Positions 1-50,151 of a stretch of 50,151 bases of DNA are shown here, in pieces; the first letter of the stretch is position 1; the number at the start of each line of letters is the position of its first letter. This DNA comes from Candidatus Peribacteria bacterium (GTDB lineage: Bacteria > Patescibacteriota > Gracilibacteria > UBA1369 > 2-02-FULL-48-14). The position numbers were made by a program, and so were the translations under genes. The stretch spans positions 1 through 50,151 of the forward strand of contig CALRCE010000005.1 in NCBI GenBank assembly GCA_943354505.1, read 5' to 3'. Under the pieces are notes generated by a model. It was not told where the DNA came from, ran no database searches, and saw only the letters and a program-made list of their open reading frames with translations.

Positions 1-186
1 GTGCTCCAAAATCGGAGTGGTGATGCGACGGAAACCCGCTTGACGGAAACGATGACGAGCGACTTTCTTAATGAAAGTGAAATACTCATGATCCTTTGGA
101 AGAATATCATGAATACCCGTTGGGGTTTGCTGCTTCTGGATCTTGTCAGAAGAAGCCCCTTCGGACGCTACGATGTCATCGGACAT
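1..186 (-). CDS. hisS: Histidyl-tRNA synthetase, N-terminal part (runs off the window)
   Basis: Charges tRNA-His with histidine in the cytoplasm (class II aminoacyl-tRNA synthetase). Only the first 62 codons are present; the ATG is at 184-186 and the frame is open to base 1. The translation contains the family's opening motif, TGIHDILPKDHEYF, followed by RFRQAGFRRITTPILEH, which matches the motif 1 region of HisRS. An extension of about 19 residues precedes the conserved start. It lies 71 bases downstream of tsaD on the same strand and may be cotranscribed with it. No Shine-Dalgarno site is visible. The family assignment is firm; completeness of the gene cannot be judged here. Confidence 0.9.
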   Translation of the reverse strand, partial: MSDDIVASEGASSDKIQKQQTPTGIHDILPKDHEYFTFIKKVARHRFRQAGFRRITTPILEH

Positions 187-257
187 AGAGAAAGTGGGTA
201 AAATGAATGATTACTGAAGACTATACCACGTTTTCAGGTTCGAGCAAGAATTTTGTT

Positions 258-1232
258 TTAACGCATGAAAAAAGCGGCGGCTCCAATCATTGCGGCGTTG
301 TCGGTGCAGTATTCCATCTTCAGGGGAGCTCTAAAAAGCGGAGGGATTTGGATTCGACTCAACTCTTCTTCAATACGACCGCGCAAAAAACGATTGGCGG
401 AAACGCCTCCCGTGAGGTGAACTTCTTTGGGAGCGTATTCATGAATCGCTTGCACCAGTTTTTGAACCAAAGCTTGCACGGCCGCTTCCTGAAAAGAAGC
501 CGCAATGTCGTTCACAAACGTCTCATCTTTTAACCGACTTTCATTGTCTTTCAAATAGTAAAAAACGGAGGTTTTTAGTCCAGAAAAACTAAAGTTCTTT
601 TCTTTGCGCAGCGCAATGGGGAATTTCACAGCCTCTGGATTCCCCAACTTCGCACGTTCTTCAATGGCAGGGCCACCGGGATAGCCGAGCCCGAGCAAAC
701 GCGCCACTTTGTCGAAAGCTTCTCCGGCACTGTCGTCGATGCTTTCGGCCAAAATCTCGAAGTCCCCATGTCCACGCACCAGCACCAGTTCATTGTGCCC
801 TCCCGAAACCGTCAGAATCAAAATAGGCAGCTGAGGTTCAGCAGGCATTTCTTGAATGTCCGCGGGCACCAGCCAAGGGGCGTACATGTGCCCGTGAATG
901 TGATTCACTTCGAGTAAAGGTTTGTCTTGCGCAAAGGCCAAGGCCGCCGCCGTCACCCGTCCCACCACCAATGACCCGATGAGTCCCGGTTCTTTCGTCA
1001 CCGCCACGGCATCGATGTCTTTCCAGTTCACTTTTGCTTCTTGCATCGCCATTTTCAAAACGGGAATCATCGCCTTGATGTGTTCCCGTGCGGCCACTTC
1101 CGGCACCACGCCCCCTGTCTCCACGTGCTTGGCGATTTGGGACGCGATCACATTGCTGTGCACACGTCGTCCATCTTCCACCACGGCCACAGAGGTTTCA
1201 TCGCACGAACTTTCGATCGCAAGGATTTTCAT
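258..1232 (-). CDS. tsaD: tRNA N6-adenosine threonylcarbamoyltransferase TsaD
   Basis: Transfers threonylcarbamoyl from TC-AMP to A37 of ANN-decoding tRNAs (t6A), working with TsaB and TsaE. At 324 residues it has normal family length. The metal-binding motif HIHGH is at residues 111-115, the ASKHA nucleotide-fold signatures SGGHNELV (143-150) and LTGGVSANRFL are present, and CTDNAAMIGAA lies near the C-terminus. Its partner tsaB lies 20 kb away at 20987. Upstream of the ATG is TATAGA-N6-ATG, an imperfect version of the close-set -10 box seen at many genes here. hisS follows on the same strand. Confidence 0.97.
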   Translation of the reverse strand: MKILAIESSCDETSVAVVEDGRRVHSNVIASQIAKHVETGGVVPEVAAREHIKAMIPVLKMAMQEAKVNWKDIDAVAVTKEPGLIGSLVVGRVTAAALAFAQDKPLLEVNHIHGHMYAPWLVPADIQEMPAEPQLPILILTVSGGHNELVLVRGHGDFEILAESIDDSAGEAFDKVARLLGLGYPGGPAIEERAKLGNPEAVKFPIALRKEKNFSFSGLKTSVFYYLKDNESRLKDETFVNDIAASFQEAAVQALVQKLVQAIHEYAPKEVHLTGGVSANRFLRGRIEEELSRIQIPPLFRAPLKMEYCTDNAAMIGAAAFFMR

Positions 1233-1259
1233 AAGTCATCTATACATTTAAACGAGGAC

Positions 1260-1288
1260 TTTTGCAAAAAAGCTGCGCTTTACTTCTA
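1260..1288 (+). repeat. Short sequence related to the recombinase tail repeat
   Basis: This 29-base stretch between tsaD and the antitoxin gene aligns with 48357-48384 inside the recombinase-associated inverted repeat. There are two mismatches and one extra A. Both read TTTTGCAAAAA, then GCT(G/T)CGCTTT, then CTTCTA. The similarity stops abruptly on both sides. It may be a scar or fragment of a related element, or a chance match. Confidence 0.4.
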
Positions 1289-1330
1289 GGAGTATCTTAA
1301 GGTATTCTTTCTGCAGAAAATCCAACTTTC

Positions 1331-1336
1331 TAACTT
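1331..1336 (+). promoter_or_regulatory. Leaderless-type -10 box of the AbrB/PIN pair
   Basis: TAACTT followed by six bases (TCCAAT) and the ATG at 1343. A -10 this close puts transcription start at or next to the A of the start codon. No Shine-Dalgarno site is present. Confidence 0.55.
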
Positions 1337-1342
1337 TCCAAT

Positions 1343-1606
1343 ATGCCAACTCAAGAAAAAATAGTACGAACTCAAGAGAAAGGTCTTGTGACCATTCCTG
1401 CCGAGTTTCGTGAAAAACTTGGAATTCAAAAGGATTCATTGTTGCAGGCGAAGCTGACTCAAGGGGGAATTCTTTTTGTAAAATTGCAGGTAGAGAATGA
1501 GGATAATTTCTTCACCAAAGAAGAAATTGGGAAATGGATGGATGAAGATAAAATGAATGCTGTTACCATAAAAAAATTGAATAAATTACTCTCGAAGAAG
1601 AAATGA
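1343..1606 (+). CDS. AbrB/SpoVT-type antitoxin
   Basis: 87-residue DNA-binding antitoxin candidate. Residues 4-50 (EKIVRTQEKGLVTIPAEFREKL, given here only as its key part GLVTIPAEFR) match the swapped-hairpin AbrB fold of MazE/VapB antitoxins. The C-terminal half is lysine- and glutamate-rich and would bind the toxin. Its stop overlaps the start of the PIN gene by four bases (ATGA), the usual coupling of a toxin-antitoxin pair. By family analogy it represses its own promoter; the close-set TAACTT box at 1331 is the likely target region. Confidence 0.85.
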   Translation: MPTQEKIVRTQEKGLVTIPAEFREKLGIQKDSLLQAKLTQGGILFVKLQVENEDNFFTKEEIGKWMDEDKMNAVTIKKLNKLLSKKK

Positions 1607-2022
1607 AGACGGTTTTTTTAGATGCCAATATACTTTTTGCGGCTGCTTTGTCCGAAACAGGGGGGTCGAGGGCACTTTTTCTCTTAGCTGAACGCAAAGT
1701 GATCAAGATAGTGGGCAGTCGTTATGCTCTTTTGGAGGCGAAAAGGAATCTTCAAAAGAAGAATGAACAAGCTTTACCAAAGTTTTGGTCTTTGTGTGCC
1801 GAACTAATTGAACTGAGTGATGAAGAAGTGGATTTAGGATTTGAAACAACTTGGCAGCCTCATATCATTTCAAAAGATTTGCCCATTTTGTGGGGCGCAT
1901 TTCAGTTGAAAGTGGATGTTCTCGTTACACTGGATCGGAAAGATTTTATGAACGAAAAAATCAAAAAACAAAAATTTCCATTTAAAATCATGACTCCTGC
2001 AGAGTTGATCCAGAGCCTGTAA
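1603..2022 (+). CDS. PIN-domain toxin (VapC-like ribonuclease)
   Basis: 139 residues. The N-terminus MKTVFLDANILFAA has the first PIN acidic residue (D7) and N9. Further acidic positions lie around E46 and in the segment VDVLVTLDRKDF near residues 103-114, which carries the conserved late aspartates. PIN toxins are Mg-dependent RNases that cut tRNA or mRNA. It overlaps the AbrB gene by four bases, so the two form a VapBC-like module. The target RNA cannot be inferred from sequence. Confidence 0.82.
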   Translation: MKTVFLDANILFAAALSETGGSRALFLLAERKVIKIVGSRYALLEAKRNLQKKNEQALPKFWSLCAELIELSDEEVDLGFETTWQPHIISKDLPILWGAFQLKVDVLVTLDRKDFMNEKIKKQKFPFKIMTPAELIQSL

Positions 2023-2028
2023 GTAGAA

Positions 2029-2034
2029 TACACT
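2029..2034 (+). promoter_or_regulatory. Leaderless-type -10 box of cca
   Basis: TACACT, six bases (GTCGCC), then the ATG at 2041. It lies just downstream of the PIN stop codon, so cca need not depend on the toxin operon for transcription. Confidence 0.55.
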
Positions 2035-2040
2035 GTCGCC

Positions 2041-3345
2041 ATGAAGTCCACCGCCACACAAATCGTTGCCACCCTGCAAAAAGCTGGATTCAAAGCTTAT
2101 TTTGCCGGGGGATGTGTGCGCGACAAACTCATGGGCCGCGAACCCAAAGACATCGACATTGCGACCAGTGCCTTGCCCGATCAAATTGAAAAACTCTTCG
2201 TCGACACCTATCCCGTGGGCAAAGCCTTTGGTGTGATCCATGTGAACGAAAATGGACACACGTTTGAAATCGCCACCTTTCGCAGCGACTCCGGCACCAG
2301 CGATGGACGTCGTCCCGATGCGGTTTTATTCAGCCACGCCGAAGACGATGCTCAACGCCGCGACTTCACGATCAACGCACTTTTTTACGATCCCATTAAA
2401 GACGAGATGCACGACTTCATTGGGGGACAAGACGACATCGGCAACAAACTCATCCGTTTCATTGGCGACCCGCATCAAAGAATTCTTGAAGATCACCTCC
2501 GCATCCTTCGGGCCATCCGTTTTAAAAACACGCTAGGTTTCAATTACCATCCAGACACCTACGCCGCCCTCAAAAAACACGCTCCACTCGCCGACAAAGT
2601 GAGCTGGGAACGCGTACGAGATGAACTCAATAAAATCATCATGGCGCGAAGTGCACCTGTGGCTTTTGAAGACATGCAAGACACCGGCGTTTTACCCTAC
2701 GTTTTACCCGAACTGGAAGCCTGCAAAGGAATGGCTCAGCCAGCCGAATTCCACCACGAAGGCGATGTGTGGACTCACCTCATGCAAGCACTCAACTCTT
2801 TGCCGGAGGAAGCCACCTTGCTCGATCATTGGGCCGTGATTTTGCACGACATTGGCAAGCCGGAAACCTTCAAAATCGAAGAACGCATCCGCTTCGATGG
2901 CCACAGCGAAGTGTCTGCCGAAATTGCGGAACGAATCATGCGCCGCCTCAAATTTTCTCGCCGCGACATTGAGCACGTCACCTGGGTGATTCGCCATCAT
3001 TTCATGATGCACCAACTCCTCGACATGGAAATCGGCAAGCAACGCCAATGGTTTTTAGACGAACGCTTCCCAAGTCTCATGCTCTTGTTTTACGCGGATG
3101 CCATGGGCACCACTCCGGCCAGCCTGCATCTGTACAATCAAGTCAAAGCCGCTCGTGAAGACTGTTTGCAGCGTTTCCCGGCTTTGCCGGAACCTTTCAT
3201 CACCGGCGCAGACGTGATGCAAGTGCTGTCCATCAAAGGGGGTCCTCGTGTGGGCGAAATCCTCACAGAGGCCATGGTGAAACAACTCGGTCACGACTTA
3301 CAAAATCGTGAAGAAGCGTTGGAGTGGCTGAAACAACTAAACTGA
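2041..3345 (+). CDS. cca: CCA-adding tRNA nucleotidyltransferase with HD domain
   Basis: Adds or repairs the 3' CCA of tRNAs. 434 residues. The nucleotidyltransferase head has AGGCVRDKLMGRE (22-34) and the metal-binding pair in KDIDIAT (D37, D39). The RNA- and nucleotide-binding regions follow, with DHLRILRAIRF near 150-160, and an HD motif (HDIGKPETF, near 270) marks a C-terminal HD phosphohydrolase domain. Both tRNAs in this window already encode CCA, so repair may be its main task for those. It is followed after 3 bases by a small membrane protein gene. Confidence 0.95.
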   Translation: MKSTATQIVATLQKAGFKAYFAGGCVRDKLMGREPKDIDIATSALPDQIEKLFVDTYPVGKAFGVIHVNENGHTFEIATFRSDSGTSDGRRPDAVLFSHAEDDAQRRDFTINALFYDPIKDEMHDFIGGQDDIGNKLIRFIGDPHQRILEDHLRILRAIRFKNTLGFNYHPDTYAALKKHAPLADKVSWERVRDELNKIIMARSAPVAFEDMQDTGVLPYVLPELEACKGMAQPAEFHHEGDVWTHLMQALNSLPEEATLLDHWAVILHDIGKPETFKIEERIRFDGHSEVSAEIAERIMRRLKFSRRDIEHVTWVIRHHFMMHQLLDMEIGKQRQWFLDERFPSLMLLFYADAMGTTPASLHLYNQVKAAREDCLQRFPALPEPFITGADVMQVLSIKGGPRVGEILTEAMVKQLGHDLQNREEALEWLKQLN

Positions 3346-3348
3346 TTT

Positions 3349-3798
3349 ATGAACACAGAACTCCGACGACGACTGCAAATCTCCATCCAACGAACCAAAC
3401 GCAATTTCATCATTGTCTTGTTCATCTTAGCCGGACTGCTCGCCATGATGTTCGCCGCCGTTTTTTATGATCCGGAACGAACTCTTTTCACACAAGTGGC
3501 TGTGAGTCTGCTTGCCTTGGGAGTGGTTTACTTGATGCTTAAAATGGCAAAAATCGCCTTCAAACCCAATCCCTTACTTGAAATTTTGGAACATCAGCCC
3601 AGTCAAATCAAAACGGTGGAGGTGATCTCCATCGTTTATCAAAACGGGCGCCCTAGTTTTCAAATGAACCTCCACTTTCACACGGCGGACGGCAGAAGGC
3701 TTGTTCTCTCTGAAAATCGCAGCTCCATCGAAGCTCTTCTTCCACTATTGAGAGCGCAGCTCCCTCACGCCGAATTCAGAGAAGCAAGCCAACGTTGA
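3349..3798 (+). CDS. Small two-helix membrane protein, unknown function
   Basis: 149 residues, unrecognised. The basic N-terminus (RRRLQISIQRTKR) precedes a hydrophobic helix at about 20-41. A second helix follows at about 47-66, then a soluble C-terminal domain of about 80 residues with alternating beta-like segments. Charge distribution suggests both ends face the cytoplasm. It starts 3 bases after cca and is probably cotranscribed. It ends one base before the convergent M23 peptidase gene, with no visible terminator between them. Confidence 0.7.
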   Translation: MNTELRRRLQISIQRTKRNFIIVLFILAGLLAMMFAAVFYDPERTLFTQVAVSLLALGVVYLMLKMAKIAFKPNPLLEILEHQPSQIKTVEVISIVYQNGRPSFQMNLHFHTADGRRLVLSENRSSIEALLPLLRAQLPHAEFREASQR

Positions 3799-3799
3799 T

Positions 3800-4333
3800 T
3801 CAATTCGGGATCTGGGATAAGTAATCCACAGGGTTAATATTGTAACCGCTGTAGTTTCCTAGGCTCCGCGTCATGATTTCATAACCCATTTCGGGCTCTT
3901 CCGAAAGAATCTCAAAATGCAAATGAGGGCCTTTAGTGGCAGTGCCGGTGTTGCCCGTTTTTGCAAAAATTTCATCCGCTTTGATGAGCGCGCCCTCTGT
4001 TGTAAGGATCTCATTCAAATGTGCGAAGACCAAAATATTTCCCCAAGCATCTTCAGCATACAGGCAAGTGCCCATTTCATTTTGTTGCCGAATGTCCACC
4101 ACGCGAAGAGGCACAGTCATAGAAAGGGGAGTGCCTTCGGGCGCAGCAATGTCTATTCCAGTATGGCCTTTCACGGGATCGTAAAAATCTCCTTTGGCTT
4201 GGAAAGGATTGCTGAGCCGATATCCAAAATAGAGAGACTCTTCCCATTTGAATAGGCCTAAAACTTGAAGCAAAAGAACGCCCAACAATAGGGCCAAAAG
4301 AAGGACGGAAATAAAACGGTTTTGACGCTTCAT
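3800..4333 (-). CDS. Membrane-anchored M23 (LytM) peptidase
   Basis: 177 residues. An N-terminal membrane anchor or uncleaved signal (about 8-28) precedes an M23 domain. The zinc site HTGIDIA (His and Asp), the middle FAHLNE motif and the GPHLHFE motif are all present, so it should be an active peptidoglycan endopeptidase outside the membrane. The linker is only about 30 residues, so it would act close to the membrane. It lies directly downstream of rlmD (stop of rlmD at 4334), implying one transcript. Confidence 0.9.
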   Translation of the reverse strand: MKRQNRFISVLLLALLLGVLLLQVLGLFKWEESLYFGYRLSNPFQAKGDFYDPVKGHTGIDIAAPEGTPLSMTVPLRVVDIRQQNEMGTCLYAEDAWGNILVFAHLNEILTTEGALIKADEIFAKTGNTGTATKGPHLHFEILSEEPEMGYEIMTRSLGNYSGYNINPVDYLSQIPN

Positions 4334-5737
4334 TTAACTTTTGGTCAGCAAACAAACACATTCCACATGGTGAGTTTGCGGGAACATATCCACGGGCTGC
4401 ACCGACTGGGTCGTGTATCCGAGTTCCGTAAATTGCTTGAGGTCACGTGCCATCGTCGTTGGATTGCAAGAAACGTAGACTATTTTAGCCGCACCAAACG
4501 CCACGCAGTCGGCGACCACTTTCTCGCCAAGCCCCGCGCGAGGCGGATCCACGATCACCACGTCGGGGCGACTGCCTTCACCCATGCTGGCCAGTTCATT
4601 GAGACGTTGCTCCACGCTGCCCAAATAAAAGCGGACATTTTTGATGCCGTTTTTAAGAGCGTTATTTTGAGCGCTTTCCACGGCGGATTCATTGACTTCA
4701 ATCCCAAGCACCAATTTGGCTTTGTGCGCACAAAAGAGGCCAATCGTACCTGTTCCGCAATACAGGTCATAAACGATTTCAGCGCCCGTGAGGTCTGCCA
4801 GTTCCAAGGCTTTGGAATAGAGTTTTTGCGCTTGCAAAGTGTTGGTTTGAAAAAACGCCTGAGGCAAAATATCGAACTCCAGTCGCGTGCCGTTTTCGAG
4901 TTCCAAAACCTCCGTCAGCGCCTCTTTGCCCGCGAGCAAATTCTGCTCGGTCCACGTGGGTTGTCCGGGCACTTGGTACACGCTGTTCCAGTACAAAGAA
5001 GTCACGCTCGCGTCCTTCGCAAACAATTCAATAAAAGCCTCTTTCTGTTCAAAAAGCCCTGTGGAAGTCGTGAGTACAATCATTCGCTCGCCCGTGTTTT
5101 CCCCTTCGCGCACCGTCAGCGTCTTGAGCAAGCCTTCGTGATTGTGTGAATTGTAGACAGGGATTTGATGCTCAATCGCAAACGCCCGCACTTTTTGGAC
5201 GACCTCCACCACCCATTCCGATTGCAAAAAACATTCTTCCAGGTCAAACACTTCAAAATGATAACCGGGCGGATAAAACCCAAGCTGAGTTTCACCCACT
5301 TCTTGAGAAAGCTTCGGCTTCGCCGAAGTCCCAAACGAAAATTCCATTTTGTTGCGATAAAACCAAGGACTGTCGTTGCTCACGATCGGTAAAACCAAAT
5401 CACCACTCAATCCTCCCAGGCGTTCCAGACTCTCTCGCACTTGCTGTTCTTTGACTTTGAGTTGCTCTTCATAAGCCAAAAATTGCCACTTGCATCCGCC
5501 ACAAACCTCAAAATGCTTGCAACGCGCTGCAATGCGCAGAGGACTGGGCTTCACAATTTCTTTCACAACGCCCTCCGCGTAACTCGACTTCACACGACGA
5601 ATCTGGACCAAAGCTTCATCACCGGGCGCCACATCGGGCACAAAGATTTTGAATCCCTCATCGCTCGCAATGCCCTCGCCGCCATAGACCAAACGATCGA
5701 TGGTCACGAGGCGCTCTTCATGTTTTTTAGGTTTCAT
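4334..5737 (-). CDS. rlmD: 23S rRNA (uracil-5)-methyltransferase, RlmD/RumA type
   Basis: SAM-dependent m5U methyltransferase of 23S rRNA. I chose the ATG at 5735-5737 (467 residues), which begins MKPKKHEERL; an in-frame ATG 36 bases further out would overlap the divergent rlmH promoter. An N-terminal TRAM domain is followed by Fe-S cysteines (CKHFEVCGGC), the SAM motif YDLYCGTGTIGL, DPPRAGLG and the catalytic cysteine in VSCNPTTMARDL. A short insert encoded by the hairpin at 5312-5328 falls between MEFSFG and LGFY. The gene diverges from rlmH, another 23S rRNA methyltransferase. Confidence 0.93.
   Translation of the reverse strand: MKPKKHEERLVTIDRLVYGGEGIASDEGFKIFVPDVAPGDEALVQIRRVKSSYAEGVVKEIVKPSPLRIAARCKHFEVCGGCKWQFLAYEEQLKVKEQQVRESLERLGGLSGDLVLPIVSNDSPWFYRNKMEFSFGTSAKPKLSQEVGETQLGFYPPGYHFEVFDLEECFLQSEWVVEVVQKVRAFAIEHQIPVYNSHNHEGLLKTLTVREGENTGERMIVLTTSTGLFEQKEAFIELFAKDASVTSLYWNSVYQVPGQPTWTEQNLLAGKEALTEVLELENGTRLEFDILPQAFFQTNTLQAQKLYSKALELADLTGAEIVYDLYCGTGTIGLFCAHKAKLVLGIEVNESAVESAQNNALKNGIKNVRFYLGSVEQRLNELASMGEGSRPDVVIVDPPRAGLGEKVVADCVAFGAAKIVYVSCNPTTMARDLKQFTELGYTTQSVQPVDMFPQTHHVECVCLLTKS
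5312..5328. repeat. Perfect 7-base-stem palindrome with TTC/GAA triloop
   Basis: CTTCGGC-TTC-GCCGAAG, inside rlmD and in frame, encoding roughly TSAKPK. Four other sites in the window share the C-TTC-G (C-GAA-G) centre with different stems: 46753, 48364, 49755 and 49806. Confidence 0.6.
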
Positions 5738-5744
5738 AGAGCGC

Positions 5745-5759
5745 AGTTTAGCATATGAT
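5745..5759. promoter_or_regulatory. Divergent, nearly abutting -10 boxes of rlmD and rlmH
   Basis: Only 28 bases separate the two start codons. On the minus strand TAAACT (5745-5750) is followed by 7 bases and the rlmD ATG. On the plus strand TATGAT (5754-5759) is followed by AAGCCC and the rlmH ATG. There is no room for leaders, so both mRNAs are probably leaderless, and the -35 region of each lies inside the other gene. Confidence 0.6.
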
Positions 5760-5765
5760 AAGCCC

Positions 5766-6227
5766 ATGCACATTCAAATCCTTCAGGTCAGTCCAACCAA
5801 AGAAGCCCCGCTCAAAACACTCGAAGCCGAGTACGAGAAGCGACTCCAGGCTTTCATAAAACTCGAAACGATCACGGTGCCGGCTTGTAAAAAAGACGAC
5901 CGCGCCCAAGCTCAGAAAGAAGAAGCCGAAGCCCTCGAAAAACACCTCGACCCCCGTGCGTTGCTCGTCACTCTGGACGAACGCGGCCAGGCCATGACCA
6001 GCGAAGAGTTTGCCAACTGGCTCGGCAAAGTGCGCGACTTTGGGGAAGGGAAGGTGCAATTCCTCATCGGCGGTTCCCACGGCTTGCACTCCGAGCTCAT
6101 CAACAAAGCCAAGCTCCGCCTTGCCTTTTCTAAAATGACTTTCACCCACGAGATGATTCGCGTATTTTTAAAGGAGCAGCTCTACCGCGCCTGCACCATT
6201 CTCGCCGGAAAAACCTACCATAAATGA
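5766..6227 (+). CDS. rlmH: 23S rRNA (pseudouridine1915-N3)-methyltransferase RlmH
   Basis: 153-residue SPOUT-fold methyltransferase that methylates pseudouridine 1915 in helix 69 of 23S rRNA on assembled ribosomes. The start MHIQILQVSPTKEAP was chosen because it gives the family length (about 155) and follows the close-set TATGAT box. Family signatures are LDERGQAMTSEEFA, FLIGGSHGL (SAM-binding knot) and the C-terminal TFTHEMIRVFLKEQLYRA. Its stop overlaps the start of the CapA-like gene (ATGA). Confidence 0.95.
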   Translation: MHIQILQVSPTKEAPLKTLEAEYEKRLQAFIKLETITVPACKKDDRAQAQKEEAEALEKHLDPRALLVTLDERGQAMTSEEFANWLGKVRDFGEGKVQFLIGGSHGLHSELINKAKLRLAFSKMTFTHEMIRVFLKEQLYRACTILAGKTYHK

Positions 6228-7249
6228 AGCCCACGCTATCCAAAGCCTTCTGGCCTTTCCTCCTCGTTCTAGCGACGGTTTTTTCAATTCTCGAAGCTCA
6301 GGGTTTGCCAGACGTGGAAGGCGAAACCATCCCTTTGTTTTCGCGACCTTGGAGCGACAAAGCGGCTGAAGAATCACAAGAGGTGAATCTGCTCATGACC
6401 GGCGACGTGATGCTGGACCGCTACGTCGCCACCCTCCGGGACCGTGCTTTAGCCGATCAAGACACCAGCAACGATCTCTTCCCCTTCACGCACATGTCCG
6501 AAGTCATTCAAGCGGTCAAAGACCAACTGGACGTGACGGAACTCGACCTAGTGCTTGCCAATTTGGAAGGTCCCATCACCGATTCCAAGTATGTGAACAA
6601 CGGCACCGCCATGGTTTTCAATTTTAAACCTAGCGTAGCAGAACTTTTAAAAACAGTTGGCTTCACCGCCGTCAACATGGCCAACAACCACACCTTGGAC
6701 ATGGGCAAAACGGGTCCTCAGCAAACCCACGACTATCTTGCCGAAGTGGGCATCGATGCTTTTGGTCACCCCGACACACCCAATGGAGACTACAGCTTTA
6801 TTTCTTACGATTTCGATGGACTCACCGTGGGTTTTTTGGGACTCAATGACGCCGTGATCGACCTAGACACTCCAGCCGCTCTCGAGAAAATCAAAGAAGT
6901 GGACACTCAAGTGGATGTTCTCATCATCGCCGTGCATTGGGGCACCGAATATTTAACGGAAGCACCCGACTCTGTTGTGGAGTTGGGGCATCAATTTGTG
7001 GACGCCGGTGCCGACTTCGTTTGGGGAACCCATCCTCACGTCATTGAAAACAGCGAACTCTACAACGGCAAGTGGATCTACTACTCGCTCGGCAACTTCG
7101 TCTTCGATCAATATTGGTCCAAGGCCACGCAAGAAGGCCTCGTGCTCGGTCTCAAGATCAAAAAATCCAGCGATGGAACCCTCACCTTCACGCCCAAAGA
7201 GGTCCTCGTGGATCTGATCAACCAAGGAGAACCCACACCGAGGGAGTGA
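6224..7249 (+). CDS. CapA/PgsA-like exported metallophosphatase-fold protein
   Basis: 341 residues of the bacterial capsule synthesis protein (PGA_cap) family. A hydrophobic signal or anchor at about 9-27 is followed by the calcineurin-like core: MTGDVMLDR, LANLEGPIT, NMANNHTLDMG, AVHWGTEY, GTHPHVIE and YYSLGNFVFDQ. These metal-ligand positions are intact. In poly-gamma-glutamate producers the family works with PgsB and PgsC, which are not seen here, so a polyglutamate role cannot be claimed. It overlaps rlmH by 4 bases. A second member lies at 38356. Confidence 0.88.
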   Translation: MKPTLSKAFWPFLLVLATVFSILEAQGLPDVEGETIPLFSRPWSDKAAEESQEVNLLMTGDVMLDRYVATLRDRALADQDTSNDLFPFTHMSEVIQAVKDQLDVTELDLVLANLEGPITDSKYVNNGTAMVFNFKPSVAELLKTVGFTAVNMANNHTLDMGKTGPQQTHDYLAEVGIDAFGHPDTPNGDYSFISYDFDGLTVGFLGLNDAVIDLDTPAALEKIKEVDTQVDVLIIAVHWGTEYLTEAPDSVVELGHQFVDAGADFVWGTHPHVIENSELYNGKWIYYSLGNFVFDQYWSKATQEGLVLGLKIKKSSDGTLTFTPKEVLVDLINQGEPTPRE

Positions 7250-7260
7250 TCGAAATGAGC

Positions 7261-7764
7261 TCAATCCCCAACGTGCCAAAGCTCGACTGTGACAGGAGTC
7301 CAGCTGTGAAAGCCTTTGACCGTCGCAAAGTCGTCCCCGGGGTTAGAAATCTGAACCATTCTTGTAACTGAACCCTGGTGCCCAGCGGGAACACCTTGAA
7401 GTAAAGTAGGTAGAACGGAGTGAACCCTGGTACACAACTCTTGTGACGGCGCAAAACTCCGTGAAGGTTCATAGCGCCAACGATATCCATTCAAGAAAAA
7501 ATGTTCATCAGGGCGAATCCGTTTACCATTCGAAGCCAAGACCTCTAAACCTGCACAAGCCAAAGAATCTTTATCTTGGAGCACTTGCCCCACAGCTCCA
7601 GACCAAATCCTGAGCAGCATCTTCTCGGGGAAGACGATTACTTCCTCTGCAGGTGGAGAAGGCGCTCTGAATCCAGGCAAATTTTTAAGGGCTTCTGGGC
7701 CATTTGGGTTCTGAACTTCGTTCCAGTCAACGGGGTCATGAAGTAAACTTCTTTGTCTGGGCAT
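7261..7764 (-). CDS. Unrecognised protein, 167 residues
   Basis: I do not recognise this protein. The start MPRQRSLLHDPVDWN at 7762-7764 was chosen because it precedes the point where the composition becomes protein-like and lies near the bidirectional -10 at 7791; a longer frame would overlap the MBL gene. There is no signal peptide or membrane helix. Notable segments are EEVIVFPEKMLLRIW, HFFLNGYRWRYEPS and a C-terminal half rich in V, T and W. It converges with the CapA-like gene (11-base gap). It is real by length and by the lack of any competing frame, but the evidence is moderate. Confidence 0.55.
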   Translation of the reverse strand: MPRQRSLLHDPVDWNEVQNPNGPEALKNLPGFRAPSPPAEEVIVFPEKMLLRIWSGAVGQVLQDKDSLACAGLEVLASNGKRIRPDEHFFLNGYRWRYEPSRSFAPSQELCTRVHSVLPTLLQGVPAGHQGSVTRMVQISNPGDDFATVKGFHSWTPVTVELWHVGD

Positions 7765-7790
7765 ATAAATTGCTTTAAAAACAGATAAGT

Positions 7791-7798
7791 AGTATACT
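7791..7798. promoter_or_regulatory. Symmetric -10 (AGTATACT) between divergent genes
   Basis: AGTATACT is its own reverse complement, so it presents TATACT on both strands. It lies 26 bases from each start codon (7764 on minus, 7825 on plus) and could serve both genes, each with a leader of about 20 bases. Confidence 0.45.
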
Positions 7799-7824
7799 GT
7801 AATGATTACTTGACACAAATTCAA

Positions 7825-9228
7825 ATGAAACTCTGCTTTTACGGCGCCGATCGCGAAGTCACAGGTTCCCGTCATCTTTTGGAGGTGAATGGCAAGAGAC
7901 TCTTGCTGGACTGCGGAATGTTCCAAGGACGTCGCCAAGATGAAAAAGACAAAAATAAGAACTTCGGATTTGATCCAAAAACCGTGGACGCGGTGATCGT
8001 TTCTCACGCTCACATTGATCATTCTGGAAACCTACCCAACCTCGTTAAACAAGGGTTCACCGGTCCCATCTATTGCACCAAAGCCACCGAAGATTTGCTC
8101 AAATACATGCTCATGGATTCCGCCTTCATTCAAGAAAAAGAAGTGGAATATTTGAACGAAAAAAAGATGAAATCCGGGGAAGAACTCATCGAACCTCTCT
8201 ACACAATCAAAGATGTGGATCAAACCCTGCCTCTGCTTAAAAGCATAGAATACAGCACTTCTTGGAAGCCTTTCGACACCGACGACATCGAAGTCACTTT
8301 TTATGAGGCCGGACACATTCTAGGTTCCGCCATCACCTTTCTCACGATCAAAGATCAAGACGACGGTAAAACAAAAACCTTTGCCTTCACTGGCGATTTG
8401 GGCCGTCAAAACATGCCTCTCATTAAGGATCCTTACCAAATCCCAGAAGTGGACACTCTCATGATGGAATCCACCTACGGAAACCGTCTGCACGAATCCA
8501 TTTTGCAAGCGGAAGGCAAACTGGCCGAAATCGTACGTGCCACCGCTGCTCGTGGAGGAAAAATTCTCATTCCCGCCTTCTCCCTCGGACGCACTCAAGA
8601 AATTGTCTATTCCCTGCACAAACTCATGGACGAAGGGAACATCCCAAAACTCGCGGTCTATGTGGACTCTCCGCTTTCTGTGAACGTAACGGAAGTGTTC
8701 CGAAGACATCACGAAAACTTGGATGCGGACACCCAGAAAGAGTTTTTAAACGACCAGGTAGATCCTTTTGCATTCGAACAACTCAAGTACATCACTTCGG
8801 TGGATGAATCGAAGGCGCTCAACAATCACAATGGGCCTTGCATCATCGTTTCTTCTTCAGGAATGTGTGAACACGGACGCATCGTGCATCACCTCAAAAA
8901 CTCCATTGAAGACCACCGCAACGTGCTCATCATTGTCGGCTTCCAAGCGCAACACACTTTGGGCCGAAAGCTCATCGAGAAAATGAATCCGGTGAATATT
9001 TTCGGAAAACCTCACGAGGTTAAAATTGAGATCAAAATCATGAACGCCTACTCCGCTCACGCCGACCGCAGCGACCTTTTGGACTATGCCAAAAAAGTGA
9101 AGAACCTCAAAAAACTCATCTTGGTTCACGGGGAAGATCAAGCCTGCGAAGATCTCAAAACAGCGATGATCCAAAACGGAATTGCCGACGTAACGGTGCC
9201 TACTTTTGGAGATGTGCTTGAGCTCTAA
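7825..9228 (+). CDS. MBL-fold/beta-CASP RNA-processing nuclease
   Basis: 467 residues, starting at MKLCFYGADREVTGS; a TTG five codons upstream is a less likely start. It belongs to the YSH1/CPSF-type metallo-beta-lactamase exonuclease family. The metal-binding motif HAHIDH is at 61-66, GHILGSA is the third-motif histidine, TGDLGR supplies the bridging aspartate, and MMESTYGNR begins the beta-CASP insert. GFQAQHTLGR and the late HADRSDL histidine complete the set. The expected role is RNA 3' or 5' processing in the cytoplasm. Its 3' end overlaps the convergent NUDIX gene by 29 bases. Confidence 0.92.
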   Translation: MKLCFYGADREVTGSRHLLEVNGKRLLLDCGMFQGRRQDEKDKNKNFGFDPKTVDAVIVSHAHIDHSGNLPNLVKQGFTGPIYCTKATEDLLKYMLMDSAFIQEKEVEYLNEKKMKSGEELIEPLYTIKDVDQTLPLLKSIEYSTSWKPFDTDDIEVTFYEAGHILGSAITFLTIKDQDDGKTKTFAFTGDLGRQNMPLIKDPYQIPEVDTLMMESTYGNRLHESILQAEGKLAEIVRATAARGGKILIPAFSLGRTQEIVYSLHKLMDEGNIPKLAVYVDSPLSVNVTEVFRRHHENLDADTQKEFLNDQVDPFAFEQLKYITSVDESKALNNHNGPCIIVSSSGMCEHGRIVHHLKNSIEDHRNVLIIVGFQAQHTLGRKLIEKMNPVNIFGKPHEVKIEIKIMNAYSAHADRSDLLDYAKKVKNLKKLILVHGEDQACEDLKTAMIQNGIADVTVPTFGDVLEL

Positions 9229-9748
9229 GCAGCGCAATCACAGTGAATCCATCTCGGAGTTCACCCGTCTCCACAAGCCGTACAGCCTCTGTTAAAGGCA
9301 GCCATTGAACATTAAGCTCTTCATCTTCCATCGGAGCATTTTTCCCCACCACCAAATCTTGCGCCAAGAATAGGTGATTTTTTTGATCCATCTTGGAGCC
9401 ATCCATTTGATAGGAACCCAAGGGAGTCCAAGTCTTTGCCTCCACCCCGGCTTCTTCCATGAGCTCGCGTTTCGCGTTTTCTAAAGGTGTTTCACCAGCC
9501 TCCGCCATGCCCGCCGGGATTTCCCAGCGGTATTCTTTGATCGGGTAGCGCCACTGGCCCACCAAAACCACTTCTTGTTTCTCATTCATCGCCACAATGC
9601 CCACGCTGTCGTCCACGGCGATGTAACTGTAGTCCTTTTCGAGCCCATTCATCGTCACGGCATCTCGATAAAACTTCACATACTTGCGTTCATGCAACAA
9701 TTCGTGTGAAAGAGTCGTGTAGGGATTGGAGCCTTGGGGAAGGGACAT
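9200..9748 (-). CDS. NUDIX hydrolase, ADP-ribose pyrophosphatase-like
   Basis: 182 residues. The Nudix box runs from G80 to V102 with spacing GX5EX7REUXEEXGU intact (GMAEAGETP... RELMEEAGV). The region RYPIKEYRWEIPAG just before it is typical of ADP-ribose or NDP-sugar pyrophosphatases. It would hydrolyse nucleoside diphosphate-X compounds in the cytoplasm; the exact substrate is not shown by sequence. Its 3' end overlaps the MBL gene by 29 bases in convergent orientation. Confidence 0.9.
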   Translation of the reverse strand: MSLPQGSNPYTTLSHELLHERKYVKFYRDAVTMNGLEKDYSYIAVDDSVGIVAMNEKQEVVLVGQWRYPIKEYRWEIPAGMAEAGETPLENAKRELMEEAGVEAKTWTPLGSYQMDGSKMDQKNHLFLAQDLVVGKNAPMEDEELNVQWLPLTEAVRLVETGELRDGFTVIALLRAQAHLQK

Positions 9749-9754
9749 AGCTAA

Positions 9755-9760
9755 AAACTA
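9755..9760 (-). promoter_or_regulatory. Leaderless-type -10 box of the NUDIX gene
   Basis: Read on the minus strand: TAGTTT, six bases (TTAGCT), ATG. Confidence 0.5.
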
Positions 9761-9784
9761 AGCTCATTTAACACCCGCTGGATT

Positions 9785-11101
9785 TCATTGGAAACTCATT
9801 TTAGGAGTGACGCCTCTTTTAAAACCATCTTCAGTTAACACAACGGGTCTACGATCCAAGTCAGATGTTTCATGGATGATTTGATACTTAGGTTTTGAAG
9901 TCTCATAAGTTCCACTCTGACGATCTACCGCCGTCCAGAATTCTGAGCTCTTCGCCCACTCTTTGAGCAAGGAAATGCGTGTGGCGTAGGCACCTGTGTC
10001 CCCTTCAACAGACTTTCCTTGAGAGATAACACCCAAAACAGCTCCAGTGGCATCCAAAAGTGGACCACCGGAATATCCAGGAATCAAACGACAACCCGGG
10101 GCGCCTTCAAGTATGATACGATCATTCTCCTCTTGTGCGTTTACAAAACCAAGTGTCGAATAGGTCACAGTATTTCCATGCCCCAAGGTCCAATAAGGTG
10201 CGCTTGCTTGGTTGAGATTCGACAAAGGGAGTGCTGCGCTTCGAGAAGATACGTCGTCTTCAGGAAGAACCAAAACGGCCAAATCCTCTTTCAGGGAAAA
10301 GTCTCGTTTTTGTCCGATACCAAGAGGGCTAACCGGCAATCCAATAGTGAAATAAAAAGACTGGATATCCCTATCAGTGTTTTGGGAAGGCCATGCCACT
10401 GTAACTACTTTCTGTTCATCACAATTTTTACCTTCATCCTCCCCTATACAGGTTGTATCTTTCACCACACAATGAGCAGCCGTAGCCACAAAACGTTTGC
10501 CATTCAATTCAACAAAAAAACCAGTGCAAATCCCACCATTCTCATTAAATATTTCAACCACAGAATCGTAGAGTTTAGGTGCTTCTTCAGCTAGATGAGA
10601 AGCTTCTGGAGGGAGACAATTGTAGGCTTCTGGAGCAACCTCATGGGTCGCCGATGAACAGATCTCACTGAAGCGTCGAAGAAGTTCATGATAACGACTA
10701 TTCTCATCTGGGAGCACATCCTTCGTCGTTTGACCCGCTGGCAATAAATCATCTCGCACAAAGAGTTCACGCTCCGAGCGAAGTTCGCCATCAAAACATT
10801 CATCTTTGTAGTTGCGACCTGCTTGCATGGTCATTAAGCCCTCTTGTCCAAGAAGGTTTTCTAATTGAGTTACAATATAAGTATCACCATGATCTAAAAA
10901 AGAGAGTTGGGTGGCACCCATAGAGCCGGGGATGCCATTTTTCGCCATGCAGGATCTAAAAGCCGTAAGGGTTTCTGTCAGGACAGGGTCTGGAGCTTGA
11001 GAACAATCAAAATGCTGAGCATCGTAAATTTTTTTTGCACCCAATCCACCTAAACTTCCAACCGTCACGAGTGGAATCAATATTTTTGTAAGTTTGTTCA
11101 T
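9785..11101 (-). CDS. Exported trypsin-like (S1) serine protease
   Basis: 438 residues. A basic N-terminus and hydrophobic stretch (MNKLTKILIPLVTVGSLGG) suggest export. A cysteine-containing N-terminal region of about 170 residues of unknown role precedes a chymotrypsin-fold domain with the triad H210 (ATAAHC), D273 (EDLAVLVL) and S344 (PGYSGGPLL). Several cysteines (191, 211, 218, 227, 337) could form disulfides. Putative targets are host or surface proteins; that is inference. A full -35/-10 promoter lies upstream. Confidence 0.88.
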   Translation of the reverse strand: MNKLTKILIPLVTVGSLGGLGAKKIYDAQHFDCSQAPDPVLTETLTAFRSCMAKNGIPGSMGATQLSFLDHGDTYIVTQLENLLGQEGLMTMQAGRNYKDECFDGELRSERELFVRDDLLPAGQTTKDVLPDENSRYHELLRRFSEICSSATHEVAPEAYNCLPPEASHLAEEAPKLYDSVVEIFNENGGICTGFFVELNGKRFVATAAHCVVKDTTCIGEDEGKNCDEQKVVTVAWPSQNTDRDIQSFYFTIGLPVSPLGIGQKRDFSLKEDLAVLVLPEDDVSSRSAALPLSNLNQASAPYWTLGHGNTVTYSTLGFVNAQEENDRIILEGAPGCRLIPGYSGGPLLDATGAVLGVISQGKSVEGDTGAYATRISLLKEWAKSSEFWTAVDRQSGTYETSKPKYQIIHETSDLDRRPVVLTEDGFKRGVTPKMSFQ

Positions 11102-11118
11102 AGTGGGTAGTGGGAGTT

Positions 11119-11147
11119 ATTAAAGCATAAAAGATTATTTAAGTCAA
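11119..11147 (-). promoter_or_regulatory. Sigma70-like promoter of the serine protease gene
   Basis: On the minus strand TTGACT, 17 bases, TTTAAT, then about 17 bases to the ATG. Unlike most promoters here it leaves a short leader. Confidence 0.55.
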
Positions 11148-11182
11148 ATCAGCATGATGATCAAAACCCTTAATAACCGCGC

Positions 11183-11211
11183 TTGCAAAGTTTGGCAACT
11201 AGTGCTATACT
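11183..11211 (+). promoter_or_regulatory. Sigma70-like promoter with no clear gene downstream
   Basis: TTGCAA, 17 bases, TATACT. Expected start near 11218, where an ATG opens only an 18-codon frame. The promoter points into about 400 bases without a convincing gene. Confidence 0.55.
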
Positions 11212-11217
11212 AATATG

Positions 11218-11590
11218 ATGTTCATTGAAATAACGGGTCAAAACGCTAGAAACTTAGTGTCAACCGGGTCATAAAGATCGCCGAGACCTTGCACTTCGAA
11301 AGAAGTTCATCGTTCCCACGCCTTCTTTGTTGCCCAATGCGCCCTAAGTTTCATAGCCTTAGTAAGCCTGCTTCTTGAAAACTTCCCAAAGTTTCGAGGG
11401 GCACTAACACCTCATCTTTCCAAGGGATTTGTCTGGAGAGAAAAAGGATTAGACAGATCGCGACAGGGAAGCTTACGGTTTTCCGTAGACGTCCTCTAAG
11501 CAAGAGACATTTTCCAGTGATGGACTTGTATTCAACTCTAAACTCTTATCTGATGCTGAACAGACTATGGAACAATTAGGGCGCTTTTTA
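11218..11590 (+). ncRNA. Candidate structured RNA in a 514-base gene-free stretch
   Basis: No convincing protein gene occupies 11102-11615. Downstream of a good promoter the plus strand can form several helices: GAAACTTAG (11249-11257) with CTAAGTTTC (11344-11352), ACTTC-GAAA-GAAGT (11293-11306, GNRA loop), AAACTT-CCCA-AAGTTT (11379-11394), GATTTGTCT (11426-11434) with AGACAGATC (11451-11459, one G-U), and TACGG-TTTT-CCGTA (11474-11487). CGGGTCA occurs twice near the 5' end. It does not match tmRNA, RNase P RNA or SRP RNA signatures I know. A decayed gene is the alternative: one frame near 11505-11605 reads protein-like for about 40 residues. Confidence 0.35.
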
Positions 11591-11615
11591 TGTGCCACGG
11601 GAGCGTAGGCTGCCG

Positions 11616-12536
11616 CTATTCTCTTCGAAGATGTTTTCTCGATTTCCAATAAAAGAACCCCACCACACTGAAAGTCACCGCAGGGGAGAACCATTCTGGG
11701 ATGTGCATTCCAAAGGCATGACCTATCATCACGCCACCAAGCACTAGGATCGAGTACATCGCTCCATTTTTAAGGTACAAATATTTTTTGATCCGCTCCA
11801 CATTGCCAACGGTGATTTGTCGAACCACAATGGCACCGAGTCCATTCCCAATCAAAATCAAAGGTACCGAAAGGGTGAAGGCAAAAGCCCCCAAAACTCC
11901 ATCAATCGAAAAAGTGGCATCAATAACCTCCAAGTACAAAATCTTGCTGAGGTCACTCATGGCCCCCGCACCCGAGAGCATCTGACTTTCCGCTTTTTCG
12001 GCATTCTCTTTGAATCCATGAGTGATGAAGAAGGCCGTGGATCCAATCACCGCTCCAAAGGCCATCACCGGGTTGATTTGCAGCGCATACCAAACCAACA
12101 CACTGAGCAGAACCGACACCACCGCATAAAACCAAACGCCTTGGCTTTGGAAGAATTTTTCACCTTTCAAGCCATAATTCTTCGGCTCCAAAAAGAGCCA
12201 GTGAAAGAACAAAAACACCAGAAAAGTTCCTCCTCCTGCCATCAAAATGGGTGCCGAACTTTCGATGGCTTCCAAAACGGCAGGGTCGCTACTGAAGGTG
12301 GCGGTGAGGGAACCAATAAATCCAAGGGAAGGCACCGTGGCCCACACAATCACCCAAGGCAAGAGCCCACGAACCAAAAAAACCGCAATCAAAATCCCCC
12401 ACAAAAGAAACCAACGGCGTCCTTTAGGAGACATGGTGTGTAAAACCTCAGCATTGATAATGGCATTGTCGATGCTGCTGATCGTCTCAAAGAGACAAAG
12501 CCCGGCAACAGTGAGAACAATTGAGATCCAATCCAT
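11616..12536 (-). CDS. DUF475 / TerC-superfamily integral membrane protein
   Basis: 306 residues with about eight hydrophobic helices. The N-terminal signature FETISSIDNAIINAEVL matches the DUF475 branch of the TerC superfamily, whose conserved acidic residues in membrane helices are thought to handle metal ions; a second copy of the acidic motif appears in YLEVIDATFSIDGVLGAF. The basic C-terminus (KSRKHLRRE) is cytoplasmic by charge. A Mn or other metal export role is likely from family work but not proven. It is divergent from the transporter-HEAT gene. Confidence 0.85.
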   Translation of the reverse strand: MDWISIVLTVAGLCLFETISSIDNAIINAEVLHTMSPKGRRWFLLWGILIAVFLVRGLLPWVIVWATVPSLGFIGSLTATFSSDPAVLEAIESSAPILMAGGGTFLVFLFFHWLFLEPKNYGLKGEKFFQSQGVWFYAVVSVLLSVLVWYALQINPVMAFGAVIGSTAFFITHGFKENAEKAESQMLSGAGAMSDLSKILYLEVIDATFSIDGVLGAFAFTLSVPLILIGNGLGAIVVRQITVGNVERIKKYLYLKNGAMYSILVLGGVMIGHAFGMHIPEWFSPAVTFSVVGFFYWKSRKHLRRE

Positions 12537-12542
12537 AGACGC

Positions 12543-12548
12543 ATCCTA
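12543..12548 (-). promoter_or_regulatory. Leaderless-type -10 box of the DUF475 gene
   Basis: On the minus strand TAGGAT, six bases (GCGTCT), ATG. The plus-strand TATAAT in the same 52-base gap serves the divergent gene. Confidence 0.5.
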
Positions 12549-12588
12549 GCGAATTATGATATAATTACAAGATTAAAATAAAGCCAAA

Positions 12589-14835
12589 ATGGCATCCAAA
12601 GCACAAAAAGAAAAATGGAGAAAAATTCTGCTCGTAACGCCTCTCTTTTTCTTGTTTGCGTTCGGAAACACGCTTGCTGGAATCGTAGGGAAGGTGCTCT
12701 TCGTTGAAAACGTAGGCTCCGAGTACTTGCCCCACACCTATGTGGCGGGAGCAATTCTCAGTTCTCTGCTCACCATGGCCCTCTCCGGGCTCATTAAAAA
12801 GTGGAGCATGACCAAACTTTTGCAGTTCTTCTCGTGGGCAGGCGCGGGGCTATTTTTAGGCAACTATCTGCTGCTCGAAGACTATTCCCTCGTGGGCTAC
12901 ACAGTTTTTCTCATCGTCAGCAGCTTCTTCTACTTGATTTTGGGAGGAACGGCCATTTGGCGCATTCCAGCCAGTTTATGCACCCTCTTTGAGTCGAAAG
13001 CCACTTTTTTATATTACTCCTTGGCCTACTGTTTTGGAGGAATACTAGCAGGTTTTATTTCCAATCGCTTTGAGGCCCTGATCGGTCTAGAAAATCTGAT
13101 TTTAGGAATTGTACTCAGTCTTATTTTGGCGGCTTTAAACTTAATTTTCATTCAAGCAGCCTACAGTGAAGAGCTTGAGCCCACAGTCGAAGAAAAAGCT
13201 GCAGCCTCCACGTGGAATTCTTTGAAAGAGGAACTACAAAGTTTCAAACGAAATAAACTGGCTAAAATGCTCTTTGTCGCCCTCACCATTTTCAACGTGA
13301 TTTGGTGGATCAGTGATTTTGAATTCCAAAAAATCGTCGGTGACACCCTTTCCGAAGAAAAGTACTCGGAATTTTTGGCCTTACTGAGCATGGTCAACAA
13401 CGTCTTGCTCATTGGAGTGCTCTTTGCAGAAGACCGTGTGATCAAAAAAGCAGGAGTACTCAACGCTTTGTTGCTTTCTCCCAGCCTCGTTTTCTTGGCC
13501 TTTGGGCTGTGTTTTCTCTTCCCAACGCCTATTTTTGCCTTTGTGATCGCCACCCTCACGCCCCTCGTCGGTTATTCTCTTTTCACCGATGCCAGTCAAT
13601 CCACCTACACCGCTTTGCCCTACTCCATTCGCAATCGCGTAGCCACCTTCATCAGCGGTAATTCCGATGCCTTAGCCATGCTTGGAGCAGGAGCGGGACT
13701 CATGATCTTAACGAGGTTTGTAAGCAATGAATGGATTTTGGGTTTTGCCTGTGTATTGCTTCTCATCGATGTCGGAATCGTATTTCGGACGAAAAAAATC
13801 TACCTCCAACAAGTGCTCCTGAATTTGGGCAGCACCAATAAAATCGACATGCACGGAGCCATCGAAAATTTGGCCGAAGAAACCTATCGAGAAGTCGGTG
13901 TACAGGAACTCATGAAGCTCATTTCCTGGAGGAAACTGGACAATGAAACCGTGCGAAAGATGATTTTTTCACTAGGGAAAATGGGAAACGTAAAAGTAAT
14001 TCCCAGCCTTCTTGACCTCTTTGCAAAGAACGATGCCACCATCAAATATTCGGTCATCGAAACCGTTCACTCTTTTGAACACCTTAAAGAAAAATTGAAA
14101 GACTTGCCCTTCACGCAACTCAACCTCATTGAAGCCTACGAAAAAACCTTTTTGGAAGAAGAAGATGCCGACTTAAAAATCCTAATTTTGGAACAACTCG
14201 GCGACTTCGATCCCGACAAAGTCATCACCTTTTTGCGCAACGCCATGAGCGACAAAAATCCCGAAGTCAGCACCAAAGCCATTGGGGCGATGGGTTACTT
14301 CCACGATCGTGGCATCGTGACCTATGTACGGCCTTATCTCGAAAGCACCGATCTCATGACCCAAGCCGCCGCCGTGAGTTCACTCTGGCAGTTTCCGGAG
14401 CTCAAACCCTTGCTCATGAAATCCTTCATTCAAATCATGGCGGGCACGACGCGCGATAATATTTTGGCTTCTTTGAATTTGATTGGAACTTTAAACTTTG
14501 TTTGGGAAAAAAGCTACGCTCAAAAGCATCTCACCCATATGGAAAAGACGATTCAAAACCAAGCCGCTCTGACCTTGCTGCAACTCGACGACACCACCGC
14601 CATTCCAAAGGCTGTTGAAGCCTTAAGTGAAGAAAAAGTCGAAAGCTTGTTCTTTGCACGTTCACTCAAAAAAATTCCACCTCGCATCAAACGCATGATT
14701 TTGAAAGAAGTCGAACTCAAAGGAGAAAGAGCAATCACCACCTGCATCCGCATTTTAAAATCCAGCTATTTGGATTTCACAGTCGACATCGAAGCCTTTG
14801 GCTACGAAAAGACAAACTTAGCCTTGAATCGTTAA
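12589..14835 (+). CDS. Nucleotide-transporter-like membrane domain fused to HEAT repeats
   Basis: 748 residues. Residues 1-410 hold about 11-12 hydrophobic helices and resemble the ATP/ADP translocase (NTT/Tlc) and related MFS proteins, e.g. LLVTPLFFLFAFGNTLAG at the start. Residues about 420-748 are soluble and carry repeated helical pairs of the HEAT/armadillo kind, such as MIFSLGKMGNVKVIPSLLDLF and KAIGAMGYFHDRGIVTYV. The HEAT part should be cytoplasmic and bind a protein partner. NTT carriers let energy parasites import host ATP; that role is possible for a CPR cell but the transport residues were not verified. Its 3' end overlaps fkbM by 4 bases. Confidence 0.75.
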   Translation: MASKAQKEKWRKILLVTPLFFLFAFGNTLAGIVGKVLFVENVGSEYLPHTYVAGAILSSLLTMALSGLIKKWSMTKLLQFFSWAGAGLFLGNYLLLEDYSLVGYTVFLIVSSFFYLILGGTAIWRIPASLCTLFESKATFLYYSLAYCFGGILAGFISNRFEALIGLENLILGIVLSLILAALNLIFIQAAYSEELEPTVEEKAAASTWNSLKEELQSFKRNKLAKMLFVALTIFNVIWWISDFEFQKIVGDTLSEEKYSEFLALLSMVNNVLLIGVLFAEDRVIKKAGVLNALLLSPSLVFLAFGLCFLFPTPIFAFVIATLTPLVGYSLFTDASQSTYTALPYSIRNRVATFISGNSDALAMLGAGAGLMILTRFVSNEWILGFACVLLLIDVGIVFRTKKIYLQQVLLNLGSTNKIDMHGAIENLAEETYREVGVQELMKLISWRKLDNETVRKMIFSLGKMGNVKVIPSLLDLFAKNDATIKYSVIETVHSFEHLKEKLKDLPFTQLNLIEAYEKTFLEEEDADLKILILEQLGDFDPDKVITFLRNAMSDKNPEVSTKAIGAMGYFHDRGIVTYVRPYLESTDLMTQAAAVSSLWQFPELKPLLMKSFIQIMAGTTRDNILASLNLIGTLNFVWEKSYAQKHLTHMEKTIQNQAALTLLQLDDTTAIPKAVEALSEEKVESLFFARSLKKIPPRIKRMILKEVELKGERAITTCIRILKSSYLDFTVDIEAFGYEKTNLALNR

Positions 14836-15506
14836 GCTTTCCAGGCCCGCAAAAATCCCATCCTTTTGTCGTATTTAGAAGGAATCTTTTGAACAACGAA
14901 TCCTTCCTTTTCAAAAATCTTCTGCAAGTTTTCAGCGCGCATTTCAGGCCCATATTCATGATATTCCATAAAAATAACGCCAATCTTTTTAAAAACAGCG
15001 GAAGAAGTATTTTCAAAAATCTGAAACTCCGCCCCTTCGATGTCCATTTTAAGCACGTCCACTTTTTCAAATTTACTCACGATTTTTTCAAGCGTGGTGG
15101 CACTCACTTTCTTTTGCACCGTAGTGCCTGGAGCAACCACAATGGAATGGTTGTGAGAATCCTCGCTCACATTGAGTAGCAAAGTTCCTTCTTCTTTCGC
15201 CACGGCAGCATTTTTACTTGTCACGCCTTGAACTTTATTCACTTCCAGATGTTTTTTGAGCGCCGCATAGTTCGCTTCTTCCGGTTCGTAACACAGCACC
15301 GGCACCTCTGCGTTCAGAGCCCTCACATACAAAGCAAAAAATCCTTTGTGAGCCCCAATATCTAGAACCACCGTTTTCGCTCGTTTCAACTCAGGCTCAA
15401 TCAAGGCATATTCGCGCAGCAAAAAAATCTCCGCCAACACCGAATCATCGGCATCGCCACGAGCTTCGAGCAGAAATTTGTGTTTGAGAAAGGGAACAGT
15501 GCGCAT
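14832..15506 (-). CDS. FkbM-family SAM-dependent methyltransferase
   Basis: 224 residues. The SAM-binding motif VLDIGAHKGFFALYVRAL, the second-strand acidic region (CYEPEEANYAAL) and the family motif VLKMDIEGAEFQIFEN are present, followed by IGVIFMEYHEYG. FkbM proteins O-methylate sugars or small molecules, often in glycan clusters; no glycan genes adjoin it, so the substrate is unknown. It converges on the transporter-HEAT gene and is upstream of nothing on its own strand. Confidence 0.88.
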   Translation of the reverse strand: MRTVPFLKHKFLLEARGDADDSVLAEIFLLREYALIEPELKRAKTVVLDIGAHKGFFALYVRALNAEVPVLCYEPEEANYAALKKHLEVNKVQGVTSKNAAVAKEEGTLLLNVSEDSHNHSIVVAPGTTVQKKVSATTLEKIVSKFEKVDVLKMDIEGAEFQIFENTSSAVFKKIGVIFMEYHEYGPEMRAENLQKIFEKEGFVVQKIPSKYDKRMGFLRAWKA

Positions 15507-15512
15507 AGGCCC

Positions 15513-15520
15513 ACACTATA
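15513..15520 (-). promoter_or_regulatory. Close-set -10 box of fkbM
   Basis: On the minus strand CTATAGTGT lies just before GGGCCT-ATG: either TAGTGT with 6 bases, or the better TATAGT with 8 bases, to the start codon. Confidence 0.45.
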
Positions 15521-15529
15521 GCAAAGTTT

Positions 15530-16462
15530 CTAAGACTTTCTATGATCCCTCTCATAACGCAAGACTGCTTCCTTTGTGGTGAGCCAATTTCGTTTCACTT
15601 TAATCGCTTCTAGTCTTCCCTCCTTAGCAAGTTTTCCCAAATAAGCCTGAGAGTAAGAGAAGTGCCTGCTAGCCTCAGCAAGACTAATCCACGTCTCTTT
15701 TTCCGCAGAAGGGGTGAGGACATCGAGGTAAATATTTAAAGATCTCAAAACGGCTTGGGCCACAAAGGTAACCAAGGGTTTATAGCGTCCGTAGTCGGCC
15801 TCAGCAAGGACCCGATAGTACTTTTGGCGATCATTTTTTTGGATGATTGCAATGGGGAAACCATACTGCATCAAAAAAACATTCATAAGCAGCCGTCCAA
15901 CACGGCCATTTCCGTCCTGAAAAGGATGAATGTGTACGAATTTATGGTGAAAGAGAGTGGCAAAATCCACAACAGGCATTTTCTTGTAATTTTCTTTTGC
16001 CCAAACCACCAGTTCCTGCATTCTATAGGGCACATCAATAGCAGAAGGCGGTACATGATCGGTTCCTGTTATGAAGACATCGATTTTTCGATACTGGCCC
16101 GCAATAGTGGAGTCGATTTTTTGTATCACCAAAGAATGAAGACTTCGAATCAAATGTTCTGAAATCGTGTGAGTTGAGCCTTGCTCAATCAACTCATAAA
16201 GGTAATCCAACGCTTCTTTATGATTTTTTGCTTCCAAATGATCTTTCAAAGATTTACCTTTCACTGTAATCCCTTGTTGAATAACCCAGTAGGTTTCTTT
16301 AAGAGTTAAAGTATTCCCTTCAATACCATTGGAGTTGTAGGTCATTTCAACCTGGAAACGTTCCTTCAGTTTTTCAAGCAAGGTGCCTGAGATGGGTCTG
16401 AGCTTATTCAACTGCTTTAGACGTTCTTCTAGTGTTTTCTGTAAATCTTTGGAAAGGATCAT
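15530..16462 (-). CDS. Fic-domain AMP-transferase with C-terminal HTH
   Basis: 310 residues. The Fic active-site motif HPFQDGNGRVGR is complete (179-190). An N-terminal inhibitory motif of the class II type, S44-NGI-E48-GN, is present, so activity should be self-restrained. An N-terminal helical Fic_N-like region occupies about 1-60. The tail (about 262-305, SLAEASRHFSYSQAYLGKLAKEG as key part SYSQAYLGKLAKEGR) resembles a MerR/excisionase helix-turn-helix. Fic proteins attach AMP to protein hydroxyls; here the DNA-binding tail suggests autoregulation through the palindrome at 16467. Confidence 0.92.
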   Translation of the reverse strand: MILSKDLQKTLEERLKQLNKLRPISGTLLEKLKERFQVEMTYNSNGIEGNTLTLKETYWVIQQGITVKGKSLKDHLEAKNHKEALDYLYELIEQGSTHTISEHLIRSLHSLVIQKIDSTIAGQYRKIDVFITGTDHVPPSAIDVPYRMQELVVWAKENYKKMPVVDFATLFHHKFVHIHPFQDGNGRVGRLLMNVFLMQYGFPIAIIQKNDRQKYYRVLAEADYGRYKPLVTFVAQAVLRSLNIYLDVLTPSAEKETWISLAEASRHFSYSQAYLGKLAKEGRLEAIKVKRNWLTTKEAVLRYERDHRKS

Positions 16463-16466
16463 GCTA

Positions 16467-16499
16467 GGTTGGATAACTCAAAAATAATTATATCCAACC
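16467..16499. promoter_or_regulatory. 9-base inverted repeat around the fic -10 box (operator candidate)
   Basis: GGTTGGATA (16467-16475) and TATCCAACC (16491-16499) are perfect inverted arms with a 15-base spacer. The minus-strand TATAAT of fic overlaps the distal arm. The arms lie 4 bases from the start codon. A dimeric regulator bound here would block transcription. Confidence 0.6.
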
Positions 16500-16712
16500 C
16501 GTACGGGCTTTGCAAGAGCCATACCAAAAAAACCTCGTCTTCGAAAACCTTGGGGGAATATCGCTCCGCTCACTCTCACGTCGTCACTCAGAAATGCCCG
16601 TGCAAGCACGGTCGCAACACTCGCTCCTAGTGAGTATCGAACCCTTCGGATTCTCATTCCTATCCCAATCTACTAAATTAAAAACATCCCGACAAGCGGG
16701 ACCTTTTTAATT
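16500..16712. other. Non-coding stretch between fic and tRNA-Gly(UCC)
   Basis: About 210 bases with no supported gene. It holds two small plus-strand palindromes, GGGCTTTGCAAGAGCC near 16504 and CCGTGC-AA-GCACGG near 16604, and the terminator-like stem at 16687. Neither is assignable. Confidence 0.4.
16687..16701 (-). terminator. Weak hairpin terminator after tRNA-Gly(UCC)
   Basis: On the minus strand TCCCG-CTTGT-CGGGA followed by TGTTTTTAAT, 12 bases beyond the tRNA 3' end. Confidence 0.5.
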
Positions 16713-16787
16713 TGGAGCGGGTGAGGGGAATCGAACCCCTCTCAACAGCTTGGAAGGCTGTGGTAATAGCCACTATACGACACCCGC
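16713..16787 (-). tRNA. tRNA-Gly (anticodon UCC), CCA encoded
   Basis: On the minus strand the acceptor pair GCGGGTG/CACCCGC closes a full cloverleaf. The anticodon stem ACAGC/GCTGT encloses the loop CTTCCAA with anticodon TCC, and the T arm is GAGGGGTTCGATTCCCCTC. The discriminator is U and the 3' CCA is in the DNA. It reads GGA and, by wobble, GGG glycine codons. Confidence 0.97.
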
Positions 16788-16826
16788 ATGAGCCTCATGC
16801 GGTCACCCCGCATCAGAAGCAAAGGG

Positions 16827-16854
16827 ATTCTAGCAAAACCCTAAGAACTTTCAA
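16827..16854 (-). promoter_or_regulatory. Promoter of tRNA-Gly(UCC)
   Basis: Minus strand TTGAAA, 16 bases, TAGAAT, then about 39 bases to the mature tRNA. The leader holds a hairpin ATGCGG-GGTGA-CCGCAT, probably removed during 5' processing. Confidence 0.6.
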
Positions 16855-16909
16855 GCAGATTTTAGGTTTACGCTTCAAAACAACCTGTTCCCAAGTTCAA
16901 AACAACGCG

Positions 16910-16915
16910 CTACAC
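16910..16915 (+). promoter_or_regulatory. Leaderless-type -10 box of rnhA
   Basis: TACACT, seven bases, then the ATG at 16923. Confidence 0.5.
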
Positions 16916-16922
16916 TCTGCCC

Positions 16923-17375
16923 ATGATCGTCGCCATTTACACCGACGGAAGTTGTCTCGGAAACCCCGGTCCAGGAGGTTGGGCTTATCTGATCGAGGCG
17001 GAAGGAAAGAAAATCCGTGGGCAAGGAGGGGAGTCGCCCACCACCAACAATCGCATGGAACTGCGTGCCCTCATCCAAGGACTCAAGCACGCGCAAACTC
17101 TCTACCCTGACCAAAAAGAGTTTGCTGTGTACAGCGACTCTTCTTGGGTGCTCAACACCTTAAAACTCAACTGGAAACGTAAAAAGAACCTCGATTTGTG
17201 GGAAGAGCTCGAGCCCTCATTGATCGGAAAGAAAATCAGCTGGAATTGGGTGCGCGGCCACAACGGTCATCCTCAAAATGAAGATTGCGATGCCCGGGCA
17301 CAAAAAGAAGCGGGTAAACAACCGAGAAATCTTCCCGATCTGCCCCCGCCTCCTAGACTCACGAGCTTATTTTAA
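16923..17375 (+). CDS. rnhA: Ribonuclease HI
   Basis: 150 residues. Cuts the RNA strand of RNA-DNA hybrids. Catalytic acids by family alignment are D8 (YTDGSCLGNPGPGG), E46 (NNRMELRAL), D72 (VYSDSSWVLNTL) and D123 (NEDCDARA). The basic handle region is short (NWKRKKNLDLWEEL), and a proline-rich tail of about 15 residues follows the core. It converges with trxA (4-base gap), with no obvious terminator between them. Confidence 0.95.
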   Translation: MIVAIYTDGSCLGNPGPGGWAYLIEAEGKKIRGQGGESPTTNNRMELRALIQGLKHAQTLYPDQKEFAVYSDSSWVLNTLKLNWKRKKNLDLWEELEPSLIGKKISWNWVRGHNGHPQNEDCDARAQKEAGKQPRNLPDLPPPPRLTSLF

Positions 17376-17379
17376 ATGC

Positions 17380-17697
17380 TTACAGAAGGGCATCCAACTT
17401 TTCTTGAAGCGCATCTTTGGGCAAAGCACCTGTAACACGATCCGCTTCTTCGCCGTTTTTAATGAAGACAAGCGTAGGAATGCTCATCACTCCATAGGTT
17501 TGAGCGGTGTCCATGCTTTCATCCACATTCACTTTGACAATTAGGACTTTTCCTTCGTAGTCGCCGGCGAGTTCATCCACAATAGGAGCGATCATCTTGC
17601 AAGGTCCACACCATTCTGCAAAAAAGTCGACCATCACCGGGATTTTGGACTTCAAAACGAGGTCAGCAAAATTTTGATCCGTAACGATGTGTGCCAT
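17380..17697 (-). CDS. trxA: Thioredoxin
   Basis: 105 residues from the ATG at 17695-17697, which gives standard thioredoxin length; an upstream in-frame ATG would add 12 atypical residues. The active site WCGPCK has C30 and C33, and the cis-proline loop is SIPTL. It reduces protein disulfides in the cytoplasm. TACAAT with 5 bases to the ATG is the likely -10. Confidence 0.95.
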   Translation of the reverse strand: MAHIVTDQNFADLVLKSKIPVMVDFFAEWCGPCKMIAPIVDELAGDYEGKVLIVKVNVDESMDTAQTYGVMSIPTLVFIKNGEEADRVTGALPKDALQEKLDALL

Positions 17698-17702
17698 AAT
17701 GA

Positions 17703-17708
17703 ATTGTA
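17703..17708 (-). promoter_or_regulatory. Leaderless-type -10 box of trxA
   Basis: Minus strand TACAAT, five bases (TCATT), ATG. Confidence 0.5.
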
Positions 17709-17744
17709 AGGGGTAGTAGGAGCATCCTAGCACGCTCCGCGGCC

Positions 17745-17773
17745 TTGAGAAAAGCCCGAAAATAAGTTATAAT
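17745..17773 (+). promoter_or_regulatory. Sigma70-like promoter of the amidase-SpoIID gene
   Basis: TTGAGA, 17 bases, TATAAT, then 19 bases to the ATG at 17793. It probably also drives the coupled tsaB. Confidence 0.65.
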
Positions 17774-17792
17774 AATAGGAATCAAAACACGT

Positions 17793-20700
17793 ATGGCACC
17801 CTCCAAATTGTGGACTTCACTTTCAGTAGCCTTTCTAGCCGGTTTTCTGGTCTTGATGGGCCAAGGCACTCCAACCTTTGCTGGAACCCTGAAAACCGAT
17901 GATTTTGTGATCTTGCAAAGGCAGCCTTCCGCTTCCATCATGCAGCTGGATCCGCACTACAAAAACAATGGACTGTTCATGTCCAAAGTCTACGAAGCGG
18001 GGCACTCTTTTGAACTGCTGGGACTCAACTGGCAGCAAAAATTGCCCGAAGGTACAGAAGCGGGTCTTGAAATTCGTTTCAGAACCGTGGCCGGCTCTTG
18101 GTCCGAGTGGCAAGAAATCCACGCCGACGAAGACGCGCCTTCGCAAGACAAACCCGTCGTGGCAGCAGGCTACGATCAAAGCGTTTGGAGCTACATGATC
18201 ACCGAAAAAAGCGACGCCTTTCAATACCGCGCCACCCTCAGCACCGAAAACACAGGCGTGACGCCCAAACTTTCAGACATTTCTTTCGATTACGTGGAAG
18301 GCGGAGAAAGTTCTGTCTTCACTAAGTTTGGAAATGAGCTCGAAAAATTAGTTTTCGATCAAGACCAAAACATCATCAGCCGTGAGGAATGGGGAGCCGA
18401 CGAAAGTCTTCGCGTGTCTTTGTCTAAAAACACCGAATTTGAATCGGAGCTCGACGATGAAGAAGTAGAAGAAGACCCCGACATGAAGATCGTAAAAACC
18501 GTGGACGAAGACGAGGATGGAAATCCGCTCTTGTGGCCCGAAGAATATCCCGCCGAAGTGAAAAAAATCATCATTCATCACACCGCCACCACAAGCAATC
18601 TAGATGATCCGGAAACCGCGATCCGTGCGATTTACTACTACCATGCCGTGACGCGTGGGTGGGGAGACATCGGATACAACTTTGTCGTGGCTCCCGACGG
18701 AACGGTCTACGAAGGCCGCGCCGGAGGAGACGGCGTGGTGGCTGGCCACGCTCAAGGTTACAACACCGGTTCAGTGGGCATCGCCTTGCTGGGGAACTAC
18801 GAAGAAAACGATCTGCCTGGAGAAATGATGAAAGGCCTTCAAGGCTTGATCTACGAAAAGGCACAGTTGCACGACATCGATCCCGATGGCACCAGCGAAT
18901 TCAGAGGAGAAAACTCAGACAATATTTTAGGGCACCGTGACGTTTCGAGCACCGCCTGTCCCGGAGAACACACCTACGACTATCTCGAAGACATCCGCTC
19001 AATGGTCGCCTTGGCCATGGACACCGCCAGCACCACCTCGACCAGCAAGCTCTACGCCTACAGCGAAAGTGGGGATAGAGATTTGATCGTTTTGAATCCC
19101 AATGAAGAAACAACCGTGGACATCAAAATCAAAAACACCGGTTCCAAAACCTGGGATAAAAACACGTTCTTAACGGTGAACGCCAACGACGAGGCAGATT
19201 CCATCGTCACCATTCCAAAAGATTCCAGCAAACGCACCGCGCTCATGAAAGAAACTTCGGTCAAACCAGGTTCGACCGCAACTTTCAGCTTCACCGTCAT
19301 TTCTGAAACCAGCGGCGGACTCGCTTCCTTCGACATGTCGCCCGTCTTCAACGGCAAAGAAAAATCCTCTCAAATGATGGAGCTCGCTTTCTTTGTGGAA
19401 GCGCCCAGCTTGGACTTCACGATTAAAAGTTCCAACGCGCCCACCAGCCTCGCACCCGGAGGATCTTCCACGGTGACCGTGGTTGTGAAGAACACCGGAA
19501 ACCTGACCTGGAAGAATAGTGGCGACGACACCGTGACCTTGATCAAAAATGGGGCCTCCAGCTTGAGCAGTAGCACGACTTTAGCGACCTTAAAAGAAGC
19601 GGAAGTGAAACCCGGAGCGTCGGGCACCTTCACCTTCACCATCAAAGCACCGTCCAAGGCAGGAACCTATTCTTTGTACTTCAGCCCTTCCATGAAGAGC
19701 TCGAACGCCAAAGCCAGCAGCTCCGCACAAATCAAAGTGACGGTGGCTGAAAGCACTCAAACGGCCTTGATTGTGGGCGCTTCCGAAGACCTAAGCTTCT
19801 CACCCGGAGAAGAAAAACTACTCTGGCTGCAAATCAAAAACACCAGCGGCAGCAGCTGGTCTCTCACCGGCAGTTCCGCCTTTAAAGTGAGTTTCAACAC
19901 GCTCAAGGGCTTCACGATTGGAACGCCGACCTATTCGTTTAAGAGCACCTTGGGGAACAACGTTTCAACCAAGATTTACTTCAAGGTCACGGCCTCCACA
20001 ACGCCGGGCACTTACAGTTTGAGCGTACAACCCAAACTGGGATCCAAAAACATTTTCACCAAACCCTACACCTTCAGTTTAACGGTGGAAGACACGACGG
20101 CCGATACAAGCGTGGAGTACGAAAACGCCATCCGTGTGAAACTCACGCCGGACAATGAAGTCGGTACACCCATCGTGACTTCTGAATCCAGCTTCAGCCT
20201 CTACTCCGGCGAAACCTTTCTCAAGACCTTCAAAGCCAACACGCGCGTCAAAGTGACTCCCAACGAAGATGGCAGCTTCACGGTGAGCTCAGGCAGTTCA
20301 AAGTGGACCGCCACTGAGGCCGTGCGCCTGGTGCCCGAGGAAGACGGAATCATGGAGATACTGACCATGGAGCAAGTGCCGGCCTGGAACACCTCTCTGA
20401 ACGACAATCTTTTCCGCGGGACCATTGAAGTCCGCACCGTGAACGATGAAACCGTGCTCATCAATGAATTGGCCTTGGAAGACTACGTGAAAGGAATTGC
20501 GGAAGTCTCCAACACCGACAACATCGAAAAGGTGAAAACGATTCTGGTTTTGGCACGAACCTACGCCTATTACTACCTCACCGAAGATGAAAAATTCCCG
20601 GGTCTACCTTACGACTTGGACGACGATCCGGAAGTCAGCCAAAAATACTTGGGTTACGGCTTTGAAATGCGCTCCGAAAACGTAGCGGAAGCCGCCGATG

Positions 20701-20990
20701 ACACGGCTGGAAAAATCGTGACCTACAAAAATACAGTCGTAAAAACACCTTATTTCAGCCAATCCGACGGAAAGGCCACCAAGAGCGCTAAATCTGTGTG
20801 GGGTTGGACCGACACGCCTTGGCTCGTTTCTGTCCCCGACAAATACTGCACGGACACGGACGGAACCTTTGAAGGACACGGAGTAGGACTCTCGGGTTGT
20901 GGAGCCACCGGAATGGCGGAACTCGGAAAAACCTTTGAAGAGATCATCAAGTACTACTACACTGGAGTGGCACTCAGCACCCTTCCATGA
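17793..20990 (+). CDS. Exported amidase_2/PGRP - Ig-like repeats - SpoIID/LytB protein
   Basis: 1065 residues. A signal peptide (about 1-30) leads to a region of about 220 residues of unclear fold. A PGRP/amidase_2 domain follows (about 254-410) with zinc ligands H262 (IIIHHTATT), H381 (LGHRD) and C389 (TACPGE), so it should cleave the N-acetylmuramoyl-L-alanine bond. Three Ig-like repeats of about 110 residues share the motif KNTG(S/N)xTW (about 445, 570, 685). The C-terminal SpoIID/LytB domain (about 870-1060) keeps the likely catalytic glutamate E904 (GIAEVS) and LARTYAYY. Both enzymes act on peptidoglycan outside the membrane. Its stop overlaps tsaB. Confidence 0.9.
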   Translation: MAPSKLWTSLSVAFLAGFLVLMGQGTPTFAGTLKTDDFVILQRQPSASIMQLDPHYKNNGLFMSKVYEAGHSFELLGLNWQQKLPEGTEAGLEIRFRTVAGSWSEWQEIHADEDAPSQDKPVVAAGYDQSVWSYMITEKSDAFQYRATLSTENTGVTPKLSDISFDYVEGGESSVFTKFGNELEKLVFDQDQNIISREEWGADESLRVSLSKNTEFESELDDEEVEEDPDMKIVKTVDEDEDGNPLLWPEEYPAEVKKIIIHHTATTSNLDDPETAIRAIYYYHAVTRGWGDIGYNFVVAPDGTVYEGRAGGDGVVAGHAQGYNTGSVGIALLGNYEENDLPGEMMKGLQGLIYEKAQLHDIDPDGTSEFRGENSDNILGHRDVSSTACPGEHTYDYLEDIRSMVALAMDTASTTSTSKLYAYSESGDRDLIVLNPNEETTVDIKIKNTGSKTWDKNTFLTVNANDEADSIVTIPKDSSKRTALMKETSVKPGSTATFSFTVISETSGGLASFDMSPVFNGKEKSSQMMELAFFVEAPSLDFTIKSSNAPTSLAPGGSSTVTVVVKNTGNLTWKNSGDDTVTLIKNGASSLSSSTTLATLKEAEVKPGASGTFTFTIKAPSKAGTYSLYFSPSMKSSNAKASSSAQIKVTVAESTQTALIVGASEDLSFSPGEEKLLWLQIKNTSGSSWSLTGSSAFKVSFNTLKGFTIGTPTYSFKSTLGNNVSTKIYFKVTASTTPGTYSLSVQPKLGSKNIFTKPYTFSLTVEDTTADTSVEYENAIRVKLTPDNEVGTPIVTSESSFSLYSGETFLKTFKANTRVKVTPNEDGSFTVSSGSSKWTATEAVRLVPEEDGIMEILTMEQVPAWNTSLNDNLFRGTIEVRTVNDETVLINELALEDYVKGIAEVSNTDNIEKVKTILVLARTYAYYYLTEDEKFPGLPYDLDDDPEVSQKYLGYGFEMRSENVAEAADDTAGKIVTYKNTVVKTPYFSQSDGKATKSAKSVWGWTDTPWLVSVPDKYCTDTDGTFEGHGVGLSGCGATGMAELGKTFEEIIKYYYTGVALSTLP

Positions 20991-21676
20991 TTTTAGCTTT
21001 AAACACGGCCCAGCCCATTCATGAGTTGGCTTTGTTGAGCGAAGATGAGGTGGATCATTCTTGTAAACTCATCCAAGAATTGACTTGGCCGGAAGATCGC
21101 AAAGACGTGGAAAATTTAGTACCTCGACTTCAAGAACTTTTGGACAATGCCGGCGCCACCAAAGAAGAACTCACCGCAATCGTCGTAGTCAAAGGCCCCG
21201 GATCCTTCACCTCGCTTCGAACGGGAGTGGCCTTTGCCAACGCCCTGGCAGAAGGACTCGGCGCCACCCACCCAATGGATTTGTTTGAAATGACGACCTT
21301 CGAAGCCCTGGCTCGCAAAGCCGCGACCGCCGACCCGCTTCTAGTTCTACTTCCCGCCGGCGGTCTCGACGCGGGCCTCTTCCACGGAGAACAACTTCAA
21401 GTCGGCCCGCTGAGCACTTTGCTCGCCACCTTGCCTCACGACCCCTCCTTTAAAGTCGCAGCTCAACTCGGCGAAACCCTCGCCGATGAACTCAAATCCA
21501 TCGCCCTCGAAAAAGAATGGCACGTGCTCGAAGCCCACGAATTCCAAACGCTCGGGGAAGCCCTCCAAACCCTTGGACTTCGAGGATTAAAAAAAGTTTC
21601 CATCGTGGAGCCCTTGTATTTAAAGGGCCCAAAGATCACGATGTCTTCCGATCCTTGGAAACAGCCTCGCGCTTAA
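20987..21676 (+). CDS. tsaB: tRNA threonylcarbamoyladenosine biosynthesis protein TsaB
   Basis: 229 residues; the TsaD paralogue needed for t6A formation. The N-terminal ILALNTAQPIHELAL and the family motif VKGPGSFTSLRTGVAFANAL mark the TsaB group; metal-binding histidines of TsaD are absent as expected. The C-terminal half is more divergent than usual. It starts 4 bases inside the stop of the cell-wall hydrolase gene, so translation of the two is coupled. rsmI follows after 16 bases. Confidence 0.9.
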   Translation: MILALNTAQPIHELALLSEDEVDHSCKLIQELTWPEDRKDVENLVPRLQELLDNAGATKEELTAIVVVKGPGSFTSLRTGVAFANALAEGLGATHPMDLFEMTTFEALARKAATADPLLVLLPAGGLDAGLFHGEQLQVGPLSTLLATLPHDPSFKVAAQLGETLADELKSIALEKEWHVLEAHEFQTLGEALQTLGLRGLKKVSIVEPLYLKGPKITMSSDPWKQPRA

Positions 21677-21692
21677 TTCACAAAATTAGACA

Positions 21693-22367
21693 ATGCTCTA
21701 CCTCGTCGCCACTCCCATCGGAAACCTCGAAGACCTCACGGTTCGCGCCCTGCGCATTCTCAAAGAAGTGGATTTGATCGCGGCCGAAGACACCCGTCAC
21801 TCCAGCATTTTACTCAAGCACTACGGCATTGAAACCCCTTGTACGAGCTTTCACAGCCATTCTTCCGACGCCAAAGCCAAGGCGCTCGCCGAAGAAATGG
21901 CCGCCGGCAAAAACATCGCTCTCATCACCGACGCCGGCACGCCCGGCATTTCGGATCCCGCCTGGGCCCTGATCCAAGCGGCCCTCGCGGCCAAAGTAGA
22001 AATCGTGCCCATTCCCGGTGCGGCAGCCTTTTTAACCGCACTCATGGGCAGCGGCTTGCCGATGAACGAATTCCTCTACCTCGGCTTTATTCCTGCAAAA
22101 AAAGGCCGCCAAACGCTCTTTGAGTCGCTGCGCGACCAAGAGCGCACGGTGATTCTCTACGAATCCCCGCACCGCATCCAAAAAACACTCGAACAAATGC
22201 TCGCCATCCTTGGCGCGGCTCGCACGGTCGTGCTCGCCCGCGAACTCACCAAGCTCCACGAAACCTTTCACCTTTGCACCCTCGGCGACCTCGCCACACA
22301 ATTCAAAAAGAACCCACCCAAAGGAGAGCTGGTGATTTTGGTGGCACCGGAGAATTTCAGTTTTTAA
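21693..22367 (+). CDS. rsmI: 16S rRNA (cytidine1402-2'-O)-methyltransferase RsmI
   Basis: 224 residues, a tetrapyrrole-methylase-fold enzyme that 2'-O-methylates C1402 in the ribosomal P site. Signatures are LYLVATPIGNLEDLTVRAL at the start, AAEDTRHSSILLKHYGI, LITDAGTPGISDPAW and FIPAKKGRQ. The family's optional C-terminal extension is absent. It probably shares the transcript of tsaB. Confidence 0.95.
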   Translation: MLYLVATPIGNLEDLTVRALRILKEVDLIAAEDTRHSSILLKHYGIETPCTSFHSHSSDAKAKALAEEMAAGKNIALITDAGTPGISDPAWALIQAALAAKVEIVPIPGAAAFLTALMGSGLPMNEFLYLGFIPAKKGRQTLFESLRDQERTVILYESPHRIQKTLEQMLAILGAARTVVLARELTKLHETFHLCTLGDLATQFKKNPPKGELVILVAPENFSF

Positions 22368-22376
22368 CATCTTGAA

Positions 22377-22496
22377 ATGGCTTCAAGTTCAGGAACAGAT
22401 TTAGATCTAGAAGGGGCTACTTTGAAAGATTTTTCCGACGACGCTGTGCTCACAAATGAAGAGCTTAGCTATTATTTGAGTCTTAAAAATCGTTAA
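22377..22496 (+). CDS. Possible 39-residue acidic peptide
   Basis: Opens 9 bases after the rsmI stop with ATG and ends in TAA; the translation starts MASSSGTDLDLEGATL and ends in YYLSLKNR. It is acidic overall, without signal or membrane helix. No Shine-Dalgarno site is seen, but few genes here have one. A 23-base palindrome follows it directly, which could end a tsaB-rsmI-peptide transcript. I do not recognise it, and chance remains possible. Confidence 0.35.
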   Translation: MASSSGTDLDLEGATLKDFSDDAVLTNEELSYYLSLKNR

Positions 22497-22501
22497 AGTC
22501 T

Positions 22502-22533
22502 TTATTTGGACATTGTCCAAATAAGAGCTTTTT
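22502..22533 (+). terminator. 11-base-pair hairpin with T-run (terminator or operator)
   Basis: TTATTTGGACA-T-TGTCCAAATAA (22502-22524) followed by GAGCTTTTT. The near-zero loop is tight for RNA, so the last pairs would open. Remaining bases to 22601 show nothing I can assign. Confidence 0.55.
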
Positions 22534-22601
22534 GAAAAATCAACATGTTAAAAGGTTCTTTCGCCCTCTTTAAAGTGAACATCATTTGAGAAATAGTCGG
22601 T

Positions 22602-22630
22602 TTGGAATTCGATAAGAAAACGACTAAACT
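22602..22630 (+). promoter_or_regulatory. Promoter candidate for the SLH protein gene
   Basis: TTGGAA, 17 bases, TAAACT, then 38 bases to the ATG at 22669. The leader carries no Shine-Dalgarno match. Confidence 0.45.
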
Positions 22631-22668
22631 AAAGTAAATTCCAATACTTTGGACTAAACCATCTTCCC

Positions 22669-24150
22669 ATGAAAAAACTTCTCACCCTGCTCCTTGCCTT
22701 GACCCTTTTGCCCGTGCCCCTGAGTTTCGCCGCCAGCGATCAAACCATAGAGACTCAAGACCTCCACGATTACCTCATGTTTGAAGAGGGAAGCTGGTGG
22801 ACCTACGACACCACCGTGACCGATTTGTACAGCGACACGATCACGACGACCGAAAGCACCGTCACTCAATCGGAATGCACCGAAACCGACGACTGTTTCA
22901 CCTTAACCGAAGCAACGGAACTGGACTCCACCGAAACAGTTATTCGCATCGAAGACGACACCGCTTACTATTCAAACCTGAACGAAACGCAGCTGGCTCA
23001 AGACTATGTGAAGCTCAGCCTAGACTCCTACAGCCAAATGATGCCCGACGAAGACTACGCTGCCTTTGGATTCACCACCTTTGACGCAGGAGCCACTTCT
23101 CTCAGCTGCGACTCAGAACTGGACACGGAATACAGCTTCAACGACGAAACGCACACCGCCATTGTCGAAGAGTGCACTTTAACCACTTCCATCGATGGGA
23201 CTCGCTTCCGCGTGCTCGCCACCAGCAATTACGTGAAAGGGATTGGGATGGTGAGCTCCACCGCCAAAGCCTACTACGGAACCATTGAGCTGATCGACAC
23301 CGAAGTCACTCTCACAGACAGCAGCCTCTCTTATGAGGTTTCCCCCTTCTCGGATGTAGAAAGCACCGACACCAACTTTGCCGCCATCGACTACTTAACC
23401 AACGAAGAAGTCTTCAGCGGTTACGAGGATGGGACCTTTTTGCCAGAGAACACCGTCAATCGTGCCGAGCTTCTTAAAATCCTGGTGGAAGCAAAATATG
23501 GAACTCCCGACGAAACGACCTACCAAAACTGCTTCACCGATGTGGGCACCGACTGGTACGCCAAATACGTGTGCTACGCCGAGGAACAAGGCTGGGTGGA
23601 AGGCTACCTCGATGGCAGTTTCAAACCCGCCGATCCGGTGAACAAAGTGGAGGCCCTCAAAATGCTTCTGCTTTCTCAAGGAGTGGATCTTGAAACGGAC
23701 TACCGTTACGTCTACGACGATGTGAACGAAGAAGATTGGTTCATGTCCTATGTGGTGACCGCCCAATCCATGGGCATTTTGGAAGAAGACGGCCAGTACT
23801 TCAGCCCCGACGCCGACCGCGATCGTAAAGGGATAGCCGAGAACCTGTACCGTTTATTGTTGAACCTTGAAATAGATAACTTCTCCGACCTCATGTCTGA
23901 GTTGGCCTGCCTGTACTACGAAGACACTTCACGACCCTACTCAGACGTGGAAGACGAAGTGATGACCATGCTCAGTGATCACGGCTACGAAAATGAGGAA
24001 GAACTCCAGGCCTACATCGAGTCCATTCGCGATTTCAGTTTCTTCCAAGATTTTGAAGCTCAGTTGAGTGCAGACATTGAATCCTCCTGCGCTGCCGATG
24101 TAGAGGCAAGCGGTGAAACACCAGAGAGCGTGGCGGCATCGGTGCTTTAA
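22669..24150 (+). CDS. Exported protein with three S-layer homology (SLH) domains
   Basis: 493 residues. A classic signal peptide (KKLLTLLLALTLLPVPLSFAA) is followed by an acidic, threonine-rich region of about 200 residues (unrecognised, possibly beta-rich). Three SLH domains occupy about 223-400: key parts are SGYEDGTFLPENTVNRAE, VEGYLDGSFKPADPVNKVE and a weaker third ending in RDRKGIAENLYRLL. SLH triplets bind pyruvylated wall polymers in bacteria that have them. The tail of about 90 residues is acidic and contains two cysteines. The likely role is surface anchoring. Confidence 0.88.
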   Translation: MKKLLTLLLALTLLPVPLSFAASDQTIETQDLHDYLMFEEGSWWTYDTTVTDLYSDTITTTESTVTQSECTETDDCFTLTEATELDSTETVIRIEDDTAYYSNLNETQLAQDYVKLSLDSYSQMMPDEDYAAFGFTTFDAGATSLSCDSELDTEYSFNDETHTAIVEECTLTTSIDGTRFRVLATSNYVKGIGMVSSTAKAYYGTIELIDTEVTLTDSSLSYEVSPFSDVESTDTNFAAIDYLTNEEVFSGYEDGTFLPENTVNRAELLKILVEAKYGTPDETTYQNCFTDVGTDWYAKYVCYAEEQGWVEGYLDGSFKPADPVNKVEALKMLLLSQGVDLETDYRYVYDDVNEEDWFMSYVVTAQSMGILEEDGQYFSPDADRDRKGIAENLYRLLLNLEIDNFSDLMSELACLYYEDTSRPYSDVEDEVMTMLSDHGYENEEELQAYIESIRDFSFFQDFEAQLSADIESSCAADVEASGETPESVAASVL

Positions 24151-24175
24151 GAACTATGCTGCCCCTGAGTCCCCA

Positions 24176-24204
24176 TTGACCTTTTGACCTAAAAAGCATA
24201 CACT
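24176..24204 (+). promoter_or_regulatory. Sigma70-like promoter of the RHH/RelE pair
   Basis: TTGACC, 17 bases, TACACT, then 26 bases to the ATG. A perfect palindrome TTTTTAATTAAAAA lies between the -10 and the start and could be the antitoxin operator. Confidence 0.6.
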
Positions 24205-24230
24205 TTTAATGGTTTTTTAATTAAAAACGT

Positions 24231-24446
24231 ATGACTTTACTGCAGATTCAAATAGACGATAAGCTTAAAAAGGCTATCTCAGAGAAGGCCAAGAAATACG
24301 GAGTCCCCAGTAGTTCACTCATTCGAATTACTTTGGTAAAAGCTTTCTTGGATGACGAACCCTGGGTAGAAGGGAATGTTTTTAACGCCGCAAGAGACAA
24401 CGAAGGCGAAGGAATCGCCATTGATGATCTGATCACAATGCTTTGA
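24231..24446 (+). CDS. Ribbon-helix-helix antitoxin candidate
   Basis: 71 residues. The N-terminal strand LLQIQIDDKLKKAISEKAKKYG and the following SSSLIRITLVKAFLDD fit a MetJ/Arc (RelB/DinJ-type) fold. The acidic C-terminal part would wrap the toxin. The RelE-like gene begins 2 bases after the stop. Confidence 0.78.
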   Translation: MTLLQIQIDDKLKKAISEKAKKYGVPSSSLIRITLVKAFLDDEPWVEGNVFNAARDNEGEGIAIDDLITML

Positions 24447-24448
24447 AT

Positions 24449-24688
24449 ATGACAGATAAAATTCAAAAGTTTTTCGATACTCAAGATTCAAAAACAAAGA
24501 ATCGATTAAAGAAGAAGCTTCTAGAGCTGAAGAAGAATCCTTTCGCTGGGAACAATGTCAAAAAGATGACTGGCTACGGGAAAAACGTTTTTCGACTTCG
24601 CGTGGGGGACATCCGAATCATCTATTTCGTTCACAAAAATCTCTCCATTGAGATTTTAGACATCGACCATCGCGGAAGCATTTATTAG
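24449..24688 (+). CDS. RelE/ParE-family toxin candidate
   Basis: 79 residues from the ATG at 24449. The segment KKNPFAGNNVKKMTGYGKNVFRLRVGDIRIIY, of which GKNVFRLRVGDIRIIY is the diagnostic part, and the final IEILDIDHRGSIY are typical of RelE-type mRNA interferases, with the usual basic residues and late aromatic. It would cleave mRNA in the ribosomal A site or, if ParE-like, act on gyrase; sequence cannot decide between these. It converges on the cyclase gene 4 bases away. Confidence 0.85.
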   Translation: MTDKIQKFFDTQDSKTKNRLKKKLLELKKNPFAGNNVKKMTGYGKNVFRLRVGDIRIIYFVHKNLSIEILDIDHRGSIY

Positions 24689-24692
24689 GCTT

Positions 24693-26753
24693 TTACTTAC
24701 TCTCAAACTTCCAAACCCCATCCCAGTCAGTAAGGGAGGCCAGTTTGAGAGTCGCCACGCGGCCCAGCAAGGTCTTGGAAGGGCCATCTTCGGGCAAAGT
24801 GGTCAGCACAGCTCTAAAGCCCTTTTCCGCCTCATCAAAGCGCCCGGCACGGTAGGCCTCCAAGGCTTTATCCCATTCCACCACCACCTTATGGCCTTCC
24901 TCGGTCGCCCCAGCCAGAGGCCCCAGCACTTCATAAATGCGGATCGCCTTGTCCTTTCCTTTTAGACAGACCAAATCCACTTGGCGCATAAAGAACTGCC
25001 CTTTAGCGGCTTCATAGGTTCCTTCCGTCACCAAAATGCGTGTGGAATAGAACTTGTTGGCACCCTCCAAGCGAGAAGCGGTGTTCACAGTGTCTCCCAT
25101 CGCGGTGTAGTCGAAACGGTTTTCACTTCCCATGTTCCCTACAATCGCGTCTCCCGTGGCGAGCCCAATGCGAATGTTGAGTTTGTAACCTGTGGAAGCG
25201 TTCAATTCCGCCATTTTTTCGCGAATTGCAAGGGCCGTTTCACAGCCCTTGAGCCCATGATCTTCGCTCGGAACCGGCGCCCCAAACAACGCCATGATCG
25301 CGTCGCCTTCGAACTTGTCCACCGTTCCACCCTTTTGCATGATGACTTTCGACAGCGCATCAAAATACGTGTTGATCACACTCACCACCGCCTGCGGCTC
25401 CAGACTCTCACTCAGATTGGTGAAGTTTTCAATATCCAAAAACAAAGCCGTGATCGCCCTGCGCTCCCCTCCTAATTTAAGCTGCTCCGGATGCTCCGAA
25501 ATCTGCGCCACCAACTCCGGCGACACATACCTCCCAAACGCCTCCTTCAATTTGCGCTTCTCCGCAAACTCCGTGAAGTTACGATAAACCAAAACCGCCA
25601 AATACGCCGCCACCAGTGCAAACACCGGCCAAATCAGATTCACAATCACGCCATGATCAAATCGCCACTGAGCGTAGAAAGGGAAGGCGATGAGCTCCAA
25701 AACGAGCATCACACCTCCCACGAGCACCGGCGCATGCACAAAGACTAGTACGGAGACCAAGATCAAAACCCCAAGCACCAAGGCAAAATCCAAAGTCCCT
25801 TGATTCACCAAAAATGCCTCATCCAAAATGGTTTGAATGGCGTTGGCGTGGATCTCAATCCCTGGCATAGGAAGCGTGGGGTCTATAGGAGTGTACTGGA
25901 GATCTTGAAATTCAACCGCCGTAGGTCCAATTAAGACGATTTTATTTGTGAAAAGAGAGGAGTCAACATTTCCGTGAAGCACATCCGCTATGGAGACGGA
26001 GGGGTAGTAATTGGAGGGCGCTGCATAGTTGATCAGCATTTGGCCATTTATCGAAGGCACGTCCACCTCTTGTCCTAGATGAGCTTCTGCCAGTTTGATG
26101 TCCATATGAGCTTCAGTGGCACCATCAATATTTATAGCGGCAGGAATTCCATAAACACTTTGAATATTATACCCAGATGGTGTTTCCGCATTCGAAAAGC
26201 CCGTATGCGTGACGTCTTCAAATAAACTCATTGGACCGGAGGTGCCGCTGTAGAAAGAGACACCATCTTCAAGTTTCAAAAAGCCAGTGGCCATCTTCGA
26301 GAGATAAATATTGTCATAGGTTTCAAATAAACTGAGAAGTCGTTCATCTGTGGGATGAACGTCACCGAGAAACTCTAGAATCTCCGCTGAAAAATCACTT
26401 ACATTGGGGTAAGAAGTAGCTATAGAGTAAATATCCTCAGAAATCACGCCATCCGAAGGCTTATCGAGCAACCAGTCAAGCATCACCACGGACGGATTGC
26501 CTTCTTCGACCAATCCAATAGCTTCGGAAAAATAGTCGCGTTTTTTATAGGTAGTCAGACCAGTGAAGTCGCTTAAAAAATCACCATCCAGAGCAACGAT
26601 GACGATTTCACTAGATGTTTCTCTTTCAGAATAGAGGGCGTTGCTTAAACGGAGCTGTATAGACTGAAAGCTCGATAAAAACGAAACACACAGTGAGAGG
26701 ATCAAGGCCCCAATCGAGAGAGCTACACCAGACTTGAGAAGAGGTCTACGCAC
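24693..26753 (-). CDS. CHASE2-domain class III adenylate/guanylate cyclase
   Basis: 686 residues from a GTG start. A first membrane helix (about 10-32) leads to an extracytoplasmic CHASE2 sensor (about 45-325), then about three helices (325-395) and a cytoplasmic cyclase domain (about 435-610). Metal-binding aspartates are in ALFLDIENFTNL and FEGDAIMALFG; YTAMGDTVNTASRLEGAN supplies the transition-state Asn and Arg. The tail of about 60 residues (DKALEAYRAGRFDEAEKGF) is a TPR-like hairpin. The K-F-x-G-D and T-A-M-G-D pattern favours ATP as substrate. A free cNMP-binding protein is encoded at 41039. Confidence 0.92.
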   Translation of the reverse strand: MRRPLLKSGVALSIGALILSLCVSFLSSFQSIQLRLSNALYSERETSSEIVIVALDGDFLSDFTGLTTYKKRDYFSEAIGLVEEGNPSVVMLDWLLDKPSDGVISEDIYSIATSYPNVSDFSAEILEFLGDVHPTDERLLSLFETYDNIYLSKMATGFLKLEDGVSFYSGTSGPMSLFEDVTHTGFSNAETPSGYNIQSVYGIPAAINIDGATEAHMDIKLAEAHLGQEVDVPSINGQMLINYAAPSNYYPSVSIADVLHGNVDSSLFTNKIVLIGPTAVEFQDLQYTPIDPTLPMPGIEIHANAIQTILDEAFLVNQGTLDFALVLGVLILVSVLVFVHAPVLVGGVMLVLELIAFPFYAQWRFDHGVIVNLIWPVFALVAAYLAVLVYRNFTEFAEKRKLKEAFGRYVSPELVAQISEHPEQLKLGGERRAITALFLDIENFTNLSESLEPQAVVSVINTYFDALSKVIMQKGGTVDKFEGDAIMALFGAPVPSEDHGLKGCETALAIREKMAELNASTGYKLNIRIGLATGDAIVGNMGSENRFDYTAMGDTVNTASRLEGANKFYSTRILVTEGTYEAAKGQFFMRQVDLVCLKGKDKAIRIYEVLGPLAGATEEGHKVVVEWDKALEAYRAGRFDEAEKGFRAVLTTLPEDGPSKTLLGRVATLKLASLTDWDGVWKFESK

Positions 26754-26776
26754 AAAAAGCTATAAGGTATCTGATT

Positions 26777-26785
26777 ATTATACCA
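26777..26785 (-). promoter_or_regulatory. Extended -10 promoter of the cyclase gene
   Basis: Minus strand TGGTATAAT, an extended -10 (TGn-TATAAT), 23 bases before the GTG. No good -35 is seen, as is usual for extended -10 promoters. Confidence 0.5.
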
Positions 26786-26806
26786 GATTTAACACCTTTT
26801 TGCGAG

Positions 26807-28960
26807 TTACTTCCTGCGACGTCTTGCTGCTAAAGCAACTGCCCCTAATCCAATGCCATACCAAGCCGCCCCATCTGGAGAAGTGGCACATCCACAACCT
26901 TCTCCATCAGTATCCTCATTATTGTTATCTGGATTTTGGACATTGTTAGAATCTTCCGGCGTATCTGTATCAGGAATTCCTGTCTCGTCAGTCTCTTCAC
27001 CAGCAGAATCATCACCTCCAGAATCAACGGAACCATCGTCATTATCAACGGTATCTCCCACCCAATAACTACCAGGTGTAGTCAGATTTACATCCAATTC
27101 AAGGACACCATTGTCTCCCTCCCAAGCATTAGCACTTCTCACCCAAACACTTCCAGATTGTAAGTCAACCATCGTCAAATCGTCGGTATTCTCTGAGTCC
27201 GCATATTCACCATAGGTAGAGCTGGCCGCAGATGGTGGAGGTGCAAATTCAGCATAATCGGTGCCTCCAAGGAAAATACCAGTATGAGTTTCATCACCTG
27301 TAGAAAGAGCCACATTGCTCGGTTCTGAGGTGACATCCAATTCAACTCCATCCACACTGAGGCCATCTCCAGCGTCATCAAGAACGATACTTCCATCTGC
27401 AGCAACATAAGGGTCGCCAGAAACTTCAGCAGAGTCGCTTCCGTCGGGGTCAGTAGGATCTTCGTAGATAACATCTCCTTCAGAAAGTTCAGTCCCTTCG
27501 GGGAGCTCACTAGCAGAGAAATTAGCATTGAAGTTGTTGCCAGAGTCCGTCACAGCATTACCATCCGCATCCACAACTTGGAGGGAAACGGAGTAAGCGC
27601 CACTTTCTTCAGGGACAAAATCCACAGAAGCCCCAGTCAAAATTTCATAATCGCCACTTGGCTTTTCAATAGTCCACTGATAGGTCAGACCAGAAGATCG
27701 GTCTTCGTCATCAAGACCTGAAGCAACCAAAGGCACCGTCTCACCCACAGCGAGATTAATAGGATCTGCCGTAATAGTTGGATAAACCTCCAAGCCTCCA
27801 ATGGTCAGCTCACTAATAGAAGGTGCATCGTCCTCACAGTTATTATCTACGCCATCGTTTTCAGTAACCGAATTTCCAGGGAATCGATCGGCATCGGCGT
27901 CATCGCAATCCTCCTCAGCTGGAGAACCATCCTCATCTTCATCTGTCACTTCAGGCTCAGCGGTATCCTCAGGTTCAGCCGTATCTCCACCAGTATCGGT
28001 ACCACCACCTGAGGCTACAACGCTAGTGGGATCTTCCAACTCACGCATAGAATAATCAGCCGTGTAGTCTTGTACAGTAAAGCGATTTCCGTAAGTTCCG
28101 GTAGCAGGTTGAAAATTGGTCACTTCCCCATAAGCTCCAGTGGAATAAGCAGTACCAGTATTGACATCGAGAACGTAGACCTGGTCATCAGCAGCGTTAG
28201 TAAAAGCACAGACAGCTGCAGTCGTATCACAAATTAAACCTACTTCCTCGTAGGTGGTATCCAAAGAAGATTGGTAGGTAACAGAGGCGTCAAACGTAGC
28301 AGGCTTATACTCAGTACCTGCATCGTAAGTCCCATAAACAACACCTGTAGCGTCATCAATAGACCCGACAGCACTTCCATTCGCCGTAGCCGTGAGGGAA
28401 GAAGCCACTCCCGAAGCGGCATAGCCTGGAGCCACGACGTACTCACCTTCATTAACCAACAATTCATCCCTGGTTCTTGAGTAAGAGTTAGGAAAAGCCA
28501 CCGGATAAGAGGAAAAATCAGAACTCACATCGGTCCAACCAGTGGTACTCGTGGCCATGTAGATTTTGTCCGGCCAGTAATCACCATCGCTATCCACACC
28601 CACAAAATAAGGAACGGTCGCATCGGCAGTTCCATCGCCATCAGTATCAACTCCAACCGGGAAAGAAGCATCCCCCCCAGTTCCCCAAACGTTTTCCCAA
28701 TCGCCACCGGCAGCCGCTGGCATAGTGAGACCGTATTTAGTGTCAACAGTATCAGCATTCAAAGCGTAATCCGCAGCTCCAGCCCAGGCTTTACCCACAG
28801 ATGCATCCAAACCAAGTTTGACACCGTCCGCCAAAACAGAAGCAACTTCATGAGTCACTTTTCCTTCATTGACAGTCTGGTCAACCGCACCTACAGCAAA
28901 AGCCGCAGCAGCAAGAGGAGCAGCTAAACCTCGAAGATGGTCACCAATTCTATTGTTCAT
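26807..28960 (-). CDS. Surface protein with MopE-type motif, PKD-like domain and MYXO-CTERM-like tail
   Basis: 717 residues from the ATG at 28958-28960; upstream in-frame residues look non-coding. A weakly hydrophobic start (RGLAAPLAAAAFAVGAV) may be a signal. Asp-rich loops (VDTDGDGTAD, VDSDGDYWPD) suggest Ca binding. A MopE-like putative metal-binding motif follows (DEDEDGSPAEEDCDDADADR, then PGN and DGVDNNCEDD), then a PKD-like domain with YQWTIEKPSGDY and YSVSLQVVDADGN. The C-terminus GCGCATSPDGAAW, a short helix GIGLGAVALAA and RRRRK form a MYXO-CTERM-like sorting tail. It lies downstream of a PilX-like gene. The function is unknown. Confidence 0.75.
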   Translation of the reverse strand: MNNRIGDHLRGLAAPLAAAAFAVGAVDQTVNEGKVTHEVASVLADGVKLGLDASVGKAWAGAADYALNADTVDTKYGLTMPAAAGGDWENVWGTGGDASFPVGVDTDGDGTADATVPYFVGVDSDGDYWPDKIYMATSTTGWTDVSSDFSSYPVAFPNSYSRTRDELLVNEGEYVVAPGYAASGVASSLTATANGSAVGSIDDATGVVYGTYDAGTEYKPATFDASVTYQSSLDTTYEEVGLICDTTAAVCAFTNAADDQVYVLDVNTGTAYSTGAYGEVTNFQPATGTYGNRFTVQDYTADYSMRELEDPTSVVASGGGTDTGGDTAEPEDTAEPEVTDEDEDGSPAEEDCDDADADRFPGNSVTENDGVDNNCEDDAPSISELTIGGLEVYPTITADPINLAVGETVPLVASGLDDEDRSSGLTYQWTIEKPSGDYEILTGASVDFVPEESGAYSVSLQVVDADGNAVTDSGNNFNANFSASELPEGTELSEGDVIYEDPTDPDGSDSAEVSGDPYVAADGSIVLDDAGDGLSVDGVELDVTSEPSNVALSTGDETHTGIFLGGTDYAEFAPPPSAASSTYGEYADSENTDDLTMVDLQSGSVWVRSANAWEGDNGVLELDVNLTTPGSYWVGDTVDNDDGSVDSGGDDSAGEETDETGIPDTDTPEDSNNVQNPDNNNEDTDGEGCGCATSPDGAAWYGIGLGAVALAARRRRK

Positions 28961-29028
28961 TTTACTTGGGGATAAGTAAAAATAACTACTACCATTTATC
29001 CACAAACAACAGGAGAAGTCAAGACAAC

Positions 29029-30228
29029 TTAGTTGGACAAAGTGTAGACATTTGTACTTTCACCTGTTGTAGATCTGGAAATCACGTAAGAGCTATAGTA
29101 AGTATTGGCGACTCCCTGGGAATAGCCCTGTCCAACAAAGGAAGTTTTATTGTCTGCGAAAGGGTCCGTGCTGGAAGTTTGAAGTTGCCACTCCAAATAG
29201 GGAATGGGGTCGTCGGAAGTGTCTTTGAGAGGCGTCACAATATTGAGCTGTAGGTAGAGCGAAGCCAAAACAGTTTCGGGGATGCTGTCACCATCCAAAT
29301 CTCCATAACAAAAATTCAATATGTCTTCATAAAGTGAATCAGAGTTTGCACTCAAAACAATGAAATCCGTGGCATCGTTGATCAGGGATTCGTATACTTC
29401 TGTGTTGTCTGCAACGCTTGGATCACGGCTATCGTGTCCATGTACAGTTTGCGTGTCATCATTCGGTATCAAACTTACTGCATTCCCCGCCGTGTCCTCT
29501 CCCACAAGTTGCCAGAAAATGACGGTGTCGCCTTCGCCGGAGATTTCGCCGTCTTCGTTGAGTTCGTAGCGGGTGCAGTCGCTGTCCATTGTGTCGTCAT
29601 TGCAAGGGGTACGCACGCGCAGGTCCCAACCCGAAAAGCCGGAGAGGTCGCCCGCAACAACGATCTCGCCCAAAGTTCCCGTGTCGTCACTGTCTATTGT
29701 GTCGAACAAAGGGATCGTCACACTGTCGCCCACCATGAGTTTGTTCCAGTTGCAAGGGTCGTCCACGTCTACGGTGATGCTGGAGAGGACATCGCCCGTG
29801 TCGGGGTCGATGTAGTCCAAAACGGAGCAATCTTCGCTGCTGCCGGCGGTGCCGGTGCCAAAAAGGGGAGTGTAAAAGTAACTGCCGTCGGAGCGTTGTT
29901 CGGCGAGGGCGATGAAGTCGCCCCAAGAGTTGCAGGTGCTGTCGCCGTCGGTGTCGTTGCAAAAGGCTTCGGATTGGCTGGCTTCGTAACCTGGGCTGAA
30001 ATCATCGTTGGTGCCATCCCCATCCGTATCCACAACGTTCGAAACAGCAGCCAGCCCTTGTTCGGCCGCGGATTGAGCGGCGAGGTCGGCTTGGGAGCTG
30101 CCTCCAAGGTCATTATAAAGAGCAAGTTTTTCAGTGGTGTTTTGAATCGCAGCGCCTGCCACAATCATCATCACAGTCATGATGAGAAAGGCAAAGATCA
30201 GCGAGTAGGCGGGGCGGGTGGAGTTCAT
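29029..30228 (-). CDS. PilX-like type IV pilus assembly protein
   Basis: 399 residues. The N-terminus MNSTRPAYSLIFAFLIMTVM begins a single hydrophobic helix (about 8-28) that fits PilX N-domains, followed by AEQGL in a helix typical of minor pilins. The rest is an acidic beta-rich domain with Asp-rich loops (VDTDGDGTNDD, NDTDGDSTCNSWGD) like those of the downstream surface protein. Four to six cysteines suggest an exported fold. With the PilV, PilW and FimT-like genes at 32.8-35.1 kb it likely forms the pilus tip or priming complex. Confidence 0.72.
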   Translation of the reverse strand: MNSTRPAYSLIFAFLIMTVMMIVAGAAIQNTTEKLALYNDLGGSSQADLAAQSAAEQGLAAVSNVVDTDGDGTNDDFSPGYEASQSEAFCNDTDGDSTCNSWGDFIALAEQRSDGSYFYTPLFGTGTAGSSEDCSVLDYIDPDTGDVLSSITVDVDDPCNWNKLMVGDSVTIPLFDTIDSDDTGTLGEIVVAGDLSGFSGWDLRVRTPCNDDTMDSDCTRYELNEDGEISGEGDTVIFWQLVGEDTAGNAVSLIPNDDTQTVHGHDSRDPSVADNTEVYESLINDATDFIVLSANSDSLYEDILNFCYGDLDGDSIPETVLASLYLQLNIVTPLKDTSDDPIPYLEWQLQTSSTDPFADNKTSFVGQGYSQGVANTYYSSYVISRSTTGESTNVYTLSN

Positions 30229-30260
30229 ACAAAAAAGAGTTTAAAGCGTGAGGCGAAAAA

Positions 30261-30387
30261 ATGCCATACGAAAGGGTGTTGTTGACACTCCAACAACGCA
30301 AATAACAGGTTTAATAAAATCCAGAACTAGCAAAACCGAACCACTCAGAGAGAAAGTGTGAAATAAACTGAATAGTTCGTATGGCAT
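30261..30387. repeat. 12-base inverted repeat between divergent pilX-like and PLP genes
   Basis: ATGCCATACGAA (30261-30272) and TTCGTATGGCAT (30376-30387) are perfect inverted arms 103 bases apart. The right arm spans the start codon of the PLP gene. A separate hairpin, GTTGTTG-ACACTC-CAACAAC, lies at 30278-30297. They may be regulator sites; nothing else is seen in this gap. Confidence 0.5.
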
Positions 30388-31844
30388 CAAATGAATCTCA
30401 CGACAAAGAAATTCAAAGGGCAGACCTTATAGAAGATCAAGCCTTTCTAAACCAGCAAGAATCTCTCCTACAAAAGAGGTTGACCGGCTTGGAAGCGAAA
30501 GTCGAATGTGGCGAAAACCCTGTGTTGGAAGAACTGATAAAAATGGTTAAAGGTCACATGGAAGTCAGTCACATTTTTGATGAAGGAAAGGATCCATTGG
30601 AGCACGGCCGCGAAGTAGATTCTTTTAGAAGAAAGTTCAGGGCACTCTTTCACATGGTCGTCTCCGCGGGAGCTGCTCTAAGGTCTTGTGCTCAACCTCA
30701 AAAACAAAGCGTAAGATCAACAGATCGAGCGAGATCCAACTCTTACACAGACGTGCCATACGTCAGATACGGAACAGAAGAATTGTTTGAATTGGAAATC
30801 GGACTCGCAGCTCTGCTGGACGTGGACAGAGATAGCCACACTCTCCTACTCACCTCTTCAGGGATGTCCGCTTACCAGTTGATCGAAGCCTTTTTCGTAA
30901 GAAAGGTGCTTCTACCGGGCGATTTGATCATGTTGTTAGGAAACATCTACTTCGAAACTCAAAAACAGCTCACCTCCATGCCGGGTCTGCACTTCCAAAA
31001 GATGAACACGACTTTAGAAGATTTTAAACACAGAATTTATCAGGAAATCCCAAAACTGATCTTTGTCGAATCCATGAACAACGACTTCGAATTGAGGATA
31101 ACGGACATCCCTCATTTGCTCGAAATTTTAGAAAGAATAGATCTAAAGGAGGATGTTTACGTGGTCATAGACGGCACCATGATTCCTGAAGGGGTGAGCA
31201 AATTCTTCAAGACAAAGAACCCTCACGTCAAAGTACTCTACTTTGCCAGTTGCGGTAAGTACCTCCAAGATGGCATGGATACGACGATGGCCGGCTTAGT
31301 GGTGAGTGATCAAAAAATAGGGAGCACTCTCCAGGAACTCAGAAGAGCATCTGGAACAATCCTTTACGAGCCTTCGACTTCATTATTTTCGCTTCCTGAA
31401 AAAGAGATCCATACGCGACGGTCCGCTCGAATGACCAGAAATGCAACACACCTCGCCGCTGCCTTAGAGGGTGAACGTGGGGTGGATGTGCGTTATCCAA
31501 AACTGCCTTCTCATCCAGACCACAACATGGCACAGAAAGAAGATTCTTTAGGTGCAGTTTTTACCTTTCGTTTACGTGAAGAGATGCTCAATAGGGCAGA
31601 GTCTCTTCAGGTTTTGATTGATCTCTGTATTGAGAATGCAAAGACAAAACAAGTCCCGCTTTCACAGGGCGTGAGTTTTGGCTTCACCCACCCTCGTCTC
31701 ACTTTGGCGCACAGTCAAGAACCCTACACACACATCCGAGTGTCTGCGGGAGATCGCTCCTACCACGAACTGGTCAAAGTCGAAGAAGTCCTAGTGACTT
31801 CCATTCGTCAGTTTCTTTCAAGCCATGCTACAGTTTCACCATGA
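30381..31844 (+). CDS. Divergent PLP-dependent Cys/Met-metabolism-type enzyme
   Basis: 487 residues, fold-type I aminotransferase superfamily. LLLTSSGMSAYQLIEAFF is the cofactor-phosphate region; D264 in VVIDGTMIPEG should pair with the pyridine nitrogen, and K293 in FASCGKYLQDGMDTTMAG is the predicted Schiff-base lysine, matching the S-x-TKY-x-GH-D-x-x-GG pattern of cystathionine gamma-synthase relatives. About 100 extra N-terminal residues, helical and charged, are unusual for the family. GH is replaced by DG, so substrate use is uncertain. It overlaps the oxidoreductase gene by 4 bases. Confidence 0.78.
   Translation: MASNESHDKEIQRADLIEDQAFLNQQESLLQKRLTGLEAKVECGENPVLEELIKMVKGHMEVSHIFDEGKDPLEHGREVDSFRRKFRALFHMVVSAGAALRSCAQPQKQSVRSTDRARSNSYTDVPYVRYGTEELFELEIGLAALLDVDRDSHTLLLTSSGMSAYQLIEAFFVRKVLLPGDLIMLLGNIYFETQKQLTSMPGLHFQKMNTTLEDFKHRIYQEIPKLIFVESMNNDFELRITDIPHLLEILERIDLKEDVYVVIDGTMIPEGVSKFFKTKNPHVKVLYFASCGKYLQDGMDTTMAGLVVSDQKIGSTLQELRRASGTILYEPSTSLFSLPEKEIHTRRSARMTRNATHLAAALEGERGVDVRYPKLPSHPDHNMAQKEDSLGAVFTFRLREEMLNRAESLQVLIDLCIENAKTKQVPLSQGVSFGFTHPRLTLAHSQEPYTHIRVSAGDRSYHELVKVEEVLVTSIRQFLSSHATVSP
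31829..31834 (+). promoter_or_regulatory. Internal leaderless-type -10 for the oxidoreductase
   Basis: TACAGT, six bases (TTCACC), ATG at 31841. It lies within the last codons of the PLP gene, so the oxidoreductase can be made alone. Confidence 0.45.
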
Positions 31845-32800
31845 AAGCCTCTTTTTTTAAAGAAACAGGAGAGCCCTCCGTCCTTGAATACGGCGAATTC
31901 AGCGATCCACATTCGGAGGAGGGAGAAGTGCTGGTGCGAGTCAAAAGCTGCGCCCTGAATCGAATCGATGTGTGGCAGCGAAGTGGAAAGTATCCACTGG
32001 CCTTGCCGCACATTCCCGGATCCGACATTTCTGGAATTCTTGAAAATGGAGAAGAGGTCGTGGTGAACCCTGCGTTGCCTTGCGGGTCTTGCGAACGGTG
32101 CCAAAAAAACTTGGACTGCGAGTTTGTGAAGATCATTGGGTTCTCAACCCAAGGAGCCTACGCCGAGTGGATCTCCGTACCAAAAGTCAACGTTTACCCC
32201 AAGCCCAAAGGCCTCTCGTTTGCGGAAGCCGCGAGTTTTCCTCTAACATTCTTAACGGCGTGGCACATGCTCAAAACACGGGCTCAAGTGAAGCCGGGTG
32301 AGGCCGTCTTCATTTGGGGAGCTACAGGGGGACTCGGCGTGGCCGCCATCCAAATTGCAAAACAGTTGGGAGCGCACGTGATCGCAGGCACACGGTCAAT
32401 GCAGAAGATCGAAGCACTTAAAGCGGTCGGTGCGGATGAGGTTGTTTTAGTGCAAAACGAGACCCAATTCGAAAAAGTGGATGTGGTTTTTGAAACCGTG
32501 GGAGAAGCCACATGGGACAGGAGTCTCGACATGCTCAAACCCTTTGGTCGGCTTGTCCTGGCGGGGACTACTTCAGGAAAAGAGGCCAAGGTGGATCTGC
32601 AAAAACTCTATACAAAACAACTGTCTATCGTGGGCTCTCGCATGGGAACTCAAAAAGAATTTGAAGAAATCCTGGCCCTGGTTGAACAAGGACTCCTCAA
32701 GCCAAAAGTGGATCGCTGTTTCACCCTGCAAGACGCGGTAAAAGCACACGAATTTTTCGAAGCAGGAGAGTTTGTAGGGAAGATCGTTCTAGAATGTTGA
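31841..32800 (+). CDS. Zinc-free quinone oxidoreductase / MDR-family dehydrogenase
   Basis: 319 residues, medium-chain dehydrogenase family. NALNRIDVWQRSGKYP (here CALNRIDVWQRSGKYP) and the NADPH-binding loop VFIWGATGGLGVAAIQIAKQ are diagnostic. Residues CGSCERC near 80-86 resemble the structural zinc loop of alcohol dehydrogenases, which is unusual among QOR-like members. It would reduce an enone, quinone or aldehyde with NADPH. Translational coupling to the PLP enzyme hints at a shared small-molecule pathway; that is inference. Confidence 0.88.
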   Translation: MKASFFKETGEPSVLEYGEFSDPHSEEGEVLVRVKSCALNRIDVWQRSGKYPLALPHIPGSDISGILENGEEVVVNPALPCGSCERCQKNLDCEFVKIIGFSTQGAYAEWISVPKVNVYPKPKGLSFAEAASFPLTFLTAWHMLKTRAQVKPGEAVFIWGATGGLGVAAIQIAKQLGAHVIAGTRSMQKIEALKAVGADEVVLVQNETQFEKVDVVFETVGEATWDRSLDMLKPFGRLVLAGTTSGKEAKVDLQKLYTKQLSIVGSRMGTQKEFEEILALVEQGLLKPKVDRCFTLQDAVKAHEFFEAGEFVGKIVLEC

Positions 32801-32807
32801 CGCCCTC

Positions 32808-33881
32808 CTACTCATACGAAACCACCTTCGAGTAAACACCGGTGGTCATGGTGCGTTGAATGAGAATGGAAGGAACGATGTCACCCAGAAGGGAAGAGCC
32901 GAATTCGTCGCTCAAAGTCACCTCCATAATCACCGTCACTTGAGGTTGCAGCTGGGCATCCTCTTCGCCAAAACCACGATAAGGGTCTTCGGAAGGAGAA
33001 ATGAGCACATTGAAGGAAACAACACGAATGTCCAAAGGTGAAAGGGGCATGAAATCGTCTTCATCGGGTACGGGAAGGCCAGCCAGTCCTATTAAGTCTT
33101 CCCCAACCTCACCCGTCACATCGAGACAGTCGTAATCACTGGTACAAGACCAAGTATCTTCCACGCCGTCATTGTTGTAATCCGCCCCACTCATCACCAA
33201 GCGAGAAAGTCCGTATTCGGTGGAAGACCCCTCTAAAAGTTCCATGATGTACATAATGCGGGTGTCCCCAGCCCCGTTCACCAAAAAGAGTTCATCCGTG
33301 AACGGTACGCCCACCTCGGTACAATCGATAGAACCGTGATCAGGATCGGCGGCGGTACCCTCGCAGAACGCGTTCATATACACGGGGTCATCGGTATAAC
33401 CGGTGAAGTCGTCGATTTCTTCAAAGGGATGAGTTCCTGTTTCCAGGTCCAATTCATCGTAGTCCGGAGTTTCATCAGAACACTCGTCGGGGTAAAGCAG
33501 ACTGGTATCGGAAGGGCAATTCGCTCCATAGTAATCGTCCACATCGTCGTAAGGCCCAACCAGTTGTCCACCCGTGCCTGGATTAAAAAAGGTCTGACCG
33601 TAAAAACCATAATTCGGAGTATCCCATCCTGTTTCACCCAAAACGTTGCGAGAGTAGTAGAGCTCGTAGTCCACCGTATTGTTGCTCACCTCGCGAGCAA
33701 TTTGATCCATCAGAGCTTGAGCTTCGGTGTACAAATAAATCTGGGCCTGAATGCGTTTGGCCGAGCGCATTCCATTCACCAATAAAGTCACCGCAATGAT
33801 CGCCACCATCACAAAAATCGTGAGAGTGATGAGCACTTCAATCAAAGTGAAAGCCCGAAAAGATCGAAGTTTAGTAAACAT
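32808..33881 (-). CDS. PilW-like minor pilin / pseudopilin
   Basis: 357 residues. The prepilin leader ends in FRA, with cleavage expected before FTLIEVLITLTIFVMVAI; the canonical Gly at -1 is Ala here. E5 of the mature protein is present. The C-terminal domain is long, acidic and Cys-containing. Its start overlaps the PilV-like stop by 11 bases, so the two are cotranscribed. It is likely part of the pilus-initiating minor pilin complex. Confidence 0.82.
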   Translation of the reverse strand: MFTKLRSFRAFTLIEVLITLTIFVMVAIIAVTLLVNGMRSAKRIQAQIYLYTEAQALMDQIAREVSNNTVDYELYYSRNVLGETGWDTPNYGFYGQTFFNPGTGGQLVGPYDDVDDYYGANCPSDTSLLYPDECSDETPDYDELDLETGTHPFEEIDDFTGYTDDPVYMNAFCEGTAADPDHGSIDCTEVGVPFTDELFLVNGAGDTRIMYIMELLEGSSTEYGLSRLVMSGADYNNDGVEDTWSCTSDYDCLDVTGEVGEDLIGLAGLPVPDEDDFMPLSPLDIRVVSFNVLISPSEDPYRGFGEEDAQLQPQVTVIMEVTLSDEFGSSLLGDIVPSILIQRTMTTGVYSKVVSYE

Positions 33882-34524
33882 TGGTGATGAGGCGAGATAG
33901 AGAAACGCTTTGAGTTAAAGAATTTATCGTCCACTCCACGGTGACCGTGGCTTGAAAACATTGGTCGTCGGCACAGAGCGCCGCACCACTGCTATCCACG
34001 GGATCGCGGTCTACAGTGACGGTTCGAAAAAACTGATTGGTTTCGTCGTTCGTAAAGGCAGAATCGCTGGCATTGTGCCAATCGCTGTAATAAGAAATAG
34101 GGTCAGTGGCACCGATGTCCACCGCAAAGAGGTTGAGGTAGCCATTGCGAGCCACGGTGCCCACACGGACCATGTTCCAGCGATACATAGGGTCGGTGCT
34201 GAAGTCCTGAAAAAGATAGTATTCACGACTGGCAATGGGGGTCGCAGTAGCACAATCGCTGGTGGAGGTGAGACTCAATTTATCCCAACAGGTTTCCGGA
34301 TCGCTTGCAAACAATAAATAGTTGGTGTCACGAATGCTTTTGACCGCATCGAGCCCTTCCATCGCGAGTTCAATCGCCACGAGTTTTTCACCGATCACGT
34401 TGTTGCCTTTGAGCGCCGTTTGCAGCATCGAAAGAGTAGCCATGCTCGCCAGAGCGATCACCGTGATGGAGATGATGGTTTCGACCATGGATTCTGCGAG
34501 GCGGGTGCGCAGTGCGTAGAGCAT
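33871..34524 (-). CDS. PilV-like minor pilin
   Basis: 217 residues. A short basic leader (MLYALRTRLA) and ESMVETIISITVIALASMATL form the prepilin-like helix with a conserved Glu. Then follow KLVAIELAMEGLDAVKSIRDTNYL, typical of PilV/GspI-like proteins, and a beta-rich Cys-containing domain. It leads the pilV-pilW pair and diverges from the FimT-like gene across 50 bases. Confidence 0.78.
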   Translation of the reverse strand: MLYALRTRLAESMVETIISITVIALASMATLSMLQTALKGNNVIGEKLVAIELAMEGLDAVKSIRDTNYLLFASDPETCWDKLSLTSTSDCATATPIASREYYLFQDFSTDPMYRWNMVRVGTVARNGYLNLFAVDIGATDPISYYSDWHNASDSAFTNDETNQFFRTVTVDRDPVDSSGAALCADDQCFQATVTVEWTINSLTQSVSLSRLITNVY

Positions 34525-34530
34525 GACTCC

Positions 34531-34568
34531 ATCTTAGTGATGGCCGAAGAAAAAATCCATGCTAGAAT
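34531..34568. promoter_or_regulatory. Divergent leaderless-type promoters of the pilin genes
   Basis: Minus strand TAAGAT (34531-34536), six bases, ATG of the PilV-like gene. Plus strand TAGAAT (34563-34568), six bases, ATG of the FimT-like gene. The identical geometry suggests balanced expression of both units. Confidence 0.6.
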
Positions 34569-34574
34569 ACACGT

Positions 34575-35093
34575 ATGCACGCCGCATTCAAAAAACACGC
34601 CGCCTTCACCTTCATCGAACTCATCATCGTGGTCATCATCATGGCGATTTTATCCATTTCGCTGGCCGTGGCTTATCAAAACGTGCAGCTCAAAGTCCGT
34701 TTCGACGCCCATGTGAGCACGATCACCGAGTTGTTTCAACAAGCCCGCACCTTGTCTTTGTCGACCCTGATGATCAATGGCACCGATCCCACGTATTATT
34801 ATGCCTTGAGCCTCGGCACGACCAGTGTAACCTTGAAGGCTTACGCCACGGACACTTCTGTCACTCAAACCCTAGAGACCTTCACCTACGATTCAGACAT
34901 GCGTCTCACCAGCTCCGCAATCGCCATTTACTACTTTCCACCGTCAGGAGAAATTTGTATAGGTTCAGCAAGTTGTTCCAGCGGTGCCACGGAAGCCAAC
35001 ATCACGTTTGGAAGTCGTTCGGGCACTTACTCCACGGAGTTCACCATCACGACGGCGGGAGGCTATGTGGATGTGGAACAGTTGCTGCCCTAG
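34575..35093 (+). CDS. FimT/GspH-like minor pilin
   Basis: 172 residues. The leader MHAAFKKHA precedes AFTFIELIIVVIIMAILSIS, a class III prepilin helix with Glu at mature position 5. The rest has the FimT/GspH look: AHVSTITELFQQARTLSLS helix, then beta strands. Two cysteines lie near residues 134 and 138. It diverges from the PilV/PilW pair, and all four pilin-like genes belong to one minor-pilin set. Confidence 0.85.
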   Translation: MHAAFKKHAAFTFIELIIVVIIMAILSISLAVAYQNVQLKVRFDAHVSTITELFQQARTLSLSTLMINGTDPTYYYALSLGTTSVTLKAYATDTSVTQTLETFTYDSDMRLTSSAIAIYYFPPSGEICIGSASCSSGATEANITFGSRSGTYSTEFTITTAGGYVDVEQLLP

Positions 35094-35124
35094 GCTAGCG
35101 CTTTACAAGAATTGAGATTCATTG

Positions 35125-35142
35125 TATAGTAGAGGCTAACTT
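35125..35142 (+). promoter_or_regulatory. -10 candidates before the 269-residue unknown gene
   Basis: TATAGT (35125-35130) and TAACTT (35137-35142). The second lies 5 bases from the GTG start and fits the leaderless pattern; the first would give a leader of about 10 bases. Confidence 0.45.
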
Positions 35143-35147
35143 TTTTT

Positions 35148-35957
35148 GTGGCTGATATTTTACATGGCAAGTTCACGTCAGAAGTAGGAGGTGAAATCAC
35201 TCAGTTGGGTGAAGCGCTGCTTCTTGAAAGGGTAAGGAAACTAGCCGCTAACCCAGCGGGTGCGCCACAGAAGTCGGGAATTGTTCGTGTAGATCCAAAC
35301 AAGGGTGACTACCCTGAGTTGAAGGAAGGCTTTAAAATGCGAACTGGAAGAGGCGCTCACGTGGCTGTATTTTCAGAAGCCAATGATCCAAGCCGTTTTC
35401 AGCGTAAGCCTTTGGCAATAGCGGTTTGTCTAGAAGGTCCGATTAAACGGTCTCCTCAAGTAAGAGAGTGGTATGACAATATCTTCGCTGGAGCCATCGC
35501 TCAGTTGTGGGGGCGCTATCAAATGGAAAGACAAAGGGATCATCTGACAACAAATCGTTACGCAAATGCAGAGGCTACATTGAGAGCATCGCGAGCGAAT
35601 CAACCCTTACCACTCGACTACAAGCTTGCAAACTATAGGCCAGATTTTGTAGAAGGTTCGGGTTTTATCTACAAGTCAGGATTCGTGGTGGTGATGCAAT
35701 TTCCGGGCTTAGCGTTCAGTGTCTGTTCTCAAAACGGTGTGGGCATCGAAGGATGCGTTGTTGTTAGAGGTTTTAATTTACCCATCCCAATGGATGAGGA
35801 GTTAACAACCGTTCTTGGTATCACTCAAGCTCTAGGCCAAAGGGTTGTGCCTCAGCAAACCTTAGAAGCACCTCCAAAGCGTCCACTCCCTAACGAAACC
35901 AGACCCCAACTTTCACTTAGGGGTTCAAGGAGAGGTCCTAAACGACGAAACCGATAA
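35148..35957 (+). CDS. Unrecognised protein, 269 residues
   Basis: GTG start. I do not recognise it. There is no signal or membrane helix. A central part (FKMRTGRGAHVAVFSEAND, PLAIAVCLEGPIKRS) and a later one (GFIYKSGFVVVMQFPGLAFS) look like beta strands of a compact domain. The C-terminus from about 235 is proline-, arginine- and lysine-rich (RGSRRGPKRRNR) and could bind nucleic acid. Its 3' end overlaps the convergent leuS by 20 bases. Codon use looks somewhat more AT-rich than in leuS. Confidence 0.65.
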   Translation: MADILHGKFTSEVGGEITQLGEALLLERVRKLAANPAGAPQKSGIVRVDPNKGDYPELKEGFKMRTGRGAHVAVFSEANDPSRFQRKPLAIAVCLEGPIKRSPQVREWYDNIFAGAIAQLWGRYQMERQRDHLTTNRYANAEATLRASRANQPLPLDYKLANYRPDFVEGSGFIYKSGFVVVMQFPGLAFSVCSQNGVGIEGCVVVRGFNLPIPMDEELTTVLGITQALGQRVVPQQTLEAPPKRPLPNETRPQLSLRGSRRGPKRRNR

Positions 35958-38337
35958 TCTTGCCCGGCACGAAGATTTCTTTCTTCACGCCGCTTTCGAT
36001 GTATTTGGCCACGTTGGCTTCAGCGCGAGCGGCAGCGAGCGCGTCCTCTTTCGTCGCTTGGGCAGCCAGCTCCACCGTGGCGCGCAATTTTCCATTCACT
36101 TGCACGGCATAAGTCACGGTGTCGTTGACTAAGAACTCAGGGTTCGCCTTAGGCCAGCTTTCATTGAAAACGCTTTCTTTGTGTCCGAGCATTTCCCACA
36201 CTTCTTCCGCTAAATGAGGTGCGAGCGGAGCGAGCAGACGCAGCACCAATTCTTTTTGACCTTTGTTGAGCGGAGTTTGCAGCATGGCATTCGTCAGCTC
36301 CATCATGGCTGCCACGGCGATATTGAAGTTCATCTTCTCCATCGCTTGTCCGGCGCGAGCCACGGTTTGGTGCACCACTTTATCCATGCCCTCGCCACTG
36401 CCTTCGGTTTGCATGGCGCGGTAAAAACGATCCACAAAACGAGCCACTCCCGTGATGCCACGATCGTTCCAGTCGCCGCCTTCGGTGAAAGGTCCCATGA
36501 ACATCAGATACATGCGGAACACATCCGAGCCGTACTTCGCCACAAACTCATCTGGACTCACCACATTGCCTTTGGATTTGCTCATCTTCGCGCCATCTTT
36601 CGTAACCATTCCTTGGTGCACCAGTCGCTTGAAAGGTTCTTTCGCGTCCACGAGTCCCGCGTCGTGCATCACTTTGTGGATGAAGCGCGCGTACAACAGA
36701 TGCATGCACGCGTGTTCGGGTCCACCAATGTACATGTCCACGGGCAGCCAGGTGTCGGCTCGTTTTTTGCTCCACGCCTCTTTCGAATTTTGAGCATCGG
36801 GATAACGCAAAAAGTACCAGCTCGAGCACACAAACGTGTCCATCGTGTCCACTTCGCGTTTCGCCGCCTCGCCACACTTGGGACACTTCACATTCACAAA
36901 ATCAGGAGCCCCAGCCAGCGGGGAAGTCCCCTTCGGCACATAATCCTCCACATGCGGATGGACGACCGGCAAATCGCTTTCAGGCACAGGCACTTCGCCG
37001 CATTTATCACAGTACACAATCGGAATCGGTGCACCCCAATAGCGCTGACGAGAAATGAGCCAGTCGCGGAGACGGTAGTTGATGACGCGTTTTCCCATCC
37101 CTGTCTTTTCGATATGAGCAATGATGTCTTTTCGTGCTTCACCCCAGCGGCGTCCCTTGAATTCTTCCGGTTCCATCAAAACGCCTTCGTCTGCATGATG
37201 ATAGCAATATTCTAAATTTTTCACTTTCTCGGCCTCCACAGGATCTTCAGGGAACATCACAGGGTGAAGTGGGATTCCGTATTTTTTAGCGAAAGCAAAA
37301 TCACGTTCATCATGAGCACTGCAGTTCACAATTCCACTTCCATAATCCATCAAAACAAAGGACGCGACCCAGAGCGGCAAGTCGCCTGTTCCATAGGGAT
37401 TTTCGATGTAGTGTCCCGTGAAAATTCCATCCATGTCCTCGTCCACCTCAAAGCGCTTGGCCATGCGTTTCTTGCTGATCCGATCCGCGCACGCCATCAC
37501 CTCTTTTTCGAGAGGATGATCCTTCATGATTTTAGCTAAAAGCGGATGATCGGCGGCGATCACAGAAAAGGTTTGGGCCTTGAAGGTTTGAGGCACGGAA
37601 TCAAAAACCTCAAACTCGTGATCAAACCATTTGAGTTTGCATTTGAAATTCACTCCTTCGCTGCGGCCAATCCAATTCTTTTGCATCAAGATTGTCTTCT
37701 CCGGCCACTCCAATCCTTCGTAGTCCAAAAGTTTTTCTGAATAATCCGTGATCTTAAAGAACCACTGCGTTAAATTTTTGTGGATGACTTCACTCTTGCA
37801 ACGTTCGCAATGTCCATCCTGAACCTGTTCGTTGGCCAAAACGGTTTGGCAGCTCGGGCACCAGTTCACCGGCGCTTCCTTGCGATAGGCGAGGCCTTTT
37901 TTATACAGTTGCAAGAAGACCCATTGGCTCCATTTGTAGTATTCCGGGGAGGACGTTTCCAGGTTCAAGTCGAGGTCAAACATGCCTCCGATGGCACCGA
38001 TCTGCTCCTTCATTTTGTCGATATTTTTGCGTGTTGTTTCAGCAGGATGCACTCCCGTTTTGATCGCGTAGTTTTCCGCAGGAAGCCCAAAAGAATCGAA
38101 ACCCATGGGCTGAAAAACCTCAAAACCCTTCATCCGCATGAGGCGTCCCCAGGTGTCCACCGGCGCGTAGTTGTACCAGTGCCCGATGTGCAGCTTGTCG
38201 CCGCTCGGGTAGGGGAACATCGTCACGTTGTAGTACTTGGGTTTTTCAGGCGCGTCTAAATTGGCTTTGTAGAGCCCCGCTTCTTTCCAGCGGGCCTGCC
38301 ATTTGGCTTCGATTTGAGGGAGAGAAAGTTCCGCCAT
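35938..38337 (-). CDS. leuS: Leucyl-tRNA synthetase
   Basis: 799 residues, class Ia synthetase. The HIGH motif is in PYPSGDKLHIGHWYNY and KMSKS in DGAKMSKSKGNVVS. CP1 editing segments include GSGIVNCSAHDERDFAF, so mischarged tRNA can be edited. Zinc-knuckle cysteines appear twice (CPSCQ...CERC and CDKCG...CPKCG). Length is slightly below the usual 800-870. The CapA-like gene ends 18 bases upstream on the same strand. TATCAT lies 10 bases before the ATG. Confidence 0.97.
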   Translation of the reverse strand: MAELSLPQIEAKWQARWKEAGLYKANLDAPEKPKYYNVTMFPYPSGDKLHIGHWYNYAPVDTWGRLMRMKGFEVFQPMGFDSFGLPAENYAIKTGVHPAETTRKNIDKMKEQIGAIGGMFDLDLNLETSSPEYYKWSQWVFLQLYKKGLAYRKEAPVNWCPSCQTVLANEQVQDGHCERCKSEVIHKNLTQWFFKITDYSEKLLDYEGLEWPEKTILMQKNWIGRSEGVNFKCKLKWFDHEFEVFDSVPQTFKAQTFSVIAADHPLLAKIMKDHPLEKEVMACADRISKKRMAKRFEVDEDMDGIFTGHYIENPYGTGDLPLWVASFVLMDYGSGIVNCSAHDERDFAFAKKYGIPLHPVMFPEDPVEAEKVKNLEYCYHHADEGVLMEPEEFKGRRWGEARKDIIAHIEKTGMGKRVINYRLRDWLISRQRYWGAPIPIVYCDKCGEVPVPESDLPVVHPHVEDYVPKGTSPLAGAPDFVNVKCPKCGEAAKREVDTMDTFVCSSWYFLRYPDAQNSKEAWSKKRADTWLPVDMYIGGPEHACMHLLYARFIHKVMHDAGLVDAKEPFKRLVHQGMVTKDGAKMSKSKGNVVSPDEFVAKYGSDVFRMYLMFMGPFTEGGDWNDRGITGVARFVDRFYRAMQTEGSGEGMDKVVHQTVARAGQAMEKMNFNIAVAAMMELTNAMLQTPLNKGQKELVLRLLAPLAPHLAEEVWEMLGHKESVFNESWPKANPEFLVNDTVTYAVQVNGKLRATVELAAQATKEDALAAARAEANVAKYIESGVKKEIFVPGKIIGFVV

Positions 38338-38355
38338 AAGTGAAAAGATGATACC

Positions 38356-39429
38356 TCACTCCAGTGGAATTTCAAAATAAAATCCAATCTCGTCTTCATC
38401 CGCTGCAAGCATTTTCAAATCCTCTCGCTCAGACAGCTCTTCGAACTCCTCTTCGGTGACAAAACGGGGTTCATAATCGGTGACCAAATTGTCCGAAAAA
38501 ATCGGATAGAGCCGCAAGCTTTTAGAGTCAGCACTCACCAGGAGTTGCGCAGCCACGCTGTAGGGCGCTGCATCCAGTTTTTGATAACGTCCCGGGGCAT
38601 TGAAGACAAAATTTCCCAATCCATAAACAATCGTTTTACGCTCATACTCTTCCACCTCCTGGAAGAGATGAGCGCCTTGCCCAATGACCAAATCGGCACC
38701 CGCGTCGATGAAGGCATGAGCCCAGCTTTCTTGCCCAGGATCCTTCATTTTATAGTTGTCGCCCCAGTGGGGAAAAACCACCACAAAAGCCTCAGGGTTT
38801 TCCACTTTAATGTCGCGAATGGAATCGAGGGTGCTCTGCTGGGTGATCGTGTTCACTCCGCCCTGTGAATCGGTGGCATAAAAGTCCAAAGCCTCATAGC
38901 TCGCCACACTTTCATAACCGCCTAAAACGGCCAGCTCAAAAGAGTCACCGTTCGGCAAAGGCACGGCCGTTTCAAAAACTTGAGCCGCTTCTTCTTGATC
39001 TTGCCCAGCTCCAAAAAACTCAAACCCACTTCCACCCAAAGCATCCAAAGTCTCTTTCAAACCCTCGGTCCCAAAGTCCATCGCGTGATTGTTGCCCAGG
39101 CTGAAGGCATCAAAGCCGTATTTTTCAAAAGCCGCCGTGGCCAACTCGGGGTCGGACCAATGTACGTAATCTTTTTCGCCTTCGTAGGGCGAATCGGTGA
39201 GCGTGGTCAAAGGGGTTTCCAGATTGGCGATGGTGAGATCGGCCATCTTAAAAAGCCCAACGAATTGATCCATCGAGTAGCGATCCTCCAGCTCAATCTC
39301 ATAACTTTCTCCAAAGTGTGTGTCGCCCAAAAAAAGAACCGACACAAGGTCGGAACTTTTCGGGAGCTCGGCGGGCTCGCAAGCCGTCAAACCGAGCAAA
39401 AGGAGGGCAAAATGAAGTTTAAGTTTCAC
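38356..39429 (-). CDS. CapA-like lipoprotein
   Basis: 357 residues from a GTG start. The lipobox LLGLTAC indicates lipidation of the cysteine near residue 17. The metallophosphatase-fold core has VLFLGDTHFGE, IANLETPLT, LGNNHAMDFGTEG, FPHWGDNYK, GQGAHLFQEV and YGLGNFVFN, the same blocks as the CapA-like protein at 6224. The two are paralogues with different anchoring. A 65-residue membrane protein gene precedes it by 5 bases. Confidence 0.87.
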   Translation of the reverse strand: MKLKLHFALLLLGLTACEPAELPKSSDLVSVLFLGDTHFGESYEIELEDRYSMDQFVGLFKMADLTIANLETPLTTLTDSPYEGEKDYVHWSDPELATAAFEKYGFDAFSLGNNHAMDFGTEGLKETLDALGGSGFEFFGAGQDQEEAAQVFETAVPLPNGDSFELAVLGGYESVASYEALDFYATDSQGGVNTITQQSTLDSIRDIKVENPEAFVVVFPHWGDNYKMKDPGQESWAHAFIDAGADLVIGQGAHLFQEVEEYERKTIVYGLGNFVFNAPGRYQKLDAAPYSVAAQLLVSADSKSLRLYPIFSDNLVTDYEPRFVTEEEFEELSEREDLKMLAADEDEIGFYFEIPLE

Positions 39430-39434
39430 ACCGT

Positions 39435-39632
39435 TTAGTGTGCCGCATCGGTCGGAGGACTGTAAAGCATATCCGCCTGAACGCTTCCTTTGGCTTTTTC
39501 GAACAAGGAGCTTTCACTGGTCAAATTGTCGCTTCCAAATACGAGCACTCCCACCGAGAGGGTGAGGAGGAAGAGGGTACTGGCCACAATCATGATCTTG
39601 GTGCGTTGGGAAAGTCCTTTGAAGGCATCCAT
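39435..39632 (-). CDS. Small single-helix membrane protein, 65 residues
   Basis: A short basic N-terminus (MDAFKGLSQRTK) precedes one hydrophobic helix (IMIVASTLFLLTLSVGVLVF) and an acidic outer tail with a conserved-looking YSPPTD end. It ends 5 bases before the CapA-like lipoprotein gene, has its own strong promoter with a palindrome in the spacer, and is therefore likely real. Function unknown; it may assist the lipoprotein or act as a membrane sensor. Confidence 0.65.
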   Translation of the reverse strand: MDAFKGLSQRTKIMIVASTLFLLTLSVGVLVFGSDNLTSESSLFEKAKGSVQADMLYSPPTDAAH

Positions 39633-39662
39633 AGAGTTGGGTTTTTGTTAGGGTTTCATATA

Positions 39663-39691
39663 ATTATGACACTTTTTTGGAGAAGTGTCAA
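39663..39691 (-). promoter_or_regulatory. Strong promoter with palindromic operator in its spacer
   Basis: Minus strand TTGACA (39686-39691), 17 bases, CATAAT (39663-39668). A perfect inverted repeat, TGACACTT and AAGTGTCA with an 8-base gap (39667-39690), fills the spacer and touches both hexamers. This is the arrangement expected for a repressor site. Confidence 0.65.
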
Positions 39692-39772
39692 TCTTCAGAG
39701 TAAGTGGCAAAAAGATTGACAGAATTATATTTAATGCCAAAATACAGATGCGTAAAAATTATATAGAACGCT

Positions 39773-40693
39773 ATGGCTCCTTACAGGCCCAAAACAGCTG
39801 AACTGCACCTCCATTTTGGAGATGAAAAGACGCGTTACCTACGAGGAAAAGCTCCTGCCGTGATTAACCACGGCATCCCCACACGAGCTTTAAAAGAAAC
39901 GGCAAACGCCGTGCTAGCCAGCGGGGTTTCCTATGTCGCCAACACGGAACACAACGCCATCACTGAAAACACATGGAATCTTCATGACATGATCATGGGT
40001 CAATTGGCCTTGGAAAACCTAGATAGAAGAGGGCCACGAAGAACCGTCACTCCCTTGATGGGAGCAGAGTTGAGTCTGCGTCACGAAGGAGAAAAATACC
40101 ATGTTGGAGTTGTCTTTGAGAAGTGGTGTGATCAGGCAAGGGCACCTGCTTTACCAGAAGCACGTTCAGAACTGATTCCATCTTTAGAACAACTGAGAAA
40201 AGAAGGATCTTGTGTATTGATTTTGAATCACCCCTACACGAATGCTGTAGATCACTGGAAGGACTCCAGAGAAAGACCCATTGCTGAACAGAAAACACAC
40301 GAACTCATCGGCTCAGGGCTTTTTGATGGGATAGAAGTCTTGAATGGAACAGGTTTCTTTCACTTACCCGAGGGGATGGTCTCTCACTATATGACTGCAA
40401 GAGCCTTACGTTCCGTAGAATATTGGAGGAAAAGAGGGGTCACCCTGTCCACCATTGGGGCCTCAGATGCACACGCAGTCTCAACCGTAGGCATTGCCCT
40501 CACACGTGCAGAGGGGATAGATAGGCGAGGTTTTATCGAATCCATTCGCAACGGAGGAGGAGAAGCACTCCCAAAACACCCAAACGTCGTAAGAGGTTTT
40601 GAGGATGCAAAAGACAACATTTATGGATTGAGTATTTGGGATCATGATCCTAGAGTACTAGTGCAAAGGTCGTATTCTTCAAAAGTAGCTTAA
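39773..40693 (+). CDS. PHP-domain phosphoesterase
   Basis: 306 residues. PHP metal motifs are visible in order: ELHLHF near residue 11, NTEHNAI, GAELSL, LNHPY and IGASDAHAV. A trinuclear metal site and hydrolysis of a phosphoester are expected; the natural substrate (nucleotide, histidinol phosphate or other) is unknown. There is no signal peptide. TATATA lies 7 bases before the ATG. The next gene begins right after its stop. Confidence 0.85.
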   Translation: MAPYRPKTAELHLHFGDEKTRYLRGKAPAVINHGIPTRALKETANAVLASGVSYVANTEHNAITENTWNLHDMIMGQLALENLDRRGPRRTVTPLMGAELSLRHEGEKYHVGVVFEKWCDQARAPALPEARSELIPSLEQLRKEGSCVLILNHPYTNAVDHWKDSRERPIAEQKTHELIGSGLFDGIEVLNGTGFFHLPEGMVSHYMTARALRSVEYWRKRGVTLSTIGASDAHAVSTVGIALTRAEGIDRRGFIESIRNGGGEALPKHPNVVRGFEDAKDNIYGLSIWDHDPRVLVQRSYSSKVA

Positions 40694-40966
40694 ATGTCAA
40701 AACCTCTCTCCATAACCGAGCATCCAAGAGACATAGAGCCAGCTGTGAGAGTGGGTTTTGAACTGATATGTGCAGCAAATAGCAATATTCCCCACGAACA
40801 AATCCGTGGAATGCTTCTCGGTCGACATCCCGCTTCAGAAGCCTGGGGCATGGGACTCAATCACCCTGACCTTTCGCAGTTTAGAGAAGCTCTGACGGCC
40901 GCAGGTTTAGCGCCGAATCATGCCTTGGAGGCCTGGTGGAACGGCCTGGATCCAAATAAGAAATAG
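40694..40966 (+). CDS. Unrecognised small protein, 90 residues
   Basis: Starts immediately after the PHP gene stop, so it is probably cotranslated. The sequence is soluble and contains two similar tryptophan-bearing helices, ASEAWGMGLNHPD and ALEAWWNGLDPNKK, which look like an internal repeat of about 30 residues. I do not recognise the family. A partner or regulator of the PHP protein is conceivable. Confidence 0.6.
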   Translation: MSKPLSITEHPRDIEPAVRVGFELICAANSNIPHEQIRGMLLGRHPASEAWGMGLNHPDLSQFREALTAAGLAPNHALEAWWNGLDPNKK

Positions 40967-41011
40967 AGTTCGCCATGGTCCACCTTCCTTGCGCCAAAAG
41001 CCAAAATCCGC

Positions 41012-41031
41012 TATAATAGTGGGATTAATTT
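41012..41031 (+). promoter_or_regulatory. Promoter region of the cNMP-binding protein gene
   Basis: TATAAT (41012-41017) 21 bases before, and TAATTT (41026-41031) 7 bases before, the ATG at 41039. Confidence 0.5.
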
Positions 41032-41038
41032 GCCCTCC

Positions 41039-41440
41039 ATGAACCTCATTTTGAACATCTTGAAGACGATCCCGCTTTTTCAAGCGCTGACGGAAGAAGA
41101 ACATCTCTCGATCATCAACCACATCACGCTTCAATACTATCCGGCTCATTACAAGCTCTTTGAAAAGGGACTTTTGGGCAACGCCATGTACATCCTCAAG
41201 TCGGGAATGGTGCGAATTTACAATGAACAAGGCGACCTCGCAAGCCTTGGAGAAGGGGACTTTTTTGGAGAGATGGCTCTGATTGAGGATCAGCCTCGCA
41301 TGGCCTCCGCAGAGACCTTGTCAGACTGCGAAGTTTTTGTTTTAAATAAGGAAGATTTTGCGTCGCTCATGCAAAAGAGTCCTGAAACCGCCAAAAAGGT
41401 TCAAGACGCTTACCTCGACCGCAAACAAAAAGATGCTTAA
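41039..41440 (+). CDS. Free-standing cyclic nucleotide-binding domain protein
   Basis: 133 residues from the ATG at 41039. A Crp-like cNMP-binding beta barrel: LKTIPLFQALTEEEHLSI, YILKSGMVRIYNEQG, then the phosphate-binding cassette GEGDFFGEMALIEDQPRMAS. In the cassette the usual Arg before the end aligns with R86 in QPRMAS, so cAMP or cGMP binding is plausible. No DNA-binding or enzyme domain is attached. A CHASE2 cyclase is encoded at 24693, which supplies a possible ligand source. It is followed by a DUF3307 gene after 11 bases. Confidence 0.88.
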   Translation: MNLILNILKTIPLFQALTEEEHLSIINHITLQYYPAHYKLFEKGLLGNAMYILKSGMVRIYNEQGDLASLGEGDFFGEMALIEDQPRMASAETLSDCEVFVLNKEDFASLMQKSPETAKKVQDAYLDRKQKDA

Positions 41441-41451
41441 GCCTTTCCTTC

Positions 41452-42036
41452 ATGCCTCCTGTCCTTTTCGAACTTCTACTCGCTCACTTCCTGGGAGATT
41501 TCGTCTGCCAATCCAACGACCTCATCCAGCGCAAGTACAAAAGCTGGCTGGGCACCTTTGAACACGTGTGCATCATCGCTTCGCTCACTCTGCTGTTCCT
41601 CTTTCCTTATTGGAACCACAAGGAAACGTGGATCGTCGCCGGGGTGATTTTTATCACGCATTTTTTGCAAGACATTCTCAAGATCGAATACAATGTGACG
41701 CACAACGCCCAAAAGAAAAGCACCTTGCCTTTTTTTGTGGATCAGATCTTGCACATCGGCTTGATCTGTTACCTAGCCACCTTCTTCCGGGATCTAAAAA
41801 CCCTAGAACTGCCCACGTGGATGGCGCAGATGTATTTTTCTCAACTGCTCACCATGTACCTCTTGGGCTTGGTGCTCTTCTCGTTCGCTTATGAACTCAC
41901 TCTCTACCAATTCGACCGCCAAAAAAGTAAAAAGCACCTCGTGTTCATGCCCAACTACAAACGAATGAGCAATAGAGTCATGTGGTTCAGCATCGCCTAT
42001 GTCTTATTCCTCGTGGTGAACCGCAGCCTCGTGTAG
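41452..42036 (+). CDS. DUF3307 membrane protein
   Basis: 194 residues with about four to five helices. The start LFELLLAHFLGDFVCQSNDL and the second motif FITHFLQDILK match DUF3307. The conserved H and D pairs in helices suggest a metal site, by analogy only. It follows the cNMP-binding gene in the same direction, which may make it a signalling partner. Its 3' end overlaps the convergent membrane protein gene by 33 bases. Confidence 0.82.
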   Translation: MPPVLFELLLAHFLGDFVCQSNDLIQRKYKSWLGTFEHVCIIASLTLLFLFPYWNHKETWIVAGVIFITHFLQDILKIEYNVTHNAQKKSTLPFFVDQILHIGLICYLATFFRDLKTLELPTWMAQMYFSQLLTMYLLGLVLFSFAYELTLYQFDRQKSKKHLVFMPNYKRMSNRVMWFSIAYVLFLVVNRSLV

Positions 42037-42966
42037 GTCCACGCCTTCTTTATCTTCCTTCGTGAGGTCCAAGAATGTGAAGGTCCAAACTCCGGTGGCA
42101 AAGACGTGAAAGGTCGCCAAAAAATAAGAAGCAAAATACAGTGCCACCAAGGCAATCAATCCTCCAATCACGGCCAAAATCGTGGAAGTGGTGAGACTGG
42201 TAAAAATGAAAAACGGTCCTAAAATAAGGAGGGGAACCAGCAGAGCCACCACCACGTTGAGTCCCAAGCGCACCACAATGATGCTCATGAGGAGAAGCAT
42301 AAACAGGGTGTGATGCCACTGTCGAACCACCAGGCCGCTGCTTTTGAGCATGCTCGCCACCACGCCTTCTTTATCGATCACAATGTAATATTCCGCATAA
42401 GTGAAGAGCAGCGTCACGATCAGTCCAATCAAAATCGCTAAGAGGAAAAACCATCCCACAAAGGCAAAAATGCCTGGGCCTGCATTGCGAAAGACGAAGG
42501 CCGCTTCCCCCGCAAGCCCCACCACACTGAAGGTACGAACCGCCAAATGGTACTCAAACAACTGAAGAAAACGAGTGAAACCATAAGTGATGCCTTGAGC
42601 GACGTTGAGTTCGTGTCCCGCTCGTTTGTGAGCCAGAATTTGGATGAGCGCCCCTTGGGCAAACACAGGAACCATAAGATAAAAAATGCCAAACAAGGTG
42701 AGGATCACCAAGGCCAATACGGTGAGGCTCGTTTGGTGCGCGAGGCCATTCTTAAGCAAATTGAACAGAAAAATCAGAGCGTGTTTCTCCTCTGGAATGT
42801 CGGGATGGATGTAAGGTGAAGTCCAAAAAGCCGCGAACTGATAACTGAAATAACCGACGCTAAAAAGAGCCCCCAAAAGCGCGGGAGCAAAGCCATAAAT
42901 CCAGATCAGTTTTTTGTTTTCTTGGGTCAGTGCCCAAGCTTCTGTGATGATGGCGCGGTACTTCAT
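42004..42966 (-). CDS. Polytopic membrane protein, unknown
   Basis: 320 residues with about seven hydrophobic helices (e.g. IWIYGFAPALLGALFSVGY, LTVLALVILTLFGIFYLMV, LLMSIIVVRLGLNVVVALLV). The layout resembles the membrane domain found in glycerophosphodiester phosphodiesterase-type or DUF975-like proteins, but I cannot assign it. The histidine- and glutamate-rich end (DLHEAAVHHEE) might bind metal. It is divergent from corA, which is only weakly suggestive of ion handling. Confidence 0.65.
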   Translation of the reverse strand: MKYRAIITEAWALTQENKKLIWIYGFAPALLGALFSVGYFSYQFAAFWTSPYIHPDIPEEKHALIFLFNLLKNGLAHQTSLTVLALVILTLFGIFYLMVPVFAQGALIQILAHKRAGHELNVAQGITYGFTRFLQLFEYHLAVRTFSVVGLAGEAAFVFRNAGPGIFAFVGWFFLLAILIGLIVTLLFTYAEYYIVIDKEGVVASMLKSSGLVVRQWHHTLFMLLLMSIIVVRLGLNVVVALLVPLLILGPFFIFTSLTTSTILAVIGGLIALVALYFASYFLATFHVFATGVWTFTFLDLTKEDKEGVDLHEAAVHHEE

Positions 42967-42972
42967 AGGGGC

Positions 42973-43015
42973 ACTTTACCAGTGCGATTGCCTGCAATCA
43001 AACTCAGCGTATAAT
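42973..43015. promoter_or_regulatory. Divergent leaderless-type -10 boxes (membrane protein and corA)
   Basis: Minus strand TAAAGT (42973-42978), six bases, ATG. Plus strand consensus TATAAT (43010-43015), six bases (CCAGGC), ATG of corA at 43022. This pair gives the clearest view of the rule in the window. Confidence 0.65.
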
Positions 43016-43021
43016 CCAGGC

Positions 43022-43948
43022 ATGCCAGATGTGAATATCCGCCAAATTCAGCACAGTTCCTTAACCTGGATCGATGTCCAAAACCCGGATATCCAAACCT
43101 TGCAAAAACTGCAAGTCAAACATGGGTTCCATGAACTGGATGTAGAAGACTGCTTGTCCGACAACCAGCGCTCCAAAGTGGATGAGTACGACGATTATCT
43201 CTTCCTCATTTTGCATCTTCCTTATTTAGACAAACGCAAGGACTCCGTGCGCGTTGGGGAAGTGGACATCTTCATCAAAAACAACGTACTCATCACCATC
43301 CATTGGGGGGATGTGAGGCCTGTGGAAGACCTTTTTGAAGAGTGTGAACGCAAGGAAGTGAGCCGAAAAAAACACATGGAACTTTCCACGGGGTATTTGC
43401 TGTACGAGCTCTTGGATCAACTGTTCAGCAGTGTTTTCCCACTGCTCGATTTCATTGGAAACAACGTGGCCCGCCTAGAAAGAGATGCCTTTTCCGATTC
43501 CATGGAACGAGACATGCTGCGCGATATTCTTTTCGTTAAGAAGAACATCATCACCTCGAGGCGCGTCGTTTTGCCACTCCGCACCGTAGTGGCACAAATC
43601 GAACACAAGAATAAAAAATTCCTTCCAGACACCTTGGACGTCTACTTTGACGACATTTTAGACAAGGTGGAAAAAATTTGGAGCAACTTAGAAAACTTCC
43701 AAGAATTGATAGGTTCCTTGCAAGACACCAACGAGTCCATCATTGCCCACACTTCGAACAACGTGGTCAAAACACTCACTGTTTTTTCTGTGGTGATGTT
43801 GCCATTGAACCTTCTCGCCAGCATGTACGGCATGAATGTGGACCTGCCTTTTGCCAACCACGATCATATGTTTTTGTTTTTGGGCGTGGGCATGTTCTTG
43901 GTCCTGGCGGCCTTACTGACAATATTTAAGATGAAGCGGTGGATTTAG
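43022..43948 (+). CDS. corA: CorA-family magnesium/cobalt transporter
   Basis: 308 residues from the ATG at 43022; an earlier in-frame ATG lies inside the divergent gene and upstream of the TATAAT box. A cytoplasmic N-domain with the helical stalk (residues about 1-245) leads to two C-terminal helices. The selectivity motif YGMNVDLPF follows the first helix (MLPLNLLASM). It forms pentameric Mg2+ or Co2+ channels. The C-terminus FKMKRWI is basic and inside, as usual. Confidence 0.95.
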   Translation: MPDVNIRQIQHSSLTWIDVQNPDIQTLQKLQVKHGFHELDVEDCLSDNQRSKVDEYDDYLFLILHLPYLDKRKDSVRVGEVDIFIKNNVLITIHWGDVRPVEDLFEECERKEVSRKKHMELSTGYLLYELLDQLFSSVFPLLDFIGNNVARLERDAFSDSMERDMLRDILFVKKNIITSRRVVLPLRTVVAQIEHKNKKFLPDTLDVYFDDILDKVEKIWSNLENFQELIGSLQDTNESIIAHTSNNVVKTLTVFSVVMLPLNLLASMYGMNVDLPFANHDHMFLFLGVGMFLVLAALLTIFKMKRWI

Positions 43949-43950
43949 GC

Positions 43951-43979
43951 TTGCCTTATAAAGAGCGATACCGTAAAAT
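43951..43979 (+). promoter_or_regulatory. Sigma70-like promoter of rpsO
   Basis: TTGCCT, 17 bases, TAAAAT, then 27 bases to the ATG. Unlike most genes here, rpsO would have a short leader, in keeping with its known feedback control in other bacteria. Confidence 0.55.
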
Positions 43980-44006
43980 GCCTCCGCTTAACTCACGTTT
44001 AATCCC

Positions 44007-44270
44007 ATGAAACACGACGAGAAGAAAAAAGTATTCAAGAAATTTGGAAAGCATGAAAAGGATACAGGTTCCGCACAAGTCCAAGTGGCTCTGCTGACCG
44101 TTCGTATCAACATGCTCACCGAGCACTTGAAGACACACAAAAACGACACGCACTCCCGACAAGGTTTGCTCAAGATGGTCGGTAAACGCCGCCGTCACCT
44201 GACCTACCTCGCAGGCAAGAACAAAGAACAGTACGAGAAAGTCATCGGAGAACTAGAACTTCGTAAGTAA
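44007..44270 (+). CDS. rpsO: 30S ribosomal protein S15
   Basis: 87 residues; binds 16S rRNA central domain early in 30S assembly. DTGSAQVQVALLTVRINMLTEHL, HSRQGLLKMVGKRRRHLTYL and the end of the family are all present; residues contacting rRNA (H/D/S in the three-way junction site) are intact. The gene order rpsO-pnp is the widespread bacterial arrangement. A terminator follows at once. Confidence 0.97.
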   Translation: MKHDEKKKVFKKFGKHEKDTGSAQVQVALLTVRINMLTEHLKTHKNDTHSRQGLLKMVGKRRRHLTYLAGKNKEQYEKVIGELELRK

Positions 44271-44275
44271 TTGAG

Positions 44276-44302
44276 CAAGGGCCTTTGGGCCCTTGTCTTT
44301 TT
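44276..44302 (+). terminator. Rho-independent terminator of rpsO
   Basis: CAAGGGCC-TTTG-GGCCCTTG followed by TCTTTTT. Confidence 0.85.
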
Positions 44303-44306
44303 ATCC

Positions 44307-44452
44307 CTCGCGAAAGCGAGTCCAGCCCCAGTCCTTCGGGACGAGATCACAAGACATCTCCACCTAACGGTCGACACGCACGCCAGTGCTAGTAGAGGAG
44401 AGACATCTTGAAACCTCCTCCTGAGTGACTAAGGGCCGCGTCTCAAAGACGC
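44307..44452 (+). ncRNA. Structured pnp leader / candidate small RNA
   Basis: The rpsO-pnp gap holds five successive hairpins: CTCGC-GAAA-GCGAG (44307), GTCC-TTCG-GGAC (44331), GAGAT-8-ATCTC (44343), GAGGAG-14-CTCCTC (44395) and GCGTC-TCAAA-GACGC (44438). Two have the exceptionally stable GNRA and UUCG loops. The octamer AGACATCT occurs twice (44352, 44401). There is no T-run after the last hairpin, so it probably belongs to the pnp mRNA, whose leader in other bacteria is the site of PNPase autocontrol. Confidence 0.5.
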
Positions 44453-44479
44453 ATTCCACCCTTTAATCACTTTATTCAC

Positions 44480-46750
44480 ATGAATAAGAAAACCGTAAAA
44501 GCGGACCTTGCTGGCCGCACCCTCAGTTTAGACACTGGCAAATTTGCGCTCCAAGCCGACGGAGCCGTCACCATTCAATATGGTGAAAGCATCGTGCTTT
44601 GCAGCGCGATGATGTCGGAGAAAGGCAAGGAAGGAGCCGATTTCTTCCCGATGACCATCGACTACCAAGAGCGTTTCTTCGCAGCAGGTAAAATCAAAGG
44701 ATCCCGTTTTATGAAGCGCGATGGACGCGCCACCGACGAAGCCGTTTTGAAGGCTCGTCAAATCGACCGTCCCATTCGTCCCATGTTCCCCAAAGGAATC
44801 ACCAATGAAGTTCAAGGAATCGCCATGGTGCTTTCCGCCGACCTTGAAAACGAATGTGGAGTTTTGGCTCTCACTGGGATGTCCGCTGCCATGATGGTGG
44901 CTGGCTTGCCTTTTGCAGGACCTCTCGCCGGAGTTCGCATCGGAATGAAAGACGGACAATTCATCGTCTTCCCAACCATTGAACAAACGACTGCCGGAGA
45001 CCTCGACCTCGTCGTCGCTGGAACCATGGACGCCATCACGATGGTGGAAGCCGGGGCCAACGAAGTGACCGAAGAGAAGATGCTCGAAGCCCTCGAACTC
45101 GCTCACAGCGTGATCAAGCAAATCTGCCAATTGCAACTCGACCTCGTGGCTCAAGTCAGCCCTGTGGCGCGCACCTACGACTACGCCAAGCCTTCCGATG
45201 AAATCCTCGCCCTCGTGGGGGGAGTGGTTTCTGCTGCCGAACTCGACACGGTTCGTGGAGTGGGAAAAGCAGCCATCAAAAACGCCGTGCATGCTTTGCA
45301 AGACAAAGTCGTGACTCACTTTGCCGCTGAAATCGAAGCGGAAACCCAAAGCGCTGGCGCTCTAAAAGAAGCTTTGCAAAAACTCGTCGACGAAAACCTT
45401 CGCAAAAATATTTTGGAAAAAGATTTCCGCATCGACGGACGCACCCTCGACGAAGTTCGCCCCATTTCTTGTGAGGTAGGAATCATTCCTCGAACCCACG
45501 GATCCGGACTCTTCATGCGTGGAGAAACTCAAGTGCTCACCCTGACCACCCTCGGTGCTCCGGGCGACGCTCAGATCCTCGACAGCATGGAAATGGATAT
45601 CGAAAAACGTTACATCCACTACTACGACTTCCCACCGTTCTCCACCGGAGATTTGAAACCTCAACGCGGACCTTCTCGCCGAGAAATCGGACACGGAGCT
45701 CTTGCTGAACGCGCGCTCAAGCCCATGATCCCTGCCAAAGAAGATTTCCCATACACCATCATGGTCGTATCTGAAACCCTCACGTGTAACGGATCCAGCT
45801 CCATGGGATCCGTCTGTGGATCGACCTTGTCCTTGATGGACGCCGGAGTGCCGATCAAAAAGCCGGTTTCTGCAGTGGCCATGGGACTCGTGTGCAGCAA
45901 AGAATTCAAAGAAACAGGAACGGGAACTTACAAGATTTTAACCGACATCCAATCCTTCGAAGACTTCGCAGGAGACATGGACTTCAAAGTCGCTGGAACC
46001 AACGATGGTATCACGGCACTTCAGATGGACATCAAAGTGAAAGGAATCACCACCGCCATGATGAAGGAAGCGATGGCCAAAGGGAAAGTGGCTCGCGACT
46101 CCATCATGAAAGACATGCTCTCTGTGATCGCTGCGCCTCGCACCGAACTCAGCAAATACGCTCCCATCATCACCAAGATTCAAATCAATCCCGATTACAT
46201 CCGTGATGTCATTGGTAAAGGAGGAGAAACCATCCAAAAAATCACCGCAGAATGTGGAGTTGAAATGGACATCGAACAAACCGGTCTCGTCATCATCACC
46301 GCTCCCAACAAGGAAGCGTCTGATAAGGCGGAACAATGGGTTCGCTCCATCGTTTACGAACCCACGGTTGGAGAAGAATTCGACGGAACCGTCGTATCCA
46401 TCATGGACTTCGGCGCCTTCGTGGAATTCGTTCCAGGAAAAGACGGTCTCGTGCACATCAGCATGCTCCGTCCTTGGAGAGTGGACAAAGTCGGCGACGT
46501 TGTTAAACTCGGCGACAAAGTGAAGGTCAAACTCATCAAGATCGACGACCAAGGTCGTTACAACCTCTCGATGAAGGAATTCTACAAGGATGAAGCGCCT
46601 AAACCCGCTGCACCTGCACCCATGTCAGCTCCAGCGCCTCGCCCTGCCCCAATGGCACAAGCGCCCATGCCTCAGGCTCCTGCCGCACCCGCGGCCCCTC
46701 AAGCTCCTGCTCCAGGTCAACTCGACACGAGCATCGACGGAGGATTCTAA
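44480..46750 (+). CDS. pnp: Polyribonucleotide nucleotidyltransferase (PNPase)
   Basis: 756 residues. Phosphorolytic 3'-5' exoribonuclease. Two RNase PH domains (about 1-215 and 315-540), the second with FMRGETQVLTLTTLG and the phosphate-site block SSSMGSVCG, are joined by a helical domain. KH (IGKGGETIQKI, about 570-630) and S1 (GTVVSIMDFGAFVEF, about 635-705) domains follow. An added Pro/Ala/Met-rich tail of about 50 residues is longer than usual and probably disordered; it may bind RNase partners. A structured leader precedes the gene. Confidence 0.97.
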   Translation: MNKKTVKADLAGRTLSLDTGKFALQADGAVTIQYGESIVLCSAMMSEKGKEGADFFPMTIDYQERFFAAGKIKGSRFMKRDGRATDEAVLKARQIDRPIRPMFPKGITNEVQGIAMVLSADLENECGVLALTGMSAAMMVAGLPFAGPLAGVRIGMKDGQFIVFPTIEQTTAGDLDLVVAGTMDAITMVEAGANEVTEEKMLEALELAHSVIKQICQLQLDLVAQVSPVARTYDYAKPSDEILALVGGVVSAAELDTVRGVGKAAIKNAVHALQDKVVTHFAAEIEAETQSAGALKEALQKLVDENLRKNILEKDFRIDGRTLDEVRPISCEVGIIPRTHGSGLFMRGETQVLTLTTLGAPGDAQILDSMEMDIEKRYIHYYDFPPFSTGDLKPQRGPSRREIGHGALAERALKPMIPAKEDFPYTIMVVSETLTCNGSSSMGSVCGSTLSLMDAGVPIKKPVSAVAMGLVCSKEFKETGTGTYKILTDIQSFEDFAGDMDFKVAGTNDGITALQMDIKVKGITTAMMKEAMAKGKVARDSIMKDMLSVIAAPRTELSKYAPIITKIQINPDYIRDVIGKGGETIQKITAECGVEMDIEQTGLVIITAPNKEASDKAEQWVRSIVYEPTVGEEFDGTVVSIMDFGAFVEFVPGKDGLVHISMLRPWRVDKVGDVVKLGDKVKVKLIKIDDQGRYNLSMKEFYKDEAPKPAAPAPMSAPAPRPAPMAQAPMPQAPAAPAAPQAPAPGQLDTSIDGGF

Positions 46751-46752
46751 CA

Positions 46753-46767
46753 CTGCACGAAGTGCAG
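46753..46767. repeat. GAA-triloop palindrome just after pnp
   Basis: CTGCAC-GAA-GTGCAG, two bases after the pnp stop. It may aid mRNA stability as well as belonging to the triloop palindrome set. Confidence 0.5.
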
Positions 46768-46788
46768 CTACTATCAAAGCCATCAAAC

Positions 46789-46818
46789 AAAAAGAGCGAC
46801 CCGCGGGTCGCTCTTTTT
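46789..46818. terminator. Bidirectional terminator between pnp and the MFS gene
   Basis: A 30-base perfect palindrome with arms AAAAAGAGCGACCCG and CGGGTCGCTCTTTTT. Each strand ends in a T-run, so it stops both convergent transcripts. Confidence 0.88.
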
Positions 46819-46826
46819 TAAACCGC

Positions 46827-47969
46827 CTACTTTCCTGCATTCAAAAAGAAATGGAACGGCAAATAAAGCAGCATGAGCCCACCAAAAAAAGCGAAACCCA
46901 TTTGGATGCCGAAACTCTGCCAAACGTAGGCAAAAACAAAGCCACTGACGATGCCAAATTCTTTCACTAGGGATTGAATCGAAGCCAGAGTCGCTCGGTG
47001 ACTTTCGGGAGCATGATGTTGCACCACACTTTCTTGCAGGACCAAAAGTGTCGCCATCACACTCTCCAAAAAGAAAAGAGGGAAGAACCAAAGAGGAGAG
47101 GGAAAGAACCCGCTCAGCAACAAGGTCAGACCCAAAAAAGTGACACCCACTCCAATCGACGGTTCCACGCGTTTGCGCAAGCGATGTGCAAAGGAGCCGA
47201 CGACGGCACCCATCAAAGAAGCCGAACCCACAAAGAGTCCAAAATGAGCATTGCTCAGCCCGTACCATTGAAGGTACACGTTCCAATACTCATCGAGCAC
47301 AAACCAAGAGGACCAGACGATGAGACTGAAGAGAAGAGAAGAAAGAAGGAAGCGATTTTGCAGAGAAAATTTGAGCCCTATTTTTAGAAAAGCAAAAGGA
47401 TGCTCTTCCACTTTCAAGGTTTTTGGGAGTTGAGGCAAAAGCAGCGACACCAAAGCCGCCAGAAATCCCGTTAAAGAAGAGAGGACGATCAAGAGTTGGG
47501 TCGAATACTCGCTCAGTATTCCGCCGACAATCCATCCCAATCCGGTTCCCACGAAATACATGGCCTTCAGTCGGCCCCAGCGTTTTTCAAACTGCTCGGC
47601 TTCGCCATTTTGACTCAGATGATCGTAAAGATAAGCCTGCAAAGTGCCGCTCGAAAAAGAAAGGGAAAGGCCACGCAAAATCAGTCCCAACAGAAACCCC
47701 CAGAAGGAAGGGAAAATCAGCCACAAAAGGTAACCGAATCCCAATAAAATCCCCGAGCTCGTGAGCATTTTCTTGCGATCCCAGTAGTCAGCCAAAACTC
47801 CGGTGGGAATTTCAAAAAGGAGTGTGCTGAGGCCCCACACCGCATTGAGGATAGAGACCTGAAAAATACTCAAACCACTGTCCAAAAAGAACAGTTTTTC
47901 GATCGCATAGATCGTGATGAACTCGAGTAAAAATTGATAAGCAGATAAAAGAATTAAAGTTCGTTTCAT
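46827..47969 (-). CDS. Major facilitator superfamily transporter
   Basis: 380 residues from the ATG at 47967-47969; four extra residues are possible upstream. About 11-12 hydrophobic helices. The motif-A-like loop ADYWDRKKML lies between helices 2 and 3, as in drug/efflux MFS proteins, and the central loop is short and basic. The substrate is unknown; sequence such as VLDEYWNVYLQWYGLSN is not diagnostic. It ends at the bidirectional terminator shared with pnp. Confidence 0.88.
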   Translation of the reverse strand: MKRTLILLSAYQFLLEFITIYAIEKLFFLDSGLSIFQVSILNAVWGLSTLLFEIPTGVLADYWDRKKMLTSSGILLGFGYLLWLIFPSFWGFLLGLILRGLSLSFSSGTLQAYLYDHLSQNGEAEQFEKRWGRLKAMYFVGTGLGWIVGGILSEYSTQLLIVLSSLTGFLAALVSLLLPQLPKTLKVEEHPFAFLKIGLKFSLQNRFLLSSLLFSLIVWSSWFVLDEYWNVYLQWYGLSNAHFGLFVGSASLMGAVVGSFAHRLRKRVEPSIGVGVTFLGLTLLLSGFFPSPLWFFPLFFLESVMATLLVLQESVVQHHAPESHRATLASIQSLVKEFGIVSGFVFAYVWQSFGIQMGFAFFGGLMLLYLPFHFFLNAGK

Positions 47970-48187
47970 AATAAAAAGCATTTAAAAAGAAGCAGGCTCA
48001 AAAAGCTCTGCGAGTGTTTTTAAACGCCTTTAACGAAAGAAGGAGCTCTGGATCAACATTTTTAGATCGGGAATTGCTTGATTGAAATTCATACAAGCGA
48101 GATTTTAGCCCAAAACGGACCTTCTGTCCATCTTTAGACACAAGCCCTCTTGCGTCTGCGCCCATTTTTGCTAAACTCACGCAAGCT
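47970..48187. other. Non-coding gap before tRNA-Gly(GCC)
   Basis: No supported gene. It holds a small hairpin GGAC-CTTCT-GTCC near 48117 and the tRNA promoter at 48150. Confidence 0.4.
48150..48177 (+). promoter_or_regulatory. Promoter of tRNA-Gly(GCC)
   Basis: TTGCGT, 16 bases, TAAACT, then 10 bases to the first base of the tRNA. Confidence 0.6.
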
Positions 48188-48262
48188 GCAGGTATCATAT
48201 AATGGTTATTATGCCGCCTTGCCAAGGCGGAAATACGGGTTCGATTCCCGTTACCTGCTCCA
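48188..48262 (+). tRNA. tRNA-Gly (anticodon GCC), CCA encoded; integration target
   Basis: Acceptor GCAGGTA/TACCTGC, anticodon stem CCGCC/GGCGG with loop TTGCCAA and anticodon GCC, T arm ACGGGTTCGATTCCCGT, discriminator U, CCA in the DNA. It reads GGC and GGU glycine codons. Its last six bases (GCTCCA) are also the first six bases of the recombinase-associated inverted repeat, and the recombinase stop codon lies in its acceptor stem. The tRNA itself is intact. Confidence 0.97.
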
Positions 48263-49723
48263 AACAGTAAATTGCGATTTTTCGCCCGCCGCGGCCCACG
48301 GAAAACCCAATTCCACGGCGGCTTTTTGGCCGATGATGTGGAAGTTCGAGCCAATTTTTTGCAAAAAGCTTCGCTTTTCTTCTAAATTTCTAGAATCAAC
48401 GTAGTTGATGGCTTGGTGAGCCGACAAAATCCATTCTTTGAAGAGTTCGAGCCAATGGAGTCCTCTTCCGCCGGATTCCTTTAAATTTTCTTTGATTTCA
48501 ATTTTTCGGTTCAAAAGTTTCTTTTTGGTTTCAGTGTATTCCTCATTGGTTATGGTTTGCTCAAGATAGGCATCAAGCAAGCGCATTTGCTTTTCCTCCA
48601 ACGCCTTGAGTTCCATTTTAACCTCACCGGCGGAAGAGGACGAAACGGTCGAAGCCTCTTTGTAATCGAGTTCCCATTGTTTCATGAATTTTTCTTTCCA
48701 GTCATCACTCAAAGCAACTTTTTGAAAAAGCTCATTGAGCTGTTTAACCAGTTCTCGCTCTTCAACATATTTCTGACTACAAACACGGTTCTTTTTGGTG
48801 CAGCGGTAATAGATGTACGTGCGGCCTGATTTTTTGATTTTCTTTTCAGCGGTGATTGCACGGCCGCACTCGCCACAACTAAAGATTCCGCAAAAGGCAA
48901 AACTCAACAATTGTTTTGCCTTTTGCGGCTTAGATCTCTGTTCTATTACCCGCTGCACCTTGTCAAAAAGTTGCTTTGAGATTATTGGCTCATGGCTTCC
49001 TTGATAGGCTTCGCCCTTTCTTGTGATGACACCATAATAGAATGGATTTTGCAACATGTGCTCAATTCTCGAGAGTACCAAAGCATCATTGGTACGTCGG
49101 CTCACCAAGCCCAAAGAAAGCGACAATTTTTGTAAATTTTCAAGTGTTGATTCTCCCGTGGCATACGCCTCAAATAGCGCGCGAACTGCTTTCCATCTTT
49201 CGGGATCTTTGACGATGGTGTGATGCCTCAATTCGTTCAAATACCCTACAGGAGCAAGTCCGGGCAGTTCGCCGCGCCTTAACTTTTGGCGTATGCCGCG
49301 TTTAATGTTTTCAGAAAGATTATCAATGTAATATTTACTTTGCCCAAAAGCGATATTGAGCATGAACTTTCCTTGCGGAGTGCTATCAAACCAAAAAGTG
49401 GGGAATTTTAGCGTTCCTATTTTTGCTTCATCTATCAGGTAAATGATTTTTCCTCCATCCACGCTGTTTCTCGCCAGCCTATCCGGATGCCACGCTAAAA
49501 TTCCCACGCTATCCGAATGACCGCCAAGTTCAATTTGTTCGATCATCTTGTTGAAAATCGGCCTTCCTGGCACTTTTGCCGTTTTGCTTTCAATAAATTC
49601 CTCAATGACTTCTAATTTCTCTTTAGCCGCATATTCTCGCAACTCTGTCAGTTGCCCCTCAATAGAGAGAACTTGGCGGTCGTCTTCATCCGTTGATTTT
49701 CTGGCATAGATAAAATATTTCAT
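48251..49723 (-). CDS. Large serine recombinase (resolvase/integrase)
   Basis: 490 residues. The resolvase domain has R8 and catalytic S10 (YARKSTDED) and the later arginines in WHPDRLARNSVDGG. A recombinase domain follows (about 160-260), then a zinc ribbon (CGIFSCGECGRA and CTKKNRVC, about 278-318), a coiled-coil-like helix (about 340-420) and the tail ending KIGSNFHIIGQ...WSR. The last 47 or so codons lie in the repeat at 48257-48393, and the TAA is in the tRNA-Gly acceptor stem. Large serine recombinases integrate phages and islands; no cargo gene is visible on this side. Confidence 0.93.
   Translation of the reverse strand: MKYFIYARKSTDEDDRQVLSIEGQLTELREYAAKEKLEVIEEFIESKTAKVPGRPIFNKMIEQIELGGHSDSVGILAWHPDRLARNSVDGGKIIYLIDEAKIGTLKFPTFWFDSTPQGKFMLNIAFGQSKYYIDNLSENIKRGIRQKLRRGELPGLAPVGYLNELRHHTIVKDPERWKAVRALFEAYATGESTLENLQKLSLSLGLVSRRTNDALVLSRIEHMLQNPFYYGVITRKGEAYQGSHEPIISKQLFDKVQRVIEQRSKPQKAKQLLSFAFCGIFSCGECGRAITAEKKIKKSGRTYIYYRCTKKNRVCSQKYVEERELVKQLNELFQKVALSDDWKEKFMKQWELDYKEASTVSSSSAGEVKMELKALEEKQMRLLDAYLEQTITNEEYTETKKKLLNRKIEIKENLKESGGRGLHWLELFKEWILSAHQAINYVDSRNLEEKRSFLQKIGSNFHIIGQKAAVELGFPWAAAGEKSQFTVWSR
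48257..48393 (-). repeat. Inverted repeat copy A (recombinase tail, tRNA side)
   Basis: 137 bases. The reverse complement of copy B (49791-49929) matches it over a 106-base core (48257-48362) with one mismatch, then differs at a hairpin (AAAAGC-TTC-GCTTTT here, TTTTGCC-TTC-GGCAAAA in B) and matches again over CTTCTAAATTTC. Confidence 0.9.
48364..48378. repeat. TTC-triloop palindrome inside copy A
   Basis: AAAAGC-TTC-GCTTTT, coding for part of KRSFLQ of the recombinase on the other strand. Copy B has a different palindrome of the same design at the same place. Confidence 0.6.
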
Positions 49724-49754
49724 AGGCTTAGTTGGTTATCGCTTTTGGGCAAAG

Positions 49755-49769
49755 CCGTGCTTCGCACGG
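49755..49769. repeat. TTC-triloop palindrome upstream of the recombinase
   Basis: CCGTGC-TTC-GCACGG, 32 bases before the recombinase ATG, between the gene and copy B. Confidence 0.55.
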
Positions 49770-49790
49770 AAAAATTGTTGCTTTCTTTGA

Positions 49791-49929
49791 CTGGAAATTT
49801 AGAAGTTTTGCCTTCGGCAAAAAGCAAAAAATTGGCTCGAACTTCCACATCATCGGCCAAAAAGCCGCCGTGGAATTGGGTTTCCCGTGGGCCGCGGCGG
49901 GCGAAAAATCGCAATTTACTGTTTGGAGC
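49791..49929 (+). repeat. Inverted repeat copy B
   Basis: 139 bases, head-to-head with copy A across 1.4 kb. The extra two bases lie in its hairpin (TTTTGCC-TTC-GGCAAAA, 49806-49822), which shifts the frame relative to copy A outside the core. Confidence 0.9.
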
Positions 49930-49977
49930 TGCTTGTATGACGAAGTTCGGACTCATTTTAAAGCATCTGGAGGCTAG
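49791..49977 (+). pseudogene. Detached recombinase C-terminal tail in opposite orientation
   Basis: Copy B encodes on the plus strand the same tail as the recombinase (KIGSNFHIIGQKAAVELG and onward to FTVWS), but after WS it reads CLYDEVRTHFKASGG and a stop instead of R and stop. No resolvase or DNA-binding domain precedes it. It may be a relic of a second recombinase or the alternative tail used after inversion. Confidence 0.6.
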
Positions 49978-49997
49978 CCTCCAGAGATTTTTTAAAA
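49966..49997 (+). terminator. 20-base perfect palindrome with T-run
   Basis: TCTGGAGGCTAGCCTCCAGA (49966-49985) followed by GATTTTTTAAAA. It overlaps the stop codon of the copy B frame and would terminate plus-strand transcripts. Confidence 0.65.
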
Positions 49998-50013
49998 AGC
50001 GGACTGCAACTCT

Positions 50014-50100
50014 CGCCAGCGTGCGTTGAAAGGGGGCAACGCACGCTGGCGCACCCATGCCCACTCTCACGCGCCGCCCGAAAGGGGGCGGGCGGCGCGT
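50014..50100. other. Tandem GC-rich hairpins with the same AAAGGGGG loop
   Basis: Hairpin 1 (50014-50051): 15-base perfect arms CGCCAGCGTGCGTTG and CAACGCACGCTGGCG. Hairpin 2 (50069-50100): 12-base arms ACGCGCCGCCCG and CGGGCGGCGCGT. Both enclose exactly AAAGGGGG although the stems are unrelated. The remaining bases to the window end show no gene. Confidence 0.75.
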
Positions 50101-50151
50101 AATGAAAGAAACCCCGTTTCCCAAAACTTCAATATCCGGAATGTGGGGCGA

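Follow-up and report, generated by a model that had tools for sequence, protein, structure and literature searches.

A candidate serine-integrase element with a duplicated, inverted attachment region at tRNA genes of Patescibacteria

Why would a serine recombinase gene lie between the arms of a near-perfect inverted repeat, one arm of which encodes the end of the recombinase itself? The window, that is, the whole 50151-nt stretch analysed here, which is the entire contig C5, carries such a gene beside a tRNA gene (Table 1). The original prediction read it as a possible self-inverting cassette, with a relic of two insertions or an assembly error as alternatives. Its description of the locus is borne out. 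The repeat is real and lies at the predicted positions; its 106-nt core arms are 99% complementary and spaced by 1461 nt, and with a continuation at 48379-48393/49791-49805 (one gap) they reach the predicted 137 and 139 nt. Arm A forms the recombinase's 3' coding end; the minus-strand reading frame of the recombinase crosses this arm and enters the 3' end of tRNA-Gly(GCC). The plus-strand frame through arm B continues as FTVWSCLYDEVRTHFKASGG to a stop at 49977. The 6 nt of the tRNA core recur inverted at 49924-49929, and the repeat is close to the contig end, as predicted, since the contig stops 222 nt past arm B. The genome holds no further copies of the repeat (whole-genome search) and no second copy elsewhere of P', the sequence past arm B. 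When scanned, the hairpin TCTGGAGGCTAGCCTCCAGA does not rise above the shuffled background of the region; alike hairpins occur in L008 and L010.

Table 1. Features at the window locus and in its flank (positions of the whole stretch)
Feature	Position	Strand	Basis
PNPase-like ORF, upstream in the flank	44480-46750		syntenic with G001
B-side chromosomal flank: 384-aa membrane-transporter-like ORF, MFS-like by inspection	46827-47981	-	ORF list
tRNA-Gly(GCC), integration target (attB/attL B-side)	48188-48262	+	ARAGORN; unoccupied in congener G001
Large serine integrase, 490 aa, integrated-state tail ending FTVWSR-stop	48251-49723	-	ORF, domains, remote A118 match
Common core GCTCCA, tRNA 3' end (putative crossover region, attL)	48257-48262	+	sequence; cores of relatives
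Arm A (putative half-site P), integrase 3' coding end	48257-48362 (to 48393 with gap)	.	repeat search; concerted evolution with arm B in relatives
Arm B, second putative half-site P copy, head-to-head with A	49824-49929 (to 49791 with gap)	.	repeat search
Putative intact attP-type region (P, core, P'), still present after integration and truncated by the contig end	49824-50151	.	comparison with relatives
P' start: conserved native integrase C-terminus CLYDEVRTHFKASGG-stop, in frame with arm B	49930-49977	+	sequence; motif in relatives
Terminator-like hairpin TCTGGAGGCTAGCCTCCAGA plus T run, overlapping the native stop codon	49966-49994	+	pattern match only
Two GC-rich hairpins within the P' region	50014-50100	.	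repeat search (I11, I21)

The enzyme is a large serine recombinase (LSR), which upholds the predicted protein class. Its Resolvase, Recombinase and Zn_ribbon_recom domains (PF00239, PF07508, PF13408) all exceed the gathering score, the integrase profile has a remote match to A118 integrase structures in the DNA-binding domain, and the catalytic-domain columns are invariant across 13 relatives. The gene is uninterrupted in 157 of 162 cases, which indicates that these elements are not dead relics.

The layout of the window recurs in many genomes. The first seven elements, the window and six close relatives, all read tRNA 3' end, arm A, integrase and arm B; they target tRNAs for Gly, Gln, Pro, Leu and Ser, and in each case the contig ends 0-255 nt past arm B. 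Scanning GTDB genomes yielded 80 loci, and a phylum-wide search detected close integrase homologues in 77 of 380 sampled genomes. Once near-duplicates were removed, 143 loci (most loci being metagenome-assembled) had enough flank to be evaluated, and an inverted repeat surrounds the integrase in 130 of them, with arms of 33-171 nt (median 120 nt) and a median identity of 99.2% (at least 97% in 97 of the 130). In 128 loci, which represent 19 target categories, the integrase has a tRNA or tmRNA on its 3' side, and the overlap of arm A with the tRNA 3' end is 6 nt in 61 loci and 4-8 nt in 95. Distant homologues (~35% identity) occupy tRNA 3' ends as well, yet without the repeat. Part of the 13 loci in which no repeat was detected are diverged or gapped copies, since the motif of the native tail described below persists upstream in three. 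At L171/L229, L184 and L095, the target is the 3' end of a tmRNA gene.

What lies past arm B, where so many contigs stop? A second inverted repeat was predicted there from one fragmented genome (G012) and then looked for in relatives. More than 2.5 kb of sequence follows arm B in 68 loci, and 53 of these have such a repeat, made of P' arms of 65-408 nt (median 148 nt) with a median identity of 99.1%, around a cargo segment of 0.7-9.2 kb (median 3.4 kb); in the other 15 this search found none. The near P' arm abuts arm B or overlaps it by a few bases. Both arm pairs are present in the complete genome CP055308.1, and single-contig genomes show the same architecture. The integrated element in relatives is therefore arranged as tRNA, P-int-P, P'-cargo-P' and chromosome. 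Contigs break past arm B because P' is itself repeated, and the end of the window contig fits this layout, in which the second inverted repeat follows B.

The ends of the element carry marks of integration. A few nucleotides are common to attL, the middle site and the far end, at the position of the tRNA discriminator (GCT for Gly, CAG for Gln, CCA for Ala, CCG for Ser), and in L069 and L103 the far-end core is followed by CCA, as expected for a displaced tRNA 3' end. The left flank is separated from tRNA-Ala by ~9 kb in CP055308.1, which has the element, and by ~140 nt in its congener G062, an empty site. By these sequence features, the element is a putative serine-integrase genomic island at tRNA genes, both in the relatives whose far ends are assembled and on the tRNA side of the window. 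Comparison of related genomes at the window's own tRNA, the check proposed with the original prediction, gave a site without the element: in G001, tRNA-Gly(GCC) downstream of PNPase is unoccupied. The genes downstream of it in G001 were not found at a corresponding place in G000. They were tried as a route to the window's far end and rejected, the 469-aa gene being absent and the 392-aa homologue lying on contig C16 without tRNA synteny. The far end is absent from this assembly, and the window's own attR and cargo would be those deduced from relatives.

The original prediction also gave the recombinase two alternative tails. The second one is a conserved coding sequence in relatives, a part of the claim that stands and gains weight. 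Among 104 loci in which the frame from arm B into P' could be tested, 86 have a conserved [VIAL]R[TNVSA] motif in frame, and the length of the native tail from the core onward has an interquartile range of 14-18 codons. Third positions are the most variable in its codons; Arg is encoded by CGA, AGA or CGG, and each of the four Thr codons is used. In frame, pN/pS has a value of 0.56, compared with 0.77 and 1.15 for the shifted frames, at near-saturating distances and in a motif-anchored alignment. Together these patterns point to selection on the native tail as protein. The tail of the integrated state is unconstrained, with an interquartile range of 7-30 codons and up to 88. Since one tail is conserved and the other is not, the native integrase would end in P', and integration at the tRNA would replace that end. 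The part of the claim that attributes the swap to inversion does not hold up as well: the exchange of tails is better explained by integration than by routine inversion. No integrase with the native tail at its own 3' end occurs in any assembly, yet 157 of 162 genes are uninterrupted, and the lineage must therefore pass through a form that is missing from these assemblies.

The arms also evolve in concert. In 60 pairs of elements whose integrase genes are ~87% identical, the median arm identity is 86.5% between elements and 99% within them, and in 51 of the 60 the between-element value lies below both within-element values. The two arm copies are thus being homogenised, via gene conversion or rare inversion. 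Two side observations concern the arms. L009 and L010, both at tRNA-Gln(CTG), differ strongly in ~27 nt beside the core and are nearly the same over the remaining arm; in each element, both arm copies have changed together near the core. In L008, L009, L010, L012 and L014, the inner end of arm B is a GTTCG motif with a small hairpin directly after it, which we read as a probable fixed boundary of the ancestral duplication.

The reading that we favour, at a probability of about 0.72, is that the feature in the window is the tRNA-proximal end of an integrated element run by the LSR, that this element derives from a circle with twin attP sites, and that the spare copy is kept as a backup. The unintegrated form would be a circle that carries the attachment region, namely the integrase 3' end, core, native tail and terminator (P and P' joined), twice and in inverted orientation. 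Two inverted attP sites could coexist on one circle because LSRs recombine attP with attB only (PMC3783163). Recombination between the copy at the integrase 3' end and the tRNA 3' end (attB) would produce attL, in which P follows the tRNA, and attR, in which P' meets B', and the other P-P' copy would remain intact between integrase and cargo. The native tail CLYDEVRTHFKASGG-stop would thereby be exchanged for a short run of codons from the antisense strand of the tRNA, in this case R and a stop. The least certain step is the role of the second copy, which could be a backup of both the integrase 3' end and attP. Integration would partly damage the integrase, the native 3' end would be restored through gene conversion or homologous inversion involving the ~100-nt arms A and B, so that the element could move once more, and the same exchange would keep the arms identical. 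This use of the doubled attachment site is our favoured guess. In a shallow AlphaFold model (13 sequences), the arm-encoded residues 458-490 have a pLDDT of ~30; the model is too poor there for the role of the tail to be derived from structure. Given this low confidence, loss of the last residues may leave the enzyme active, and the backup role may be wrong.

How do other explanations compare? The original prediction would have the integrase regularly invert its own gene between A and B, with the C-terminus toggled as a phase switch. The arms are near-identical and in frame both ways, the native tail is conserved, and the integrase reads away from the tRNA in four loci, as a switch of this kind would have it. 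However, these four stand against 128 non-redundant loci with the integrase directed toward the tRNA, and the contigs of all four stop within the distal arm or short of it, as from a misjoin, so frequent self-inversion is unsupported; nor does any assembly supply the native-tailed gene. Serine integrases, moreover, recombine attP with attB, and no other pairs unless a directionality factor helps (PMC3783163). A is an attL-type junction (tRNA and P) and B an intact attP-type junction (P and P'), which do not form such a pair, and the lack of free inversion fits this rule. A routinely inverting cassette is thus unlikely. The prediction was correct that plain integration alone leaves no inverted repeats, and the element indeed carries a duplicated, inverted attachment region.

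A different use of two inverted sites is known from the yeast 2-micron plasmid (Flp/FRT), a circle with two inverted recombination sites. The free circle might likewise invert between its two att sites and so enter double rolling-circle replication. The topology corresponds, with a circle, a recombinase, two inverted sites and the recombinase 3' end inside the repeat, although for the present element the circle is deduced from integrated sequence. The yeast plasmid has a tyrosine recombinase, replicates autonomously and inverts frequently, whereas the element here is integrated with fixed orientation. Frequent inversion would randomise the direction of cargo relative to the integrase, yet cargo genes point away from it in 49 of 56 elements, which indicates that the larger circle does not invert freely. 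Recombination of attP with attP is also not an LSR reaction (PMC3783163), and no circle was found in any assembly (viral contigs gave 6 loci and 0 circles) or in plasmid and phage collections, where no close integrase homologue occurs either. Such amplification is very improbable, and we hold in equally low regard the idea that pairing of A with B and of P' with P' folds a single strand into a double-stranded attP after competence uptake. Both arm pairs are near-identical over much more than an att half-site, as such folding would favour, but the integrase gene would itself be single-stranded, hence untranscribed, and gene conversion in a duplex circle accounts equally well for the identity. 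Both ideas are less likely than a backup. An assembly artefact or a relic of two insertions, the alternatives in the original prediction, is the least credible explanation of all and can be dismissed generally. The window does stop 222 nt past B, as many short-read contigs do, but the repeat of P' explains these stops, the architecture recurs across many assemblies (130 loci), among them the complete genome CP055308.1 and single-contig genomes, and a congener has the empty site. An integrated element that retains a spare attachment site thus remains the preferred reading.

Among known systems, the element can be compared with LSR elements of the A118, phiC31 and TP901-1 type, which it resembles in protein family, domain order, attL/attR logic, a short core and att beside int. 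It differs from them in that many tRNA 3' ends are targeted, the attP region is duplicated and inverted, and a single unit, which integration would split, comprises the integrase 3' end, the core and the native tail. In archaeal suicidal integrases (SSV1, pTN3, pT26-2), integration disrupts the integrase's own gene, and help in trans is needed; these are tyrosine recombinases, said to be restricted to archaea, and their genes are split in two (PMC8371274). The likeness is that integration would alter the element's own gene, but here the recombinase is a serine integrase, which rejects assignment to the archaeal tyrosine type, it would lose only a short C-terminal tail, and a spare copy of the 3' end is kept. 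It is possible, though we put this forward tentatively, that the elements represent a self-repairing class of suicidal integrases, in which the inverted and homogenised backup of 3' end and att would re-arm the element by rare A/B inversion and so circulate defence cargo between tRNA sites.

SCC elements (CcrA/CcrB/CcrC, at rlmH) are likewise chromosomal cassettes with serine recombinases, but the present elements target tRNA genes and have long (33-171 nt) coding inverted repeats. Assignment to SCC was rejected, as NCBIfam Ccr matches fall below the cut-off (CcrB 93 bits against 900) and the site is a tRNA. Integrons share a recombinase beside variable cargo and occasional tandem modules, but the element has neither a tyrosine IntI nor attC, and most of its additional copies are the far ends of older insertions, in which every element once had an integrase of its own. 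The serine recombinase and the multi-gene cargo between long inverted repeats rule out an integron. An integron-like cassette array, suggested by nested inverted repeats in G012, was also discarded because most of the surplus P' copies mark where earlier insertions end; tandem insertion fits these repeats better. No description of this architecture was found in the open-licence literature. As far as this search reaches, twin inverted att sites that evolve in concert, together with a tail swap, are undescribed.

The cargo indicates what such elements could carry between genomes. Most of the tested cargo proteins, candidates picked as defence-like by eye, match PADLOC defence models, including AbiL-like (L069), OLD-like ATPases (L083, L123), Vsr (L101) and DrmD/helicase-like (L120) proteins. 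Type I/II methyltransferases and restriction enzymes occur in L073, L077, L083, L106, L117 and L123, and metabolic or signalling genes are found in other elements. Non-systematic inspection of the cargo ORFs revealed no genes recognisable as serving replication or conjugation. Because close homologues are present in 77 of 380 genomes and cargo proteins of several elements match restriction-modification and other defence families, these elements appear to be a major channel for gene exchange in bacteria whose mobile DNA is little known. Their layout also explains a recurrent contig break in Patescibacteria assemblies. Furthermore, the elements are a source of many serine integrases that are specific for particular tRNAs and whose att sites are delineated. 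How the integrase controls and restores itself is a testable question raised by the twin sites and the tail swap. Against the usual direction, the cargo points toward the integrase in L096, L176, L178, L183, L197, L205, L232 and L233, which could be the result of rare cargo inversion.

Several loci have additional modules or fragments. L058 (G012:C157) contains two successive cargo modules with their own inverted repeats (162-250/3412-3500 and 3603-3711/5201-5307); the same integrase-tail sequence precedes each (60-160 and 3500-3600), an integrase start follows, and there is an odd junction near 3500. We offer the reading that these are tandem elements or remnants at one site. Second cargo modules or additional P' far arms past the first element occur in L104 (4010-9881 and 675-3958), L109, L190 and L233, which suggests that the same tRNA was targeted repeatedly and that older integrases were lost. 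In L123, ~1.5 kb (2547-4054) separates the far arm from the flank that the congener shares and contains methylase and HNH-type genes by eye, perhaps as the remnant of an older island. Finally, integrase-tail fragments lie at the 3' ends of Gly and Gln tRNAs in L041 (7925-8026), L042 (6009-6107), L043 (6322-6450), L044 (944-1039) and L045 (4824-4922) with no full-length integrase adjoining; L044 also has an integrase fragment (residues 216-302) at 575-835. These tail fragments resemble attL scars left behind by elements that were lost or have decayed.
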